From: Nautilus pompilius
Lineage: Eukaryota > Mollusca > Cephalopoda > Nautilida > Nautilidae
DNA: 64,000 nt
Assembly (NCBI GenBank): GCA_018389105.1
Contig: JACATO010001534.1
Span: forward strand, 10,001 to 74,000
Direction: 5' to 3'
Position 1 is the first letter of the stretch. Every line of letters starts with the position of its first letter. The notes under the pieces are model-generated. The model did no database searches. It saw nothing but the letters and a program-made list of their open reading frames with translations, and was not told the DNA's origin. Shown piece after piece: positions 1-64,000 of this stretch. Position numbers and translations under genes: made by a program.

Positions 1-38
1 TCTTTCAACTTGCGCCTGTGTGATTTTGGGAAACTTTT

Positions 39-263
39 CTACATATACTCAAACCCTCTGGCATTTCTCTTCCCTAGTGTCTTTACAAACTGTTTCATCA
101 GTCCAAGCTTTATGTGCAAAGGAGGCAATAGGACATTACATGGATCTACAAGAGGTGTATTCTTGACGCTAGACAGTCCTGGCTGGTATGATGTTCTTGT
201 CTGCCAGTTTGATTCCGAATAATGTCTGTCAGTTGCCCGACTATCCCATAGACAAAGAAACAA
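39..263 (-). pseudogene. Middle part of the TIR-element protein
   Basis: Reads [12 protein letters not shown], then the conserved block [13 protein letters not shown] and RNARGFEY, then continues off the left edge. The same segment is intact in the second copy at 38280-38510. It lies in a different frame from the upstream part (241-432, ending with LMGMQ), so the gene is frameshifted between them. Confidence 0.75.
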
Positions 264-717
264 CAGTATTTTGTGAAACTGACTGCATTCCCATTAACAT
301 TCCAATGACTTTTAAATCTCCATATATTTCCCATGAGTATCTTTCATAGGCAATGGCATGAAGTAAAAGTTCCATATTCTCATATGGTTCATGAAGATGA
401 ACGGAGTGTGCAATAGGAATGGAGGGCTTCAAATTACCATTATGGAGAAGTACAGCTTTTAATCTTCGTTTTCAAGAGTCAATAAACAAACGCCACTCTG
501 CAGGATGATGATTTTGTGATAAACATTCGAAAAGTCCATCGATGTTACTGCAAAAGCAAAGCGGGCCTTCAACAGAAAAACACGTTTGTAGAACCACATT
601 TCTCTGCTGAAAATAAGTTATACGAACACCCGTGCTCTAGCAGATACTTCTCCTTCAGTCTTGATGCCAACAGTTCTGCTTTATCTTTTGAGAGGGATAG
701 GTCTCTGACAAGGTCAT

Positions 718-1212
718 TCAGTTCAGCTTGGGAAAATTCTGAGGTTCAAAGCTATCGTCATCAGCCACGTAATCTTCCTCAGCAGCACTATCGTGACAGT
801 CAGCATCATCATCTGATGTTTCAATACCATCATCTGGTGGAACTGGAATTGGCAGACTTCCATTGTGAGGCACAGGTCTCATTGCAGAATCCAAATTGGG
901 ATACACAATTTTGTGTTTATTCTTCATAGAAAATCCTCTGACATTTACTTTGCAAAAATAACAGTCATTAAAATGGTCTTTCGGCTCCCTCCATATCATT
1001 GGAATGGCAAAAGGCATGGACTTCTTCCTCTTATTGAACCAGTCACGTAAGCCATTTGAGCAAGCTGAGCAGATAAAATGTGGTGCCCATAACTTGTCCT
1101 GATCTCCAAGAGGACAGTCAAAGTATAGCTTATAAATCTTCTTGATCTCTGGTGTTATTGTACGTTTTTGAGCTTTCACAATAAATTGTTCCACAGACAT
1201 AACAAAACACAT
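718..1212 (-). pseudogene. N-terminal half of the TIR-element protein, frameshifted
   Basis: This open stretch of 164 codons carries the CxxC pairs of the family (HFICSACSNGL, CYFCKVNVRGF), the PFAIPMIWREP block, the YPNLDSAMRPVPHNG block and an acidic tail. The true start is upstream, at an ATG near 1236 followed by CRNPPDVFCYVC in another frame. A single-base shift near 1190 separates the two frames. A second shift lies around 280, between the LMGMQ block and the CLWDSRA block. No function beyond transposition is inferred. Confidence 0.75.
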
Positions 1213-1664
1213 CAGGAGGATTTCTACACTGTCTTGACATTGTTAACACCTGTAAAACAAGTAAGGAAATAGATACAAACGGTTATACTTATATTGAATT
1301 TGAGATGATGAAATATTTCATCAGACCAATTATGACTGGACAATTTGAGATGTTGAAATACCTATTTCATCATCAGACAAAACTTGATCGGTTAATTTAA
1401 GATGATGAAATATTGCATCTGAACTATGCAGCAATGATAATGTAGTTTATTTTAAAGGTGTGTCTCCATCATGTAAATGAAATACATGCATACACGTCAT
1501 TAATTGGAATTTCTATATAATGCATGAGCTAAAACCAGAAAACTTTCTCATCTTGAAAACTGTACGTGATGTAAAAAAACTAATTGTATATTTGAAATCA
1601 GCATTAAAAACCACACTAAGTACACCTTGACACGTGCTTGATGGAAAACACTTGTTGACCAGTG

Positions 1665-4600
1665 TAATTACTTCAACCAAGTGCGGTCAGGCTCATTGGT
1701 AAGCGACTCCCACCAAGAGGAAGAGAACACGGAGAAATGTGCGAACGCTTCAGGTTAGGTTCGATATGACGAAGGATGGCGTCAGGGACAACAGACCTGG
1801 CGTGATCTTTGTCAGTGCGCTAAGCGGCGAGGCGCCCGCCCCCCCCTTTGAGCCGAGTCCTCTGTAAGCTCCACCACCTTGTTATGAGATAGGTAGTTAA
1901 CGCCTTGTCAGTAGAATAAATTATGGCCACCAGTCACAGCTGAAGCAGATTTATCTCTGCAGAGTACACCGACGCGATCGGCGGTGACATCTCTTTGAAG
2001 TTATTCAATAATAATAATTAACAATAATAATGTAATTTAAAAAAAAAAAACAAACTAAAAAGGGGAAGTAACCCCGTACATCTCACGTGACAGAGTCGTG
2101 GACGTGGTAGAAAATGTACACATTCGCTGTTAGGTTGTGCGAAATATCACTGTGTGTGGAACTTTAAGGGATCGACAGAAATCGGTGAAGAAGGAAAAGT
2201 GGGGGCCCCCAGCTCTTCGTTTGTAGTTTACCTGGGGACTAAGAAATAAAAGAAACTAGAAAGATCGCTCAAGATATTGAGAATGAAACTTTCTTTTAAA
2301 AAAATAAATAAATAATAATGATAAAAATGAGTAAGTTCTTTTCAAAATTATTGTAACGCTTTATTTATCTATTTATTCAAGTTGTTGGTAAAGAAAAACC
2401 CTGAAAAGGGAAATATACTATAAAAGTTTAAAAGCCAAACTTCTCTTAAGGTCATCGTGTGTTTTCAATGACGTCAGATCTCAGGAAGAAGTTTCAATAT
2501 TCATTATGTGGCTAAATGGCCTGTTTGGCTGGATGCTAATAATTATATCTGTGTATAATATATAAATATCATAAAAATATATATATAACAGTGATAATAG
2601 ATGTAAATAACAATCATCTAATATAAGCCATTTGTCATTCTTTCTTTTATGGAGAGGCGATTTGAATTTCAGTTTCCCTATGGCCCGTCTCATATTCAGG
2701 CCCTCTCAAATATAGTTAACCCTCCACGTCATTTTTGTCCAGTAACTCTGTATTTCAGATATTCATCCTTGCATCGTTTCGTTCCCGCCCACCCTGGTTC
2801 AAACAATAAAAACCGATTGTTAGCTTCTGCGGGTTACCAGCAGCCATTGATCGAATGCGTCAAGAGATAATAGAACTGTCATCAGCCGCCTTTCTGAAGG
2901 TGTCGATTCGTTCTGGTTCATAAATTTCCCAGCTGATGTATTTCGCTTTTTATCTCGTCGAGTGTCCTTGGTTGAATTATTTCACATCTTGTTAACCTGG
3001 ACAGTCTAAAGACGATACGGTAACCAATCCTCTTTTTTTAAAAAAATATTATTATTACTGAAACTCTCGTGCAGTACACAGTGCATTGAGTTCATGGGAA
3101 TGAAGTTTCCATTTAATGGTACTGTGTTGTTGGCGTTAGTGTGTTCAGATATTGATCAGCGGGGAACAAAAAGAACACTTGGTAGCTTATTAAAATAAAT
3201 AAGTCATCAGTATTGATTTGCATCTTACTAAATTCATTCAAACCTTATACAGGAAAATTGTAGTTTTAACAAGAAAACATTTAAGGTGGGTTGTCTACCC
3301 CTGGTTTTTTTTAATAGCAAGGCCAGCGAAAGCCGAGTCTAATACGTGTTTTCAAGTGTTTTGTGTGTTTGTTTGTACATCACTCTTTCGCGGCTGAACA
3401 CAGCCCCTAGAGATCCCAAATCTTGGGGGCAGGTCGTTCAGAATCTGGGCAAGGTTTTAAGCTACTGTACATATATTGGCCTTGAAGGCTACTTTTAAAA
3501 AGCCTTATAGATTACACTTAGTTCACCGCACTCATCCAAAATAGGAGACCTGGCATCCTCGAATTATAATGAAGGTACCTCGGGATCAAAGGCAGGATCC
3601 AAGGATACAAGAACCTGGCCTCAAAGGTCAACAAAGGCCACCTTTCATGGTTCAGAGCTACTACAGCTTTTCAAGGTAGTCATTCAACTGAGAAGTGACC
3701 ACAAATTTCGATTCTTTGACAGTCGGCCTTGAAAAAACATCAACGGCAGGTTCTGATATTACACACAGTATAACTTTGAAAACCGAGAATTAAAATGTAT
3801 TTACTAGTTTGCTACAGGTTTGCCGTCATCTTATAAGCCGGCCCCGTATTGGTCAGGTAGTTTTTCAGATTCCAAAACAAGTCAGCTAAAATAGACCATT
3901 ATGCAATTTTAAAGAGCCTTTGTTTTCTTATGGTTCTTTTTTTTCAAGATAAAAATCAACTGGGCTTTTATGGAACAAAGTTAGATTTAAATGTGCAGCT
4001 TATAGAATGTTAAGAAATATATCATTAGCACCAATTCGTTGTTTATTCAATGATCATGTTCTTAAACATATAAAATTTCTGTTTTTCAAATTGATGTAAA
4101 AGCCATTTTTTTTTTCCTGTGCAGCACCAGGTGTCCAAGTTGGTTATTTTCATACCCTGTAGTCGGCCATCTGGGTCTTCTCAGCTGCCTACCAGCTCCT
4201 ACACTGTAAGGAAGCTCACATGCGTTTGGGTGTTCACATGTAACGTGCGAACAGCTATCTTCATTTATGAGGTGGTGACCACTCATGGCTTTATTCCTGT
4301 TTAAAGGATGTACAAGCTGCAGTTCCTACACTCGCCCCAGGTTCCTGAACTACAAGAGGACGAAGGCAGTTTTTCTTATCATACGGCGGGAATAGATTAA
4401 TTTCAGAGACCAGTGAAATACAAGAGAATAGAAAAGGCTGCTATCTTAGCCACGACTGCGTTGCCTGTTGGTTCCGGTTTCACCTAAGAGCTGTAGCGGC
4501 TGAATTGCTGGAACCCATTTTGTACCATAGCCATTGATCGTTGTCAAAGGGTGTGAGTGTCACAGCCGATGTCAATGACAGGGGGGAATCTTTCTGATTA

Positions 4601-4940
4601 CATCACAGTGATAAAGAATCTGTCTGCAACATGTTTTTTTGAGGTTTCTTGTTGGACAGTTTACATTACAGGATTGATTGGTTGCAGATTCAATCAGCCA
4701 TAAATGTATCATAAACCGCTGTTTGTCGAGGAGTGAAAATTTCCTGCTGCATCTGGCATTGCATTAGCCATGCGGTTGGCTCATGAAATGGGATCCTGTG
4801 TCCAAGTCATGTGTTGCATCTATAGATATAGGAAGACATCCAGATGGTGAATGTAGGATTGAAGACAGACACAATTTGCTTTAAATACAAAAAGAAAGTG
4901 TCAATGTGCCATAAAAAAAGAAGAAATAAGTACATTAAAA
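1665..4940. other. No recognised gene
   Basis: Mixed composition: 1680-2000 is moderately GC-rich with many CpG, while 2000-2640 is A/T-rich. No splice-consistent exon and no convincing domain was seen on either strand. Short open frames (2481-2693 minus, 2649-2870 plus, 4086-4304 both strands) show no family features. The promoter and first exons of the large gene could lie here, but nothing in the sequence marks them. Confidence 0.5.
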
Positions 4941-5870
4941 TGGCTGGCTCAGGGAAATCAAAGCTGATGATGTATCAGTAGATGACAAAGCTTTCAGTTT
5001 GTATGCTTATCATTGTTCTTCCAAACCATCTGGACAATGTAGACTTACTGGTGCAAAGCGTTCCTATTACTATGTTAGTAGATATCAGTGCTGCTACACT
5101 GCTTATCATTCTTGGATGCTGCACAGCAAAACATTTTCACATGTCTGTTTACTTTCTAGTAAGACACCATTATCAATTTACAGAAAAGAGAAATGCCGCT
5201 CAATGGGTATTACTGATGTGCAGGCAGATACAAGAATCAGCATATAATAAATACTGCTGTTCTTACTGAGGGTAATAGTCCTGCTATTTTGGGAAGATGG
5301 TGGCTGGCTTTTAATGAGGCCAAAAATAAAACTATGACTTGAAGTAGTTCTGCAGAAACACAAAACCTGTATGGAGATGATAAGAAAATGGGTGTAATCA
5401 AAGGACTTAAGCTGACATAGGAATAGAAAGGTCAAGGCTCTTTATACCCAGAAAGAAGCCGTGCAGTTGAAGTCAGGATAGTTAGAAAAAAAATTGTATC
5501 ATTTTGAAACTAAAAGTGACAATAATACTTGTCATGCCAAATGTTTATGGAAGTATTCAAGTATGTGGGGATTTCAAAGTGCTACCAGACAAAGAAATGT
5601 ACAGTATACCTTGCTGAACCCAAAGGATTTATCAGCTTCTGGCCAAACCTTGTTTACCAACATTGGACTAATCATCTCATGGCATGACAAAATCTTTCAT
5701 ATTTAATATCATGTGATAATGACCATGCACAGATCACTCAGAGCCGAAATGTGATGTGCTTTAGTTGGCTATTTAACTGAATGAGATCTAATGCTATCTG
5801 GACAGCCATAAATAAAGATGTAACACTGACAAAGGTAGTCTGCTTGTGTAGGATGGCCAGAACACAAATG
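4940..5870 (+). mobile_element. Decayed Gypsy-type LTR retrotransposon pol fragment
   Basis: Three pieces in the right order and strand suggest Ty3/Gypsy pol. A protease-like core sits at 5056-5112 (MLVDISAATLLI, where the usual D-T/S-G is lost). A reverse-transcriptase start is at 5557-5600 (VCGDFKVLPDKE), followed in a shifted frame at 5605-5680 by NPKDLSASGQTLFTNIGL, matching the PEDL-FAxLxGxxxFTKIDL region. A pre-integrase-like stretch (KDVTLTKVV) is near 5815-5835. Stops and frameshifts separate the pieces. No LTRs were identified. Old and non-functional. Confidence 0.5.
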
Positions 5871-7058
5871 AAAAACTACAGCCTTATTTGGTAGATGAAT
5901 TGTAATTCCTGTCTATCATAAAATATTTTTGATAGATACCAATGCTAACATTGAATATGAGATCATTAATTTGAAGCTACTTGAGATGGCCAGATGAAAA
6001 TATATGTAAATGATGACAAGCAATACTTTTCACACAATCTGGCTTGACCAAAGCCACCAGTTTCTCCCTTGCAACTGTGGAATTGGCCATGTTGCATGTG
6101 TAAGCAAGTGCATGAGAGTTTTGTGACCAGAAAGGATAAAATATTCCTAATTTTGATGGATAAGTCATTTAGGTTGACAGATTTCTTTTTCAATGAAGAT
6201 TATAGCTACAAAAACACTGGGTATGTTAACAGTTTTATTTGTTTGCATCCTCAATTTCAGGTAATTTTAATGGTATTGTGTACAAATGAACCATCCGTAC
6301 AGCATTCAGCAATGCTGCAGAAATAGGACTTAAGCAAGTTGCTGATGTGTTTTACCATTTGCAGACCATCAGTTTTTTTTTTGGGGGGGTGGGTGGTTTA
6401 AGTTTGCTAATATAAATACTGTTCTTTACAGATGGACAACCTGCTGCTGCTTTGTGTCTATACCTAAACCTGGGACCCACTATGATTTAAGCAGGTTCGG
6501 GGAAGAGTTAAATCGGGGGGGGCCCCCGCGGGGACAACAACAACAACAACACAAAGACAAAGTAGCAGGTTCCCTGCAGATGAAGCAGCTATGGTGTGGA
6601 CACTGATGGTTCTGCAAAGCGGGTTCCAGCTGTCATCACAACTCCCAGTAGCGCGCAGGCCGCCACCGTCGACTGCTTGTTCACCTTATTATTTATTTAT
6701 TTATTTATTTATTATGCTGGTTTATCTTCGACTTCTGTTCCGGAGGAGGAGGAGGAGGCGGCCGCGTGCTCGGAAGCTTTTCCTCGGCCCTCGATCAAGC
6801 AGAGTTGCGTCCCTTAGTTCCGCCGCCAGACACAGAGAACTTCTCTCCTCGGCGGGACCCCCAGCGATTCACACACGGGTAACTCGGGGGTCTCCCCTCC
6901 CCCCTACCTAACCCCCTACTCACCCCCCAGTAGCGCCGAATTCCCACCCATAAAGACCCTTTGAAAAATTCCTTCAAATTTTCTCCTTTTTTTCTTCCCC
7001 TTTTTCTTTATTTCCATTAAACAACAACAACAACAACAACAACAACACAAATATGCAG
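5871..7058. other. No confirmed gene; start of GC-rich island
   Basis: AT-rich until about 6480, then GC- and CpG-rich. It contains a G/C homopolymer stretch near 6513-6534, (CAA)n at 6537-6551, (ATTT)n at 6689-6712, a GAG/GGA run at 6744-6758, and (CAA)n at 7021-7047. The earlier exons of the large gene (signal peptide, first half of EMI) may be here or further left. A GC-rich open frame ending at a GT near 6879 has compatible phase but no EMI-like residues, so I do not call it. Confidence 0.5.
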
Positions 7059-7120
7059 GCGAACTCCGATGAAGGTGACTGAGTGCTGCAGTGGCTACGA
7101 GGGGAGGGACTGCGATCTGC
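7059..7120 (+). CDS. Exon 1 seen: C-terminal end of EMI domain
   Basis: Reads [20 protein letters not shown], the CC-G-Y-x-G-x-x-C end of an EMI domain. Acceptor ATATGCAG, donor GTGAGT. It starts with one base of a split codon and ends in phase 1. The upstream EMI exon was not found. The pyrimidine tract (6985-7016) is separated from the AG by a CAA repeat. Confidence 0.7.
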
Positions 7121-7431
7121 GTGAGTATGGCTGCTTACTACTACTGTTCGAGGGGAGGGGAGGGGGCCCGCCCGCGGTGGAAGCCAGATCCTGGTCCGTC
7201 CACCATGAGACAGACAGCCATTAGCCGCTCGCCTGTCGGCCAGTTGATCCTATCGCCGCCGTCAGGGCCCCCTCCTCCTCCCCTGCTCGCCTGCTTCCTT
7301 CGCGGGGACGGGGGGTGGGCGAGCTCGGGTGGAGGCGGAGGAGACGACGACGGGGGCTTTCCCGCCCCCCCCTCTCCCTCCGCTGTAGCTGAGAGAGGCT
7401 GCGAGGGGTTTGATGTTTTGTCGTGACGGTG

Positions 7432-7465
<34 letters not shown>

Positions 7466-7700
7466 TAATAATAAGATAATAATAATGATAATAATAATGA
7501 TATATGATAATAATAATGATAATAATAATAATAATAATGATGATGATAATGATTAATATAATAATAATAATAATGATAATAATAATAATAATAATAATAA
7601 TTAATAATAATATAATAATGATGATAATAATAATAATGATGATGATAATGATAATAATATGATAATAATAATAATAATAATGATGATGATGATGATAATG

Positions 7701-7732
<32 letters not shown>

Positions 7733-8736
7733 AATGATAATAATAATAAATAATAATAATGATGATGATAATGATAATAATAATAATGATGATGATGATA
7801 ATAATAATGATGATAATAATAATAATAATAATAATAATGATAATAATAATAATAATAATAATGATGATGATATAATAATGATGATAATAATAATAATAAT
7901 GATGATGATGATAATGATAATAATAATGATGATAATAATAATAATAATGATGATGATGATAATGATAATGATAATGATGATTGATAATAATAATAATAAT
8001 GATGATAATGATGATAATAATGATAATAATAATAATAATAATAAAATAATAATAATAATAATAATAATAATGATGATAATGATGATGCTGTGACCACCTT
8101 TTAATGATGCTGACACCGCATCGCGCCCCACCGCTGGAAGCAGACGACAGGCGGGTGGTTAGTCGCCGGAAGGGGGTTAACCTGTGTGAAGAAGAAGTTG
8201 TTGGTGGTGTGTTTTTTTCCCCAGCCGGTTATCGGTCCGTCTTCTGCCGAGCCTCATCCCCTCCTCCTCTTCTTCTTCTTTTCTGGTCCGTGCAGCCATT
8301 TGCAGTCCGCCGTGCGCCAACAATGGCACCTGTGGGTCCCCTGACAACTGTACCTGCCCCGCGGGGTTCGTCGGCTACCGGTGTGAAGACGACACAAGCA
8401 GTAAGTGCTTTCTCTTCTCTTCTCTTCCCCCCCCCCCAGCCCCTAGACCCCACCCCCCCCGTCCTCTTTGAAGTGTGTTTAGGTTGTAGCTGTGAAAGAA
8501 CCCGGGACCCTTGATGCTGGGGTTCCGGGGTTTCCTCCGTCCGCCCCCTGCTGACACTGGCAGAGAGAGAGTTTGCCACCACCTCGACCCTCCCAGAGGG
8601 ACCCTGGGGGCTGGAGACCGGCTTCGGGGATTAAAAGGTAAGAAGCCACGTGACAGCGACGACGCCCATTGTTTACCCGGTGACCACCAACAAACTCCCC
8701 AACGTCGACCCTGTTCCAGCCCCCTCCTCCCCTTAA

Positions 8737-8775
<39 letters not shown>

Positions 8776-11700
8776 CTGTGCTCTGTTATCCCCGTTCGTT
8801 GTCTTGCAGAAGTCAGCGCTGCTCTACACTACTGCTACAGGTCGACCCAGTGCTTTGGGGAGAAGGCTTCTGGGAAGGCGGCCGGGGTGCTGAGCTACTC
8901 CGAGTGCTGCGGCGGCGGGGTGGCAGGGAGCTGGGGTCTGACCGGCTCCGAGTGCCAGAAGTGTTCCAACGTGAACGGCAGTAAGTGTGGACCCCTCCCC
9001 CCTCCTATTTGTTACGGCTTCCGCCCGCCCCCTCTTTACCTCCTCTAAACCTCCTTGTTTGTTGTTGTTTCCTTCCAGCCGAGGTCAACGTGGTCAGGCA
9101 GGTCTATAACCTGGGGTTTGCAACCTGTCGCAATTTCGGCCCGTACAGTTTCCGAACGTTCGATGGCCTGCTCTTCGACTTCGCCGGCTCCTGTGACTAC
9201 ACCCTGGTGATGAAGACGGGCTCGTGGAACATCGACTTAAAAATAATAAACTGTACATCCTTTTCCAGCTGTTCTAAAGTAAGTCCCCCCCCACCACCAC
9301 CACACCACACACACACCACACACGGGTACCACCAGACAAAGATATAGACGAAAACCTAAACTTCATTTTATTTCTATTTGTTACAAGAATAAAAAGTATA
9401 AGTACAATTCTGAAAAAAAACAAACAAACAACAACCTGTTGTTCTTAATTACGAACTCCAAGATGTACAGTATACCTGCAGGGTGACCCCCCCACCCCAC
9501 TTGGTGGAATTAAACTAACAAAAGAATTTATGCCCAAGTCTTGGTGGAATTTTATATATTTGGTCACATGGCTTTTTGTAGGTGTGAATTAATCATTATA
9601 AAATTACACACACATTGTCTAATCAGACTTTTTAATAAAGATATAAAGGAAAAAGGAAGAAAAAATAAACAAGCAGCATTACTTTGTAAGAGAAACAGCA
9701 GAAGATGATAATGTTTAATATGTATATTGGAAATCCTGTCTTTTAAAAGCAGACCAACGAGTTAGATATTACAGTTTTAAAAGAGAGACTAGTATTTGGT
9801 CCCCCTGTTTGGCTAAACTTTAAATAGAAGTGACCATTTAGTTGCATATTTCCACTAACTGTCAGAATAAAGCCAAAGAGAGTAACTGAGGAAATAAGGC
9901 TAAATTTACCTGCAGTCTGAAAATATTAACTTTTGTAATGTTCTCCATCAGTTTTTTAAGAAAAACTAATGATGAGAACTGCAGCATTTTGTTTTACTTT
10001 GTTAATTTTTTGAAAATATGAAATCTCTAAAAGAAAGTTTGCTTTTATTGTTCTTAGGTAAGTTATTTTGCATTTTGTTAACTTACACGTTAAATCTTTA
10101 ATATGATTGAAAACTTAAATTACCTTTAAATTGATTTTAACACTTTTTGACTTTATGACACTATTAATTACAAAATATTAAGTTCCCTTATAAAATGTGT
10201 GTTGGATAACCATTTTGTTTTAACACTTTTTTGTTGTTGAAAATACAAGCTTATCAGTAAAAAAAAACCTTTATTAGTCAGAGATAAGACTGCATTGTAA
10301 TATATGTATTTAAATGTAAGTTGATCAATTACATTTTGCATAAAATCAAGTATTTAAATTTCCAATTAATTTAAAAAATTTATATAAACTGTTTTTATGC
10401 TATATATATATACATTGATAATATTGTCTCACACAAACATTAAAATAGTGATAATGCAAAATTTTTCCTGATTTATAAAAAAAAACCAACAAATTTTGGT
10501 TTACTTTTTCAAGTTAATATAGCTGAGAAGAAAGGTCAAATTAACACATTGGGTGGGCTATACAAGTGGTGCTACCATTCCCAACTTTAGAACCCACTAG
10601 AATGTTTAAATATATGATTGATTCTTTTATGTTATTTAAGTAGTTACACTGTAATGTGTTTACTTGCCACAAAACCAGCACACTACATATACAAGTTGTG
10701 GTTTTAAAATTTGAAGATAATTTTTATTTCTACTAGTCAAGTTAGTAATCTTTATTTTATTTTCTTTTTTATACATAAAAACAAGTTTTTTTTTTTAGTA
10801 TCATTGTATCTAACCTGCTCTCTCTCTCTCTCTCCATAAACATGGTTAACTCTCTGTTTTGTTGCTTTTTGCTATGTAAATTTTCTGTCAATTGCTATGA
10901 CAATAACAGTTAAAATTAATTTCATTGTTGGTTAACTAAAAAGTGATTTATTTATATCTTAAAATATACATAAATTAAAGTTATTTTTTTCTGATTTAAA
11001 GATTTTATTATTTCTAAAATTTATATTGAAGCTAATCATTATCCTCTTGCGCATGCAGAATGACAGAAGGTATTATTAACTGAATGAAGAGGATGTAATA
11101 CCTTGTTTGAAGTTTGGGGAAAAAAAATGGAGGTATCTTGTACCTGTGTATAAACAGGCTAAATAGCATTGATTTCATCAGGGCAAGAACATAGAGTACC
11201 AAGAGAGAAATCACATACAATCACATGCACTAAACCCAGTCCAGATCCATTGAGAATCTAGTATGCTACATGTGCTATTCCATTGCTCATTGAAGCTGAT
11301 AGTTACTATCTTAGATATTATTTAAATCTCAGTCCTTTACCAATGAGTGAGACACACAGTATCTACTCATAAATTGTTAGTTGTGAAATAATCAGCTTAA
11401 AGTTAATGAAAAACACTTGGAAAATATACGTTCTAATTTCTTTGATTTTTCTTTTTTGGGAGGAGAAATACCATCTTGCAAAGAATAAAAATATCGTTTA
11501 AATCATTCAAATTATATGGAAATATTTCCCCTCCTTTTATGTGACAGATTCTTTTGTAATGCCAAATATCATATCTATTGGTAACACCTAATTGCTGAAA
11601 TTCAATAAAAGGCCTCAAAATTATATTCTTGCTAATGATTTTTAATGAGTCCATGAACTGATTAAATATTTTTCATTTTCTACCAAGTTTAATTACATTC

Positions 11701-14700
11701 TGCTGAGTGCCATAACTATCGTTTTGGAAGTTTTTTCAGTTCTGGCATTTCTTCTTATATGGTAATACAAACTGATATTGCTTCCCATTTTCCCTTTAAT
11801 TTACTAACTTGGGATGTTTTTAGCATTCTCAGAAAGCAGTTTTTTTAAAAAATTTTTTAAATTAATTTTTGAGGTAACTTTTCATTAAATAAATTTCATC
11901 TTGAACATTTCTCTTTCATTAAACTGTTATAATTTTTTATTATGTATTTCATTGTAATAAATTTTTCAGACAGCAACTGCCTATTTCACAAGAGAGAAAT
12001 TTGTAGCTTGAAAAACTAATCAATGATTTCTAGTTTTTTGTCATTTCTTCTATATACTTTAGATTACTAAAACAGATATTATAATAAACAGTTTTTTAAA
12101 ATAATGACATTTTTTTTATAATTTTTGGACAAATCTACTATACAATTATGGTTATTTTGGGTGTTTATATATGCATTACCACTGTCTTTTAATATCAGAT
12201 ATCTGGTATTAATTTTTATAAAATAGATAAATGTTCTCGAAGAAATTCATTATACTATATGAAAATAAATTACTGAATATTTGATATAAATAAATAATGG
12301 TGGTTTGTCTGTCAACAAAAAAATAAGTCTGATAGTTTGTTACAGTTTTTCTTAAATTAGTCTTTGCATCTTTGAAGTTTAGTGTCTCAAGTTGTAAAAT
12401 TGCTGAGCGGTTTCATTCGCTGTATCTCTGATGTTGTGTATTTTTAGGCCTACACAATTAAACTGCTAGATACTAAGATTGATGCTATAAGAGGAATGAT
12501 CAGACTCAACGACCACCCAATAAACCTTTCTTCTGGAAGATACTCCAATGGTATGATATGTTGTTAGTTACATTTTTATCATAGAGTGTGCAGTAAAACA
12601 TTCAGGAATATTTTACAACTTAAGCCAAAACTTTATATTTATTTAATGTTTATTTCAAATTGACTAATTAGTAACTTTATTTGTGAAAGAGTTTGTAATG
12701 AGTAATACAAGTGATCTTTAATTGGCAATTTTTATTTATATGTGACAAATGCATGCTGTTTATATTTAGCTAATGCTGATTAAGACTGTGGCAATGATAT
12801 ACCGTTTAGTTATGTTTTTGTTGATTTATAAACAATCTCTAAATAATTCTGCAGTCACAGAATCAACTGGCTGATGTATAGTCAATTTTAGTTGAGAGAG
12901 AAAACAAATTTTTTTTTTTGTATTTTTAATCCAGATGATGAAAACCTGGTACAGTAAACTTTAGCTTTACTTGAAAAATAATACAATAATACATTTTCTA
13001 GCAGTTGAATTCATTTCTATTTTAAATTATTAAATTATTTTTCTTTTACAGACTTTTAAATTTGCTGCTCTTTGCTTTTTTGTTTTGTTATTAACCATAC
13101 ATTTTCTGATGTATTTATTATAGCCTATGCCCATGTATTTTATGATCCCTCATGTTTTCTTGTCTTTTTTTCCCCTAAAACCAATTTGAATCTTAAAAGA
13201 AATATATAATTAATAAAGTGAAAAAATTCCTGAGCTCATGAAAAGCTATGTTAAAGCTGACTAAAATCAAGCTTTTGTAAGAGTTGGAGCAGATATAAAT
13301 ACACAGCTTTTGCTTACTGCCATCTCTGTTCAATAAATCTCTCTCTCTTTTTTTTTTTAAACAATTTTATTTAGAAAACAAAAAGTTTTCTTATTTATCT
13401 GTTTGCTTTCTGAAACTTGTAGGAATGCACTGAAATAAATTCTATTTAACAATATAATAAGGCAAAGGTAGTTTTTGTATTTTGATTTATTTGCTTTTGC
13501 AATTCTTAGAATAGAATAGAAAAATTATATTTTAAATTCAATTAAAGCTTTTTTAAACAAATATTAAAATGCCATTTTTAAATTCAAAAGGTACTCAGTC
13601 TTATGTTAATAATAGTATTTTAAATATTTTTCTGATTTTTATTGTTTTCTTTTCCAGGCACCAGTATTACAAAGAATGGTGATTTCATTTATATAGAGAA
13701 CAGTGCTCTGGGTATTAAAATCAAATTTGACCAAGAAACTACAATTTATGTCACCCTTAGGGATTCCTTAAAAGGATCAGGGAATATTAAGGGCTTGTGT
13801 GGAAATTATGATGGTAATCCAAAAAGTTAGTATTCAATAATATAATTACTTTACTTTAAATAAGATCACTTAAAATATGAGAATCTAGTGCTGAGTTTCT
13901 CGTGGTTTGTCGTCTGAACTACAACAACACAACACCAAAAGAATTATTAATTTCTTTGCTTGCTTGTTTTTTTAAGTAAAAAAATTAAACTTTAGTTGTT
14001 TTGGAGATTTTTATTACTAATATGATGTAATAATACTGGCTTAATTTTAATATTTGTGTTAATTTGTCCTGATAGAGGTCAATAAAATAGTAGGACTTAC
14101 TTTCTAAAAGTTGCTACTATGTAACTTCAACATGAAGTTTTGTTGCACTTATTAGATTGGTGGTGGGTTGTTGCCAGTAACAGGTTATGTATGATACAGC
14201 AGTGATTTAGTGTCTAGGTTCCATGTTTGGTCTAGACAATGGCCTGGTTTCTTCCACTGCTTTTCTGGTTTGTGTGTGTCCACACGCCTGTTTCTTCTCA
14301 TTTCAAACCAAAAGGGTACCTACCACTGGGTTGCCAACTTATCTAGCCCATTGACAGTTCCTAGTGGTCATACATTATTTATGGTCACAAAAAATTTAAT
14401 AATTAGATTATAAGTAACAGTTATTAGATCTGCATAGAGTTCAACTTATTAAATGTAAAAATGAAAAAAAAAACAGAACAACTAAGAACACTAAAAGAAA
14501 ATGTATTATTTTATTAAGTACTGCTTCTTGACTTGTACTCATTTCCTTTTTATTTTTCAGATGATTTCATTAAACGAGATGGTCAAACAGTGCAAGATGT
14601 AGATTCATTTGGTAATTCTTATGCAATTGATAACTTCCTGAAACCGGTATGTTTCACTTTAATAATGAACAATCATCTAAATAATGTAATGTTGAATTAT

Positions 14701-15896
14701 AGGAAAGTGATTGAGTTCATTTAACTGGAAACATACCTCTACAATGCTATTACTATTTTTTTATATACACCATTATATAGTCATTAAGATAAAGTTTCCC
14801 AGTGGCAAATGAATGTTAATGTGTGCATATAGATATACTGCCCACAAGCATCATTATTGTCTGGAAAATTAATTTTATTTGCTATTCAAATAGAGAAATG
14901 ACCTCAATAACTGTTCAGCATAATCTGAAGTATTTGTAAGGAAAATAGTATTTAAAATAGAATACATGCATCTAAATTACTGATTTCTTTTATTTGAAGT
15001 GTTCAACCATTCATCTTGTGAAAGGTACTAATGTTTTAGTAAATGTACAAAAACATTTTACCAAATAACATTTGCATGTTTGGCAAAAGTCAAACATCTT
15101 TGTTTTGTGGAAATCTTATGAAACATTTATAATTCTGAAAGATCACAAAGTCCAGTTTTATTCTCATGGTTTAGTCATATTCCCTGAATACAAACAGTTT
15201 GTTTTTTTCTCTCTTTTTTAATAATATTTTGTATGTAAGCACTAATCTCAGTATCTGAACTGGAAAATATTATGAAAACAAATCGTTTGAATTATTTGAA
15301 CATTGGAATCTTTTATATCTATACGGCAGTTAATATGAAATTATTATTCCAGAAAACTATTTTTTTCTCTATCTGATAAGGGAGAGTAAGAATGGAGTTG
15401 TTTTATTCATTCTCCCTAAAGGATTTATCATATGTAATTGATATTTTTAGAAAGTTTTTGCTGTTTTGGAGACTGGGTAGAAATGCTAATGTTGGGTTAT
15501 TTCCTTTTAGAGATTTTTGAAAATGTCTCAAAATGGTTGTTTTTGAGTGTGCATAGTTCTGTTAAAGATATTAATTGAAACAAATTTTTGGATATAATTA
15601 AATGTATACTATGAACAATTTACAATTATAAAGGAATTAATCTACCATAATCTTATTCCAGCTTAAGCACTAGACTATTCCAAAGTATTTATTGGTAATG
15701 TGTGACTGTGACTGACTAATCTAAAAAAAGCATTATTAGAGATCTGATGTTTTAGTTAGAGATTATCAAATTACATTCTGTTAGTTGGTGTAGTAAGCTA
15801 TTAGTAAAAAGAATAAAAAACTTCTTTTAAGAATCTGTTACAATGCTCTTTAATGTAGACAAATTATTCTGCTATATCTATGTATGCTAAATGCTT

Positions 15897-15938
<42 letters not shown>

Positions 15939-18900
15939 CTGTGTATATATAAGCTATACATGTTCTAAATTGATTAATGTTTTTAAAAATTGTTTAGATA
16001 TATTGTAAAGTAATTTTTTTTTAATTTGTAGTGCTTTACTTAAAAATTACTGAAGTTTTGTTTTGCCTGTCTTTGAAATATTTCAACATTTATTTATTTT
16101 ACTTTCCCTCCACTTTGGGTAATTTCCACCTTGGCGTCTTCTTTAGCATTTAAAATATTTGTAATAAATACAGTAATGGAAACTTGATTATTTTCAGTGT
16201 GTGCCATCAAGAGGCATACCAAGGTTTTGTGGAAGTGACACTATGGAAAAAATGGCCATCAGGGAATGCAGCCAACTAAAGTCAAGAGTATTTACTCCCT
16301 GCCACACTCTTGTAAGTTACAAAAGTTACTTTAAGATATAGATGTTCAAATGCGTCTTCATCGCTTCAGCAAATTTAGCTAAACGGCAGTAATTTGTTGT
16401 TTTTTTTTATAATTAAATATTGAATGGACTTTTGGTTTATATTTTCATTTTGATTTGTTTATTGGCCACACTGGATTCTAAGGAGAAATGTTTTAATTTG
16501 TTATTACTCAAAACTTGACTGACTGCTTTTCTTTTTTTTAAAAGTTTTCAAAACTGCTTACCTTTTCTTTTTTATTTGCAAAACTTCATTTAAGAATTAA
16601 TATTCTGATTAACCTATTTGTACAGAATATCAAGATATAATTGCTAAATGTTTTAAAAACATTTTTATGCACTGTTCATTTGTGAGTTTGCATTTTTTTA
16701 AACTTCTCTATTGAATTTTATTTTGCATGTTGCTTTTAACAAATTAAAATCTCATGGGATTTAATTAGATTTTTTGATGTTTCAGATGAAAACAATATGT
16801 AAGTGCATAATTGTGACTTATTATGTAGTTGCTGAGTCTTAGTGTATTCTTTTAATTGTGGAAGTCTTATTTATCAACACTCTTTTCCTTCCTTCCTTAT
16901 CTGTAACTGTTTGTTTTATGCAACTTGTAGTGTGAAAATATTGCATTCAGATAGCTAATTTTTATTTTGAATTTTTATGTACCCCCTGTTTTCAATGTTA
17001 AGAATTTCAATTTCTTGTTTTACACAATATATCTGTATACTCATAATTACTGATTATTATTTTTGCTTGTTTTTTTCTGTACAAGTTTCTTTAAGATGTC
17101 ACCCACAATCAGTATTTTATTAAATGTGATTTCTCAACTATTTGTTGTTTAATTTTCATTAGGTTGATGTGAAGAGATGGTTTGATTTGTGCATCAATCA
17201 GTTCTGCGCTACCAACCTTGAGAGTGAGAAGACAAATGTCACATGTAAAATTTTTACAGCATATGCTCAAGAATGTTCTCATGAGGGCAAGGTCATTGAG
17301 TGGCGCTCATCCAAGCTTTGTCGTGAGTTCATGTATACATGTTTGTGTAGAGTGCAGCCTTAGTATCAGAATAATTTGGTTTATAAAACAAACAAACACA
17401 TTTTAATAGTTGCTTGTCATCTCAAATGTTAAATCCTGTTTTGTTTATGTTTTTTCTGGTTTATTCCCTAAAAGGAAAACTTTTAAGAATTGTCATTTTA
17501 CATAATTTAAACAGAACTATCCATAGACTTGTTTTGTATCATGAAAATTTGAGTAAGACATGCTTTCTTATTTCATTATTCTTTAGTTCAACTTTACTTT
17601 TTAACAAACTTTTCTTTTACTTTTAACTCAGATCTTTTAACTGTCAAGATATTTTAACTACATCTAAAATAAATGCCAGTAATCAAAATTTTGAACTGTT
17701 ACTAGAAATCAATATTTCATACAATTTAAAATACTAATTTTTTTTTAGAATTATTTATTTAGCATAAGCCAGCAACACTGTGCTGAGAAGAGAGTACTTC
17801 CTAGTTTCTTAATCTTATTTGATTTTGTACTATTTAATATACATGCAAATTTTTGTACTATTCACCTAAAATTAACAGTTTGAAAAACCCTGATTGACCC
17901 TTACTGTCATTATCTGATACAATTAATGTCTTGGATCTAGAATTTTTTCACAAGACAACTCTCATTATGCAATACATTTGTTGTTCTTTCTGCACAGCTG
18001 ATGTTGTTACAGATTCATTACATGTTAGAGAGAGAGAGAGGTGGGGAGAGATTGTGTATCTCCTTTTTGTATTTTAAAATTTACATTTAACAATTTTGAA
18101 AATAATTTTATAGAGTTAGCAAACTTTATATGAGCACATTTAATCTTAATTATGTTTACTATTTCTCCTTAAATTTGTAAGTGGACAAATGAAATAGATG
18201 ATGTAATAACCAAACAATGTTTTATATAATTTTCTTAAATCCAATCTCTCATTAATGAATATTTTATTTTAACAGTAAATGAATCAAATGCAAAGTTAAT
18301 TGAAATTAAATATATGGTGTCAGATTCCAATATTTTTCTGAACAGTATGTATGTTTTCTTCATGTGTGTTACTAACGTACTTCCTTTTTTCATAGCTAAG
18401 ATGTGCCCTCCTGGCCTGTTATACACAGAATGTTCGTCAACGTGCTCAGTAACATGCCAGAATCTGTACAGCATCATGCCTGACTCTTGCTACTCAGAGT
18501 GTTCACCTGGCTGCCAATGTGCTCCAGGGACTGTTATGGACCATGATCATTGTGTTGCTCCTATGAACTGTTCGTGTGAATTTCGTGGTCAGAAATATGG
18601 GCCAAATGAAGAAGTTACAGTTAAGTGCAATAAATGGTAAGTCAGGTTTTGCAGAAGTTAATGAATGGTCTCCATTCTTACAACCCTCATTTTTATCTCA
18701 TGTTCAGTACTAAATATTTTAAGCCTGTTAACTTATCTAGAAACAGTAAAAATCCTTTTCTTTTCCCTATTACTTATTTACTACTAGTCACATCACAATG
18801 TAAAGGCATTATTAAGTTATGGAAGTATACCTGGATATTGCAATTTCTATCATTTAAAAAATTTTCACGAGATTCAGATATGCAGTAAGTAAATAAGATT

Positions 18901-21812
18901 ACATTTATTTTCAATTTATAGATTTATTCACTAAAATTTTTTTTTTTGAAAATATACCACAGCTCCTTCATATTCTTTCTGTTAATCTTTTATTTTTTAC
19001 AGATTTTATTGTTTACTTTACTAAAATAAAATAAAATAATGAAATTAATTTTTTTAAAATTTATATTAATATTTAATTAACATAAGTAATTGTTTTGCAC
19101 ATTTTTTACATATATAATTTAAAAAAAAACCAAAATACTCTGCAAAAACAGAAAAAATCAATCTGATCTGAAGAACCATAATTGAATATTCTATCGTGAT
19201 ATTGATAAGTTATAAAATAGGAGATTTAATTTATATTCTCATTTTTTAAAGCTTTGTCATGTACTCTTTATGTTAAGAAATTAAAAAAAATAATTAGAAA
19301 TAAATTTTGAGATTTTTTTAAAAAATAAAGATACTAAAATAAATTTACAAATAAACAAATGAGGCATATTTAGAACCAGTACATTAAGTAGAACAATCAA
19401 TTACCAGAAAAATTAAATTTTATATTGTGAATTAATTTTCTAACGCTTGGTATCCATCAATCTTCATGGAAAAAAAATAGTTTCTTAAATTATTTGACAA
19501 TTATATTTGGCTTGAGTATTAAACACATGAACTGATATTTGTTATAATCATTTTACCTGGGAGTTGTATTTTCAAAGATCTAGACCGATGTTGGAAGTAA
19601 ATTAACTACTAACATCACAAATGGTTGTAAATTTGTTTTTTTTTTTTTACAGCAAATGCTCCAAAGGTCGCTGGCATTGTACTAAAAACAAGTGTGCGGG
19701 AACTTGCACTTTCTTAGGTCGTAATGATGTTAATACATTTGATGGAGAACAATATCATTTTGAGCCTGGAAAATGTTTGTACACACTGGTTCAGGTAAGA
19801 ATGGAATTTTTGATAATTATTTGCCTACATTGTACCTGAAAACATTCAAATTGATGATTGGTTTTTGAAAATTCCATTTGTTTGCTTGAATGAATAGTTT
19901 TTTTCCTTCCATAAGCTACCATATATTGGAAGTTTTGAAAAGGTTCACCTTAAAGATGCATCTTAGAAATACAATGTTTTGATTTTTTTTAAAACAATTT
20001 GCAAGGGACAAATATTCATGGTACTATATTGAGTGATCTATGAAGAAATACAAATAGGATCCAGCTAACTAATTGTCTTTAATTTGCTTTTTAGATCAGA
20101 CAGACAAATCTGGGGTAAAAACAGTGGGTGGGGGATGAAGAATGTAGCAGATTTTGGTAACTTTTTCAAGTGAATTAAAGTATCAATGGGTAGCTTTTTT
20201 TTTTTTTTGGTCTCACTGATGTCCTTTTTTTGATGCGGAGTGAATTAGTTTTAGGTGGTTTCAGTCTTCTGAACAGTATGGTTTCGGATAGGATATATAA
20301 CAAAATGAGAAGTTGTAACTGAGACAAGTGAGAAACTTTTATTTTACTTGCCCTTTAATCATTTAATGTCTGCAATGTGAATTACTGGTGTGATCGGCCA
20401 ACCCTTTTTAAAATAAAGCAGCAAACACTTGCTGATGAGAAAAAAATAGTACATTTCATTTAACATATTCAAACTTTTATTCTCTTTTACTCCACATAGA
20501 GAGAGAGAAAGAGAGAGGTTGTTTCTTAATTAAAAAGACAATAACAATAACAACTGCCTTTGTTAAACAATTTTAGGATTATTTATAGTGTATATTTAAT
20601 ACTGTGTATTCAGAAATATGACACTAAGACAAAGCCAAGCCACCATACATACAAGCAAAACTGTATTTGCTGAATAATTTTGAGTAAAGTTTTGAAAAGC
20701 ACATTTTTATTCACTGTAGGTTTATTGAATATAAATTTTAGGCCAGAAGTACATTGCATTTTAACTTCTTACCCATTACAAAACAAAAGTGCTTCTCTGT
20801 CCTTTTTTTCCTTGATCAGCTTCAATCCAATACTGTGCAGCTGGTGGGAGATTGTTTACCAACATTTTTCAGTTCCTGGCTCTCTTCAGAGCACTTCCAT
20901 CTTTATCTTTTACCTCTACTATCCATCCTGGCTCCTGCACTGTAGAGCTGGCAGATACTTGTTATTCCATTTATGAGTTATGCTTGTTCTACTCCCTTGG
21001 CATCAGCTAGTCTCTTTCATTGCATGTGTCTCTACCTTCCTCATACTGTTGGATTTTTGGAATCAACCTCCTGTCCTTGAATTCATCTGTTTACAAATTT
21101 CAGCATTTCAAGGCCCAGATTATAAAGTTCTCCCTATTGTAGTTTGTTTTCTATTTTTGAAGAGTTTTTTAAAATTACTTTGGGTCTTACCTTTCCCCTA
21201 AAATCAGCTGTTGTATATTAATGATCTTTCCACACTTTTCTTTTCACAGCCAACCAGCCCCCAAGAAAAGAATGAAAGAGCAAACCTTAACATCAAGATA
21301 CTGTATGATACATGCACAGAGGGCTGGAAACAAACCTTTAACTGCATTGTTGGCATCTCTGTTGTTGGACAAGGGGTCTCTGTGGAAATACGCAGAAGTC
21401 AGATAACCATCAATGGGAGGAATAATGTCAGGCTTCCTTACTCATCTCGTAATATATATGTGAAAAGGGCTACAACACAGTTTTTCATGATTGAAGGATT
21501 TGGCTTCAGAATCTTATACAATGAGAATCACCTGCTTATTGTCAAACTTTATCCATTTTTTGAAAATAAGGTAATGATATGTACCTTATATACAAAAAAT
21601 AACCTTGGATGTTACTAGTTTTAAAATTGATTGCCTAGATCAGTGTTTCCCAACTGGGGTCCACAGCTCTTGGGGGGTAAAATAGGGGTGAACAAAATTT
21701 AATTGGTTTGTGCCTCTCTTTGATGGTGAAGTGAGGGCTAAAGGTATAAAATGTGATGTGATGCTTATGTTGCTTGAAGAGGCCCTTTCAGGCCTGATCT
21801 CGTATACATCAG

Positions 21813-21849
<37 letters not shown>

Positions 21850-24800
21850 TATTATTGTTATTACAAATCCGAGAGTGCTGCCTGCTTCTGTAAAAAGGAG
21901 ATGCATGCCTACCAAAAACGCTGTTCAAATTCAAATGTGCACTGAAAATACTACTCAGCAACAGCATTGCGACGACCATGAATTCTTGCCTATGGCAAGT
22001 CAGCCCACTCACAGGCATGGTGTGTAGTCATCGGTAGCCTGATTATGTCATAGTCCCTCCAGGTCAGCTTACCCTGGTGTCGCAGGTCCCAGACAGCAGC
22101 ATGTTGCTCTGACACCAAAACAATGCACACTGCTGACGGTGACTAGAGGCTGGAAGTCATCCCGTCACTCTGGACAATGGGCCTGGCGGCAAAAGGCCAG
22201 GAGCCGAATCTTGGACTGTTACACATTGGACTGGTGTGGTTGGGCTGCGGTCCCATTGGCTGGCACCACTGGGAGTGGAGGCTAGAAAAACTGGATGGGG
22301 AGGACTTCATGGGACAGTATGGACGCACACGAGCGAACTGAGTGGTATACCTATATTATGGCCAGCTCAGCTAAGAAGAAAGTACGTAAGTATTCAGTTG
22401 AATATCTGAAGTATGGCTTTATCACCTTTCCACCTGATGAGAGACTGCTGCTGTGTTTACTTTGTGATCAGACTTTATGCAATGATTCCATGAAACCGGC
22501 AAAACTGGAGGTACATTTTCAATCCAAGCACAGGGAGCACGCTGATAAAGACCCGTCATATTTCTGGGATCTAAAGTCCGATCATGAGAACAAGATGCAG
22601 GCTCAGAAGACCATACTCTTGATGTTTAAGTCACAGACATCCATGCAAAATGCAGGACTGGTCGCTAGCTATGAAATGTCACTTCTCATCGCTAAGTGTG
22701 GAAATGCTCACACAATTGGCAAGGATTTAATCATACCCATGCTGCGTGTGTTCACAAAAACTGTACTGCAAAGATTGGATGATCCTGTGTCGATTATGCC
22801 TCTTAGCAACAACACCATCCAGCGCAGAATCAATGAGATGGCCTCAGATGTGGTGGATCAACTCATTTGTAAACTTCGACAAAGGCCTTTACGTCAGTTG
22901 GACGAGTCAACGGTGAGGGACAGTTAGAATATTCTTCTTGCCTACGTTCGTTACATAGAGGCAGCTAATTTCATTGAAGAGATGCTGTTCTGTCAGTCAT
23001 TTGAGACAACTACAACTGCACAGGAGATATACCAGCTGTTCATGAAGTATTTTAATGACCATGACATTCCCATTGCTAACATAGTCTCATGTGCTGCTGA
23101 TGGAGCACTGTCGATGATGGGGAAGAGGAATGGATTCCTCCAGTTATTGAAGAGAGACAACCCTGCTTTGATCTCTGTGCACTGCATCTTACATTGTGAG
23201 CATCTCATCGCCGAAAGTCTCTCCCCTGAGCTCGGTGTGATTATGACGGCGATCATCAAGGTAATCAACCACATTAAAGCCAACCTGAAAACAGAAAGAC
23301 TTTTCAAAGTGTTATGCAAAGATTCAGAGGATCAGTTTGTAAGGTTGCTTTCCCACACTCAAGTACGCTGGCTTTCAAAAGGACCTTGCCTGGAGCGATT
23401 TGTCGATCTTTATGACGCCATTTTCGAGTTTTTGTGGGGAACTCGAAATTATTGAACCATTGCATAGTGAAGATGTGATGGCTATGACTATCTCACAGAC
23501 ATTTTTGACAAACTGAATACTTTGACCTGCAATCTTCAAGGCACCAAAGACCATCATTGAGTCCAAGTGCAAGATTTTTGGCTTTGTGTCCAAGTTAGAA
23601 CTGTGGCAAGGAGATCTGGGCAGGAAGGATTTCACCAGTTTTAGCCATTTGCTGCCCTGTCCGATCACCAACTTTGTTTTGACAGTAATATGTGACCATG
23701 TTGCCTCACTGACCACTGAATTCAAGGCCTGGTTCACAAATTTGCAAGTGATGGAGTTTCCGGACTGGTTGACACAACCATTTTTCTGTCGACTTGATGA
23801 CATTGATAGGTGTTACCGAGATGAACTGGCAGAAATGCAGCACAATAACTCTGTGAAAGTCATTCATAAAACGAAGAAACTAATGATGTGGGTGACTGAT
23901 GAAGCTTCTGAGAACTATCCAGAGATGTCAAAAGCCGCAAGAAAGATGATGCTTCCTTTTCCAACATCCTATTTAGCAGAATGTGGATTCAGAGCTGTCA
24001 TGGACATTTTGACCAAGAAGCGAAATAGTTTGGACATTTGTGATTGGGGTGACCTACGACTGAAGCTGACTAAACTGGAACCACGTGTATCGTTTCTAGT
24101 CAGATGTCATCAAGTGCGGGGCTCTCATTGAATTAAATTCTAAGCAGTTATCCTCAAAACCCGACGTATATCAGTGTGTTAATAAAAGTTTTCAGCAAAC
24201 TATCCATCTCTTGTTTGCTGTGGGTGGGTGGGGTGATTCAGTTGTTTCTGGTGAGAGAAGGGATGCATGACAGATAAAAGGTTGGGAAACACTGGTCTAG
24301 GTACTTGTGCCATGAATCTTTTGCACTAATTGCCTTTCCTTTCTTCGGCCAATCATTGGTTAAAATAAAAGAAATGTTTAAGAGCACAAATCATCTGTAT
24401 GCAAACAAAAAAAAAAGGAGAGAGAGAGAAAGAAAAACAAAGATGATAGTAAAACAAAAAAAATAATAAAGCAGCAAATTATTTTAAAATGTTGAGACCA
24501 TTTAGAAAAATTGAAACTTTGTTTTTATGCTCGCTTAGTTTTTATTACTGAAGAACTCGGCCTTCTCTGGTTAAGAAGGCGTGACTACGGGGCATCCTGT
24601 CCCTAGCCTTCTATTTGGGGTACTGACCAGGTGCCACGCCCTTTTTGGGTGTGATCACTCAGATTCGGCCCTGGAGGGCAGGGGATAAGTAGTCTGTTTG
24701 GCCGTGCAGACGGAAAGTCCCCTGCTTGAAAAGAGTAGGGGCGAGGGATGCTTTTTGCACTTGGCCTGCTTCTCTGGCTGGGAAGGTTAGGCACGTCGGG

Positions 24801-26954
24801 ACCGATTTTTGGATCGGATGTGCCAAGGCTTTTTTTTCCTAAGAGGTTTTTGGCTGGGGAAGCGATTGCTCTAATGGAGTTTGCTCCGACTGAAGCTTTT
24901 GCTTCCATTAACATGGGACGCTTCAGCGTCCATAACTCTGGTTGTTTTTCAGCCAGCAGCACGAGGTGTTTCGGCGCCTCCACCCAGCAATTTTGGCCTT
25001 CATCAGGAGCTCGCTCCACCAGAGGTTTCTGCCATCTCCACTCCCTTCTCTTCAGAGATGCACACACATACACAAACTTTACACACACACACACACACAT
25101 TACAACACCAAAAAATAAAAAAAAGATCAAAGTGGAGTTCTGGGGTATTGGTGTTCCGAGTCTACCATTTGGGGTACCGAACAGGTGCTATGCCCTTTTT
25201 GAGCGTGGTCACCGGGAGTCAGCCTGGTGGGCAGAGGCGCCTGTGTGTTGAGTATCTCTGCTTACTGACAAGTCCTCTGCTTGCAAGAGTGGAGGTGAGG
25301 GAAACGTTTTGCCCTGGGCCCCAATATCTGGCAGGAAAGGTTAGGCATCTCCAGACCGATTTTCTGACTTGAGGTGCTGAGACTTTTTTTTCTCAAAGAG
25401 GTTTTTCGGCTGGGGAAATGATTGCTCTAATGGAGTTTTCACTCCATATCGGGGGCATTTTGCCTCCACAAAACAAGGCGCTTTGGCGCCTCAAAATGGG
25501 TTTCGGCCCGGGTTTTGGTCCCAATAACAAGGTGCTTCAGAACCTCAGGACAGGCTTTGGCCCTCAAACAGATCTTGCTTCACTAGAGGTTTTGACCTCA
25601 TCCAACCCTTTCTCTTTGGAGATATACACACAGACACAAACTTTACACTGCCTTACACATAGCAAACAACCAACAACAAAAAAAAAGATCAAAGCTTGCT
25701 TACTTTTTTGCTCTAGGAGTTAGAATTTTGATGGATTGGCATTGCTGATTTGGTAGGCCCCCAACTGGCTGGGGATGATGTGAATATCAGGTCTCCTAAC
25801 TATGGGAGTGATCATTTGCATGGTCTTCAACTTCAGGTTGGGGGCTACACTTTTTGCTGTAGCTGAAGTGCTACATGGGGGCTTTGCCTCACAGTGAAGC
25901 CTCTGCTCATTCTCCATACTGTTTCTGAAAGGAGTCATGCGCACACCCCAGAATGCACTTTAACATGTGCCCCACCACAAAAAAGAGAGAACTAAGTCTC
26001 AATTTTAATACACAATTTTTCTTGTTTGCATGTTCTTGACTTGCATTGTTTGATTGGTATTTTTCTGTAGGAGGAAGGTTTTGCAGTATGTTTACACACT
26101 GTTGGTGTTTGTTGTGCAGTATAGAGAGTACAAAAAACCACCCTGGCAGGAAGAGAGTTAAATTAACTGAGGCTCATTCAAGCTCCTAAACAGTGCCAGA
26201 ATGGTAGTCATTGTGTTAGTTATGCTATGCTGCTTGTGCTGACCCAGCTTAGGTGTTTCTTTTGAAATGAAATTACCTTTTCTGAAAATATCACTTAGAG
26301 ATATTAAATAGAAATAATTGTTTCTTTTTTTTTGTTTTGTTTTTGAGCACAGTCATTAATGAAATTGTACTATACAACAGGTGCAAGGTTTGTGTGGAAA
26401 GTTCAACTACAAGAAAAATGATGAATTCTTTGGACCTAATGGCGCCCCAGAGGGAGTAAAAACCTTTATTGGAATGTACAGGGATCAGTTATGCAACGAT
26501 AAAGAGAAAGAGATGGCTGGCATATGTGACAGTTTTTACTATGTAAGTAAAAAATTTGCCAATGGTATTACTTAGTTCTCTGTGTGTTGTGCCATTTTTC
26601 TGCTTTATTTTGTCATTTCTTGCATTCTTGAATATTATTATTATTGTTTTCTAGCTTAATAGATGAAAATGATGAATTAAAGAAAACAATCATGACCTTA
26701 AAATAGCCATGAAAAAGTGTTACAGAATTTAAGTGAATACGAGTTGATTTTACCCTTTGTGATGGTCATCATTAATTTTCTTTAAGCATATTTGCTCTAC
26801 AGCTGGAATACTGTGATAAACTGAGATAAAACAATTTATAGAATTGAATGCTGGAGCATACTGTCTTAATGTGAGAGTGAATAAGATGAGGACACATCTT
26901 TAAATTTTATAATTTAATTTAAACTCAGTAAAGCACTCTTGAAATTAATGAACA

Positions 26955-27018
<64 letters not shown>

Positions 27019-30000
27019 GTGATATTAAGAAGTTCATTTGTATCAATGGGATTTTTTCTTTTTTATTTTGAAGAATAAAGAATCTGCTGAAGCAGCATGT
27101 AACTACATTAAAGATGGGCATCTTTTCTCTAGTTGCTATGGTACTGTGGATTATAAGTATTACTACAATTTCTGTTTGAGAGAGATGTGCATTGCCAGTA
27201 ACCATCTTCCAATGTGTATTGCTCTAGAAGGCTACTCTAGAATGTGTGCAGAAGATGGAAGTATAGTAAACTGGCGTGACAATGCCACCATGGTAAAAGA
27301 GTGTGGTAAGTATCTCTCTTTTTAAAAATTTTATTTAAAACTATCTATATTTTATGATTTTGTTTATTACCATTACTTATGTAATTACATTATAGTATTA
27401 TACCACTTAAGGGAAAAAGTGGTTACATCTGAAGCATGATTTTCTTAGTTAAGTAGGAGGATAAACAGACTGGATATAGTACAGATCAGCTTTTTAAAAC
27501 TGTTTCTAGTGCTTCAACATAATGATTATTTAAATTATTTAAGATAAGTAAAGATTCGGTTTGGCTTTGTTTTTAAATGTTTGAAGTTGGATGCAAATCT
27601 TGCTAATGTTTGAAATTACTCCAAGTAATTGAAATTCAAAGTGTTTTTTGTACACTAATTTATCTAGCTGCTTTTCCATACTTGCTCACTTTTAAAACAT
27701 TTTAAATTGTTTTCAAGTACATTTCCCATGCATTCTGTAGATAGTCAAGGCTTATAGACTGCTAAAGTATTCTTCAATTAAGCTATTCTTGTCATCACAG
27801 GTTATGGATGTAATAAGGGATCTGGACTCCAGTACAGAGAGTGTACATCTGCTTGCCAGGGATGTTGCCGTGATGTAGAAGTATTTGATTCCAACTGTGA
27901 TGAAGAATGCATTCCTGGCTGCCACTGTTCTAGCCCAAAATACCTGAATGATGAGAATCAATGTGTTGACATTAATAATTGCACATGCTATGATAAATAT
28001 AATGGTGGCAAAACCTATGACTCAGGATCCAAGATTAGACGCCGTTGTTCTGAATGGTATGTACTTTCACTTTTTTTGCCATAAATTTGCCCTTGCTTAA
28101 TGCTTGTGGCTACATCTGCAATAAATTTCATACTTTAAATATGTAACTTGCATATGTCTTTTGTGTAATAACTTATGATATCTAGAGTTTTGGAGCTTTG
28201 ATTTTTCTATATATTAGTTTTATATTGCAATTTTAAGATAAATTCCATAAGTTGTATATAGAATAAATTATTAAATCTATCATTACAATTTTCCTTCTAT
28301 TTTTCAATAGACAGTTTGCAGTTGTTGAAAGCTACTAAGTACAAATCAAAATGTGATTGATTGTGAAAGATTAAAAGCAATAAAAAAACAATCAACTAAC
28401 CCAGTATTTTACCTGCAAAAGTAAAATAAATGACATGGAGAAATGTCAAATTGTAAGGCATTTTTGTATGTACCATTGTTCATAGAGATTATAGGAATGT
28501 GTCATTTATTAATTACCAGTGAGAGTAATTAGGTAACAGTCAGCAGAAGTGCCTGGTTTGGCATTAACTAAGTGAGAATTTCACTCTTGGAATTCTTCTG
28601 TATTGCCAGTGCTGTGTCTGTCTCAGCAGTGGAAGCAACACTAGCTAAAAAGTATTGTTAATTGGTCTGGAACCACCAAAATTCCTCATTTCTAGGACAT
28701 TTCTAAGCAGTAATGTTATTCTGCAGACAGAAATTTGACAAGAATTGATGACAATAATACTTTGGATCATTAACCCATTCAGAATTTTTCCTCTTAGATT
28801 GATGGCTGGCTTTCACAAAATGTTTATCAACAAAAGTTAAATTTTACTAGTCATCATTGAAGAGTTTAATTTTTACTTAGTCTCTTTATAAGTAAAAGCT
28901 TCAAAATTTACGCTTAGGTTTATTGTATAAATTTAGCAGCTGTTTGTGTTGAGCGTAACCAGTAGCACTTAGATTAGGTAAAATGGCTGGATGACTGGTC
29001 CAAAACATTAACCAGAATATTTGTAAAGGCCTGGTGGTGGTGTTTGGCTGTATTTATTGTTGATTTGTGTATGGGATGCACATGCATTTTATTCTTGATA
29101 ATTTGAACATCATAGTACTGCATGTACATAAAATAAAGTTTTGATTTGTTTCTATAAAATCAGTTTCAAATCTATTAAATCTAATATTAAATTTCTCTCT
29201 TATTCATGGACTCATAACATGCATTTAATTATTTTTTCGTAAAGTTGTTTTTTTATTCCCCATTTTTTATAGCTTTATAAAATGTGCTTTTTTAGTTGAT
29301 GGGTAATGTTGGACAAAATTCAGGGGAGTCTGGACATGAAACTATCACTTGTATTAAGATTAAATTGTGTGATTTAAAAAGTTTTCTGATGCCATAACAA
29401 GGATTTATTTATTGGAAAACCAAAGATTTAAAAAATAAAAAAATGTTTGGTAGTAAAATCTTTGAGAGGTGATTTTTGTACTTTTCAAATGCTAGGAAAC
29501 TTTTCATAGCACATTGGTTAGATATGTTTTTGATTATTGTCTGTATTTTATCTACATTTTTTCAGCACTTGCTCTAATGGCAAATGGGAATGTACCAAAC
29601 AGTCATGTGAAGAAGTAGCCATTTGTCCCAAAAATCAGATTTGGCTGACTGAATCAGCATCATGTCAAAGTACATGTATGACTTTTACTCATGCAACAGC
29701 CTGTACAGCTGACACTTTTTATGAGGGATGTGGTTGTCCAAATAACATGAGTCTATCACCTGATGTAAGCAAATCATACTTGTTATTTATTTTGCTATCT
29801 TTGACAAACTGAACATACAGATTTTGAATTTGTTTATTTTAGCTGGTTTCTTTGATTATTTTTTTAGTCAAACTACAGTTTTAAACATATGTACTATTGT
29901 GTATTTCATTTCTGGAAATACAAGGCATACTCTAAAGGTTTGTATTTTTTTTAGTTTGAATATTATCATAGTTTAAAACATTATTCAAAAATGAGTAGAT

Positions 30001-33000
30001 TGAATTGATTTAGTATTGGCAGCTTGATGCAGAAGAAAGGTTAAAATTTGACACTCTTTGGAATTGACTAAGCTGATTTAAATCTAACAACATTGTTTCT
30101 TTTACTGTGTTAACGTTTTCTCTGGGTATATCTGAGTGAGAAAGTTTGGAAAAGTCTTTTCATGTAAAAGTTTGAAGTGTCTACATTGCTTTATGCATGA
30201 ACAACAAGACAGCAATATCAAGAAAAGCATCATGGTATACATATTGTCTGTTCATGGAAAACAAAATGAGAAATTTATTAAAAAAATTAAAAAAGGAAAC
30301 CTTTAAAGAAACAAACAAAATATATGATTGTTTGATCTCTGAAGTTATTTTAGTACACTGGAATTTTAAAAGAAAATTATTCTCTGTAAATGACATCAGA
30401 AAATTAGTGCATTGATTAATTTTATATTTTCAGTAATGCAGGCTTAAATATATTTTTTTACTGGTAAAGAATTTCAAATTCAGTAGTTATATTAGTAACT
30501 TTTCTGTATCTCCTACTAATTTTTTTTTTTCAGAGAAAGAAGAAAAACAATATCATTTATAAATTTATTTTCTATGTTCAGAAGATTTTATTTCATAGGG
30601 ACAAGAAAGAAAGTGTCTAAAACATTTTTTAACAATTAGAAGTGTAACTATGGTAAATAAAAGAAATATCCAAACATTGCTTTGCAATAATAATCTAAAC
30701 ATTTACTGTTATTATAAAACTTCAGAAAATGTCAAATGAAGACAAGCAGTGGAGTGAAATTCTTTATGTTAATACTTGGTTAAGTCACCTTATGTAGCAT
30801 GAAAAGTGTATACACTGTTTGGCATTGAATCAAGATGTTGCATCACATTCTGTATAAGAAATTCCTTTAATTCCATCATATTGATATGATATAGATGGGT
30901 TGTTCTTAGCTGATCTACATACTCCCACAAGTGCTTAGTCAGATTTTTGTCAGCACTTTGGAGTATTCAGGGAAGAAGCTGAATGTCTCAATTATTTTTC
31001 CAGTCCATAGTCACACAAAAACTGTCATGTACCACTATTTTTTTGAAGAATATGGGCAATGAATCTTAATTTGTCTTAGTGGTACATTGGTAGGATGTGT
31101 CATTAAAGTGGCATTGCACTTGGCAGCATTGAAATGTCCTTCAATAGACCATCTGTTTTTTCTTCATGCTGCATTGCAGCCAATACCACAAAGATCGTAA
31201 TGGCTGAAGACATTGGGGTTGAAGCTCTTCATTACATCTCCAAGCTTAGAAGTCACATTGCCAGTACTTAGAGGTCTTGCTATACATGTTCTCTGACAAG
31301 ACCTTTGGAAGCATTATATTTCTGTTGGTTTGTAGGAGTTTTTATGGGCTACATACATTATGTAGGCAATTGATGGATATAATGTTGTACTGTTCTTTGG
31401 CTCATTTCTGTTGCATGGGCGATGCCAGCAAGAGAATCTTGACAGTGAGTGCAGACATAGTAAGCAATGTAATGTTTTTGTCATATGTCACTATTGAAGA
31501 CTTCCAGGTTGCTTTTCCTAGCAATAACATTTACCTCAGTAAACTTTATGATAATATTGCCCTCACTGCTACAAGAAATGTTGAGATCTTTAGATCTTTG
31601 CCAGTGAATGTCTCATAACATGGCATCAATTAAATGGAAATATCATGGATCCTACTCGTTTTAGGTATGGTAACTGTGCTCACAGTTCATGTTCCCACCT
31701 AGATGTTCAATATGTACATAATCATAGTTGAAATGTGTAAATTTTGTTCAGATATGGGCATGGCTAAATTAATATAGGAAGACATTGTAATTAATAATAG
31801 GATTAATTATAGAGAATTTGTGAACATTAAAACTAAATAATGGCAACAATGATGATCACATTAATGTTTATTATAGTGAAGAAGGTTGTTGCAGTTAGCA
31901 TAATCTTTTTAATAAGTTTTCTCTAAGTGCCTAAAAATGCATTAACATATCAGTAAGTACTAAATTTTTAAATTAGTTTTGTTTTCTATCAAAGTATATA
32001 TATGTATTTTTTTTTTTCTAATAGGGAAACTGTGTACCGTCGGAAGAATGTCCATGTTTCTATAGGAATAATTGGTATAAACAGAATGAAGTGATAAAGA
32101 TGGGTTGCACAGAGCTGTGAGTAAGATAGAAAATGATGAAAATTATTTATATATTTTTTTAAACAATATGTGTGATTTTATTTTGTCATCATTAAATGAT
32201 GAGTGGCAATCAAATAGAAACTTTTGTATATATTTTTAAAATGTACATAGGAATCTTAAACCAGATTTAGCATAAACATTACTTGACCTTGCTGGAAATC
32301 TAATACATATTTTTCAGTGTTTGTGCATTTGTTTCTTACTCTTTTATGGCCAAATCATAGCACCAAGAGGCCCCAAATTCTGAGTCTAGGTACCTCAGAA
32401 TTTGTGAAAGTTTCAAGATACTGCATGTTGGCCAAAAGCCATTTTTTTCTTGTGCATTGCCAGATACCCAATGTAGTAGTGAATAATTTTAAAATTGGAC
32501 TTTGTGTTGTTACATTATTTTGAGAATCACAATAGTGTTTTGGCCAATGTTTCTGGTGACAGAGTATTGTGGTGACGATAACAAGAAGCATTGAAAAACA
32601 CTTTTCTGAATGTTGTAGCGTCTACATTAAATCAAATACAAACTTGAATTAAAATCAAAAGTTGGCCTTTGACCCAAAATAAAATGCTAAAACATTAGCT
32701 ATGGCTTAAACCTTTCTTAAGTGTTTTGGTGGTTTAAAAACGTTTAATTTTAGTTTTCTTCTTATCAGAAAATTCTCAAATTTTAGTTATTGAATTTCTT
32801 TTTGCCTAGAATAAAATATGCATCTGATATTTTATAATCAAGGATCAACATTTCTTAAAAGCAATGCAGAAATTTAAACTAACCTTTCACCTTTATCTTT
32901 CTTCTAGGAAATGCCAAAACAGGACTTGGATAAAAGAAAAGGAATACGATTGTCTAGGTATCTATTTTACCCTGATAAATGGTGGTGTGATAGCATAAAG

Positions 33001-36000
33001 AAACTTAAAGCCAAGTTGTTTTTTTTTTCTTCAAAAGGCTTTTGTAATTTTTTTTTTTTTTTTTTTTTGCAAAAGGAGAATTTGAGAGAGAAAAATGTTT
33101 CTTTATACAATATTTTTACTTTCTAAATTTGATGTTTTTCAAGCTGCAGGTAAAAAAATTGCAGATTTTATTTTCTAACCATATGCTCTGATGAGGCACT
33201 GAAAATAAGCAGCCAGATTTTTATCTTTTTCCTTTTGATGAAGCTGAGGTTACTAGTGCAAAACACTCAAATGGTTATATCTTTCTTATGCATTGGGTTT
33301 TAAAACTGACTTCCCGAATTAGATTTGTGTACTTTTAGTAGCAGCAAAATGGGGCCTGACTGATTTTATTTGATACAGATATAAACATTTTTGATAGTAT
33401 TAATAACTTTTACAAATATACATTGGAACCTGTGATGCACATTATTTTACTAGATTTAAAAATGTATTGCAGTAACCAAAAGTCATTCTCTGAAGACAGT
33501 TAGTCTATTACTAAATGCGTCTCAGTTTATTCTTTATGCTGTTTTTTAATAAAACAGTAGTGATTGAAAATTATGTAGAGATACCAACCATTCTGGTTTT
33601 TAACTCCAGATTGCACCATTATGATGATACCCTTTAGATCCTGACTTAAAAGAAAAATGTTTTGCAAATTTAGTATAATATGATCCAGTAAATTTGTTAG
33701 GAGGATAGAAGGAAATGACACACTGCCAAGATTGTAGTTGTTTACAAATTTGTACTTTTGCAGCTGTACTCGAGCACTTCCATAGCACTGATTTCTGATG
33801 GTTAAGTTAGCCCATTCAGAATATTTGGACTGTCAGAAAGTTGATGAAACAAAAGCCATCTGGTAAAGCATGTACATCCAAAAAACACTGGTGGTGCAAA
33901 AATTTAAGTCTGGATATATAGTTCAGACTAGTTTTACATTCAATTATCCAAAATAAGTGAAAATCATGCATTTTTAATGCTCTGTACTGCTCTTGGTGGG
34001 GTTGATAAAGCTTCAATAAATGCTGAACAAAAACTGTATTTGAAGTCCAAGATCATCACATGTCAGTTATTGAGTGAGTAAAGGTAATAATAGTCTAACA
34101 ATATTTTTGGATAAAAATTAAATAATTCCAATTTTTTTTTTACCTGATTTTTATTTTTAAGGCTTGCATTTGTATTATATATCAATTAGTGTTTGCATTT
34201 CTGGTTAAGAGAACATTTTGGCAAACATTGTATTTGAATTTAGCAGATTCATATCATAAAAAAAATTATCTCCAGTTTAGAAGCTTTTGGTTAACATTAT
34301 AATATTTTTCTCATTGTTATCATTTCCCTTTATTTATTTATTTTCTAAAATGTTGATAACACTGAAGACTATTGCTGTTCACAAATGATCTTATTTGAAG
34401 TATGTGCTAAACAAACTTTCTATAAAAATAGAGAAACAACACTGTACAATACATATTAATAAAGATCTAAGTGACTATATATGTGCATATAAAGTTTTTT
34501 TTTGGTTGGGAGAAGTTTGTTGTCTTTTAGTAATTTAAAAATATATTTTGGAGATAACTATCATTTAAATTTGACAGAGCTATAAATTTGATTACATTTG
34601 TAACACCATGAGTAAAGATGACAAAATTATTTGTTAAATTCGAAATATTTTATCAGTTTATAAATAACAGCTGAGAGTTGCTTTTAGAAAAATATACCTT
34701 GCATGCATGAAAAATGTTTGTAAGTAAATATTTGCCAGCTGTTGCATGTGGCTATAATGTGTATGATATTAACACTATACAAACAACAGCTAGCCAGCTG
34801 TGCATTAGTGTCTGCTCTAGGCCTGGTTCATTAATATCTGATTCCAACAACAGATACTGTATCTGTTTCTGCGTGGTAATTCTTTATCACTAGAATTCAC
34901 TTTAAGCAGAAATTTAAAAAAAATTTTTTGCATGCTTAAAAAGGGGGTACCTTATCATTCATCTACATTTTAATGTTTTCTGCTTTTTCAAACATTTGAA
35001 AACAAAAAAAAAATTATTTTTTTACAATCTGTTGTTATTTTATTTGGGTGAACCAGTCCTCAGTCACACAAAACAAATCTATTCCATGAGTTAAGTTTTT
35101 GTAGATGTTCTTTGTTGCTGAACTAATCTCCAACTTTAACAACCAATTATGAATGAAGATTAAGATACTTGTTTTTTTTTGTTGAGTATTTTGATGTTTC
35201 CATTTCTTATAACAAATCTTTTGTTTCCTTATAATATTGGAATTTATGATGGACACAAACATTTTAGTTGAAATGTGTTCAAATCTTAAACAAAATTCTT
35301 CAAAATTCACCTTAAAATATGCCACCTGATAAAAAAATAAGCTAAAATATTTTTATTGTAATTTATTCATTGTCTTTAAAAATAATTTTTGGCAAAGCTG
35401 TATATAATTAATCTGCAGTATGCAGTAGTACTGAAACCATTATGATAGAATAAGTTTAATTGTTTACATCAGATTTGTAAAAAATTGCATATTTTCTTAT
35501 GATTGGTTTAGGTTAATGATCTAAAGCTGTTGGATTACTTGCAACTAAATGCATAATACAATGCTTGGCTATTATATAATTTTTTTTACCACTGATTCTT
35601 TATTTTGTTTGATGGTAGAAACCTGTTAATTAAAGAGTTTAGACAAGTTTTGTAAAACTTAAAATCATTTTTACCATAAATTAAAAAATAACAGGTAGCA
35701 ATATTTTGCATAATTTGATGTAATGGCTAGAAACCAAGTTACTGTATTACTGCATTTTTGTCTATGACATTAATGCAATATGTTAAAATGTCTAAGTTAT
35801 TTCTAAACATTTAGAAACATTATTTCATTTTGATTAGGATTTTAAAAATTGCTTTTATTGTCATAGTGTTCTAGTTGTATATAGTTAGTGTTTATCAAGA
35901 TTGCAGTAAGTGAACATTTATTAAACTGGGACCTTATATAAGCTATGGTGGCTGTTTACTTTCGTATAATCATTACTGTACTACATTGTACATCTCTTTA

Positions 36001-39000
36001 TAGCTATTAGTTGTTTTATTTGGGTTAATAAAATAGTAGTTTTCATAGTGAACTTTATTACCAGTGCAGCATTACGTTTTAAAAGTATTTTAATAAGGAA
36101 TTTCTTTAAGTTATCGTGAAAAAATTATGAAATTTACTTATTCTATTTAGCTACCTGTTGGGCATCTGGCGATCCTCACTATAGAACATTTGATGGAAAA
36201 CACTACACCTTTATGGGATCCTGCTCTTATATCCTCACAAAAGCTGTCAACAACGAATTTTCAATTAATGTTCAGAATGTAAAGTGTGGTAGCAGTGGAG
36301 CAACTTGTACCAAGACCATCATTATTATTGTGAAGAGAACAAAGATAAATCTTGTCCGTGGTGGCAGTGTGGTAATGGATGATAGGCCACTACCTACTGG
36401 CGAATACAAGTCTGCTGATCTCACAATCTACCAAGCTGGCATGTTCCTACACATAATCACTACATTTGGTCTCAGAGTACAATGGGATTTTGGTATGGCA
36501 TTACTATTATCATTTTAATATAGAATTTTAAAAATATATTACAAACTTAAATATTGATTTTTTTTTTATATTTTGTGGATGTATTGAGCAAATTATAAAA
36601 CTTTTTATTATTTAGATAAAACAATTTTTGCTGTAAACACTTTTCTACTTTTTATAGTTTGGTGAGGATTTGTCTGAATTTGACAATTATTCTTCCAAAT
36701 AGTACATTTTATTTGAAGAATGATCTGCTCTTCTAATTGAATGAAAATTTATCTGCTAAAATTTGTTTTTTGTTTGTTTTTTTTTTAACTATTCTGTTTA
36801 GTAGAAATATTAGTGTTGTTTGATGGGATGTCATGTGAGGCATTGCAAGATGCTACTTTCAGAAAAATTCTTGCAATATTCAAAATTTATCTTGGTTTAG
36901 GAACAAGAGTGTATGTCCATTTGAACAAGGACTGGAAGAACAAGGTGATAGGTTTATGTGGAAACAACAATGGAAATAGTGAGGATGACTATGTTGGACT
37001 TAATGGAATGATACATACTAAAGTGTCAGCATTTGGAAATAGCTGGAAAATCAAGTCCTTATGTGAAGAAATTCCACAAGATAGGCCGGGTGATAAACTT
37101 GATCCATGTGAGGTCTGTATAACTGATTTTGTTTGATATGACATAAACTGATATATTTAAATAAATTACTGGAAGGGAGGGGTGTTTTTTAGTTGTTAAA
37201 TGCTAATTGATGATGTTGTCAAAAATAAGTTTATAGTATTGCATGTGTTGTATGAAGATGATTACACCTGATCCTTGTGAAAATGGCTGCTATGCTCAAT
37301 ACCTCACTTAAAACTTAAGGTGCAGAGAATTCCATGCTGAAATATAGCTTATTATGCTTATTGAGATATCAGTTATCTTTCAAGCTTTGACTGTAGAATT
37401 TACTGCATGCACACAATTTATTAGATGTTACAATTATATAACCATCATAAAATTATTATTATTACAAATTTTTCCCTATAAAACAAAAAAATACTTAACC
37501 AAGTAACATATTAGATGGATTGCATAATGGTTAAAATTACTTCATTTCTTAGCCTAACCCACACTGTAAATAAGTCAGCAAAAATGATATTCACAACTTA
37601 GCTTGAAAAAGACAGATGGAAGGACTTTTCTTATGTATTCACTGATATAAATCTTATTCTAGATATTTCTGAATCATAACACTGGTCAACAAGTATTTTT
37701 CATCAAGCATATGTCAAGGTGTAGTTAGTGTGGTTTTTAATGCTGATTTCAAATATACAATTAGTTTTTTGACATCACATACAGTTTTCAAGATGAGAAA
37801 GTTTCTCGGTTTTAACTCATGCATTATATAGAAATTCCAATTAATGACGTGTATGCATGTATTTCATTTACATGATGGAGACACACCTTTAAAATAAACT
37901 ACATTATTCATTGCTGCATAGTTCAGATGCAATATTTCATCATCTTAAATTAACCAATCAAGTTTTGTCTGATGAAATAGGTATTTCAACATCTCAAATT
38001 GTCCAATCATAATTGGTCTGATGTTAATGGGAATGCAGGCAGGTTTCACAAAATACTGTTGTTTCTTGTGTCTATGGGATAGTCAGGCAACTAACAGACA
38101 TTATTCGGAATCAAACTGGCAGACAAGAACATCATACCAGCCAGAACTGTCTAGCGTCAAGAATACAAGAATACAATCATGTTTTGTCTGATGAAATAGG
38201 TATTTCAACATCTCAAATTGTCCAGTCATAATTGGTCTGATGTTAATGGGAATGCAGGCAGGTTTCACAAAATACTGTTGTTTCTTGTGTCTATGGGATA
38301 GTCGGGCAACTAACAGACATTATTCGGAATCAAACTGGCAGACAAGAACATCATACCAGCCAGAACTGTCTAGCGTCAAGAATACACCTCTTGTAGATCC
38401 ATGTAATGTCCTATTGCCTCCTTTGCACATAAAGCTTGGACTGATGAAACAGTTTGTAAAGACACTAGGGAAGAGAAATGCCAGAGGGTTTGAGTATATT
38501 GTAGAAAAGTTTCCCAAAATGACACAAGCGAAGTTGAAAGAGGGTATCTTTGTCGGACCCCAAATTAGAGAAGTACTCAAACATGTTAACTTCAAGACAA
38601 CACTGGGTGAACTGGAACTGCCTGCCTGGAATGCTTTCAATTGGATCTGTGAGAATTTCTTGGGCAACAAGAAGGCAATGGACTACAAGGATGGCATCAA
38701 GAATCTTCTGAAATGTTACTCAGCAATGGGTTGTCGCATGTCACTGAAAGTTCACTTCTTGGACTCCCATCTGGATTTCTTCGCAGATAACCTTGGAGCA
38801 GTGCCTGATGAACACGGTGAAAGATTTCCCCAGGACATTAGTGTTATGGAGAAACAGTGCCAAGGCTTCTGGAATGACAGTATGCTGGCTGACTACTGCT
38901 GGACACTTTACCGTGATCAACCAGATCAGGAACACCACAGGAAATCCAAATCACAATGTTTCTAACTCTGTTGTTCTAACTTTGTCTGTTTTGTCTGACC

Positions 39001-42000
39001 CTTTTTTTGTGTGTTCACTCTTTGTAGAATGATAGTGATGATTTTTAACTCAATAAACTCATTTACTTTCTAAAAATAATATGCCCTTATTTATTATGTT
39101 AATGATTTCATATATACAAATATGTAAATATTTGCATGTATCTACTGAAAAACTGATACGTGCTGCATACAAATGGAGTGAAATTTTGAAATCAGCATGA
39201 AAAATTAGTCTAAAAAAGTTGGTTTGCATTCATAATGAGTATAATACATTTAATTTTGTTGACCAGTGTAATTAGATTTTAAGTATGTAATTGGTGGGCT
39301 AATTTATTTCATCATACCAATACATGGAGTTGTGAATGTTTTTTTAATTTTATTGAATTTTATTTGATCAAATGAAAATGTTTGGTTTGTTAACCCAATA
39401 CACCTTTTACAGGGTAGCAAGCGGAAGTTATGGGCAGAAGAATCTTGCAAAATTATCAATGGTCCATTGTTTAAAAAATGTCGTGATGAACTCCAAGGAG
39501 TGGCGGAAGACTATTACCAGGATTGTTTAACAGATGCATGTGGGCAAGTAAACAATTTTATTATCCAGTAGTAAGGTTGTATCATTCTTACTGTAAAAAT
39601 GACATGGTATACTTCACAGTATTGCTTATCTGTTATGAGATGTGACTCTGTTTATGAGGCAAGACTTTGAATTGACCATTGGTTTTTGAGAAATTGTAGG
39701 CTATTTGATTGGCTTCTTTAAATAAATGTTAGAAGATTATTGTGAGTGTATTTGCAAGTTGAATAACATTTTAATGAGCTTAATAATTAAATCTGACTAC
39801 CATGCATTGTGATAGTTGGCAGACTTATTTGTTGGAAATACTTAGTCTTTTTAAAAATAATAATGAAATTGTAATTGTGAAATCTTCTCCTAGTTTTAAC
39901 ATTTTAGCATATCTCTTGTATTTTTTGAAACTGAATGCAAGAACTATATCTGATTAAATATAAAGAATTCTTTGTTATGATATTTCTAGCATAATTTCCG
40001 TTTCATCAGAATACAAGTATAGCATTACAATATTATTAAAGACTTGTACATTTATTTTTGATATTTGTATTAAATCTATTTAACTTTATTTTTGTTGTAG
40101 ATGTGATATGGGTGGAGATTGTGAATGTTTGTGTACAGCTATTGCAAACTTTGTTGAAGAATGTAACAAACATGGTGTTCCTGTCAGGTGGAGACATCAG
40201 CGACTTTGCCGTAAGCTTTGCAAGCTTCCTGGCCAACTTAATTCTTATTTATATTCTGTTGATATTTAGTATGTGATTTTAAAAGAAATATAAATAAAAT
40301 TAATCAGTCTGGTATATGCTCAGAAAACAAGTAAGGAAGTGGAATCAAGCAAAGGTCTTCTCAATTTGCTTCTGTTTTAAAGGTTGTTGGTAAGATGTTT
40401 ATTCATTTAAATTGCACATCATTAATTTATTTATGAAAAGACACTTAAATAAATTTATTTGAGGTCAGAAGGTAAGAATTTATTATGTATATTCTTATGC
40501 AATTTGTAAATTCATATTATAAAAATGGTTTTGCCTTATTTGTGCAGCATGACAATTCTGGTGCAAAGAAAGGAATAACAATTTTCCCAAGCTACATTCC
40601 ATAATCTGTAAACAAAATCTGACCCAAATTGATTTTAAAGGTTATAAATTTGACTTAAGATTCTTTATAAAAGCAGTAAATAATTAGGAATATATTTTTT
40701 CTTAATTATTGTATAAATGTTAAACTCATGTTTAACTAAAACAAGACAATGATTACTGGTAACTATTCTGTTGTCTTATATGTATGGTTACATACTCTTC
40801 AACTATATCTGCTTTACATGCTTTTATTATTAGTATAGCAATACCACTGTTTTTATTTGTAGCCATCCAGTGTGAGAACAATTTCCAGTATGTGGCCTGT
40901 GGTCCTCCATGTCCTGCTACTTGCCGTAATGTGGGAGATGAACCAGAATCATATTGTAAATCTTCTCACTGTGTTGAAGGATGTTTTTGCCCATCAGGAT
41001 ATGTGCAGGATGGTAAGAAGTGCTCTGAACTTTGGCTTTACTAAACACCAAAAATAAATACTTCAAGTAAATACTGTGTGATATTCACTAATAGCTCATA
41101 TACTGTTAAGAATATTAATAGTTATAAATTATATAAATAGATTAATAATTCTCACAACTGTTCTTTTTATGGTTCTATTTAGAATTATTAATTTAAAGAG
41201 TGAGTTTATCTACTGTATGTGTTCTACATTGTTGTGTTAACAAAATCAAAAATGTTTTGGTAATATATCTACTGAAAATTGAGAATAATATCCAAAATAT
41301 TTAAAAATCTTTTTGAAACTGAATTTTAGGACTGATCTGATTTGTTATGCTAATTATCTTCACCAGTAAAGCATTTTGCAATGAATCACTAAGAATGGAG
41401 TACATAATATGAAACTCAAATTTCTATTGTTTAAAGACTTTAAGGATAGGCAGACATTAATCATTCATTTTTAATCAGGTTTTAACAGCTAAATATTATG
41501 AGAAAGTATGTGTTTACATGTAATTGCATGTATTTGTACGAGGGAAAATCAAAATTTATCCGCTGGCACCCATTTCGCACATTCTTTATGGAAGCCGAGC
41601 TTGTCATGGATGATTTGATAGGCAGAACCATGACTAATCTGCAGAGAACATGCTACCTCATCGATGATAACTCGCTGGTTCGCCATTACCATTGCTTGAG
41701 CTTGCTGAATCTTCTCGTCAGTGGTGGAGGTTGACAGGCGTCCTGCTGCTCCTCCTCGCGTCACGCTTGTCCGGCCACTTTTAAATGTCTCGATCCACTC
41801 ATACACACTTCTACGCGGTAGTGCACTTTCGCCGTATTGTGTCAAAAGCCTCCGATGAATTTCAGCCCTTGACACACCTTCCGACCAGAGAAATCGGATC
41901 ACTGCTCTTTGTTCCTCCTTGGTGCACACTGCTAGTGGAGCAGCCATGTTTACACTGTAACAGCAGCAAGAAAACTGGCACGATCAAGCTCAAACTTTGA

Positions 42001-45000
42001 TCACGTGACCACAATAGTACCAACTATAAGCACACATGAGCAGAAGGCAGTGTGACAAACCTAAAGATATGTTATGGCGAAAGTGCGGATAATTTTTGAC
42101 TTACCCTTGTATTTCACAAATAACCAAATTTTTATATTGCCTGTATTATTTAAATATCTACTTGCATTTTTGGCCCTTAATAAGGCCTTTTCTGCAGTTT
42201 TTCAACACTTCACCAATTGTTAAAGATGGTCAGTTAATCTTATTTTTTATCAGTCCCAGGTTCTTCAAGCATATTTTACTTTGCTTTTTTATGTTACTGG
42301 TTCCAGATTTGTACTTAAAATGCTAGCTAAGTTTACAGTGTTATGAAACAAAGCGACAACTGATCTCTAAAGCAGTAAAGACTCAACTGAATCATTTAGA
42401 GCTTTTAAGAACTGATAGAATCTGGAGAACATTACACAGCAATTCTGAAGCAGCTTTTGAACATTTAAAACTTCTGTGGATTTCCCCTATTTTTTTGTTT
42501 GTTTGTTTTAAAGGTGGTAGCTGCATTCCAGCTTCCAGCTGCAACTGTTATGTTAATGGTTTTAAGTATTCAGCAGGTGCTTCTATCATAAAAGATTGTA
42601 AAAACTGGTAAGTTATAGTTTTTATTATTATTATTATTGTGATTTTTTTTTTTTTCAAAAAACAATTTTTTTCTTTATATTAATGACTTCAACAACAACA
42701 AAGATGCTCAGTGCAGAAATTAAAATGTTTAACTTTCAGTACATGTATGTTGTTTCTTTGTTTCTCTATGTTTCTCTACCATGTTTGGAAATACAAGTGA
42801 TAAAAATCATTAATGCTCATGTCTCATTCAAGATGTCCAAAGTTGTTTCTTTCTTCTTTTTTTTGCTTTTCTTTAAATTTATGATCACCTTAACTATTTT
42901 GGCAGCACCTGCGTACAGGGGAAGCTTCAGTGTACTCAGTTAAGCTGTACTGGCCCGTGTAAGTCTAATGAATTTCGCTGCTTGAACAAAGACTGCATTG
43001 ATAGAAAATACATATGTGACAGACACCATGATTGCAAAGATGGCTCAGATGAAGATAATTGCAGTAAGTAAAATCTTGGATCTTTTAATTTCAAAATTTC
43101 TTTTCACATTTACATTACAGAATTCTTATTATTTAACAGTGGCACATCCACTTAAATGAAAGATTCCAATAGACTTCTTTATTGACATCTTTCTTGTACA
43201 CACTATTAATTTTTTCCTTGTCAACCTTCTTTCTCTTACATGTAGTGAAGGAACTGTATCAAAATAATTTACCTACACTTTGAAGAATATTTGTCAGCTT
43301 TTTTTGGTTTTTACATTCAGTTTGTTTGCTGCAAGCATTTAATTAAAAAAATCACGCAACAAATTCTGGAAATTATAGCTTAGAAAAATAAACTGAAAAT
43401 ACACATATTTTAAATTATTAAGATTGTCATTCTATTTTTTTTCCAGCTTATACCTGCGCTCCGAACCAGTTTGTTTGTGGTGATGGGAAATGTATTTCTA
43501 TGGAGTACAGGTGTGATGGAATGTTTGACTGTGTAGATCAAACTGATGAACTTAAATGCAGTAAGTAATATTCATTTCAATAATAAACTTTTTACCTCTC
43601 TATTTGACTTTACAAAGAAAATAAAGATTGTCAGCTTACATTTTACTGAGTTCAGCAATAAACACTAAAAACTTGAAATGTCTAGAGAAAGGTTAAAAAA
43701 ATTCATTTTGTTGGAAAAGAGAATTAGTTAACTAATGAAAATCTTCATTCTGATTTCAGAGGTCAAATGTAATGAAAAAGAGTTCACTTGTGACAGTGGA
43801 AGATGTATTTCATTGGGATTCAGATGTGATGGTGATTTTGATTGTGGAACTGGTGACAGATCTGATGAAAAAAATTGCACAAGTATGTCTCTGCTTTTTT
43901 GCCTTCTCTTTTCTTCTAACTATAACAAATCAGGACTGAGAACAATATAATTGCATAAGTTTGTAGCATTTTCTGCGCTATCATTACTGAACCTGTCTCA
44001 GCCTATTGAATCTCAAACTACATGAAAATCAAAAACCATTGCCCCGGGTGGCTGAGACAAATGACATTAAGCTAGATTCAAAATCCTTGTTTCATTTTTT
44101 GGTTCATGAACATTTCTACATTGTTTTCTCTTGACTCTTATTGTCTTTATTTACTGTTAATATTTAAAATTTAAAAAAAAAAAATTTTTTCTACTGACTT
44201 GTTTTGTAATTTTCAAAAGTTAGTTTTTATTAATGTAGATTGCATTATATTTTAAAATCTTGCTTTATTTAAGTCAGACTTCAGAAGAATTTTAAAAATT
44301 AATCAAAATGAAAAGATTTAAGACAATAAATGGCACAGATAGAAAAAACAAAAGTGAAATAAGGAAACACGTGTAGTGTTTGGATAATGTTCTTTCCCAC
44401 AGAGAAAAGATGGAAACAGAGCTGAAAGAGAAATGAAGATGGGATGTGGTTTAAACTCATATAATAAAAATTCTTTTTCTTTGATTAAAATGGACAACTA
44501 ACATTTCGCATGTTTGTTGTTTTTATATTATTTTTTTATTTATTCAGCGTATCTTTTATTTATCTATAATTTTTTTAATACTTTGTTTAAAATTAATTTT
44601 TGTTCTTATCTCTGATTAAAATGTAATCAATAATGCAGTCACTAAGAGGTTGATCATTTAAATTCCTTTATATATTACATTGTTATCAAAAGATCTATAA
44701 TTAGACAGATTTCATTTAAGTTAGCAGGCTTTGTGGGTGGTTGCATTTGAAATACAGTAGATATGTTTTGAAAAGATACCATTAGTAATATAGTTTTGTT
44801 TCCAGACAAGTGTAATTTGTGCTTGTATTTTATTTATCTTTTTATTTGTAGAGGAATGCAAGGTAGCTCGTCATTATAAATGTCAGAGTGGTAAATGTAT
44901 CCCCATCACACACAAATGTGATGGTCATGATGACTGTGGAGATGGCCTAGATGAAGTTGGATGCAGTATGTACAGTAGATTATTTTTTTTTTTTTATCTT

Positions 45001-48000
45001 ACTGTGCACTCAGTGTTTAGAACCAGTGATCTGAAACAAAAACAAACCTGTGCTGATCGTTTCTAATGGTGACTAATACTATAGAATGGGTTGTTTTTAG
45101 TACAGTTAGCTGTCATTGAGTCCATTAGTATTTTTTTAAAATAAGAAAAACAAACTTTTATTAAAAATAAACAGCTTACTGATCTTTAGTTTTCACTAAC
45201 ATTGTGCAGTGAAAACATTCCAAAAGTCAATCTCATTTTAACTTTTAGATATTATGGCATATACCTACCTATCAGTATTACAAATGTGGCTTTTAGTAAG
45301 ATTTTTCCATGCATTCTGTTTGCACTTACAGCCAATTTATTTGAGTATATCTAGTTATTGACTCTAATCATTTCACAAAAGTTTGATGCACAGATTTTTT
45401 TTTTCTTTTTTAGTGATAATTTTGTTATTGTTGCGAATATTGAGGATTAAATTTAACTTGTTACTCTATATTCAAGACTTAATCATGTAGTGCCGATTGC
45501 AGAATAGAAACACTTTTCTACTCTGTAAGTTCAACAGTTATTTTGGAGGGTCATTGATGTTCATTTCTTAAGTGGCCCCTGTACTGGGTTCTGTTGAATA
45601 TACTTTTTTTTAAATACAAAGTGGTCATATGAGGTGAGTTAGTGATAGCAGAAATTGTAAATATTTAAGATAGACTAGATGAGCACTTTTTTTATGAAAG
45701 TAAACAATAAATAAGTTTTAAAATCTTGCCCTGCCCTTTCCAATTTCTATTCAAATTAAGCTACTAATTTATATTTTTGCTTTCCTTTCTTTTGCAGACT
45801 GTACCTGCCCAAACAACAAATTTACTTGTACTAATTCTTGTGAGTGCATTGATGAATTAAGTGTATGTGATGGAAAAATAGACTGTAAAGATAGCACTGA
45901 TGAAAGTCCTAGTTGCTGTAAGTATTGTCTATTTAACTTTAAAATCCTACCATTTTTATGAATATTCTGATTTTCTCATGTACTCTTGCACAGTGATCCT
46001 TGTATTTAAAAGACAAATCCTGCAATCCCACAATAAAGAAGCAAAAGTTTATATCTTTTGAGAATTGCTTTGTCTGTAGCATATTGTAAGCAAAACATAA
46101 GGACAAGTGATATAGCAGACTAATGAATGTAGCAAGCTAATGTGTTGTACTTTCATATTGCATAAATATCATAATTTCTGATTGTCTTTTTTTTCTTGCT
46201 GTCTATAATTATTCTTTTACAAAAAAAAATCTTATTGCACAATTGTCCTTTGAATTTTTGTTTTACCAGTGTGTGGCAAGAATGAGTTTTCATGTGTCAA
46301 TGGACAGTGTATTAACAGTTCTTTGCGATGTGATGGTGTCAACCATTGTAATGATACAACTGATGAAATTAAATGTGAACACATAACAGGTAAGTACAGG
46401 TGACAGATATATTGTAAATCGAACTTTATGAGATCTAAATATCTTAAGCAGATTATCTTTCTACATTGAATTATCAGCTTAAGGTATCAAAATATTTGTA
46501 TTATCTAAAATATACTTCATAATGACTTTATCTTTTTCTGACTTCCAAACTTTAGTAGAGATTATTTTGATTGTTTGTCAATAAACATTTGTATTTATTT
46601 ATTTTGATTTTGTTTGTTTGCTTTTCTGTTCACACAAGTACTGCTTAAAATTTTTATGCAAAATTTGTTTTACAATTTTGCTAAATATTTTGAAATTTAA
46701 GACTTTTCTGGAAATTTGTAGTGTGCATGCGTGCTACTGTAACAGAAAACTCAGTAGTGCACAAATTAAATTTCAGAATAAACAAGAATGTGAAAATGGT
46801 GAATAACAAGAGCAGTATTTAAATAATAATAAAAAAAAACCCTTTATATTTCAAGCAATCATTGTTTGGTTTTACTGTTAAATGCAGCTACACAGGACTG
46901 ACATTTAATAAAATGAAATAGGTGTGAGCTATTGGAAACTGGAACCCAATCCTTAAACGAGAAGTAACTATCTAATAGTTTATTTACATTTAAAGCATAT
47001 TTTAAAGTCTGAAAATGGATGCGAGTCTCTTTTATTCTTTTGAATAGTATAATAAACCAAATAAATAACAATATGATAACTAAACTTTTCTTTTTTTTTA
47101 AATTTTTGCATTGCAGCTTCTGTTACCTGGAAAACAGAGACCTCTGTATCACCACAGGGTAAGTATGGTCTTGTGTGTAATGCAAGGCGTTAGTTTAAAG
47201 AAAATTTTAAAATACAGCGAATACATTGTGATCTACTGTTTCAAAACTTTATGCATTATTCAGTAAAATTCAGTTATTTGCTGTACATACAAAATCATCA
47301 TTCAAAACACAGCCAAGCTTTAAAATTAGTGGCAAGGTAAATAAGTGATATTAGTTAATGATTTTGGAAAAAAAAGGGGGTAAGTAGCAAAGTTTTACTA
47401 TATTTACTGTGGTGTTTTCAATATTGTTAATCAATGGAAATTCCAGTTTGTTTCCAATTATACAATTTATTTTGTTTGGCAATCTTGGAAATATCTAAAA
47501 TTAACAAAACTGAAGACAAAAATAACAAAATGATTGCAACAACAAAAAGAAAAAAACTAAATAAATTCATAGATGTATTTTTTTCTCTCTCTCTCTAAAA
47601 AAAATTAAACTTTCTCAGTATTTTGATGCACACATGATTGGCACTTGGTAGCTCTTCTGAATTAAATAATCCTTCATTTGTTCTTTCTGTGTAAGTGAGA
47701 TCTTCTACTTATCTTGATTTTGGCTGCAGATATCAACACGTTCTTACAGATACAGAAATGTAATAAAATAAACAGTATTAATGTATAGTAAAACAAAGTA
47801 TGAGAGTAAGGAATACTAAAGAAAAATAAAATATTAATACACAGACATTCCATCTCTGGAAGTGTACTTAAAAGATATTCTGCTTTCTCAGAAGCATTTA
47901 TTTTAAAATTGATAAGTCCAACTTTGTATAAAAAATCTAAAATACCAAAATATGAATTTTTAAAATTTGTTCATTTTGGAAAGGAAAAAACAAGAGAAAC

Positions 48001-51000
48001 ATAACATAAGCTTTAGACTTGTATAAATTGCTTTCTCTATCTTGCTGAATTAAAACAATCTTATTTAACAAACAAAAAAACATTTTGGAAAACAGTCTTT
48101 TCATAGTTAGTGAAGAGAATTAAATATTTTTTTTTTTTTTTTGCAGATGAAACAGTAAAGTTACCTAAAACTATCACTTGAGCTAAGGATCTTCTATCCT
48201 TTACTTGTATCTCTTTCCTAATTTTTGTGTTCTTCTATAATTGTGTTTAACCTGAATTTCTCCTTTTTTATTTTACAGTTAGAAAGTGTGCTGAAAATAG
48301 TCACTATTTCAAGGCAGCTAATATTGTAGTCACTGCTTCTTCAAATCAGGCAGAGGCACACAAAATATTTTCTAGTCAGTGGGTACCCGAAGACACTGAT
48401 TCTTCTCCATCACTACAACTGACTGTTGGTTTTGTACCAGTGATAATTACTCAAATATTCTTCAAGACAGAGTTTATTCAGAAAATTAATATAACCAGGA
48501 AGAATGACATAGAAGTAAGTTTTAATGTTTTTTTAATTAAAAATGTCTGCATCCAAAACATCAGTAAGAAAACAAAAAGAAAAACATGCACTTAACATTG
48601 ATTAAGAGTATTATTTGACATAGACTAACATGCTAATTTAAAAGTGATATCATTTAACTGGTGGTGATGAAACTTTTATTACGATTATTATATATGGAAG
48701 GAAATTAAAAAAATTTTATTTGCCTAATTTAAGTGGTTTTGATTTTTCCTAAACAGTGTAATCAAAAGCTGCTGGCTGGCACATTTTTTTTTTCCCTACA
48801 GTTTTGTTTCATAGCCGCTGGCCTTTTCTATATGCATTCATTTTCTTGATTCTTTTTGACGGGTATTGTTTCTTTTTTGCTTAGTGTTTAGTATACAGCA
48901 ACAAATCTGTGTTTTTACTAATATGTTGTGAAAGGCTAAATTGTCGTGCTACTTTTGCCATCAGATAGCAGTAAGTAATAAAAAGATATTTTTGATTAAC
49001 AGAAGTCTTTTAATAGCAATAGTCCAGTATATCATTCACAGTATTTTCCATTTTATTTTTCTTCTTAAAGTAAATATTGAATTATTGAAAATCAAATAAT
49101 TTTAATTGTATATTTTATAAAGTTTTTAACAATTAGAACAAAGTACTTACAAAATGAATTTTCACTAAATTTGCAGATAAAAGAATTGAAAACAAAAGAT
49201 GAGGTGAACATAACTTATACAACAGAGATTATAAGTAACAACGTTACAGTCAGCATATTGAGTGTAACTGGTGTTGCAGTTAATAAGCCAGTACTGTCTG
49301 AACTGTCTATTAAAGGCTGTTTCATTCATGAAGGTAAGATTATATGACCTTAAGGAATTTTTTTTATTTGTCAAACAATTTATATTAGAGAGAGAAGGAT
49401 CCTTTCTTTATCAAAGATGTAGATAAGTAAAGTATCTTGTAATTTATAAAAAATTAGATATGTTATATGAAAAACATTTGTTGCTGGAACTTAATTAGTG
49501 GCATTACAGAATCTTGGTGCATTTTTTAAATTGTTCAGTCTGGAACTGCACTAATTTATAATTTTATGTATTTCTAAAAAAAAAAAAAAAAAATTTCCTA
49601 TTTGGTTCTCTCTTTTAACACACTTTTCATTTAATAAATGAATACATGACATTATTAAAATGTGGTTTCACTGCTTGCTTAGTTATTGCAGATGCTACAA
49701 CTACACAATCATCAGTTATTCATATTACCTTTCAAAAATTCTGGATGAATCACATAGTATCCTGAAAATCAAGAATAGAAAACTGGGAATCATAAACTTT
49801 TGACAGTTTTTTGATGGTAAACTAAAAAGTATATTTATGAATGGACACTGAAGTATCCTACTAAATACTTGTTACATTAGAAAGTTTTTTGTTTCTTTTA
49901 TGTTAAAGAATGGAGCACAAAAGCTGCAAGCTATTCTGCTACACCAGTCAGTATCACTGGAAAGCCAACAGTTACACAAACATTTGGTAAGTAATGATCA
50001 TTCAGGCTGTACTTTATTTTAGAAGGGGAGAAAAAAAAAACAATTATATATCTGAGTTTGTTAGACAGCAGCTAATTTCCAGTCCTGAAATAACTAAAGA
50101 AGGTTATTTTTATATGCAAAGTAGTTTTAAAGGTATTGCATCTGATAACTTGTAAATTATAATATTAAAAACATGGTCACATTTGCAATGGGACATATTA
50201 GATGCCATTTTGAGACATTGGACTGTCATTCATGGGAATGTGAACATGTATCAGATAAATCTTCACATCGTTTATAAACTTATGCTTAATGTATTTTATT
50301 TATTTTTTTAAAATCAGCAATGTAATATACTTTGTTTAGATAAGTCTTAAAACCTTTAAGTGAGACAATAAAAAGAAAACAAACTGAAATAAATAAATGT
50401 AATCAAGAAATAATAAAAGTTACTGACATTTTGAATATTTCCAAAAAATAAGATATGTGATGAAATTTTAAAAAAAAAATTCACAAGGGCATATATGCTT
50501 TTATTGTTGATTTTGTTGAGATAGGAATTTCCTAAGAAGCACATTGATTACACTGCATTGCTTTCATCAGAGTATGATTAACATTTCTAATTTGATTCAT
50601 ACCATTAAAATCTTTGCAGTAAAATGATGTGATATTTGTTTACAATTTTGCTGCAATAATTTATTTTTAAAAATATATCTCTTTTAAAGGCATTATTTAG
50701 ATTCGTTAAATAACATTTTTGCAAATGAAATTTAATAATTCACTTATTAAAAGATGAAATGACTTTGATAAATTGCTTGTACCAAATTTGAAAAAAAAAA
50801 CAAACAAGAAATTAATCATTTGTATACACTGTTTAACTAAAAGAAATGAAAGAAAATGTTTTCAGTTTTGTAACTCATATAACTTTCATTTTGAAATTGA
50901 AATAAATCTGAATATTGTTTACATTGTTGAAAGGTGTACAAAATACTTATAAAATAAAGGCTGTACTTGTACAATACTAAAGATAAAAACTTTCTTAAAC

Positions 51001-54000
51001 CGTCTTTTCTCCCTCCATGCTTATTGTTTGACATGACAGTGGATTACTTTCTAATAAATACTGTTAGCAAATTTTTCCCTATATAGTTTACAAAAGCAAC
51101 TATTGTTAATGTGTAAAATATGACAATGTAATTCTGTTTGAAATTACAGATATAACATCAGAACATTTTTTGTGGTACAGAAAGTAAAAACAAATCAAAT
51201 TTATTTTTCTACAGTTAATTATTTAATGGAAATTTTAAAGATTCTTTAAACTGTGTTGCCATGAAAAAAATCTTGGACGCAAATATGAGCTTGTCAGAAT
51301 AAAACCTCGAGCAGTTTGTTGTTCTATTGATGATGTGTTTGAAAACTTAAATATAGGAGCATTAAATAGCTTAGCACTGATGTGTTGCTTAGTTAATTTT
51401 GGTTTCAATAAAACTGATTTATATTTTTAAAAGCAACAACAACAACAACAAAGAAAATGTTTACTTTTTTTTTGAAGAAGAATCCAGACTTGCTTAGTTT
51501 TTGAATTTAACTTTGGTTTTTTTTTTTGCATTATTATGATATCTAAACTACAAATAAAACAATTAACAGCAATTGTTTTGCAATGAGAGACAACTGTTGA
51601 GATAATTGTTTTTACATTATAATTGTGCAACCTTGAACTCTAAATCTTGACTAATAAATCATCCAGAAAGATATTCACTGCCTACCGTTTTAAATGTAAA
51701 CAATGATTAATTCATTTTAGATTTATTTGCCCTTTTTGTCCATGAAGTCAAAATAATATATTTTCTCTATTGCACTTTTTAAATATTATTCTACACATAC
51801 TAACAACTAACACGATCTTCCTGCAGTTTTTGTTGTTTATTCACACCTTTTTGAGGGGGGGGGACACCATTTTGGTCAAACTGATTGGTTTGTGCTGTTT
51901 TAAAGAACTTGTTTTGTTTTCAAGTTTTTCACACCACCACCAATTGTATGTAGTACCTGTGGTTGAGGATCTCATTTTAGTTCTTATACAATCAGCTTAG
52001 GTATATAAATTGCTTTTCCAAGTGTTTAAATTATTTTGAATGACTGCATATTTATATTGTCCTGACTGAACAATTCAGACTTTGTTTATAAGTAATAAAT
52101 AAATTTGCGGGTTTGTGGACAGTTAAAATACTCAATATTAATGGAAAAACAACAAGACATTAAAGAACACACACAAACGACAACAATAAATGGTTTGTAT
52201 TAGGTATGAGTTGATTCTTCTGTTAAAATTTGACATTTTCACAAAGGCTGAAATGTAATGTATTATTGAAAAACAAAAAAATTTTAGTTTATTTGTACCT
52301 TTTTTAAATTTTTTGTTGCAGGTTTCACTTCTGGCACTTTTACTGTACCAGGCTCCACCACCACCACTGTTACAGAGCTGGCAACAACTGGTGTGTTTGT
52401 TGTTTATGATTCTTTATCAGTTTAGATTTTACTAAATTAATATACAGAAGTTTTAGCTGAAAAGTTAGTTTGTCTTGCATACTCCTTCTGCAATGAATGT
52501 CAGGTATGTTAACTTAAACTATTGTTTGTAAAATGGCGGAGATTCTAGTATTGAAACCACCACCTCAGAGTATGGTTTAGAGGAATGATTATGGGGGGTA
52601 AACAATTGTTTTAGAGGTAATTTGATTTGGTTTATTCCAAATTTTGTATCAGGTAAGCAAAAACCAGCTATAGACTTCCTCAATATAAATGCCACCCTAT
52701 AGTATTCATGGTCATTAATACAAAATAAATAAGATTCAAGACTAGATGTTAGAAAAATTCTTCTTTAGCAGTAAGGTTGTACATGCTTGGAACACCCACC
52801 AAGCAAAGTGGTGGATGCTAAATATTGGTTTTAACAATTTTCTTGATACTCATTTTATGTCAAAATGGTCCATGTATAAGTTTAAAAATTCCCTCTTTTT
52901 TCATTTGTCTATGTTTACTGTATATCTAATATTGTCAATCTTTCCATCTGCCCACCACAGTCATCAACAATTGGTAGGAAGCTTTTATTGTTTTCATAAT
53001 TATGAAAAGGTTTCTTGAACAATTATTTATTATCATTGCTAAAAGGAGTGTAGATGATGAGAACATCTGGTAAGAAAACATAAAAAATAAGTAGAAATAT
53101 GTGAGTAAATACAAAGGTAAGTAGTGTTTTGCACATGCAAGTAAAACAGGCACTATGAAATCAAGACAGCTCTATAAATGTCTGATTGGTTACTGTGTAT
53201 ATAAATTTGAAGAATTCTTATAAGAAATGAGGCTTTGCGAAGGTATTTAAAATTCAGGAAAAAGAAACTTTTCTTGATAAAATTTACAATTTATAGTATC
53301 TCTGCTTTTTAATTTTACAATCTATAAAGTAAAATAATGTACTGTGTTTTGTTTCTTGCCTGTAAATTATACTTTGCTTTTGTTGTATTACTAAATAATC
53401 TTGGAAGATTTTTGCTACATTCAAATTTAGCTTATTTTTATTACAAAGTTTTAAAAAATTATTTTTAACTATATAAAATTTTTTCCATAGGTAAAATTTG
53501 CGACCAAGTCATGTTGGACAGATCATCAAAAAATAGTCTGCGAGTAAACGCCTCCACTTCAGCTACTGGCATACATCCTGAATATGCATTAAAGTCAAAT
53601 TCTTCTATATACTGGACTCCATCCAAGAATGATACAATTCCATATCTCCACATAGAAATTATAGGAGGACCAACCACAATTTTGGACATTTCATTTTATG
53701 TTGAGGAAGTCACACACGTTATTGCAACATATTTTTCAGAGAATAAGACACATGTGGGAATTAAGGTAAGTACATTTTTCTAGTTTGATCAACATATGAA
53801 ATTTCCTCAATATGTTTGATTTTTACATCAATTTTCTAGTGGTCTTGATCAGTCTTTAAACTATGGAGACTGGTGATTCTAAGCAGATAGATTAAAAAGT
53901 CATTTCATTGGTTATTGATGATGTCATAGTAGTTACATGTTGTAGTTATGTGCAAAAGGGTGGAAAGTGTCAGGACTTACATAAAGTCTCCCTGCATTTT

Positions 54001-57000
54001 CAGAGTAGCTATCTAAAGCATGTTTCAGCATGTTGATTGTACTGGTAATAGACTAATAGTCAGGCTGTTCTTTACATTCCCTATCTATTACTGAAAAAAA
54101 AAATGCTATCTCAAGTACTACATTATTTAAAATGCCTGTATGTTCTCTTGTTCTTTGGTAGTGTGTGAGAACAAAAAAATGGGACTTGACTGCTTTTTCT
54201 TATCTTTTAAAATTTTAAAAGTCTGTTAGACTCCCATATTTAGAAGTTCCAACTTTGCTAAATGCACAGAATAGCTATTTTATTCCCCAAATCATTTTAG
54301 TGATGCACCTTTGAACCTTTTCCAAACTGTCAACAGTCTTCTTAACAAGGAAAAGGCACTAAGCCTAGACCACATACTCTAAATGTGGTCTAACTAAATA
54401 GAATGAGCATTTCTGGCATCTTCATACAAATAGTTCTGTTCATTAACCCTAAAATTCTATTTTCCTTACCTTACTGCCTGACCACACTGCTATCAGTATT
54501 TCTAATAAAAATGTCATCCAAACTAATTATTGTGGTCTGATATGAATGTATTTACACTAGGAGATGCTTAAGTTCATTTGCTACTTAATGACCCACTTAG
54601 ATATTATATTTAAATCATTTGAAGTAAAGTAACATCTTGTCATATAACTTGACATCATCCACATCTTCAATTTATTAACCAACCCAATATCATCATCATT
54701 AACTTAAATTAAAAAAACAACTGGCTCCAGAGCAGAGACTTTGGAGCACCACTCCATTGCTAATCTCTATAAACAAAGATTTAGCACTATCCAAAATTAT
54801 GTTGGTTTTTATTTTATAAATAATTTGAGTCACACTAATAGTTTTACTAATACCTATATCCTTAATTTTATCGATTCAACATTCTTGTGGAACTGTCAGA
54901 AACCTTACTAAAGTCCAGTTTACTGACATCAACACATTATTTTAAAAATTCGAGAAGAAACATTCTTTCTGAAACTCCTGCTGGCTTATCTCTCAATACT
55001 TTTCCTGTTCTTTGTAATCCCTAAGTTTATCTTTTAGTGACAGATACTAACATTTTTCCTATGATTCTTGTTAAGTTAGCTGGTCACTAATTTCCTGACT
55101 TGGTTTTGTTACCTTTCTTAAAAATGGATAACTCCAATTTAATGGCACCTTGTCAGAGAAGACTGACTGAAAATCCTAAATTTCATCTGTTGTACGTTTT
55201 AGAATTCTAGAAATAATACCATTGGGACCTGGTTTTTTTTTCCTAATTTATTAATTTTTTACTTTACTGCATCTTCCATTATGCTGTTGAGCTATTATTT
55301 ATTATCTTTGTTAGTTAGAAATTGCTTACTAGCTGGACCATTTCTACAGCTTTAATTAAATTAACATCTGTACTGTATCTTTCAATGGTCTGACTTTCTC
55401 CTTACAAATCCTCTTTTCTTAGTCATAAAATCTCTCAAGGTTGGATGTTATGTTAACTGCTAAGCTTTTTTTCCCCATAAAATTAATTATTTTGCTGCTT
55501 TAACCTACTATATTTTCTCTGAAACACCCTATATTGATGTACATACTTAAGATATTTATAATATTGCTTTTCTCTTAAATGATGCCAATAATTTCTTTGT
55601 TATCCACCTAAGTCAATGTTTATTTATATTTAATCTTAACTGCTCAATAAATGGGAGTTAAATTTACTCCAATTGGCAGTTAATGTAGCTGAATCCCAGT
55701 CTGCATAATGTATGATAAGAAAGCAGTGTTAACTTTCATGACATCTTTGACAAACATACAGCTATAATAACTAACATTACTTACACTAAACAATTTAAAG
55801 ATATTAATATCATGAAGAATGCTGTGATGAGAAACAACTTCAAGATTTACTAAATTTTCTCTGGTTGGTTCATTAATTTGTGTTAAAGAAACTGTTATAG
55901 ACAGTCTACAAATGCTGAACTATCACATGCTTCACATAATTTGTCTCAGTCAGTTTCTAGAAAAGTAAAGCTTCCAATGATAATATTGTTATGCTTGCCA
56001 AATATTCAGATTGTATTGTGTAAAGAACTATTATTATCACCATCTGAACGACTAGGACTACAACAAAATAAGCTTATGATAAGATTATCATAAGCATTCA
56101 TGTGGAGTTTAATTCAGACACTTTATGCTGATATGGAGCCTCAGACAGACTAATATTAAGACCATCCTTGATGTAGAAAAGATACACCATCACCTATTCT
56201 GTCATATTTATCTCAGATAAACAATAACCAGAAGCACTTATTTCCACAACTGGAAAATCTAAACTGTCCGAAATTTATTATCATTTTGCCTTTTGAATTT
56301 ATGTGCATTCTTTCTTCTTTCCTGCCAAATTATTTTTCCTGAATTGAAACATTTTCCTTTCCACTGTCATGAAGTATGTTACCTACAGCTGGCTCCAGAT
56401 GCAGCCCTTTATGTGCTGTAATAATTATCCTTGTCCATGTATTTTAGCCAGGTGTCTAGAAATACCACTCCCTATTCTTTACACAGTTGCTGTACCTGTT
56501 TGTTAATAGACAAGAGCTGAAATGATGATATCTAACCCTGGATAAGATATCAGATATTATCACCAAACATTCGGTATCCTTTAGTTTCCTAATTAAGCAT
56601 TTATACTTAACCATCAGCTCTGAACAGTTCCTTCTCTGTAGTACCAAGACCCTGAAAAGATAGTACTTCATAACTGATAGCTTCTCTGACCATGTTTGAA
56701 CTTATGACAAACATAGTGACATGTTTGAATTACCCTTGCTTTCATTCACAATAGTGCTTCTCACAGATATCCACAAATAACAATCTTTGCACCTATCTAA
56801 AAAAAATCTATACCTTGTCTCCCTACTTAACCACATCGGAGTCTGCTGAACTTGAAGTCTGACTTCTCATAACCACTATGTCATATTAAAAAAACTTAGA
56901 CTCCTATATGACCACTAGTTAAAATATCTACCAACTAAGTAAAATTAGCAAAATCTTGGAGCTCTAAAGAATGCATTGTAAAATATTTTGATTTGCTTAA

Positions 57001-59953
57001 ATAGCAATAATACTGATGACATAGAACAAATTACACAGAAGCCAGGGTCAAAAGCAAGGAGATTATAAATAAATGTTTGGAGAAGAAACTGCATGAACTT
57101 GTTTTAAATAAAGTTAAACATATTTATGTCATCATAATGGAGTTCTAAACCTAAAATGGGTAGTGCTGAAGTCCAACAATTAGAATGCTGGACTGCTATG
57201 GTTGCAAACCCAAGTTTGGCTCTGGTTGGGATTGGCTTGATTTGGTATACCTTTCTAGTCATCCCTAGGAATTTTTTTTTAGACTTTCCATTGCTCAAAC
57301 TTCTAAAAATGAAAGATTGTATTAGGGACCAACGGGCATAGTTCTAATAATTTTGGTGACATGATTGACAACCTTTGGATACAAGTACATCTGGCTTGGA
57401 AACCTAAATTATTGATGTGAAAATAGGTTTCTTTAACTTTATTTCAAACTGTCAGTATTTTATCTGTCTTAAACAATCTTTTTCTTTTTTCTAGTTCTTT
57501 TTAAACAGCAGATATTCAATGGCTACTAAACATTTTATGACTTTGTTGTTTTTATTTTGGAATATTATTCCATCTGTATTAATATGGGCCAAATGCAGTA
57601 GCTGGTAAAATAGATAATTAACAACAAGATAAATCAGTTTATCATCAGTGGTATAATTAGGATTATAAGAATGACTGATTCTAATCATCCAAGGGGATTT
57701 TTATTGGACCAAAAAAATGAAGAATTTTGACATTTTTGCATTCATTGGACAGATTTAATTAAATAGCCCTGCATTTATTTATCTAGTGTATAGAAAAAAA
57801 AATTACAACACATAAACAAAACATTAGAAGAGTAATGTGTAAATAAACTTTTTAATGATTACTATTCTTATTTAATACATATTAAAACAAATTTCTATAT
57901 TTCGTTTTTTGTAATTAGGTTGCAAATGTTCATTCATCTTTATTGACCAAGGTGAACTTACCTTCGCACTATGGTATTAGTGCAAAATACATTTATTTGG
58001 AATTCAGTCGTAGATCAGACAGACCAGGAAGTTCCAATATTCGTGTGAGTGGTCTGTTTATTGTAGCATGCTACAATGTTTCAGGTAAGGAAAACTTTAT
58101 ACTACATAAATAAAGAATGTGTAGTCTGCAGGAAAAATATCTATGCAACAACCACTCTTGTGTCTTTGAAAGCATCAGTGTAGTTGTTAAAGAGAAATAT
58201 TAATGCACCGAGTAGACAACTATTGCTTTGTTAAAATGACAGATGGACACTCCAGGAGTATTTCTATGATCTTCAGTTAAAGGCAAATTTATTGATTCAA
58301 ACACTACATAGTTGTAATTCCTCAACACATTTTATTGTTGTTTTGTGAGGTTTTTACTTTTCCCAAAAGATCAGTTGGAGGGGAAAAGAAAATCTTTTTT
58401 TAAAAAAAAGTCGCAAAATGAAATGGTTTCAAAAGATGTAAAATTGTGGGTTTATTGTTTTTGGTTACTGCTGCCAAGTTAACTTGGAATAAAAATTTCA
58501 CGATAAAACCTTAGAAATTTATGGCTTTTACAGTATTAACACGTGCAAACAGATTAAACACAAGCACTTACAATAATAAAGTTTGTTTTGGAAAATATTT
58601 CACCAAGTCTGCATATTAAAAGAAATAAAAACAAATCATGTTCCATTGAATAATGCTGATAATTTTGAGTTAAGTTAATCCGCTTGTAATTGCTTGTTTG
58701 ATGGAAAAAAAATTTATGTATATATTGTAGTCTCACCAAGTCCATTATCAGAAGAATATACGTCAACACCATTTGGTGGTAAGTGTTTTGTATTTTGTTT
58801 TCCCTACTTAAAAAAAAAAAAATTGTAAAAGAGCTATTAAATTAATAGAATTGCTTTAGTTTAAAACTGTTTCAATTTGTGCTACATAAAATTAACATCA
58901 TGGAGGAGGAACATTTGCATTCTTTATTTATTCTTTTATATTTAATATTAACTGATACTGAGCAAAATTACTGAAAACTACTTTGTATCTTCATGCAGGT
59001 GTCACAACAAGGAACATCACCGAACAAGTAAGTTTTTTGTTTTTTTACAGCACTTGATTAAAAATAATGTTTGGCGTTACTTGTTCTGCTTCCTGTGGTG
59101 TAGGCAGTGAGAGTCCAACTTGCAATGGCTGAAGTTGTGGAAATATTCAAACCTGGAAACAATCTATATTTTAGTGAAGTCATGAACTTGGGAGAAATCC
59201 ATTTTAAAATTTAGAAAATGGAAGCAGCTGTAACCACATCAATCGTGATGATTATTTAATGATATCACTGCAAAACGTAAAGAAAACTTGTTTACATTTA
59301 ACCATTAGTCAAATTTATTTTGACTCAGTCATTCCCTTCACATAAGCTGTTTTAAAAAAAATTTGATAATTTGTACTGTTAGCACTGACAGGTAGGTTCC
59401 ACTAATGAAAAGATTTAAAGTGTTTTAGACAAGATGAATTTTTTTCTTTTACTAGGATATGTTAATGTTATATTTAAACACATCATATAATTAACTATAG
59501 TAATAATTGAATTTTAAAAGAAATACTGTAGTTCTGATTTTTATTAACATTTTTTTTAAATGCCTTACTATTAACTTTTAACTTCCCATTACTAAAGTAA
59601 TACATATTTTGAAATCTAAATTTAAGTTTTGTGTGTTGAACTGTCTTTTGTATTTATTAATAACATTTAACACTATACTTGCTGTAACTTAATATCTCCA
59701 TCCTTTCTTTGTGAAAGTGAATAAGTCTTTAAGAGGGTTCTCTTCTTAACCAGATGTTATCTTAATATTTTCTAGTACCTTCTATGGTGAGTTTTTATTT
59801 GCTGGTTAATCAAATATATATAAAAATGTATATATTCATAGGTGACCTGTGGCCCTAAGCAAGTCCCATGTAAAGACAGTGGCCGCTGTGCCAACAGGTG
59901 CAATGATATTGAGGAATGTACAGATGGAACTGATGAAAGAGGCTGCATAATAA
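7059..59953 (+). CDS. SCO-spondin-like secreted multidomain protein (40 exons seen, both ends missing)
   Basis: Forty exons join in one frame with no stop. Domain order: EMI end, EGF, TB-like, vWD1-C8-TIL-E, vWD2-C8-TIL-E, TIL'-E', vWD3-C8-TIL-E, LDLa x6, linker, F5/8C-like x2 with Thr-rich linkers, LDLa. The D1-D2-D'-D3 layout is that of VWF and gel-forming mucins. EMI at the start, with LDLa and F5/8C after D3, fits SCO-spondin best; arthropod hemolectin/hemocytin shares vWD, TIL, LDLa and F5/8C but usually lacks the EMI-EGF start. No thrombospondin type 1 repeat and no C-terminal cystine knot occur in the window, so the 3' part must be outside or unseen. Expected role from the family: extracellular matrix or secreted fibrous glycoprotein built by disulfides. 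Individual exons are listed separately. Confidence 0.85.
7428..8096. repeat. Long imperfect (ATR)n microsatellite in intron 1
   Basis: Some 670 bp of TAA/TGA-type trinucleotides with small frame slips. It creates spurious long frames of poly-Tyr/His, poly-Ile/Leu and poly-Asn/Asp on both strands; none is a gene. Confidence 0.95.
8296..8400 (+). CDS. Exon 2: EGF-like domain
   Basis: Phase 1-1 exon with [14 protein letters not shown] and GFVGYRC, giving the six cysteines of one EGF-like domain, directly after the EMI end as in many EMI-EGF proteins. GC-rich codons. Acceptor GTGCAG, donor GTAAGT. Confidence 0.85.
8737..8775. repeat. (AAT)n microsatellite in intron 2
   Basis: Thirteen perfect AAT/ATA units, 35 bp before the acceptor of exon 3. 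Confidence 0.95.
8810..8980 (+). CDS. Exon 3: TB-like cysteine module
   Basis: Phase 1-1 exon. The pattern CYRSTQC, then ECCGGG, then [12 protein letters not shown] resembles the CC...G..WG..C..C core of TB/hybrid modules of fibrillin type. Assignment as TB is by pattern only. Acceptor TTGCAG, donor GTAAGT. Confidence 0.75.
9079..9278 (+). CDS. Exon 4: start of vWD domain 1
   Basis: Reads [20 protein letters not shown], then a G-S-C-D-Y-T-L strand and the INC...C pair of vWD. The usual W-G-D-P-H is replaced by NFGPYSF. Codon composition changes from GC-rich to AT-rich inside this exon near 9235. Ends in phase 0 at GTAAGT. Confidence 0.85.
9279..12447. other. Intron 4, 3.2 kb
   Basis: Begins in C-rich/CA-rich sequence and becomes strongly AT-rich after about 9350. 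No exon, TE protein or RNA gene recognised. Confidence 0.55.
12448..12550 (+). CDS. Exon 5: vWD domain 1, middle
   Basis: Reads [20 protein letters not shown] then [14 protein letters not shown], the beta strands after the first cysteine pair of vWD. Acceptor TTTTTAG, ends in phase 1 before GTATGA. Confidence 0.8.
13658..13825 (+). CDS. Exon 6: vWD domain 1, GLCGNYDGN region
   Basis: Contains [18 protein letters not shown] and [11 protein letters not shown], the hallmark end of vWD. The cysteine before GLC (the CGLC motif of VWF) is absent. Acceptor TTCCAG, donor GTTAGT, phases 1-1. Confidence 0.85.
14561..14646 (+). CDS. Exon 7: end of vWD domain 1
   Basis: Reads [20 protein letters not shown] and ends FLKP, the D-D-F...DG......FGNSW-like tail of vWD. 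Acceptor TTTCAG, donor GTATGT, ends in phase 0. Confidence 0.85.
14647..16197. other. Intron 7, 1.55 kb
   Basis: AT-rich; apart from the AT/GT microsatellite nothing was recognised. Confidence 0.55.
15901..15938. repeat. (AT)n(GT)n microsatellite in intron 7
   Basis: Alternating AT for 28 bp followed by about five GT units. Confidence 0.95.
16198..16311 (+). CDS. Exon 8: C8 domain 1, first half
   Basis: Starts [11 protein letters not shown] and contains [16 protein letters not shown], matching the first cysteines of a C8 module. Acceptor TTTCAG, donor GTAAGT, phases 0-0. Confidence 0.85.
17163..17322 (+). CDS. Exon 9: C8 domain 1, second half
   Basis: Reads [10 protein letters not shown], then [19 protein letters not shown]: the C...C......C.A...Y..EC......WR...C pattern of C8. 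Ends in phase 1 before GTGAGT. Confidence 0.85.
18396..18636 (+). CDS. Exon 10: TIL domain 1 and start of E module
   Basis: [32 protein letters not shown] and CVAPMNCSC form a trypsin-inhibitor-like cysteine-rich (TIL) domain. The end ([15 protein letters not shown]) starts the VWC-like E module. Ends in phase 2. Confidence 0.9.
19653..19794 (+). CDS. Exon 11: end of E module and start of vWD domain 2
   Basis: KCSKGRWHC closes the E module. [20 protein letters not shown] opens vWD domain 2; the G-D-P-H residues are absent here too. Acceptor TTTACAG, ends in phase 0 at GTAAGA. Confidence 0.85.
19795..21249. other. Intron 11, 1.45 kb
   Basis: T-run at 20193-20207. The stretch 20750-21200 is C/T-rich with long open frames in two phases that resemble no family; possibly an old repeat. 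No exon seen. Confidence 0.5.
21250..21570 (+). CDS. Exon 12: vWD domain 2, body
   Basis: 107 codons, phase 0-0. Contains [16 protein letters not shown], the strand [20 protein letters not shown] and [20 protein letters not shown], in vWD order. Acceptor TTCACAG, donor GTAATG. The following intron holds the hAT element and the stem-loop array. Confidence 0.85.
21641..24294 (+). mobile_element. hAT (Buster-like) DNA transposon, complete but inactive, in intron 12
   Basis: Bounded by 14-bp terminal inverted repeats, CAGTGTTTCCCAAC at 21641-21654 and its complement at 24281-24294. The flanks form an imperfect 8-bp target duplication, GCCTAGAT (21633-21640) and GTCTAGGT (24295-24302), as expected for hAT. 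Length is 2,654 bp. The transposase is of the ZBED5/FAM200-like Buster type. Two mismatches in the duplication and several coding lesions indicate an old insertion. A run of ATT at 21815-21860 and a GC-rich 300-bp leader precede the gene. Confidence 0.9.
22295..24131 (+). pseudogene. hAT Buster-like transposase, broken
   Basis: The N-terminus has a BED-type zinc finger ([10 protein letters not shown] ... [12 protein letters not shown]). The catalytic part includes [27 protein letters not shown] and QVRWLSKG. The C-terminus has the hAT dimerisation region ([19 protein letters not shown], then [10 protein letters not shown]). Lesions: an in-frame TAG at 22925-22927, a frameshift near 23435, and further stops or shifts around 23510-23580 before the last open stretch (23586-24131). 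If the start near 22358 is used, the protein would have been about 590 residues, normal for the group. Confidence 0.9.
24560..25950. repeat. GC-rich tandem array of short stem-loops in intron 12
   Basis: Two diverged tandem units, starting near 24595 and 25150 with an offset of 554 bp (TTTGGGGTAC at 24614 and 25168). Each ends in a CA-rich tract and an A-rich stretch with AGATCAAAG. A third, more diverged stretch follows at 25708-25950. The units are packed with hairpins of 4-7 bp stems and T-rich loops, for example GGACGC-TTCA-GCGTCC (24916-24931), GAAGC-TTTT-GCTTC (24892-24905), TGGAGT-TTTC-ACTCCA (25431-25446) and AGGCGC-TTTG-GCGCCT (25476-25491). Much richer in GC than its surroundings. 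Not assigned to any element family I know; overlapping open frames in it look incidental. Confidence 0.75.
26381..26542 (+). CDS. Exon 13: end of vWD domain 2
   Basis: Starts [20 protein letters not shown], the GLCG...D-[DE]-F tail of vWD, again without the cysteine of CGLC. Ends before C8 domain 2. Acceptor CAACAG, donor GTAAGT, phases 0-0. Confidence 0.85.
26955..27016. repeat. (AAT)n microsatellite
   Basis: About 20 uninterrupted ATA/AAT units in intron 13, ending some 57 bp before the acceptor of exon 14. Confidence 0.95.
27074..27305 (+). CDS. Exon 14: C8 domain 2
   Basis: [36 protein letters not shown] and MVKEC give the C8 cysteine spacing. The acceptor (TTTTGAAG) follows a T-rich tract. 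Ends in phase 1 at GTAAGT. Confidence 0.85.
27801..28056 (+). CDS. Exon 15: TIL domain 2 and start of E module
   Basis: [25 protein letters not shown] and CVDINNCTC form a TIL domain. [15 protein letters not shown] starts the E module. Same phases (1 in, 2 out) as exon 10, so the D1 and D2 exon plans match. Confidence 0.88.
29566..29764 (+). CDS. Exon 16: end of E module, TIL' of D'
   Basis: [10 protein letters not shown] closes the E module of D2. [21 protein letters not shown] and [13 protein letters not shown] form a second TIL, as in the D' region of VWF, placed just before D3. Ends in phase 0 at GTAAGC. Confidence 0.85.
30780..31620 (-). mobile_element. Decayed Tc1-like transposase in intron 16
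   Basis: On the minus strand, [11 protein letters not shown] followed by [20 protein letters not shown] (about 30950 down to 30795) matches the HLWD...L...W..IP....LI.SMP end of Tc1-family transposases. Further upstream on that strand (31450-31390), [17 protein letters not shown] resembles the helix-turn-helix. The frames between are broken. No terminal repeats identified. Confidence 0.65.
32025..32116 (+). CDS. Exon 17: end of TIL' and E' module start
   Basis: [20 protein letters not shown] then MGCTEL: CVP..ECPC completes TIL' and leads into E'. Acceptor AATAG, donor GTGAGT, ends in phase 2. Confidence 0.8.
32908..32957 (+). CDS. Exon 18: E' module end (50-bp exon)
   Basis: Reads [16 protein letters not shown], the C..R.W.......C end of an E module. 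Its short length and the flanking GT-AG sites are supported by phase (2 in, 1 out) and by the join to [10 protein letters not shown] of vWD3. Confidence 0.8.
32958..36150. other. Intron 18, 3.2 kb AT-rich
   Basis: No exon seen. T-runs at 33018-33070. A minus-strand open stretch at 35325-35035 ends with [14 protein letters not shown], which resembles the E-T-W region of LINE endonucleases but stands alone. Confidence 0.6.
36151..36492 (+). CDS. Exon 19: vWD domain 3, body
   Basis: [20 protein letters not shown] is a canonical vWD start; unlike vWD1 and vWD2 it keeps G-D-P-H. GSCSYIL, the CGSSGATC pair and FGLRVQWDF follow in order. Phases 1-1. Confidence 0.92.
36901..37112 (+). CDS. Exon 20: end of vWD domain 3
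   Basis: [36 protein letters not shown] and FGNSWK close vWD3; DPCE leads to C8. The donor is the weak GTCTGT. The following intron contains the second copy of the TIR element. Confidence 0.88.
37680..39268 (+). mobile_element. 2.4-kb TIR DNA element, copy 2, internally deleted, in intron 20
   Basis: 5' end CACTGGTCAACAA at 37680-37692; the 3' end is its inverted copy finishing at 39268. TAA lies on both sides (37677-37679 and 39269-39271), a possible 3-bp target duplication. The first 340 bp match copy 1 (1664 leftwards) in inverse orientation. Then the N-terminal half of the gene is deleted at about 38017, and a 219-bp segment (37962-38180) is tandemly duplicated. Length 1,589 bp against about 2.4 kb inferred for a whole element. 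Confidence 0.85.
38240..38965 (+). pseudogene. C-terminal half of the TIR-element protein
   Basis: Open for 241 codons from an internal ATG. It contains [16 protein letters not shown] (a CxxC), [56 protein letters not shown] and [12 protein letters not shown], then a stop. The N-terminal zinc-binding half is deleted, so no functional protein is expected although this half is uninterrupted. The family is uncharacterised; a transposase-like role is inferred from the terminal repeats. Confidence 0.8.
39413..39543 (+). CDS. Exon 21: C8 domain 3, first half (GC donor)
   Basis: [13 protein letters not shown] and DCLTDACG match C8. The frame joins to exon 22 only if the exon ends at 39543, where the donor is GCAAGT, giving a GC-AG intron. 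Joined residues read [16 protein letters not shown], the classic C8 core. Confidence 0.88.
40101..40210 (+). CDS. Exon 22: C8 domain 3, second half
   Basis: [33 protein letters not shown]: an excellent match to the C8 end. Acceptor TTGTAG, donor GTAAGC, phases 2-1. Confidence 0.9.
40863..41012 (+). CDS. Exon 23: TIL domain of D3
   Basis: [32 protein letters not shown] cysteine pattern, split before its last cysteines by a phase-1 intron that holds the mariner derivative. Confidence 0.88.
41539..42109 (-). mobile_element. 571-bp mariner derivative in intron 23
   Basis: Flanked by TA on both sides (41537-41538 and 42110-42111). The ends are inverted repeats of about 25 bp (CGAGGGAAAATCAAAATTTA at the left; complement with a few mismatches at the right). 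The catalytic two thirds of a normal 1.3-kb mariner are missing; only the N-terminal coding part remains, on the minus strand. Confidence 0.9.
41549..41947 (-). CDS. Mariner transposase N-terminal DNA-binding domain only
   Basis: 132-codon uninterrupted frame. The first helix-turn-helix ([20 protein letters not shown], then [16 protein letters not shown]) is followed by the linker [12 protein letters not shown] and the second HTH ([19 protein letters not shown]). It ends KWVPADKF, where the WVP of a full mariner is followed directly by terminal repeat sequence. The DDD catalytic domain is absent. It resembles the transposase half of SETMAR and GVQW3-like proteins. If expressed, it could bind ends but not cut. 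Confidence 0.75.
   Translation of the reverse strand: MAAPLAVCTKEEQRAVIRFLWSEGVSRAEIHRRLLTQYGESALPRRSVYEWIETFKSGRTSVTRGGAAGRLSTSTTDEKIQQAQAMVMANQRVIIDEVACSLQISHGSAYQIIHDKLGFHKECAKWVPADKF
42514..42607 (+). CDS. Exon 24: end of TIL and E module start of D3
   Basis: [20 protein letters not shown], then IIKDCKN. C.P...C.C completes TIL; the rest opens the E module. Phases 1 in, 2 out, as after the other TILs. Confidence 0.85.
42906..43063 (+). CDS. Exon 25: E module end and LDLa repeat 1
   Basis: [15 protein letters not shown] closes D3. [20 protein letters not shown] and [11 protein letters not shown] form an LDL-receptor class A repeat with the calcium box intact. Ends in phase 1. Confidence 0.9.
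43447..43560 (+). CDS. Exon 26: LDLa repeat 2
   Basis: [20 protein letters not shown], then [11 protein letters not shown]. Phase 1-1 exon encoding exactly one repeat; the acidic calcium box has T in place of S. Confidence 0.92.
43760..43882 (+). CDS. Exon 27: LDLa repeat 3
   Basis: [20 protein letters not shown] then [13 protein letters not shown]. Two residues (TG) are inserted between the fifth cysteine and the D-x-S-D-E box. Phase 1-1. Confidence 0.9.
44852..44965 (+). CDS. Exon 28: LDLa repeat 4
   Basis: [20 protein letters not shown], then [16 protein letters not shown]. The S of S-D-E is L. Phase 1-1. Confidence 0.9.
45798..45917 (+). CDS. Exon 29: LDLa repeat 5
   Basis: [20 protein letters not shown], then [17 protein letters not shown]. 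It has two more cysteines than a standard repeat (CTCP and SCEC). Phase 1-1. Confidence 0.87.
46270..46389 (+). CDS. Exon 30: LDLa repeat 6
   Basis: [20 protein letters not shown] then [16 protein letters not shown]. The first calcium-box aspartate is H. Phase 1-1. Confidence 0.9.
47117..47158 (+). CDS. Exon 31: short Ser/Thr linker
   Basis: 42-bp exon, [14 protein letters not shown], phase 1-1. It joins the LDLa array to the first F5/8C-like domain. Supported by TTGCAG and GTAAGT sites and by phase; too short to be confirmed by homology. Confidence 0.65.
48279..48514 (+). CDS. Exon 32: F5/8C-like domain A, first half
   Basis: Begins [20 protein letters not shown]. The following residues (ASS.....A.....[18 protein letters not shown]) follow the F5/8 type C pattern of A-S-S, a W and P-x-L-x-I. 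A diverged galactose-binding-like fold is inferred. Ends in phase 0. Confidence 0.7.
49177..49333 (+). CDS. Exon 33: F5/8C-like domain A, second half
   Basis: Beta-rich stretch ending [11 protein letters not shown]; its cysteine would pair with the one in RKC. The split between the halves is phase 0, as in the second such domain (exons 36/37). Ends in phase 1. Confidence 0.7.
49909..49986 (+). CDS. Exon 34: Ser/Thr-rich linker
   Basis: [20 protein letters not shown] then TVTQTFG; likely O-glycosylated spacer between the two F5/8C-like domains. Phase 1-1, acceptor TTAAAG, donor GTAAGT. Confidence 0.65.
49987..52321. other. Intron 34, 2.3 kb, no feature recognised
   Basis: AT-rich. A CAA repeat lies near 51433-51450 and a G-run at 51857-51863. 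No exon, TE protein or RNA gene was seen. Confidence 0.55.
52322..52390 (+). CDS. Exon 35: Thr-rich linker
   Basis: [20 protein letters not shown], then ATTG; mucin-like spacer. Phase 1-1, acceptor TTGCAG, donor GTGTGT. Confidence 0.65.
52650..52890 (+). mobile_element. 3' end of a CR1-like LINE (ORF2 C-terminus) in intron 35
   Basis: [19 protein letters not shown] (from 52755) then NNFLDTHF match the RK.FF..RVV..WN.LP..VV......F...LD.HF tail of CR1/Jockey-group ORF2 proteins. No start, so a truncated insertion. Confidence 0.7.
53491..53765 (+). CDS. Exon 36: F5/8C-like domain B, first half
   Basis: [10 protein letters not shown], then [20 protein letters not shown] and [20 protein letters not shown]: the clearest F5/8C pattern in the protein (A-S-x..G..P..AL......W.....D..PYL.I). 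Ends in phase 0 at GTAAGT. Confidence 0.78.
54200..56700 (-). mobile_element. Antisense CR1-like LINE relic in intron 36
   Basis: On the minus strand, in order: an ORF1-like stretch (56600-56470: [22 protein letters not shown]), then reverse transcriptase landmarks [11 protein letters not shown] (55232-55181), LDFSKVSD (about 54930-54905), [13 protein letters not shown] (about 54755-54715), [11 protein letters not shown] (the FADDTKL site, about 54660) and [10 protein letters not shown] with [16 protein letters not shown] (54410-54280). Frames are broken many times. The order and spacing fit CR1/Jockey ORF2. The endonuclease part (55300-56400) is too decayed to recognise. Confidence 0.85.
57919..58084 (+). 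CDS. Exon 37: F5/8C-like domain B, second half
   Basis: [20 protein letters not shown], then [11 protein letters not shown]; the final C would close the domain with the C of KICDQ. Phase 0 in, 1 out. Confidence 0.75.
58731..58778 (+). CDS. Exon 38: Ser-rich linker
   Basis: 48 bp, [16 protein letters not shown]; phase 1-1 with TTGTAG and GTAAGT. Supported by sites and phase only. Confidence 0.6.
58999..59027 (+). CDS. Exon 39: 29-bp linker exon
   Basis: [10 protein letters not shown] with one N-glycosylation sequon (NIT). Sites ATGCAG and GTAAGT; phase 1 in, 0 out fits exon 40. Very short, so less certain. Confidence 0.55.
59842..59953 (+). CDS. Exon 40: LDLa repeat 7 (last exon seen)
   Basis: [20 protein letters not shown] then [11 protein letters not shown], an LDLa repeat with an altered middle (CNDIEEC in place of CDG..DC). 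Ends in phase 1 at GTAAGT, so at least one more exon must follow. Confidence 0.85.
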
Positions 59954-62900
59954 GTAAGTAGCAGTGCAATATTACATCAGGTTTTGTAGTCTTTTTAAAA
60001 CTAAATTTTGACAAATGTATTTTTTTTACTGTTAGTCATGGTAACTTTTCTTCCTGGATTCACTCATTAGGTTGTGATGAGCAGGGTGAATTCTGTTGTT
60101 ATAGCTTTAAAGCCTTGCACATTTACTTGCAATGTAGCTTGCTATCTAAAATTTGGAATTTAATATATATAAATGTAATTAATTGATTAAATTTAAGGGG
60201 ATTTACTCAGCAATAAATTATTTTAAATTTCATGTAGTCATTGGATATTTCTTTGTAAAATTTTAATTTTAAATAATTTTTTAGAATCAGTTTTTAATTT
60301 AAAAATATTAATGGATGAATGACTTTCGGAATTTTCATAAATTTAATGTTGAGAAAAGAATTTATTTGTCCCTTCACACACAAGACATTTTTTACATCTT
60401 TATAGTCTGCATAGTACCTATATCAAAATAATAATTTTTAGCATCAACTCCTGTCCTGCCATTTTACTGCAACAACTTTTCAAGTATAGTTCAGGTTATT
60501 TCCCTTTAATCAAAATTTTAAACAAAAGTAAATAAAAATGTAAACTGAAATTTTCAAAATAAAAAAGAAAAAATTTTTAAAATAAAATAAAGCTTTCGAA
60601 AGAAAAAACATATACTAGATATTATCCTGCTAAAGTGCTTATTTATATTTAGAAAACTTCTATGATGTCTATAATTATAGAAATACAAATCTTTTTTATA
60701 ACATTTTTAAAATATGCATAAATATAAATTATTTATGGAAAAGATAAAAATCAGTATAATAAACAAAGTATTTTTTTAAAAGAAGCAGCAAGGCTTTTTC
60801 TAAATACTGATTTTTCTAAAATGAAGATGCAAGCCATATTGTGCTATTGTTATGATATACAACAATAATTATGTATTAATTATCATAATAAGTTGAAATT
60901 AATTATTTTTTGTAAAAAAAAAAAATTTTCCTTGAAAAAATATTGATTTAAAAATTAGCAGAATGGCTTTCAATAATAAAAAAATAATATCCCACTATGT
61001 CATTACCATTAACTAACAAAATTGAATATTCTGTGTCTGTTCATATGTTGCTAGACTAAAGATGAATCACTTGTATAGCATTATCAAAATATGCAAAACT
61101 ATTGTTTCAATATTTAATTGTACATATTGGTGGGGAAACAATGTCAGGCACTAGCACTAAATAAAAGAAAACCTTAAGAAAGTTACAAATGTTGCTACTG
61201 TATTTGATTTTGAGAGGCATGCTTTTCTTGGAAAACTGTGATCTGTATTTAACTTTCATCTTACATTTGTCACTATTGTGATAACTAAGCATGTAGTGCT
61301 TATTTTTATATCAGAAACAGGATGAATTATCAGTTTTCTGTAGTTACTCACTGAATGTGAATTCTGTTCATGTAATTATTTTGTCTGTTTGTCTGTTTTC
61401 CTAATTATCACCGTAAGTAAGCAATTTTTCTATCTACCAAATATCAAATGTTTATTTGTATTGCTAAAGGAATGGCAATAAAAGTGTGAATTAAACTTCA
61501 GTGAACCAAATATTTTTCTCTAACATACACAAAAGGAAAGTTTTATTAAGTCAAAACTTTAATTGTACCTTAGACTGGGAAGAAAACATTTTTATTTACA
61601 CTTGTGCTTGTTATCAAGGCTCATGAAATGAAAACAAACATATGACATTCTACAAAGCAAATTTTGTGTATTTCACTGGTGAGGGGGCACAAATTCTGAG
61701 AGTAAATTTGGCTTTTTCTTACATTGGAGGATCTTGGTGCATCATTGTCTGCAAATAAATTTTGAGGAAAATTTAGTCCAGTTTCATCATCGTGTGATTT
61801 CATTACCTTTCTGGAGACTATTCTCTTAGGATCTTATGTACAGAAATCAGCTAATGTTAGAATATTCTTATGAGCCCCAAATGTAAGATCAACAATTTTT
61901 CACCAACCCAAGAAGAAAACAGAATTAAAATACGTAGCTTTTTAGCAATTATAAATAAATAGTGAGATCACTTTTCAGAATATGTCAGTATGTAAGGAAT
62001 ACATAAGAGATGTAAAGAATTACTTAATGGGACATATTGGCAATGCATACCTTCTAGCACACTGATTGATGGGTAAATCCACATGTGACTGCAGCAAACA
62101 GTCCATAGCTAATGCTGTGTTGTACCATTTCTCTTTTTAAGTTCGTTTTTAAATGAAAAATGATACCTAAAAGTCATAATTTTGCATAAAATTTTATTAT
62201 TGTGCAAGCTGATGAAAAAATAAAACTTGCATATGACTGGCCAAACAAATCTAGAGCTTTTTTTTTATTGGTATTGTTTCAAATCTTCAAAGGGTATGTT
62301 ACTGCTGAAGTAAAGAAGTCTCCTCAAGATCATTAGACTGATCTTGTTATTATCCAAGGGGCATTGACTTATAGTGGCAGCAAGATATCTAGAGTAGCGA
62401 ATTCCTCACAGAAAACTTAGCAAAAATGTAGACGAAGTAAATTAACAGAACATGATCACTTCATTTCAAATGGAATTATTAAATGGGTAGATCAAAGCTG
62501 CGTATTGATGGTGGAATTATTTAAACATGTTGTGTATATAATTTCTCATAATGAAATTGAGAATGATTTGGTAGTTGGACGCTGATAAAGAAGTATCTGA
62601 ATTAGAAAGCATTGTTTGTAAGAATTTTTATGTATACACTATAGCATTTTATTTTTTTGTTGCCAACAATAAAATAACAAAATCTTTTTCATTTACACAT
62701 TTAATGAGGAGCTAAGCATTTAGTTGGATAGAATGCTGTTTCTAACTGTTAAGAAATTGGAAGATATCAGTATTCAGGATATCTTAGAATCAAACTAATA
62801 TATTTACTGATCTTCTGATAGTTGTAATTTTGTGCATCATTACTTTTATACTGATTTGCATTGAGAATTAATTGCATATAGAAAATGTTCATGTGATTAT

Positions 62901-63007
62901 TATGAGTGAATAGTATTTAGTATTTTTAACTTACGTTAGTTAAGTAGTTCAGTAATGTATATATTTGTAGACTGATAAAAATCAAAATAAATGCTAACTT
63001 GCTAATA
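59954..63007. other. AT-rich intron sequence, no exon seen
   Basis: Three kilobases of strongly AT-rich sequence after the last recognised exon. No cysteine-rich exon, terminal exon or RNA gene could be found on either strand. Confidence 0.55.
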
Positions 63008-64000
63008 CAGACAGTTCCCGACTTATGTAAGGGTTTGCGTCCTCAATCCCATACGTAAGATGGGGATGATGTAAAATCATGTAAATAGACAGCGGTGGTT
63101 TTGGTTTGATGGCTGATTAACCCTGGTGCGTTTTTTTACATAAACCATAATTATGGAGCGCACAAAATATAAATCGTAAAACGATATTTTACATGAAAAT
63201 CACATACTTAATTCCTACTGTTGGCTTGCTCACATAAGTGAGTGGTGGTGTTAGCATGCTGGCTAATTAATTAATATTAGATGGAGGGTGATGCAACATA
63301 ATCTTGAGGAGTTGGTGAGGATGTAGAGGGTTTTGATGGCCATTCAATCTTTTTTATAAACCTTTCAAGAGTTGACTGCACAGCAGCCCCCTTTTTTTCT
63401 TCAGCAAAGATGGCCTTGTAACAAGACAGACAATCTTGGATGGCTGCCATTCCTTTGGCAGTGTCCTTGAATGCTTTGGCCATTTCTTTCATTGTAAAGT
63501 GCTTTGGTGGCTCCTCTTCGTCATCATCCTGTCTCTCCTCCAAAACCTTCTGGGCTTCCAGCACTGTTAACTCCTCGTTTTTCAGCTGCTCACCATGTGA
63601 ATCAAGGAGATTTTCAACATCTTCAGCATCACACTCAAGGTCCAGTTGACGAGCAAGATCAACGACTTAAGTAATCTCTTCCCTGACTGTATCCTCAAAC
63701 CCTTGAGAGCTGTTGACAAACTGAGGACACTGGTTCTTCCAAATACCATTTGTATTTGTTGGCTCAATCTCATCCCAGGCTGCTGAAATGTTTTTTAGCA
63801 ACATAGATGTGTTGTAGCCTTTCCAGAAGTCCTTCCAAGTTGTGCTGTCCCCGTCTGTAGCTCGGAAAGCTTGAGCAAATGTCCTGCATAGACACTATGC
63901 CTTGAAGGTTGCTATGACCCTCTGATCCATTGTTTGCAGCACTGAGGTTGTGTTTGGTGGCAGAAACACAACTTTGATTGGAATGCAAATCATCCAACTG
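63008..64000 (-). mobile_element. Tigger/pogo-like DNA transposon, 3' part, runs off the window
   Basis: The 3' terminus is CAGACAGTTCCCGACTTATG at 63008-63027, preceded by TA, in the style of Tigger terminal repeats. Coding sequence follows on the minus strand. Confidence 0.82.
63277..63997 (-). pseudogene. Tigger-like transposase, C-terminal part, broken
   Basis: Minus-strand reading, in order: PPNTTSVLQTMDQRVIATFK (end of the DDE domain), then TTWKDFWKGYN, AAWDEIEPTNTNGIWKNQC, ECDAEDVENLLDSHGEQLKN and the acidic QDDDEEEPPKHFTM tail, ending near 63280. Stops interrupt it (TAG near 63895 and TAA near 63667), plus a frame change around 63800. Family known from jerky/TIGD/CENP-B-like proteins. 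The N-terminal DNA-binding part lies outside. Confidence 0.85.

Follow-up and report, generated by a model that had tools for sequence, protein, structure and literature searches.

A hairpin-rich composite retroposon of Nautilus pompilius with a U2 snRNA-derived head and U2 linkers

Introduction

A 64,000-nucleotide stretch of a Nautilus pompilius contig (hereafter the window) contains a dense array of short hairpins within about 1.4 kb. This raises the question of what kind of element carries such an array and how it was assembled.

Results

The hairpins belong to three units of a dispersed repeat

All 12 hairpins named in an initial annotation of this DNA were readable in the sequence, those at 24938 and 24963 with one G-T pair each, and a script recovered perfect stems of at least 5 bases at 24802, 24892, 24916, 25430, 25476, 25586 and 25858, plus three more. 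When GC-rich perfect hairpins (stem of at least 5, with at least 3 G/C) were counted in equal-size stretches at a step of 700, irrespective of the GC content of these stretches, the 1391-base stretch from 24501 contained 9, compared to a window mean of 1.1 (sd 1.4). The region had been described as far richer in GC than the surrounding intron, which holds for the downstream side (0.47 vs 0.31) but not for the 2 kb upstream (0.43-0.47). Its location in an intron is plausible; on the + strand, pieces resembling exons of a VWD/TIL/LDLa-type protein were seen by eye on both sides, for example in 26363-26575.

The array is not a single structure. A dispersed repeat occupies positions 24556-25985 as three units arranged head to tail: two that are ~70% identical and 554-564 bases apart, and a third, shorter one (Table 1). 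The genome search for further copies that the annotation had proposed revealed a dispersed family: 1326 candidate copies were found in the 728-Mb genome, and all 40 that were scored were significant. Elsewhere in the genome, A and B are found singly, in AB pairs and in longer strings.

Table 1. Features of the composite element in the window
Feature	Position	Strand	Remarks
Unit A	24556-25134	+	
Unit A head, U2 snRNA-derived	24556..24579	+	U2 nt 8 to ~26; matches variant U2 gene L031 including the extra CT
Unit A body	24580..25109	+	SINE module of ~560 bases; longer stems in 5' half
Unit A hairpin array	24876..25058	+	Nine short hairpins, GGAG-TTTG-CTCC ... TCTC-TTCA-GAGA
Unit A A-rich tail	25110-25124	+	
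U2 linker after unit A tail	25125-25134	+	GATCAAAGTG; U2 from nt 25
Unit B	25135-25694	+	~70% identity to A
Unit B body	25135..25677	+	Sister module of A
Unit B hairpin array	25430..25622	+	
Unit B A tail	25678-25686	+	
U2 linker after unit B tail	25687-25694	+	GATCAAAG
Unit C	25695-25985	+	Shorter module; terminal CCACCACAAAAAAG
AGAACT, candidate 6-base target-site duplication	25988..25993		Partner copy 24552-24557, 2-base overlap with head; by eye

The element is SINE-like: it is a retroposon present in many copies, has an A tail and a head derived from U2 snRNA, and lacks any recognised coding sequence. The earlier statement that it resembles no known SINE was thus mistaken as to the kind of element. 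Its units of ~560 bases are short, non-coding, multicopy, A-tailed and dispersed, as SINEs generally are. A protein-coding reading was rejected, as Pfam matches were found in none of the 7 ORFs scanned, three of which lie over the hairpin region. A tRNA head was likewise rejected, with no tRNA gene within the window. A known Rfam RNA was discarded as well, the only hit in 2400 bases being a sub-threshold 28-base match (17.6 bits, E 0.1); the U2 family itself gave no hit at E 5 or better in the Rfam search of the window.

The hairpins are probably real RNA structure

Folding energies were compared, as proposed in the annotation, with those of dinucleotide-shuffled controls. The stretch holding unit A (24545-25134) folded with z = -4.0 as + strand RNA (0/100 shuffles equal) and z = -0.94 as - strand RNA (17/100 shuffles equal). 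In a second run with other boundaries and 25 shuffles, z on the + and - strands was -4.5 and -2.3 for unit A, -2.3 and -1.9 for unit B, and -2.8 and -2.2 for unit C; B and C, with similar values on both strands, are therefore hardly strand-specific. The A consensus folded far better than single copies, while the B consensus gave almost equal values on the - and + strands (z -5.0 vs -5.6). The idea that LINE 3' ends are just as structured was rejected, since + strand z was -1.3 (L050) and -3.7 (L049), both weaker than for the A consensus.

Paired changes in stems were observed among 23 A copies, mostly within one hairpin. They were counted on an A-only alignment (A2), which includes all 25 A-type bead stretches except L059 and the second L017 stretch; a mixed A and B alignment (A1) was too gappy to be used. 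Since at least four rows of A2 (L009, L014, L017 and L058) are of doubtful alignment over the first hairpin, we recounted without this hairpin and found 21 cells altered on both sides, compared to 9.7 in shuffles, 15 of the 21 being in one hairpin. The numbers of pairs (10, reached by 37/500 shuffles) and of pair types (38, reached by 32/500) were only weakly above chance. Given the better + strand folding of unit A and these paired changes, the beads are probably real RNA structure. The fold of unit A, that of the A consensus and the paired changes thus support the suggestion of an RNA made of bead-like hairpins. Growth by hairpin-templated copying, also suggested at the outset, is not supported, and bead-wise growth was rejected, since what distinguishes the copies is entire modules with their A tails and U2 linkers.

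U2 snRNA sequence is found at both ends of the modules

Unit A opens with nt 8-26 of U2 snRNA; the units are joined by (A)n followed by GATCAAAGTG, which is the continuation of the genome's own U2 genes from nt 25. U2 pieces thus stand at both module ends. The linker motif AAAAAAGATCAAAGTG occurs 131 times, compared to 4 times for the reversed control, and many different modules stand after the same linker. Over 21 bases, extra CT included, the heads of the best copies (L020, L025 and L094) are identical to a variant U2 gene, L031. When the first 50 bases of A were aligned to the genome's own U2, 0/2000 shuffles reached the score, a G having been placed before the A consensus as in the copies (without this G the score would be 29, while shuffles reach at most 25); for B, 7/2000 did. 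Alignments of the entire units to U2 are, taken alone, not strong (A 7/2000 and B 99/2000 shuffles equal). Among 19 dispersed heads, 8 retain 4 or 5 of the bases U2 +1 to +5; the window copy, which starts at nt 8, retains none.

Continuous junctions between U2 and modules were also found. U2 nt 19-37 continues into module D in L103, and in L022 the head and GATCAAAGTG continue into another module.

U2 genes are interrupted at or just past the same site

Among 20 U2 matches, 3 are uninterrupted at nt 24/25, and in 10 a run of A replaces the U2 5' end directly before GATCAAAG. Only 3 exact uninterrupted U2 target sites were found in the assembly, which may be incomplete. The string (A)6GATCAAAGTGTAGTATCTG is present at 37 places, some of which are not complete U2 genes, and at 0 in the control. 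Moreover, five loci (L060-L063 and L104) keep the U2 promoter and the U2 5' end and break at the site or within ~19 bases after it. In L050, a full LINE with endonuclease and reverse transcriptase lies in a U2 gene and ends as (A)n directly before GATCAAAG, at nt 24/25; its ORF2 matches Exo_endo_phos (7.8e-11) and RVT_1 (2.3e-33). LINE and SINE junctions lie before U2 nt 25.

Discussion

We consider it probable, at roughly 0.66, that the region is a retroposed composite (A-B-C) that arose through insertion into U2 genes, stacking there, transcription driven by the U2 promoter and dispersal as a composite RNA. The source modules would be non-autonomous retroelements, inserted by LINE machinery between U2 nt 24 and 25 (GGCTAA^GATCAAAG). 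They would enter this site one after another, each with an A tail, leaving the U2 linker GATCAAAGTG(TAG...). The U2 promoter would then read the interrupted gene from U2 +1, and the resulting RNA would have the order U2 head, module, (A)n, U2 linker, module, (A)n. Composite RNAs of this type would be copied into new locations through target-primed reverse transcription by a LINE, and the window copy would be one such product. We infer both the transcription from the U2 promoter and the mobilisation by the L050-type LINE group. The hairpins would represent the body of the module RNA in its folded form, maintained by selection for as long as the source elements were active; their most likely role, a view that we hold weakly, is to provide a compact and stable body for RNP binding. 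More generally, the balance tips slightly towards U2 genes acting as a stacking platform, in which different SINE and LINE modules accumulate in series at the new nt 24/25 site, the U2 promoter drives their transcription into multi-module RNAs, and these disperse as composites.

The strongest alternative, though unlikely in our view, is that single U2-flanked modules dispersed first and that later modules were added at their (A)nGATCAAAG 3' ends, the composite being assembled at a dispersed site, outside U2 genes. Some free 3' ends (L010, L027) do show all or part of (A)nGATCAAAG, so that the target exists at dispersed copies, and the linker shared by many different modules would also fit. In the same direction, a SINE module was nowhere found inside a true U2 gene; U2 sequence continued past ~16 bases at 0 of the 19 tail-linker junctions fetched, and the U2 promoter was paired with a SINE body in 0 of the 15 examined of 16 head matches. 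Later addition is opposed, however, by the about equal divergence of both units in 8 AB pairs (A 8.3-12.0%, B 6.0-12.7%, with both consensus sequences built from sets including the same copies, for B only 9). It is also opposed by L013, a chimera that begins at U2 +1 and runs from U2 1-25 through a LINE-like 3' end into A, B and then C units.

Still less probable is that the head was gained by a template jump to U2 RNA, which would make insertion into a U2 gene unnecessary. Jumps to snRNAs seem to occur here, as a complete inverted U6 adjoins the head in L055 (98.8 bits) and a partial U6 is present in L056 (23.9 bits, under the family cut-off), and jumps of R2 to U12 are reported (PMC3414825). 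Such jumps, however, account neither for heads that end where real U2 genes break nor for the remaining U2 sequence that reappears past the A tail. That the region is an ordinary diverged tandem repeat or SINE whose short linker and head resemble U2 by chance can practically be dismissed: the modest whole-unit alignments would allow it, but the scores of the first 50 bases, the linker excess, the continuous U2-module junctions and the U2 genes interrupted at nt 24/25 all contradict it.

The composite reading can be set beside several known systems. Alu is a dimeric SINE of related arms with an A-rich linker, a 7SL head and a Pol III promoter. The window family likewise has two related arms and an A-rich linker, but differs in its U2 head, its U2 linkers and its more than two modules. 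SINEs usually bring their own Pol III promoter, derived from tRNA, 7SL or 5S RNA. If the composite reading is true, we are dealing with a SINE strategy without its own promoter, in which a splicing-RNA gene serves as target, promoter and linker at once. This would add a further route to transcription for a non-autonomous element, via the promoter of an essential snRNA gene, and would explain the origin of multi-module retroposons.

SINEU is reportedly due to Kojima (2015). In the relevant passages of PMC5753468 and PMC8010984 the term denotes SINEs with U1/U2 snRNA-derived heads, and in the latter it is used for avian and crocodilian genomes. Both SINEU and the window family are non-coding retroposons with a U2-derived 5' end, and a head of this origin is present here. 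In the window family, by contrast, U2 sequence also lies past the A tail, the head ends at the LINE insertion site in U2, and modules with a hairpin-array body are stacked via U2 linkers.

Keno and Utopia are, as far as the excerpted text of PMC4640811 describes them, LINEs that target U2 genes, sometimes in tandem; Keno has an AP-type endonuclease, the Phytophthora Utopia junction lies at nt 39, and Utopia shares its 3' flank with Keno. Utopia, unlike Keno, has a restriction-like endonuclease. A LINE inserted in a U2 gene is found here too, and the AP-type endonuclease domain of the L050 LINE recalls Keno, in this one LINE only. The 3' junction, however, is at U2 nt 25 and not at the nt 39 given in that text. 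Nt 24/25 is thus an additional U2 insertion site beside that reported for Keno and Utopia. With 3 exact uninterrupted target sites in a possibly incomplete assembly, and a run of A in place of the U2 5' end in 10 of 20 U2 matches, the question arises how the host maintains a sufficient supply of working U2.

R2 SIDEs, according to the sections of PMC3414825 drawn on here, are non-autonomous, reside in a multicopy RNA gene together with which they are transcribed, and depend on the resident LINE for their movement; a ribozyme frees their 5' end. The likeness that we propose comprises the multicopy RNA gene host, co-transcription, a resident LINE and template jumps to snRNA. The target, however, is 28S there and U2 here; the U2 5' end stays on here instead of being freed by a ribozyme; and different modules are stacked here, whereas those sections of PMC3414825 describe no such stacking. 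The hairpin array, in turn, offers a case in which to test whether the RNA structure of SINEs is under selection.

With respect to the tails, similarity between SINE and LINE was clear in 1 of 15 pairs: none of 500 shuffles equalled the match of the A tail to the LINE-like tail of L090, compared to 6/500 for the B tail and 22/500 for the A tail against L098, and at least 49/500 in the remaining 12 pairs. An origin of the SINE body from LINE 3' UTRs was rejected, local scores being no better than those of shuffles in 4/4 pairs. Convincing target-site duplications were found in none of the head-bearing copies searched. By eye, one 11-base case was noted at L055.

The repeat family and its U2-derived ends

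The hairpin-rich region comprises three head-to-tail units, A, B and C, of a dispersed SINE-like repeat, and segments of 53-131 bases appear again 554-564 bases farther downstream with 70-81% identity. With 24560-25950 as query, the genome that contains the window (728 Mb, 2558 contigs) yielded 1326 first-look candidates; all 40 that were scored were significant, giving 58 matches in total, window included. Among 20 family loci (L-numbers) examined with their flanks, A units occur alone (L018, L020, L024 and others), before B (L009-L014, L016) or before another A (L017), and longer strings are also present. The best long matches show identities of 74-84% between A units, 72-83% between B units and about 65-71% between A and B. 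The labels C, D and E (the last two being further modules that follow linkers) and several LINE-like calls were assigned by reading, without formal classification.

Coordinates of the repeat units, U6 matches and neighbouring features
Feature	Location	Strand	Remark
Unit A	window 24556-25134	+	
Unit B	window 25135-25694	+	
Unit C	window 25695-25985	+	
Full-length inverted U6 snRNA	L055 13-119	-	98.8 bits; immediately precedes a SINE's U2 head
Partial U6 after U2 head	L056 634-679	-	23.9 bits, below cut-off
Three ORFs adjoining the SINE composite	window 22286-24131	+	no Pfam match
ORF	window 41549-41983	-	
Tandem duplication, 219 bases, nearly perfect	window 37955-38386		98% matches
Exon-like segments, large VWD/TIL/LDLa protein	window 9000-46400	+	SCO-spondin or hemolectin type, by eye

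Complete A units begin with a head resembling GCTTCTCGGCCTTCTCTGGCTAAG. Between one unit and the next lie an A-rich tail and then the linker GATCAAAGTG. The canonical U2 gene (L029) reads ATCGCTTCTCGGCCTTTTGGCTAAGATCAAAGTGTAG, and the extra CT of the A head is also present in a variant U2 gene, L031, which the heads of L020, L025 and L094 match over 21 bases without error. None of 2000 shuffles scored as high against U2 as the first 50 bases of A (with a G added in front), and 7/2000 did so for the first 50 bases of B; whole units were much less convincing (A 7/2000, B 99/2000). The 16-mer AAAAAAGATCAAAGTG occurs 131 times (positions given for 100), including at window 25119-25134, whereas its reversed control occurs 4 times.

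Allowing up to 4 errors, 19 dispersed heads were found in the examined loci. Of these, 8 keep four or all five of the bases at U2 +1 to +5 (ATCGC), where we estimate that about 0.3 would be expected; the window copy, which starts at U2 nt 8, keeps none. The 20 bases upstream of these heads match the L031 promoter at 5-10 positions only, versus 12-16 for other variant U2 genes; since the canonical gene itself scores 10, this comparison is valid for the variant promoter only.

Interrupted U2 genes as probable insertion sites

Searching the genome with the Rfam U2 model yielded 20 matches, of which 19 exceeded the cut-off. By eye, three are uninterrupted at nt 24/25, ten have their first 24 nt replaced by a pure A run that abuts GATCAAAG, two (L037, L038) carry an A-rich variant of this run and five are damaged otherwise. 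There are 37 copies of the 25-mer (A)6GATCAAAGTGTAGTATCTG versus 0 in the control, a number that does not count interrupted U2 genes because at some sites the U2 sequence is just 24 to about 31 bases long (L088, L091, L092); in L091 and L092, about 24 U2 bases separate the A tail from the next element. The uninterrupted GGCTAAGATCAAAGTGTAGTATCTG was exact in 3 of 6 matches (up to 2 mismatches allowed).

At L050 (1-10000 of this locus, on C437), a LINE lies between two U2 gene bodies. Its open frames measure 391 and 1193 aa, and the longer, second one encodes AP endonuclease and reverse transcriptase domains. By eye, what precedes the other U2 body looks like part of the LINE 3' UTR in inverted orientation. 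Five further loci (L060-L063, L104) retain the U2 5' end together with a conserved promoter region; after about nt 28-43 their U2 sequence gives way to what we take for LINE 5' ends. No SINE was found inside a present-day U2 gene. According to PMC4640811, the Utopia junction lies at U2 nt 39, and the 3' flank of Keno is reported to be identical, so nt 24/25 is a different insertion site.

Modules flanked by U2 sequence

The pattern AACACCAC, gap, GATCAAAGTG gave 27 matches versus 1 in the reversed control. We examined 19, leaving out four in loci already in the set, one on contig C1094 and three without an A-rich linker. By eye, the linker is followed by B-, C-, D-, E- or A-like modules or by unclassified sequence, and one upstream tail (L066) is LINE-like; in none of the 19 did U2 continue beyond about 16 bases. 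Another 20 loci (21 junctions) drawn from the 131 showed equal module variety, together with LINE-like ends and U2 continuations; four had no recognisable element. The order of parts varies: U2 head, (A)n, GATCAAAGTGTAG, D and C in L105; head, GATCAAAGTG and another module in L022; U2 1-25, a LINE-like 3' end and A, B and C units in L013. In L103, U2 nt 19-37 runs straight into module D.

Two loci also contain U6. In L055, the inverted U6 and the head-bearing SINE are bracketed, by eye, by the 11-base repeat AGTTCAATTGT, an arrangement likely due to a reverse-transcriptase template switch. The SINE following the partial U6 of L056 has an A-like front and a B-like back.

Proposed origin of the composites

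We propose, with a probability of about two in three, that modules were inserted at U2 nt 24/25, stacked there, transcribed from the U2 promoter and retroposed as composites. The identical junctions suggest that an L050-like LINE would have carried out the insertion, and linkers repeating the U2 target point to stacking at the same site. Transcription would start at U2 +1, as the starts of the heads indicate, and retroposition of the composite would fit dispersed copies that lack the U2 promoter. The A tail is clearly similar to the LINE-like tail of L090 (0/500 shuffles), the sole clear case; B versus L090 (6/500) and A versus L098 (22/500) are suggestive. It is possible that the units were instead stacked in situ, against which stands the similar divergence of A and B, although the copies measured had themselves gone into the consensus sequences used. 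No published description of an element such as the one proposed here was found in the literature searched, which did not cover the original SINEU description.

Folding and paired changes

The hairpins listed in the initial annotation are present at the correct positions. Compared with its dinucleotide shuffles, 24545-25134 gave a better fold on the + strand (z -4.0, 0/100 as good) and no better one on the - strand (z -0.94, 17/100). With 25 shuffles each, z on the + and - strands was -4.5 and -2.3 for window unit A, -2.3 and -1.9 for B, and -2.8 and -2.2 for C, and between -0.9 and 0.3 for two control stretches of the window. The consensus sequences gave -10.9 and -4.7 for A and, without strand-specificity, -5.6 and -5.0 for B (25 shuffles each). 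The consensus folds better than individual copies do, so the structure is probably a property of the source elements, now decaying in dispersed copies. Our guess is that the hairpins provide a stable body for RNP binding.

A nine-hairpin model (47 pairs) was tested on 23 aligned A copies, in which 89.1% of cells are paired. Both sides have changed in 30 cells (shuffled mean 11.6, 0/500 as high), which fall in 13 pairs (8.4, 9/500), with 42 further pair types (39.2, 51/500). As the alignment of the first hairpin is doubtful for some copies, we recounted without it: 89.0% of cells are paired, with 21 cells changed on both sides (9.7, 0/500), 10 pairs (6.9, 37/500) and 38 pair types (34.8, 32/500). 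Because of these weaker pair counts, our confidence in U2-site insertion and composite retroposition was set slightly lower. Sliding the partner by 1-3 columns left 38-49% paired and 4-11 both-side-changed cells. The fourth hairpin holds 15 of the 21 cells, including UA to AU in 5 copies and CG to UA in 4. The shuffle significance is overstated, since the structure was derived from the same sequences and the subfamilies are related.

Surroundings in the window

The three ORFs adjoining the composite resemble a broken hAT/ZBED-type transposase, and the minus-strand ORF resembles a mariner-type transposase in its N-terminal part. The 219-base duplication opens a 256-aa ORF without a Pfam match.
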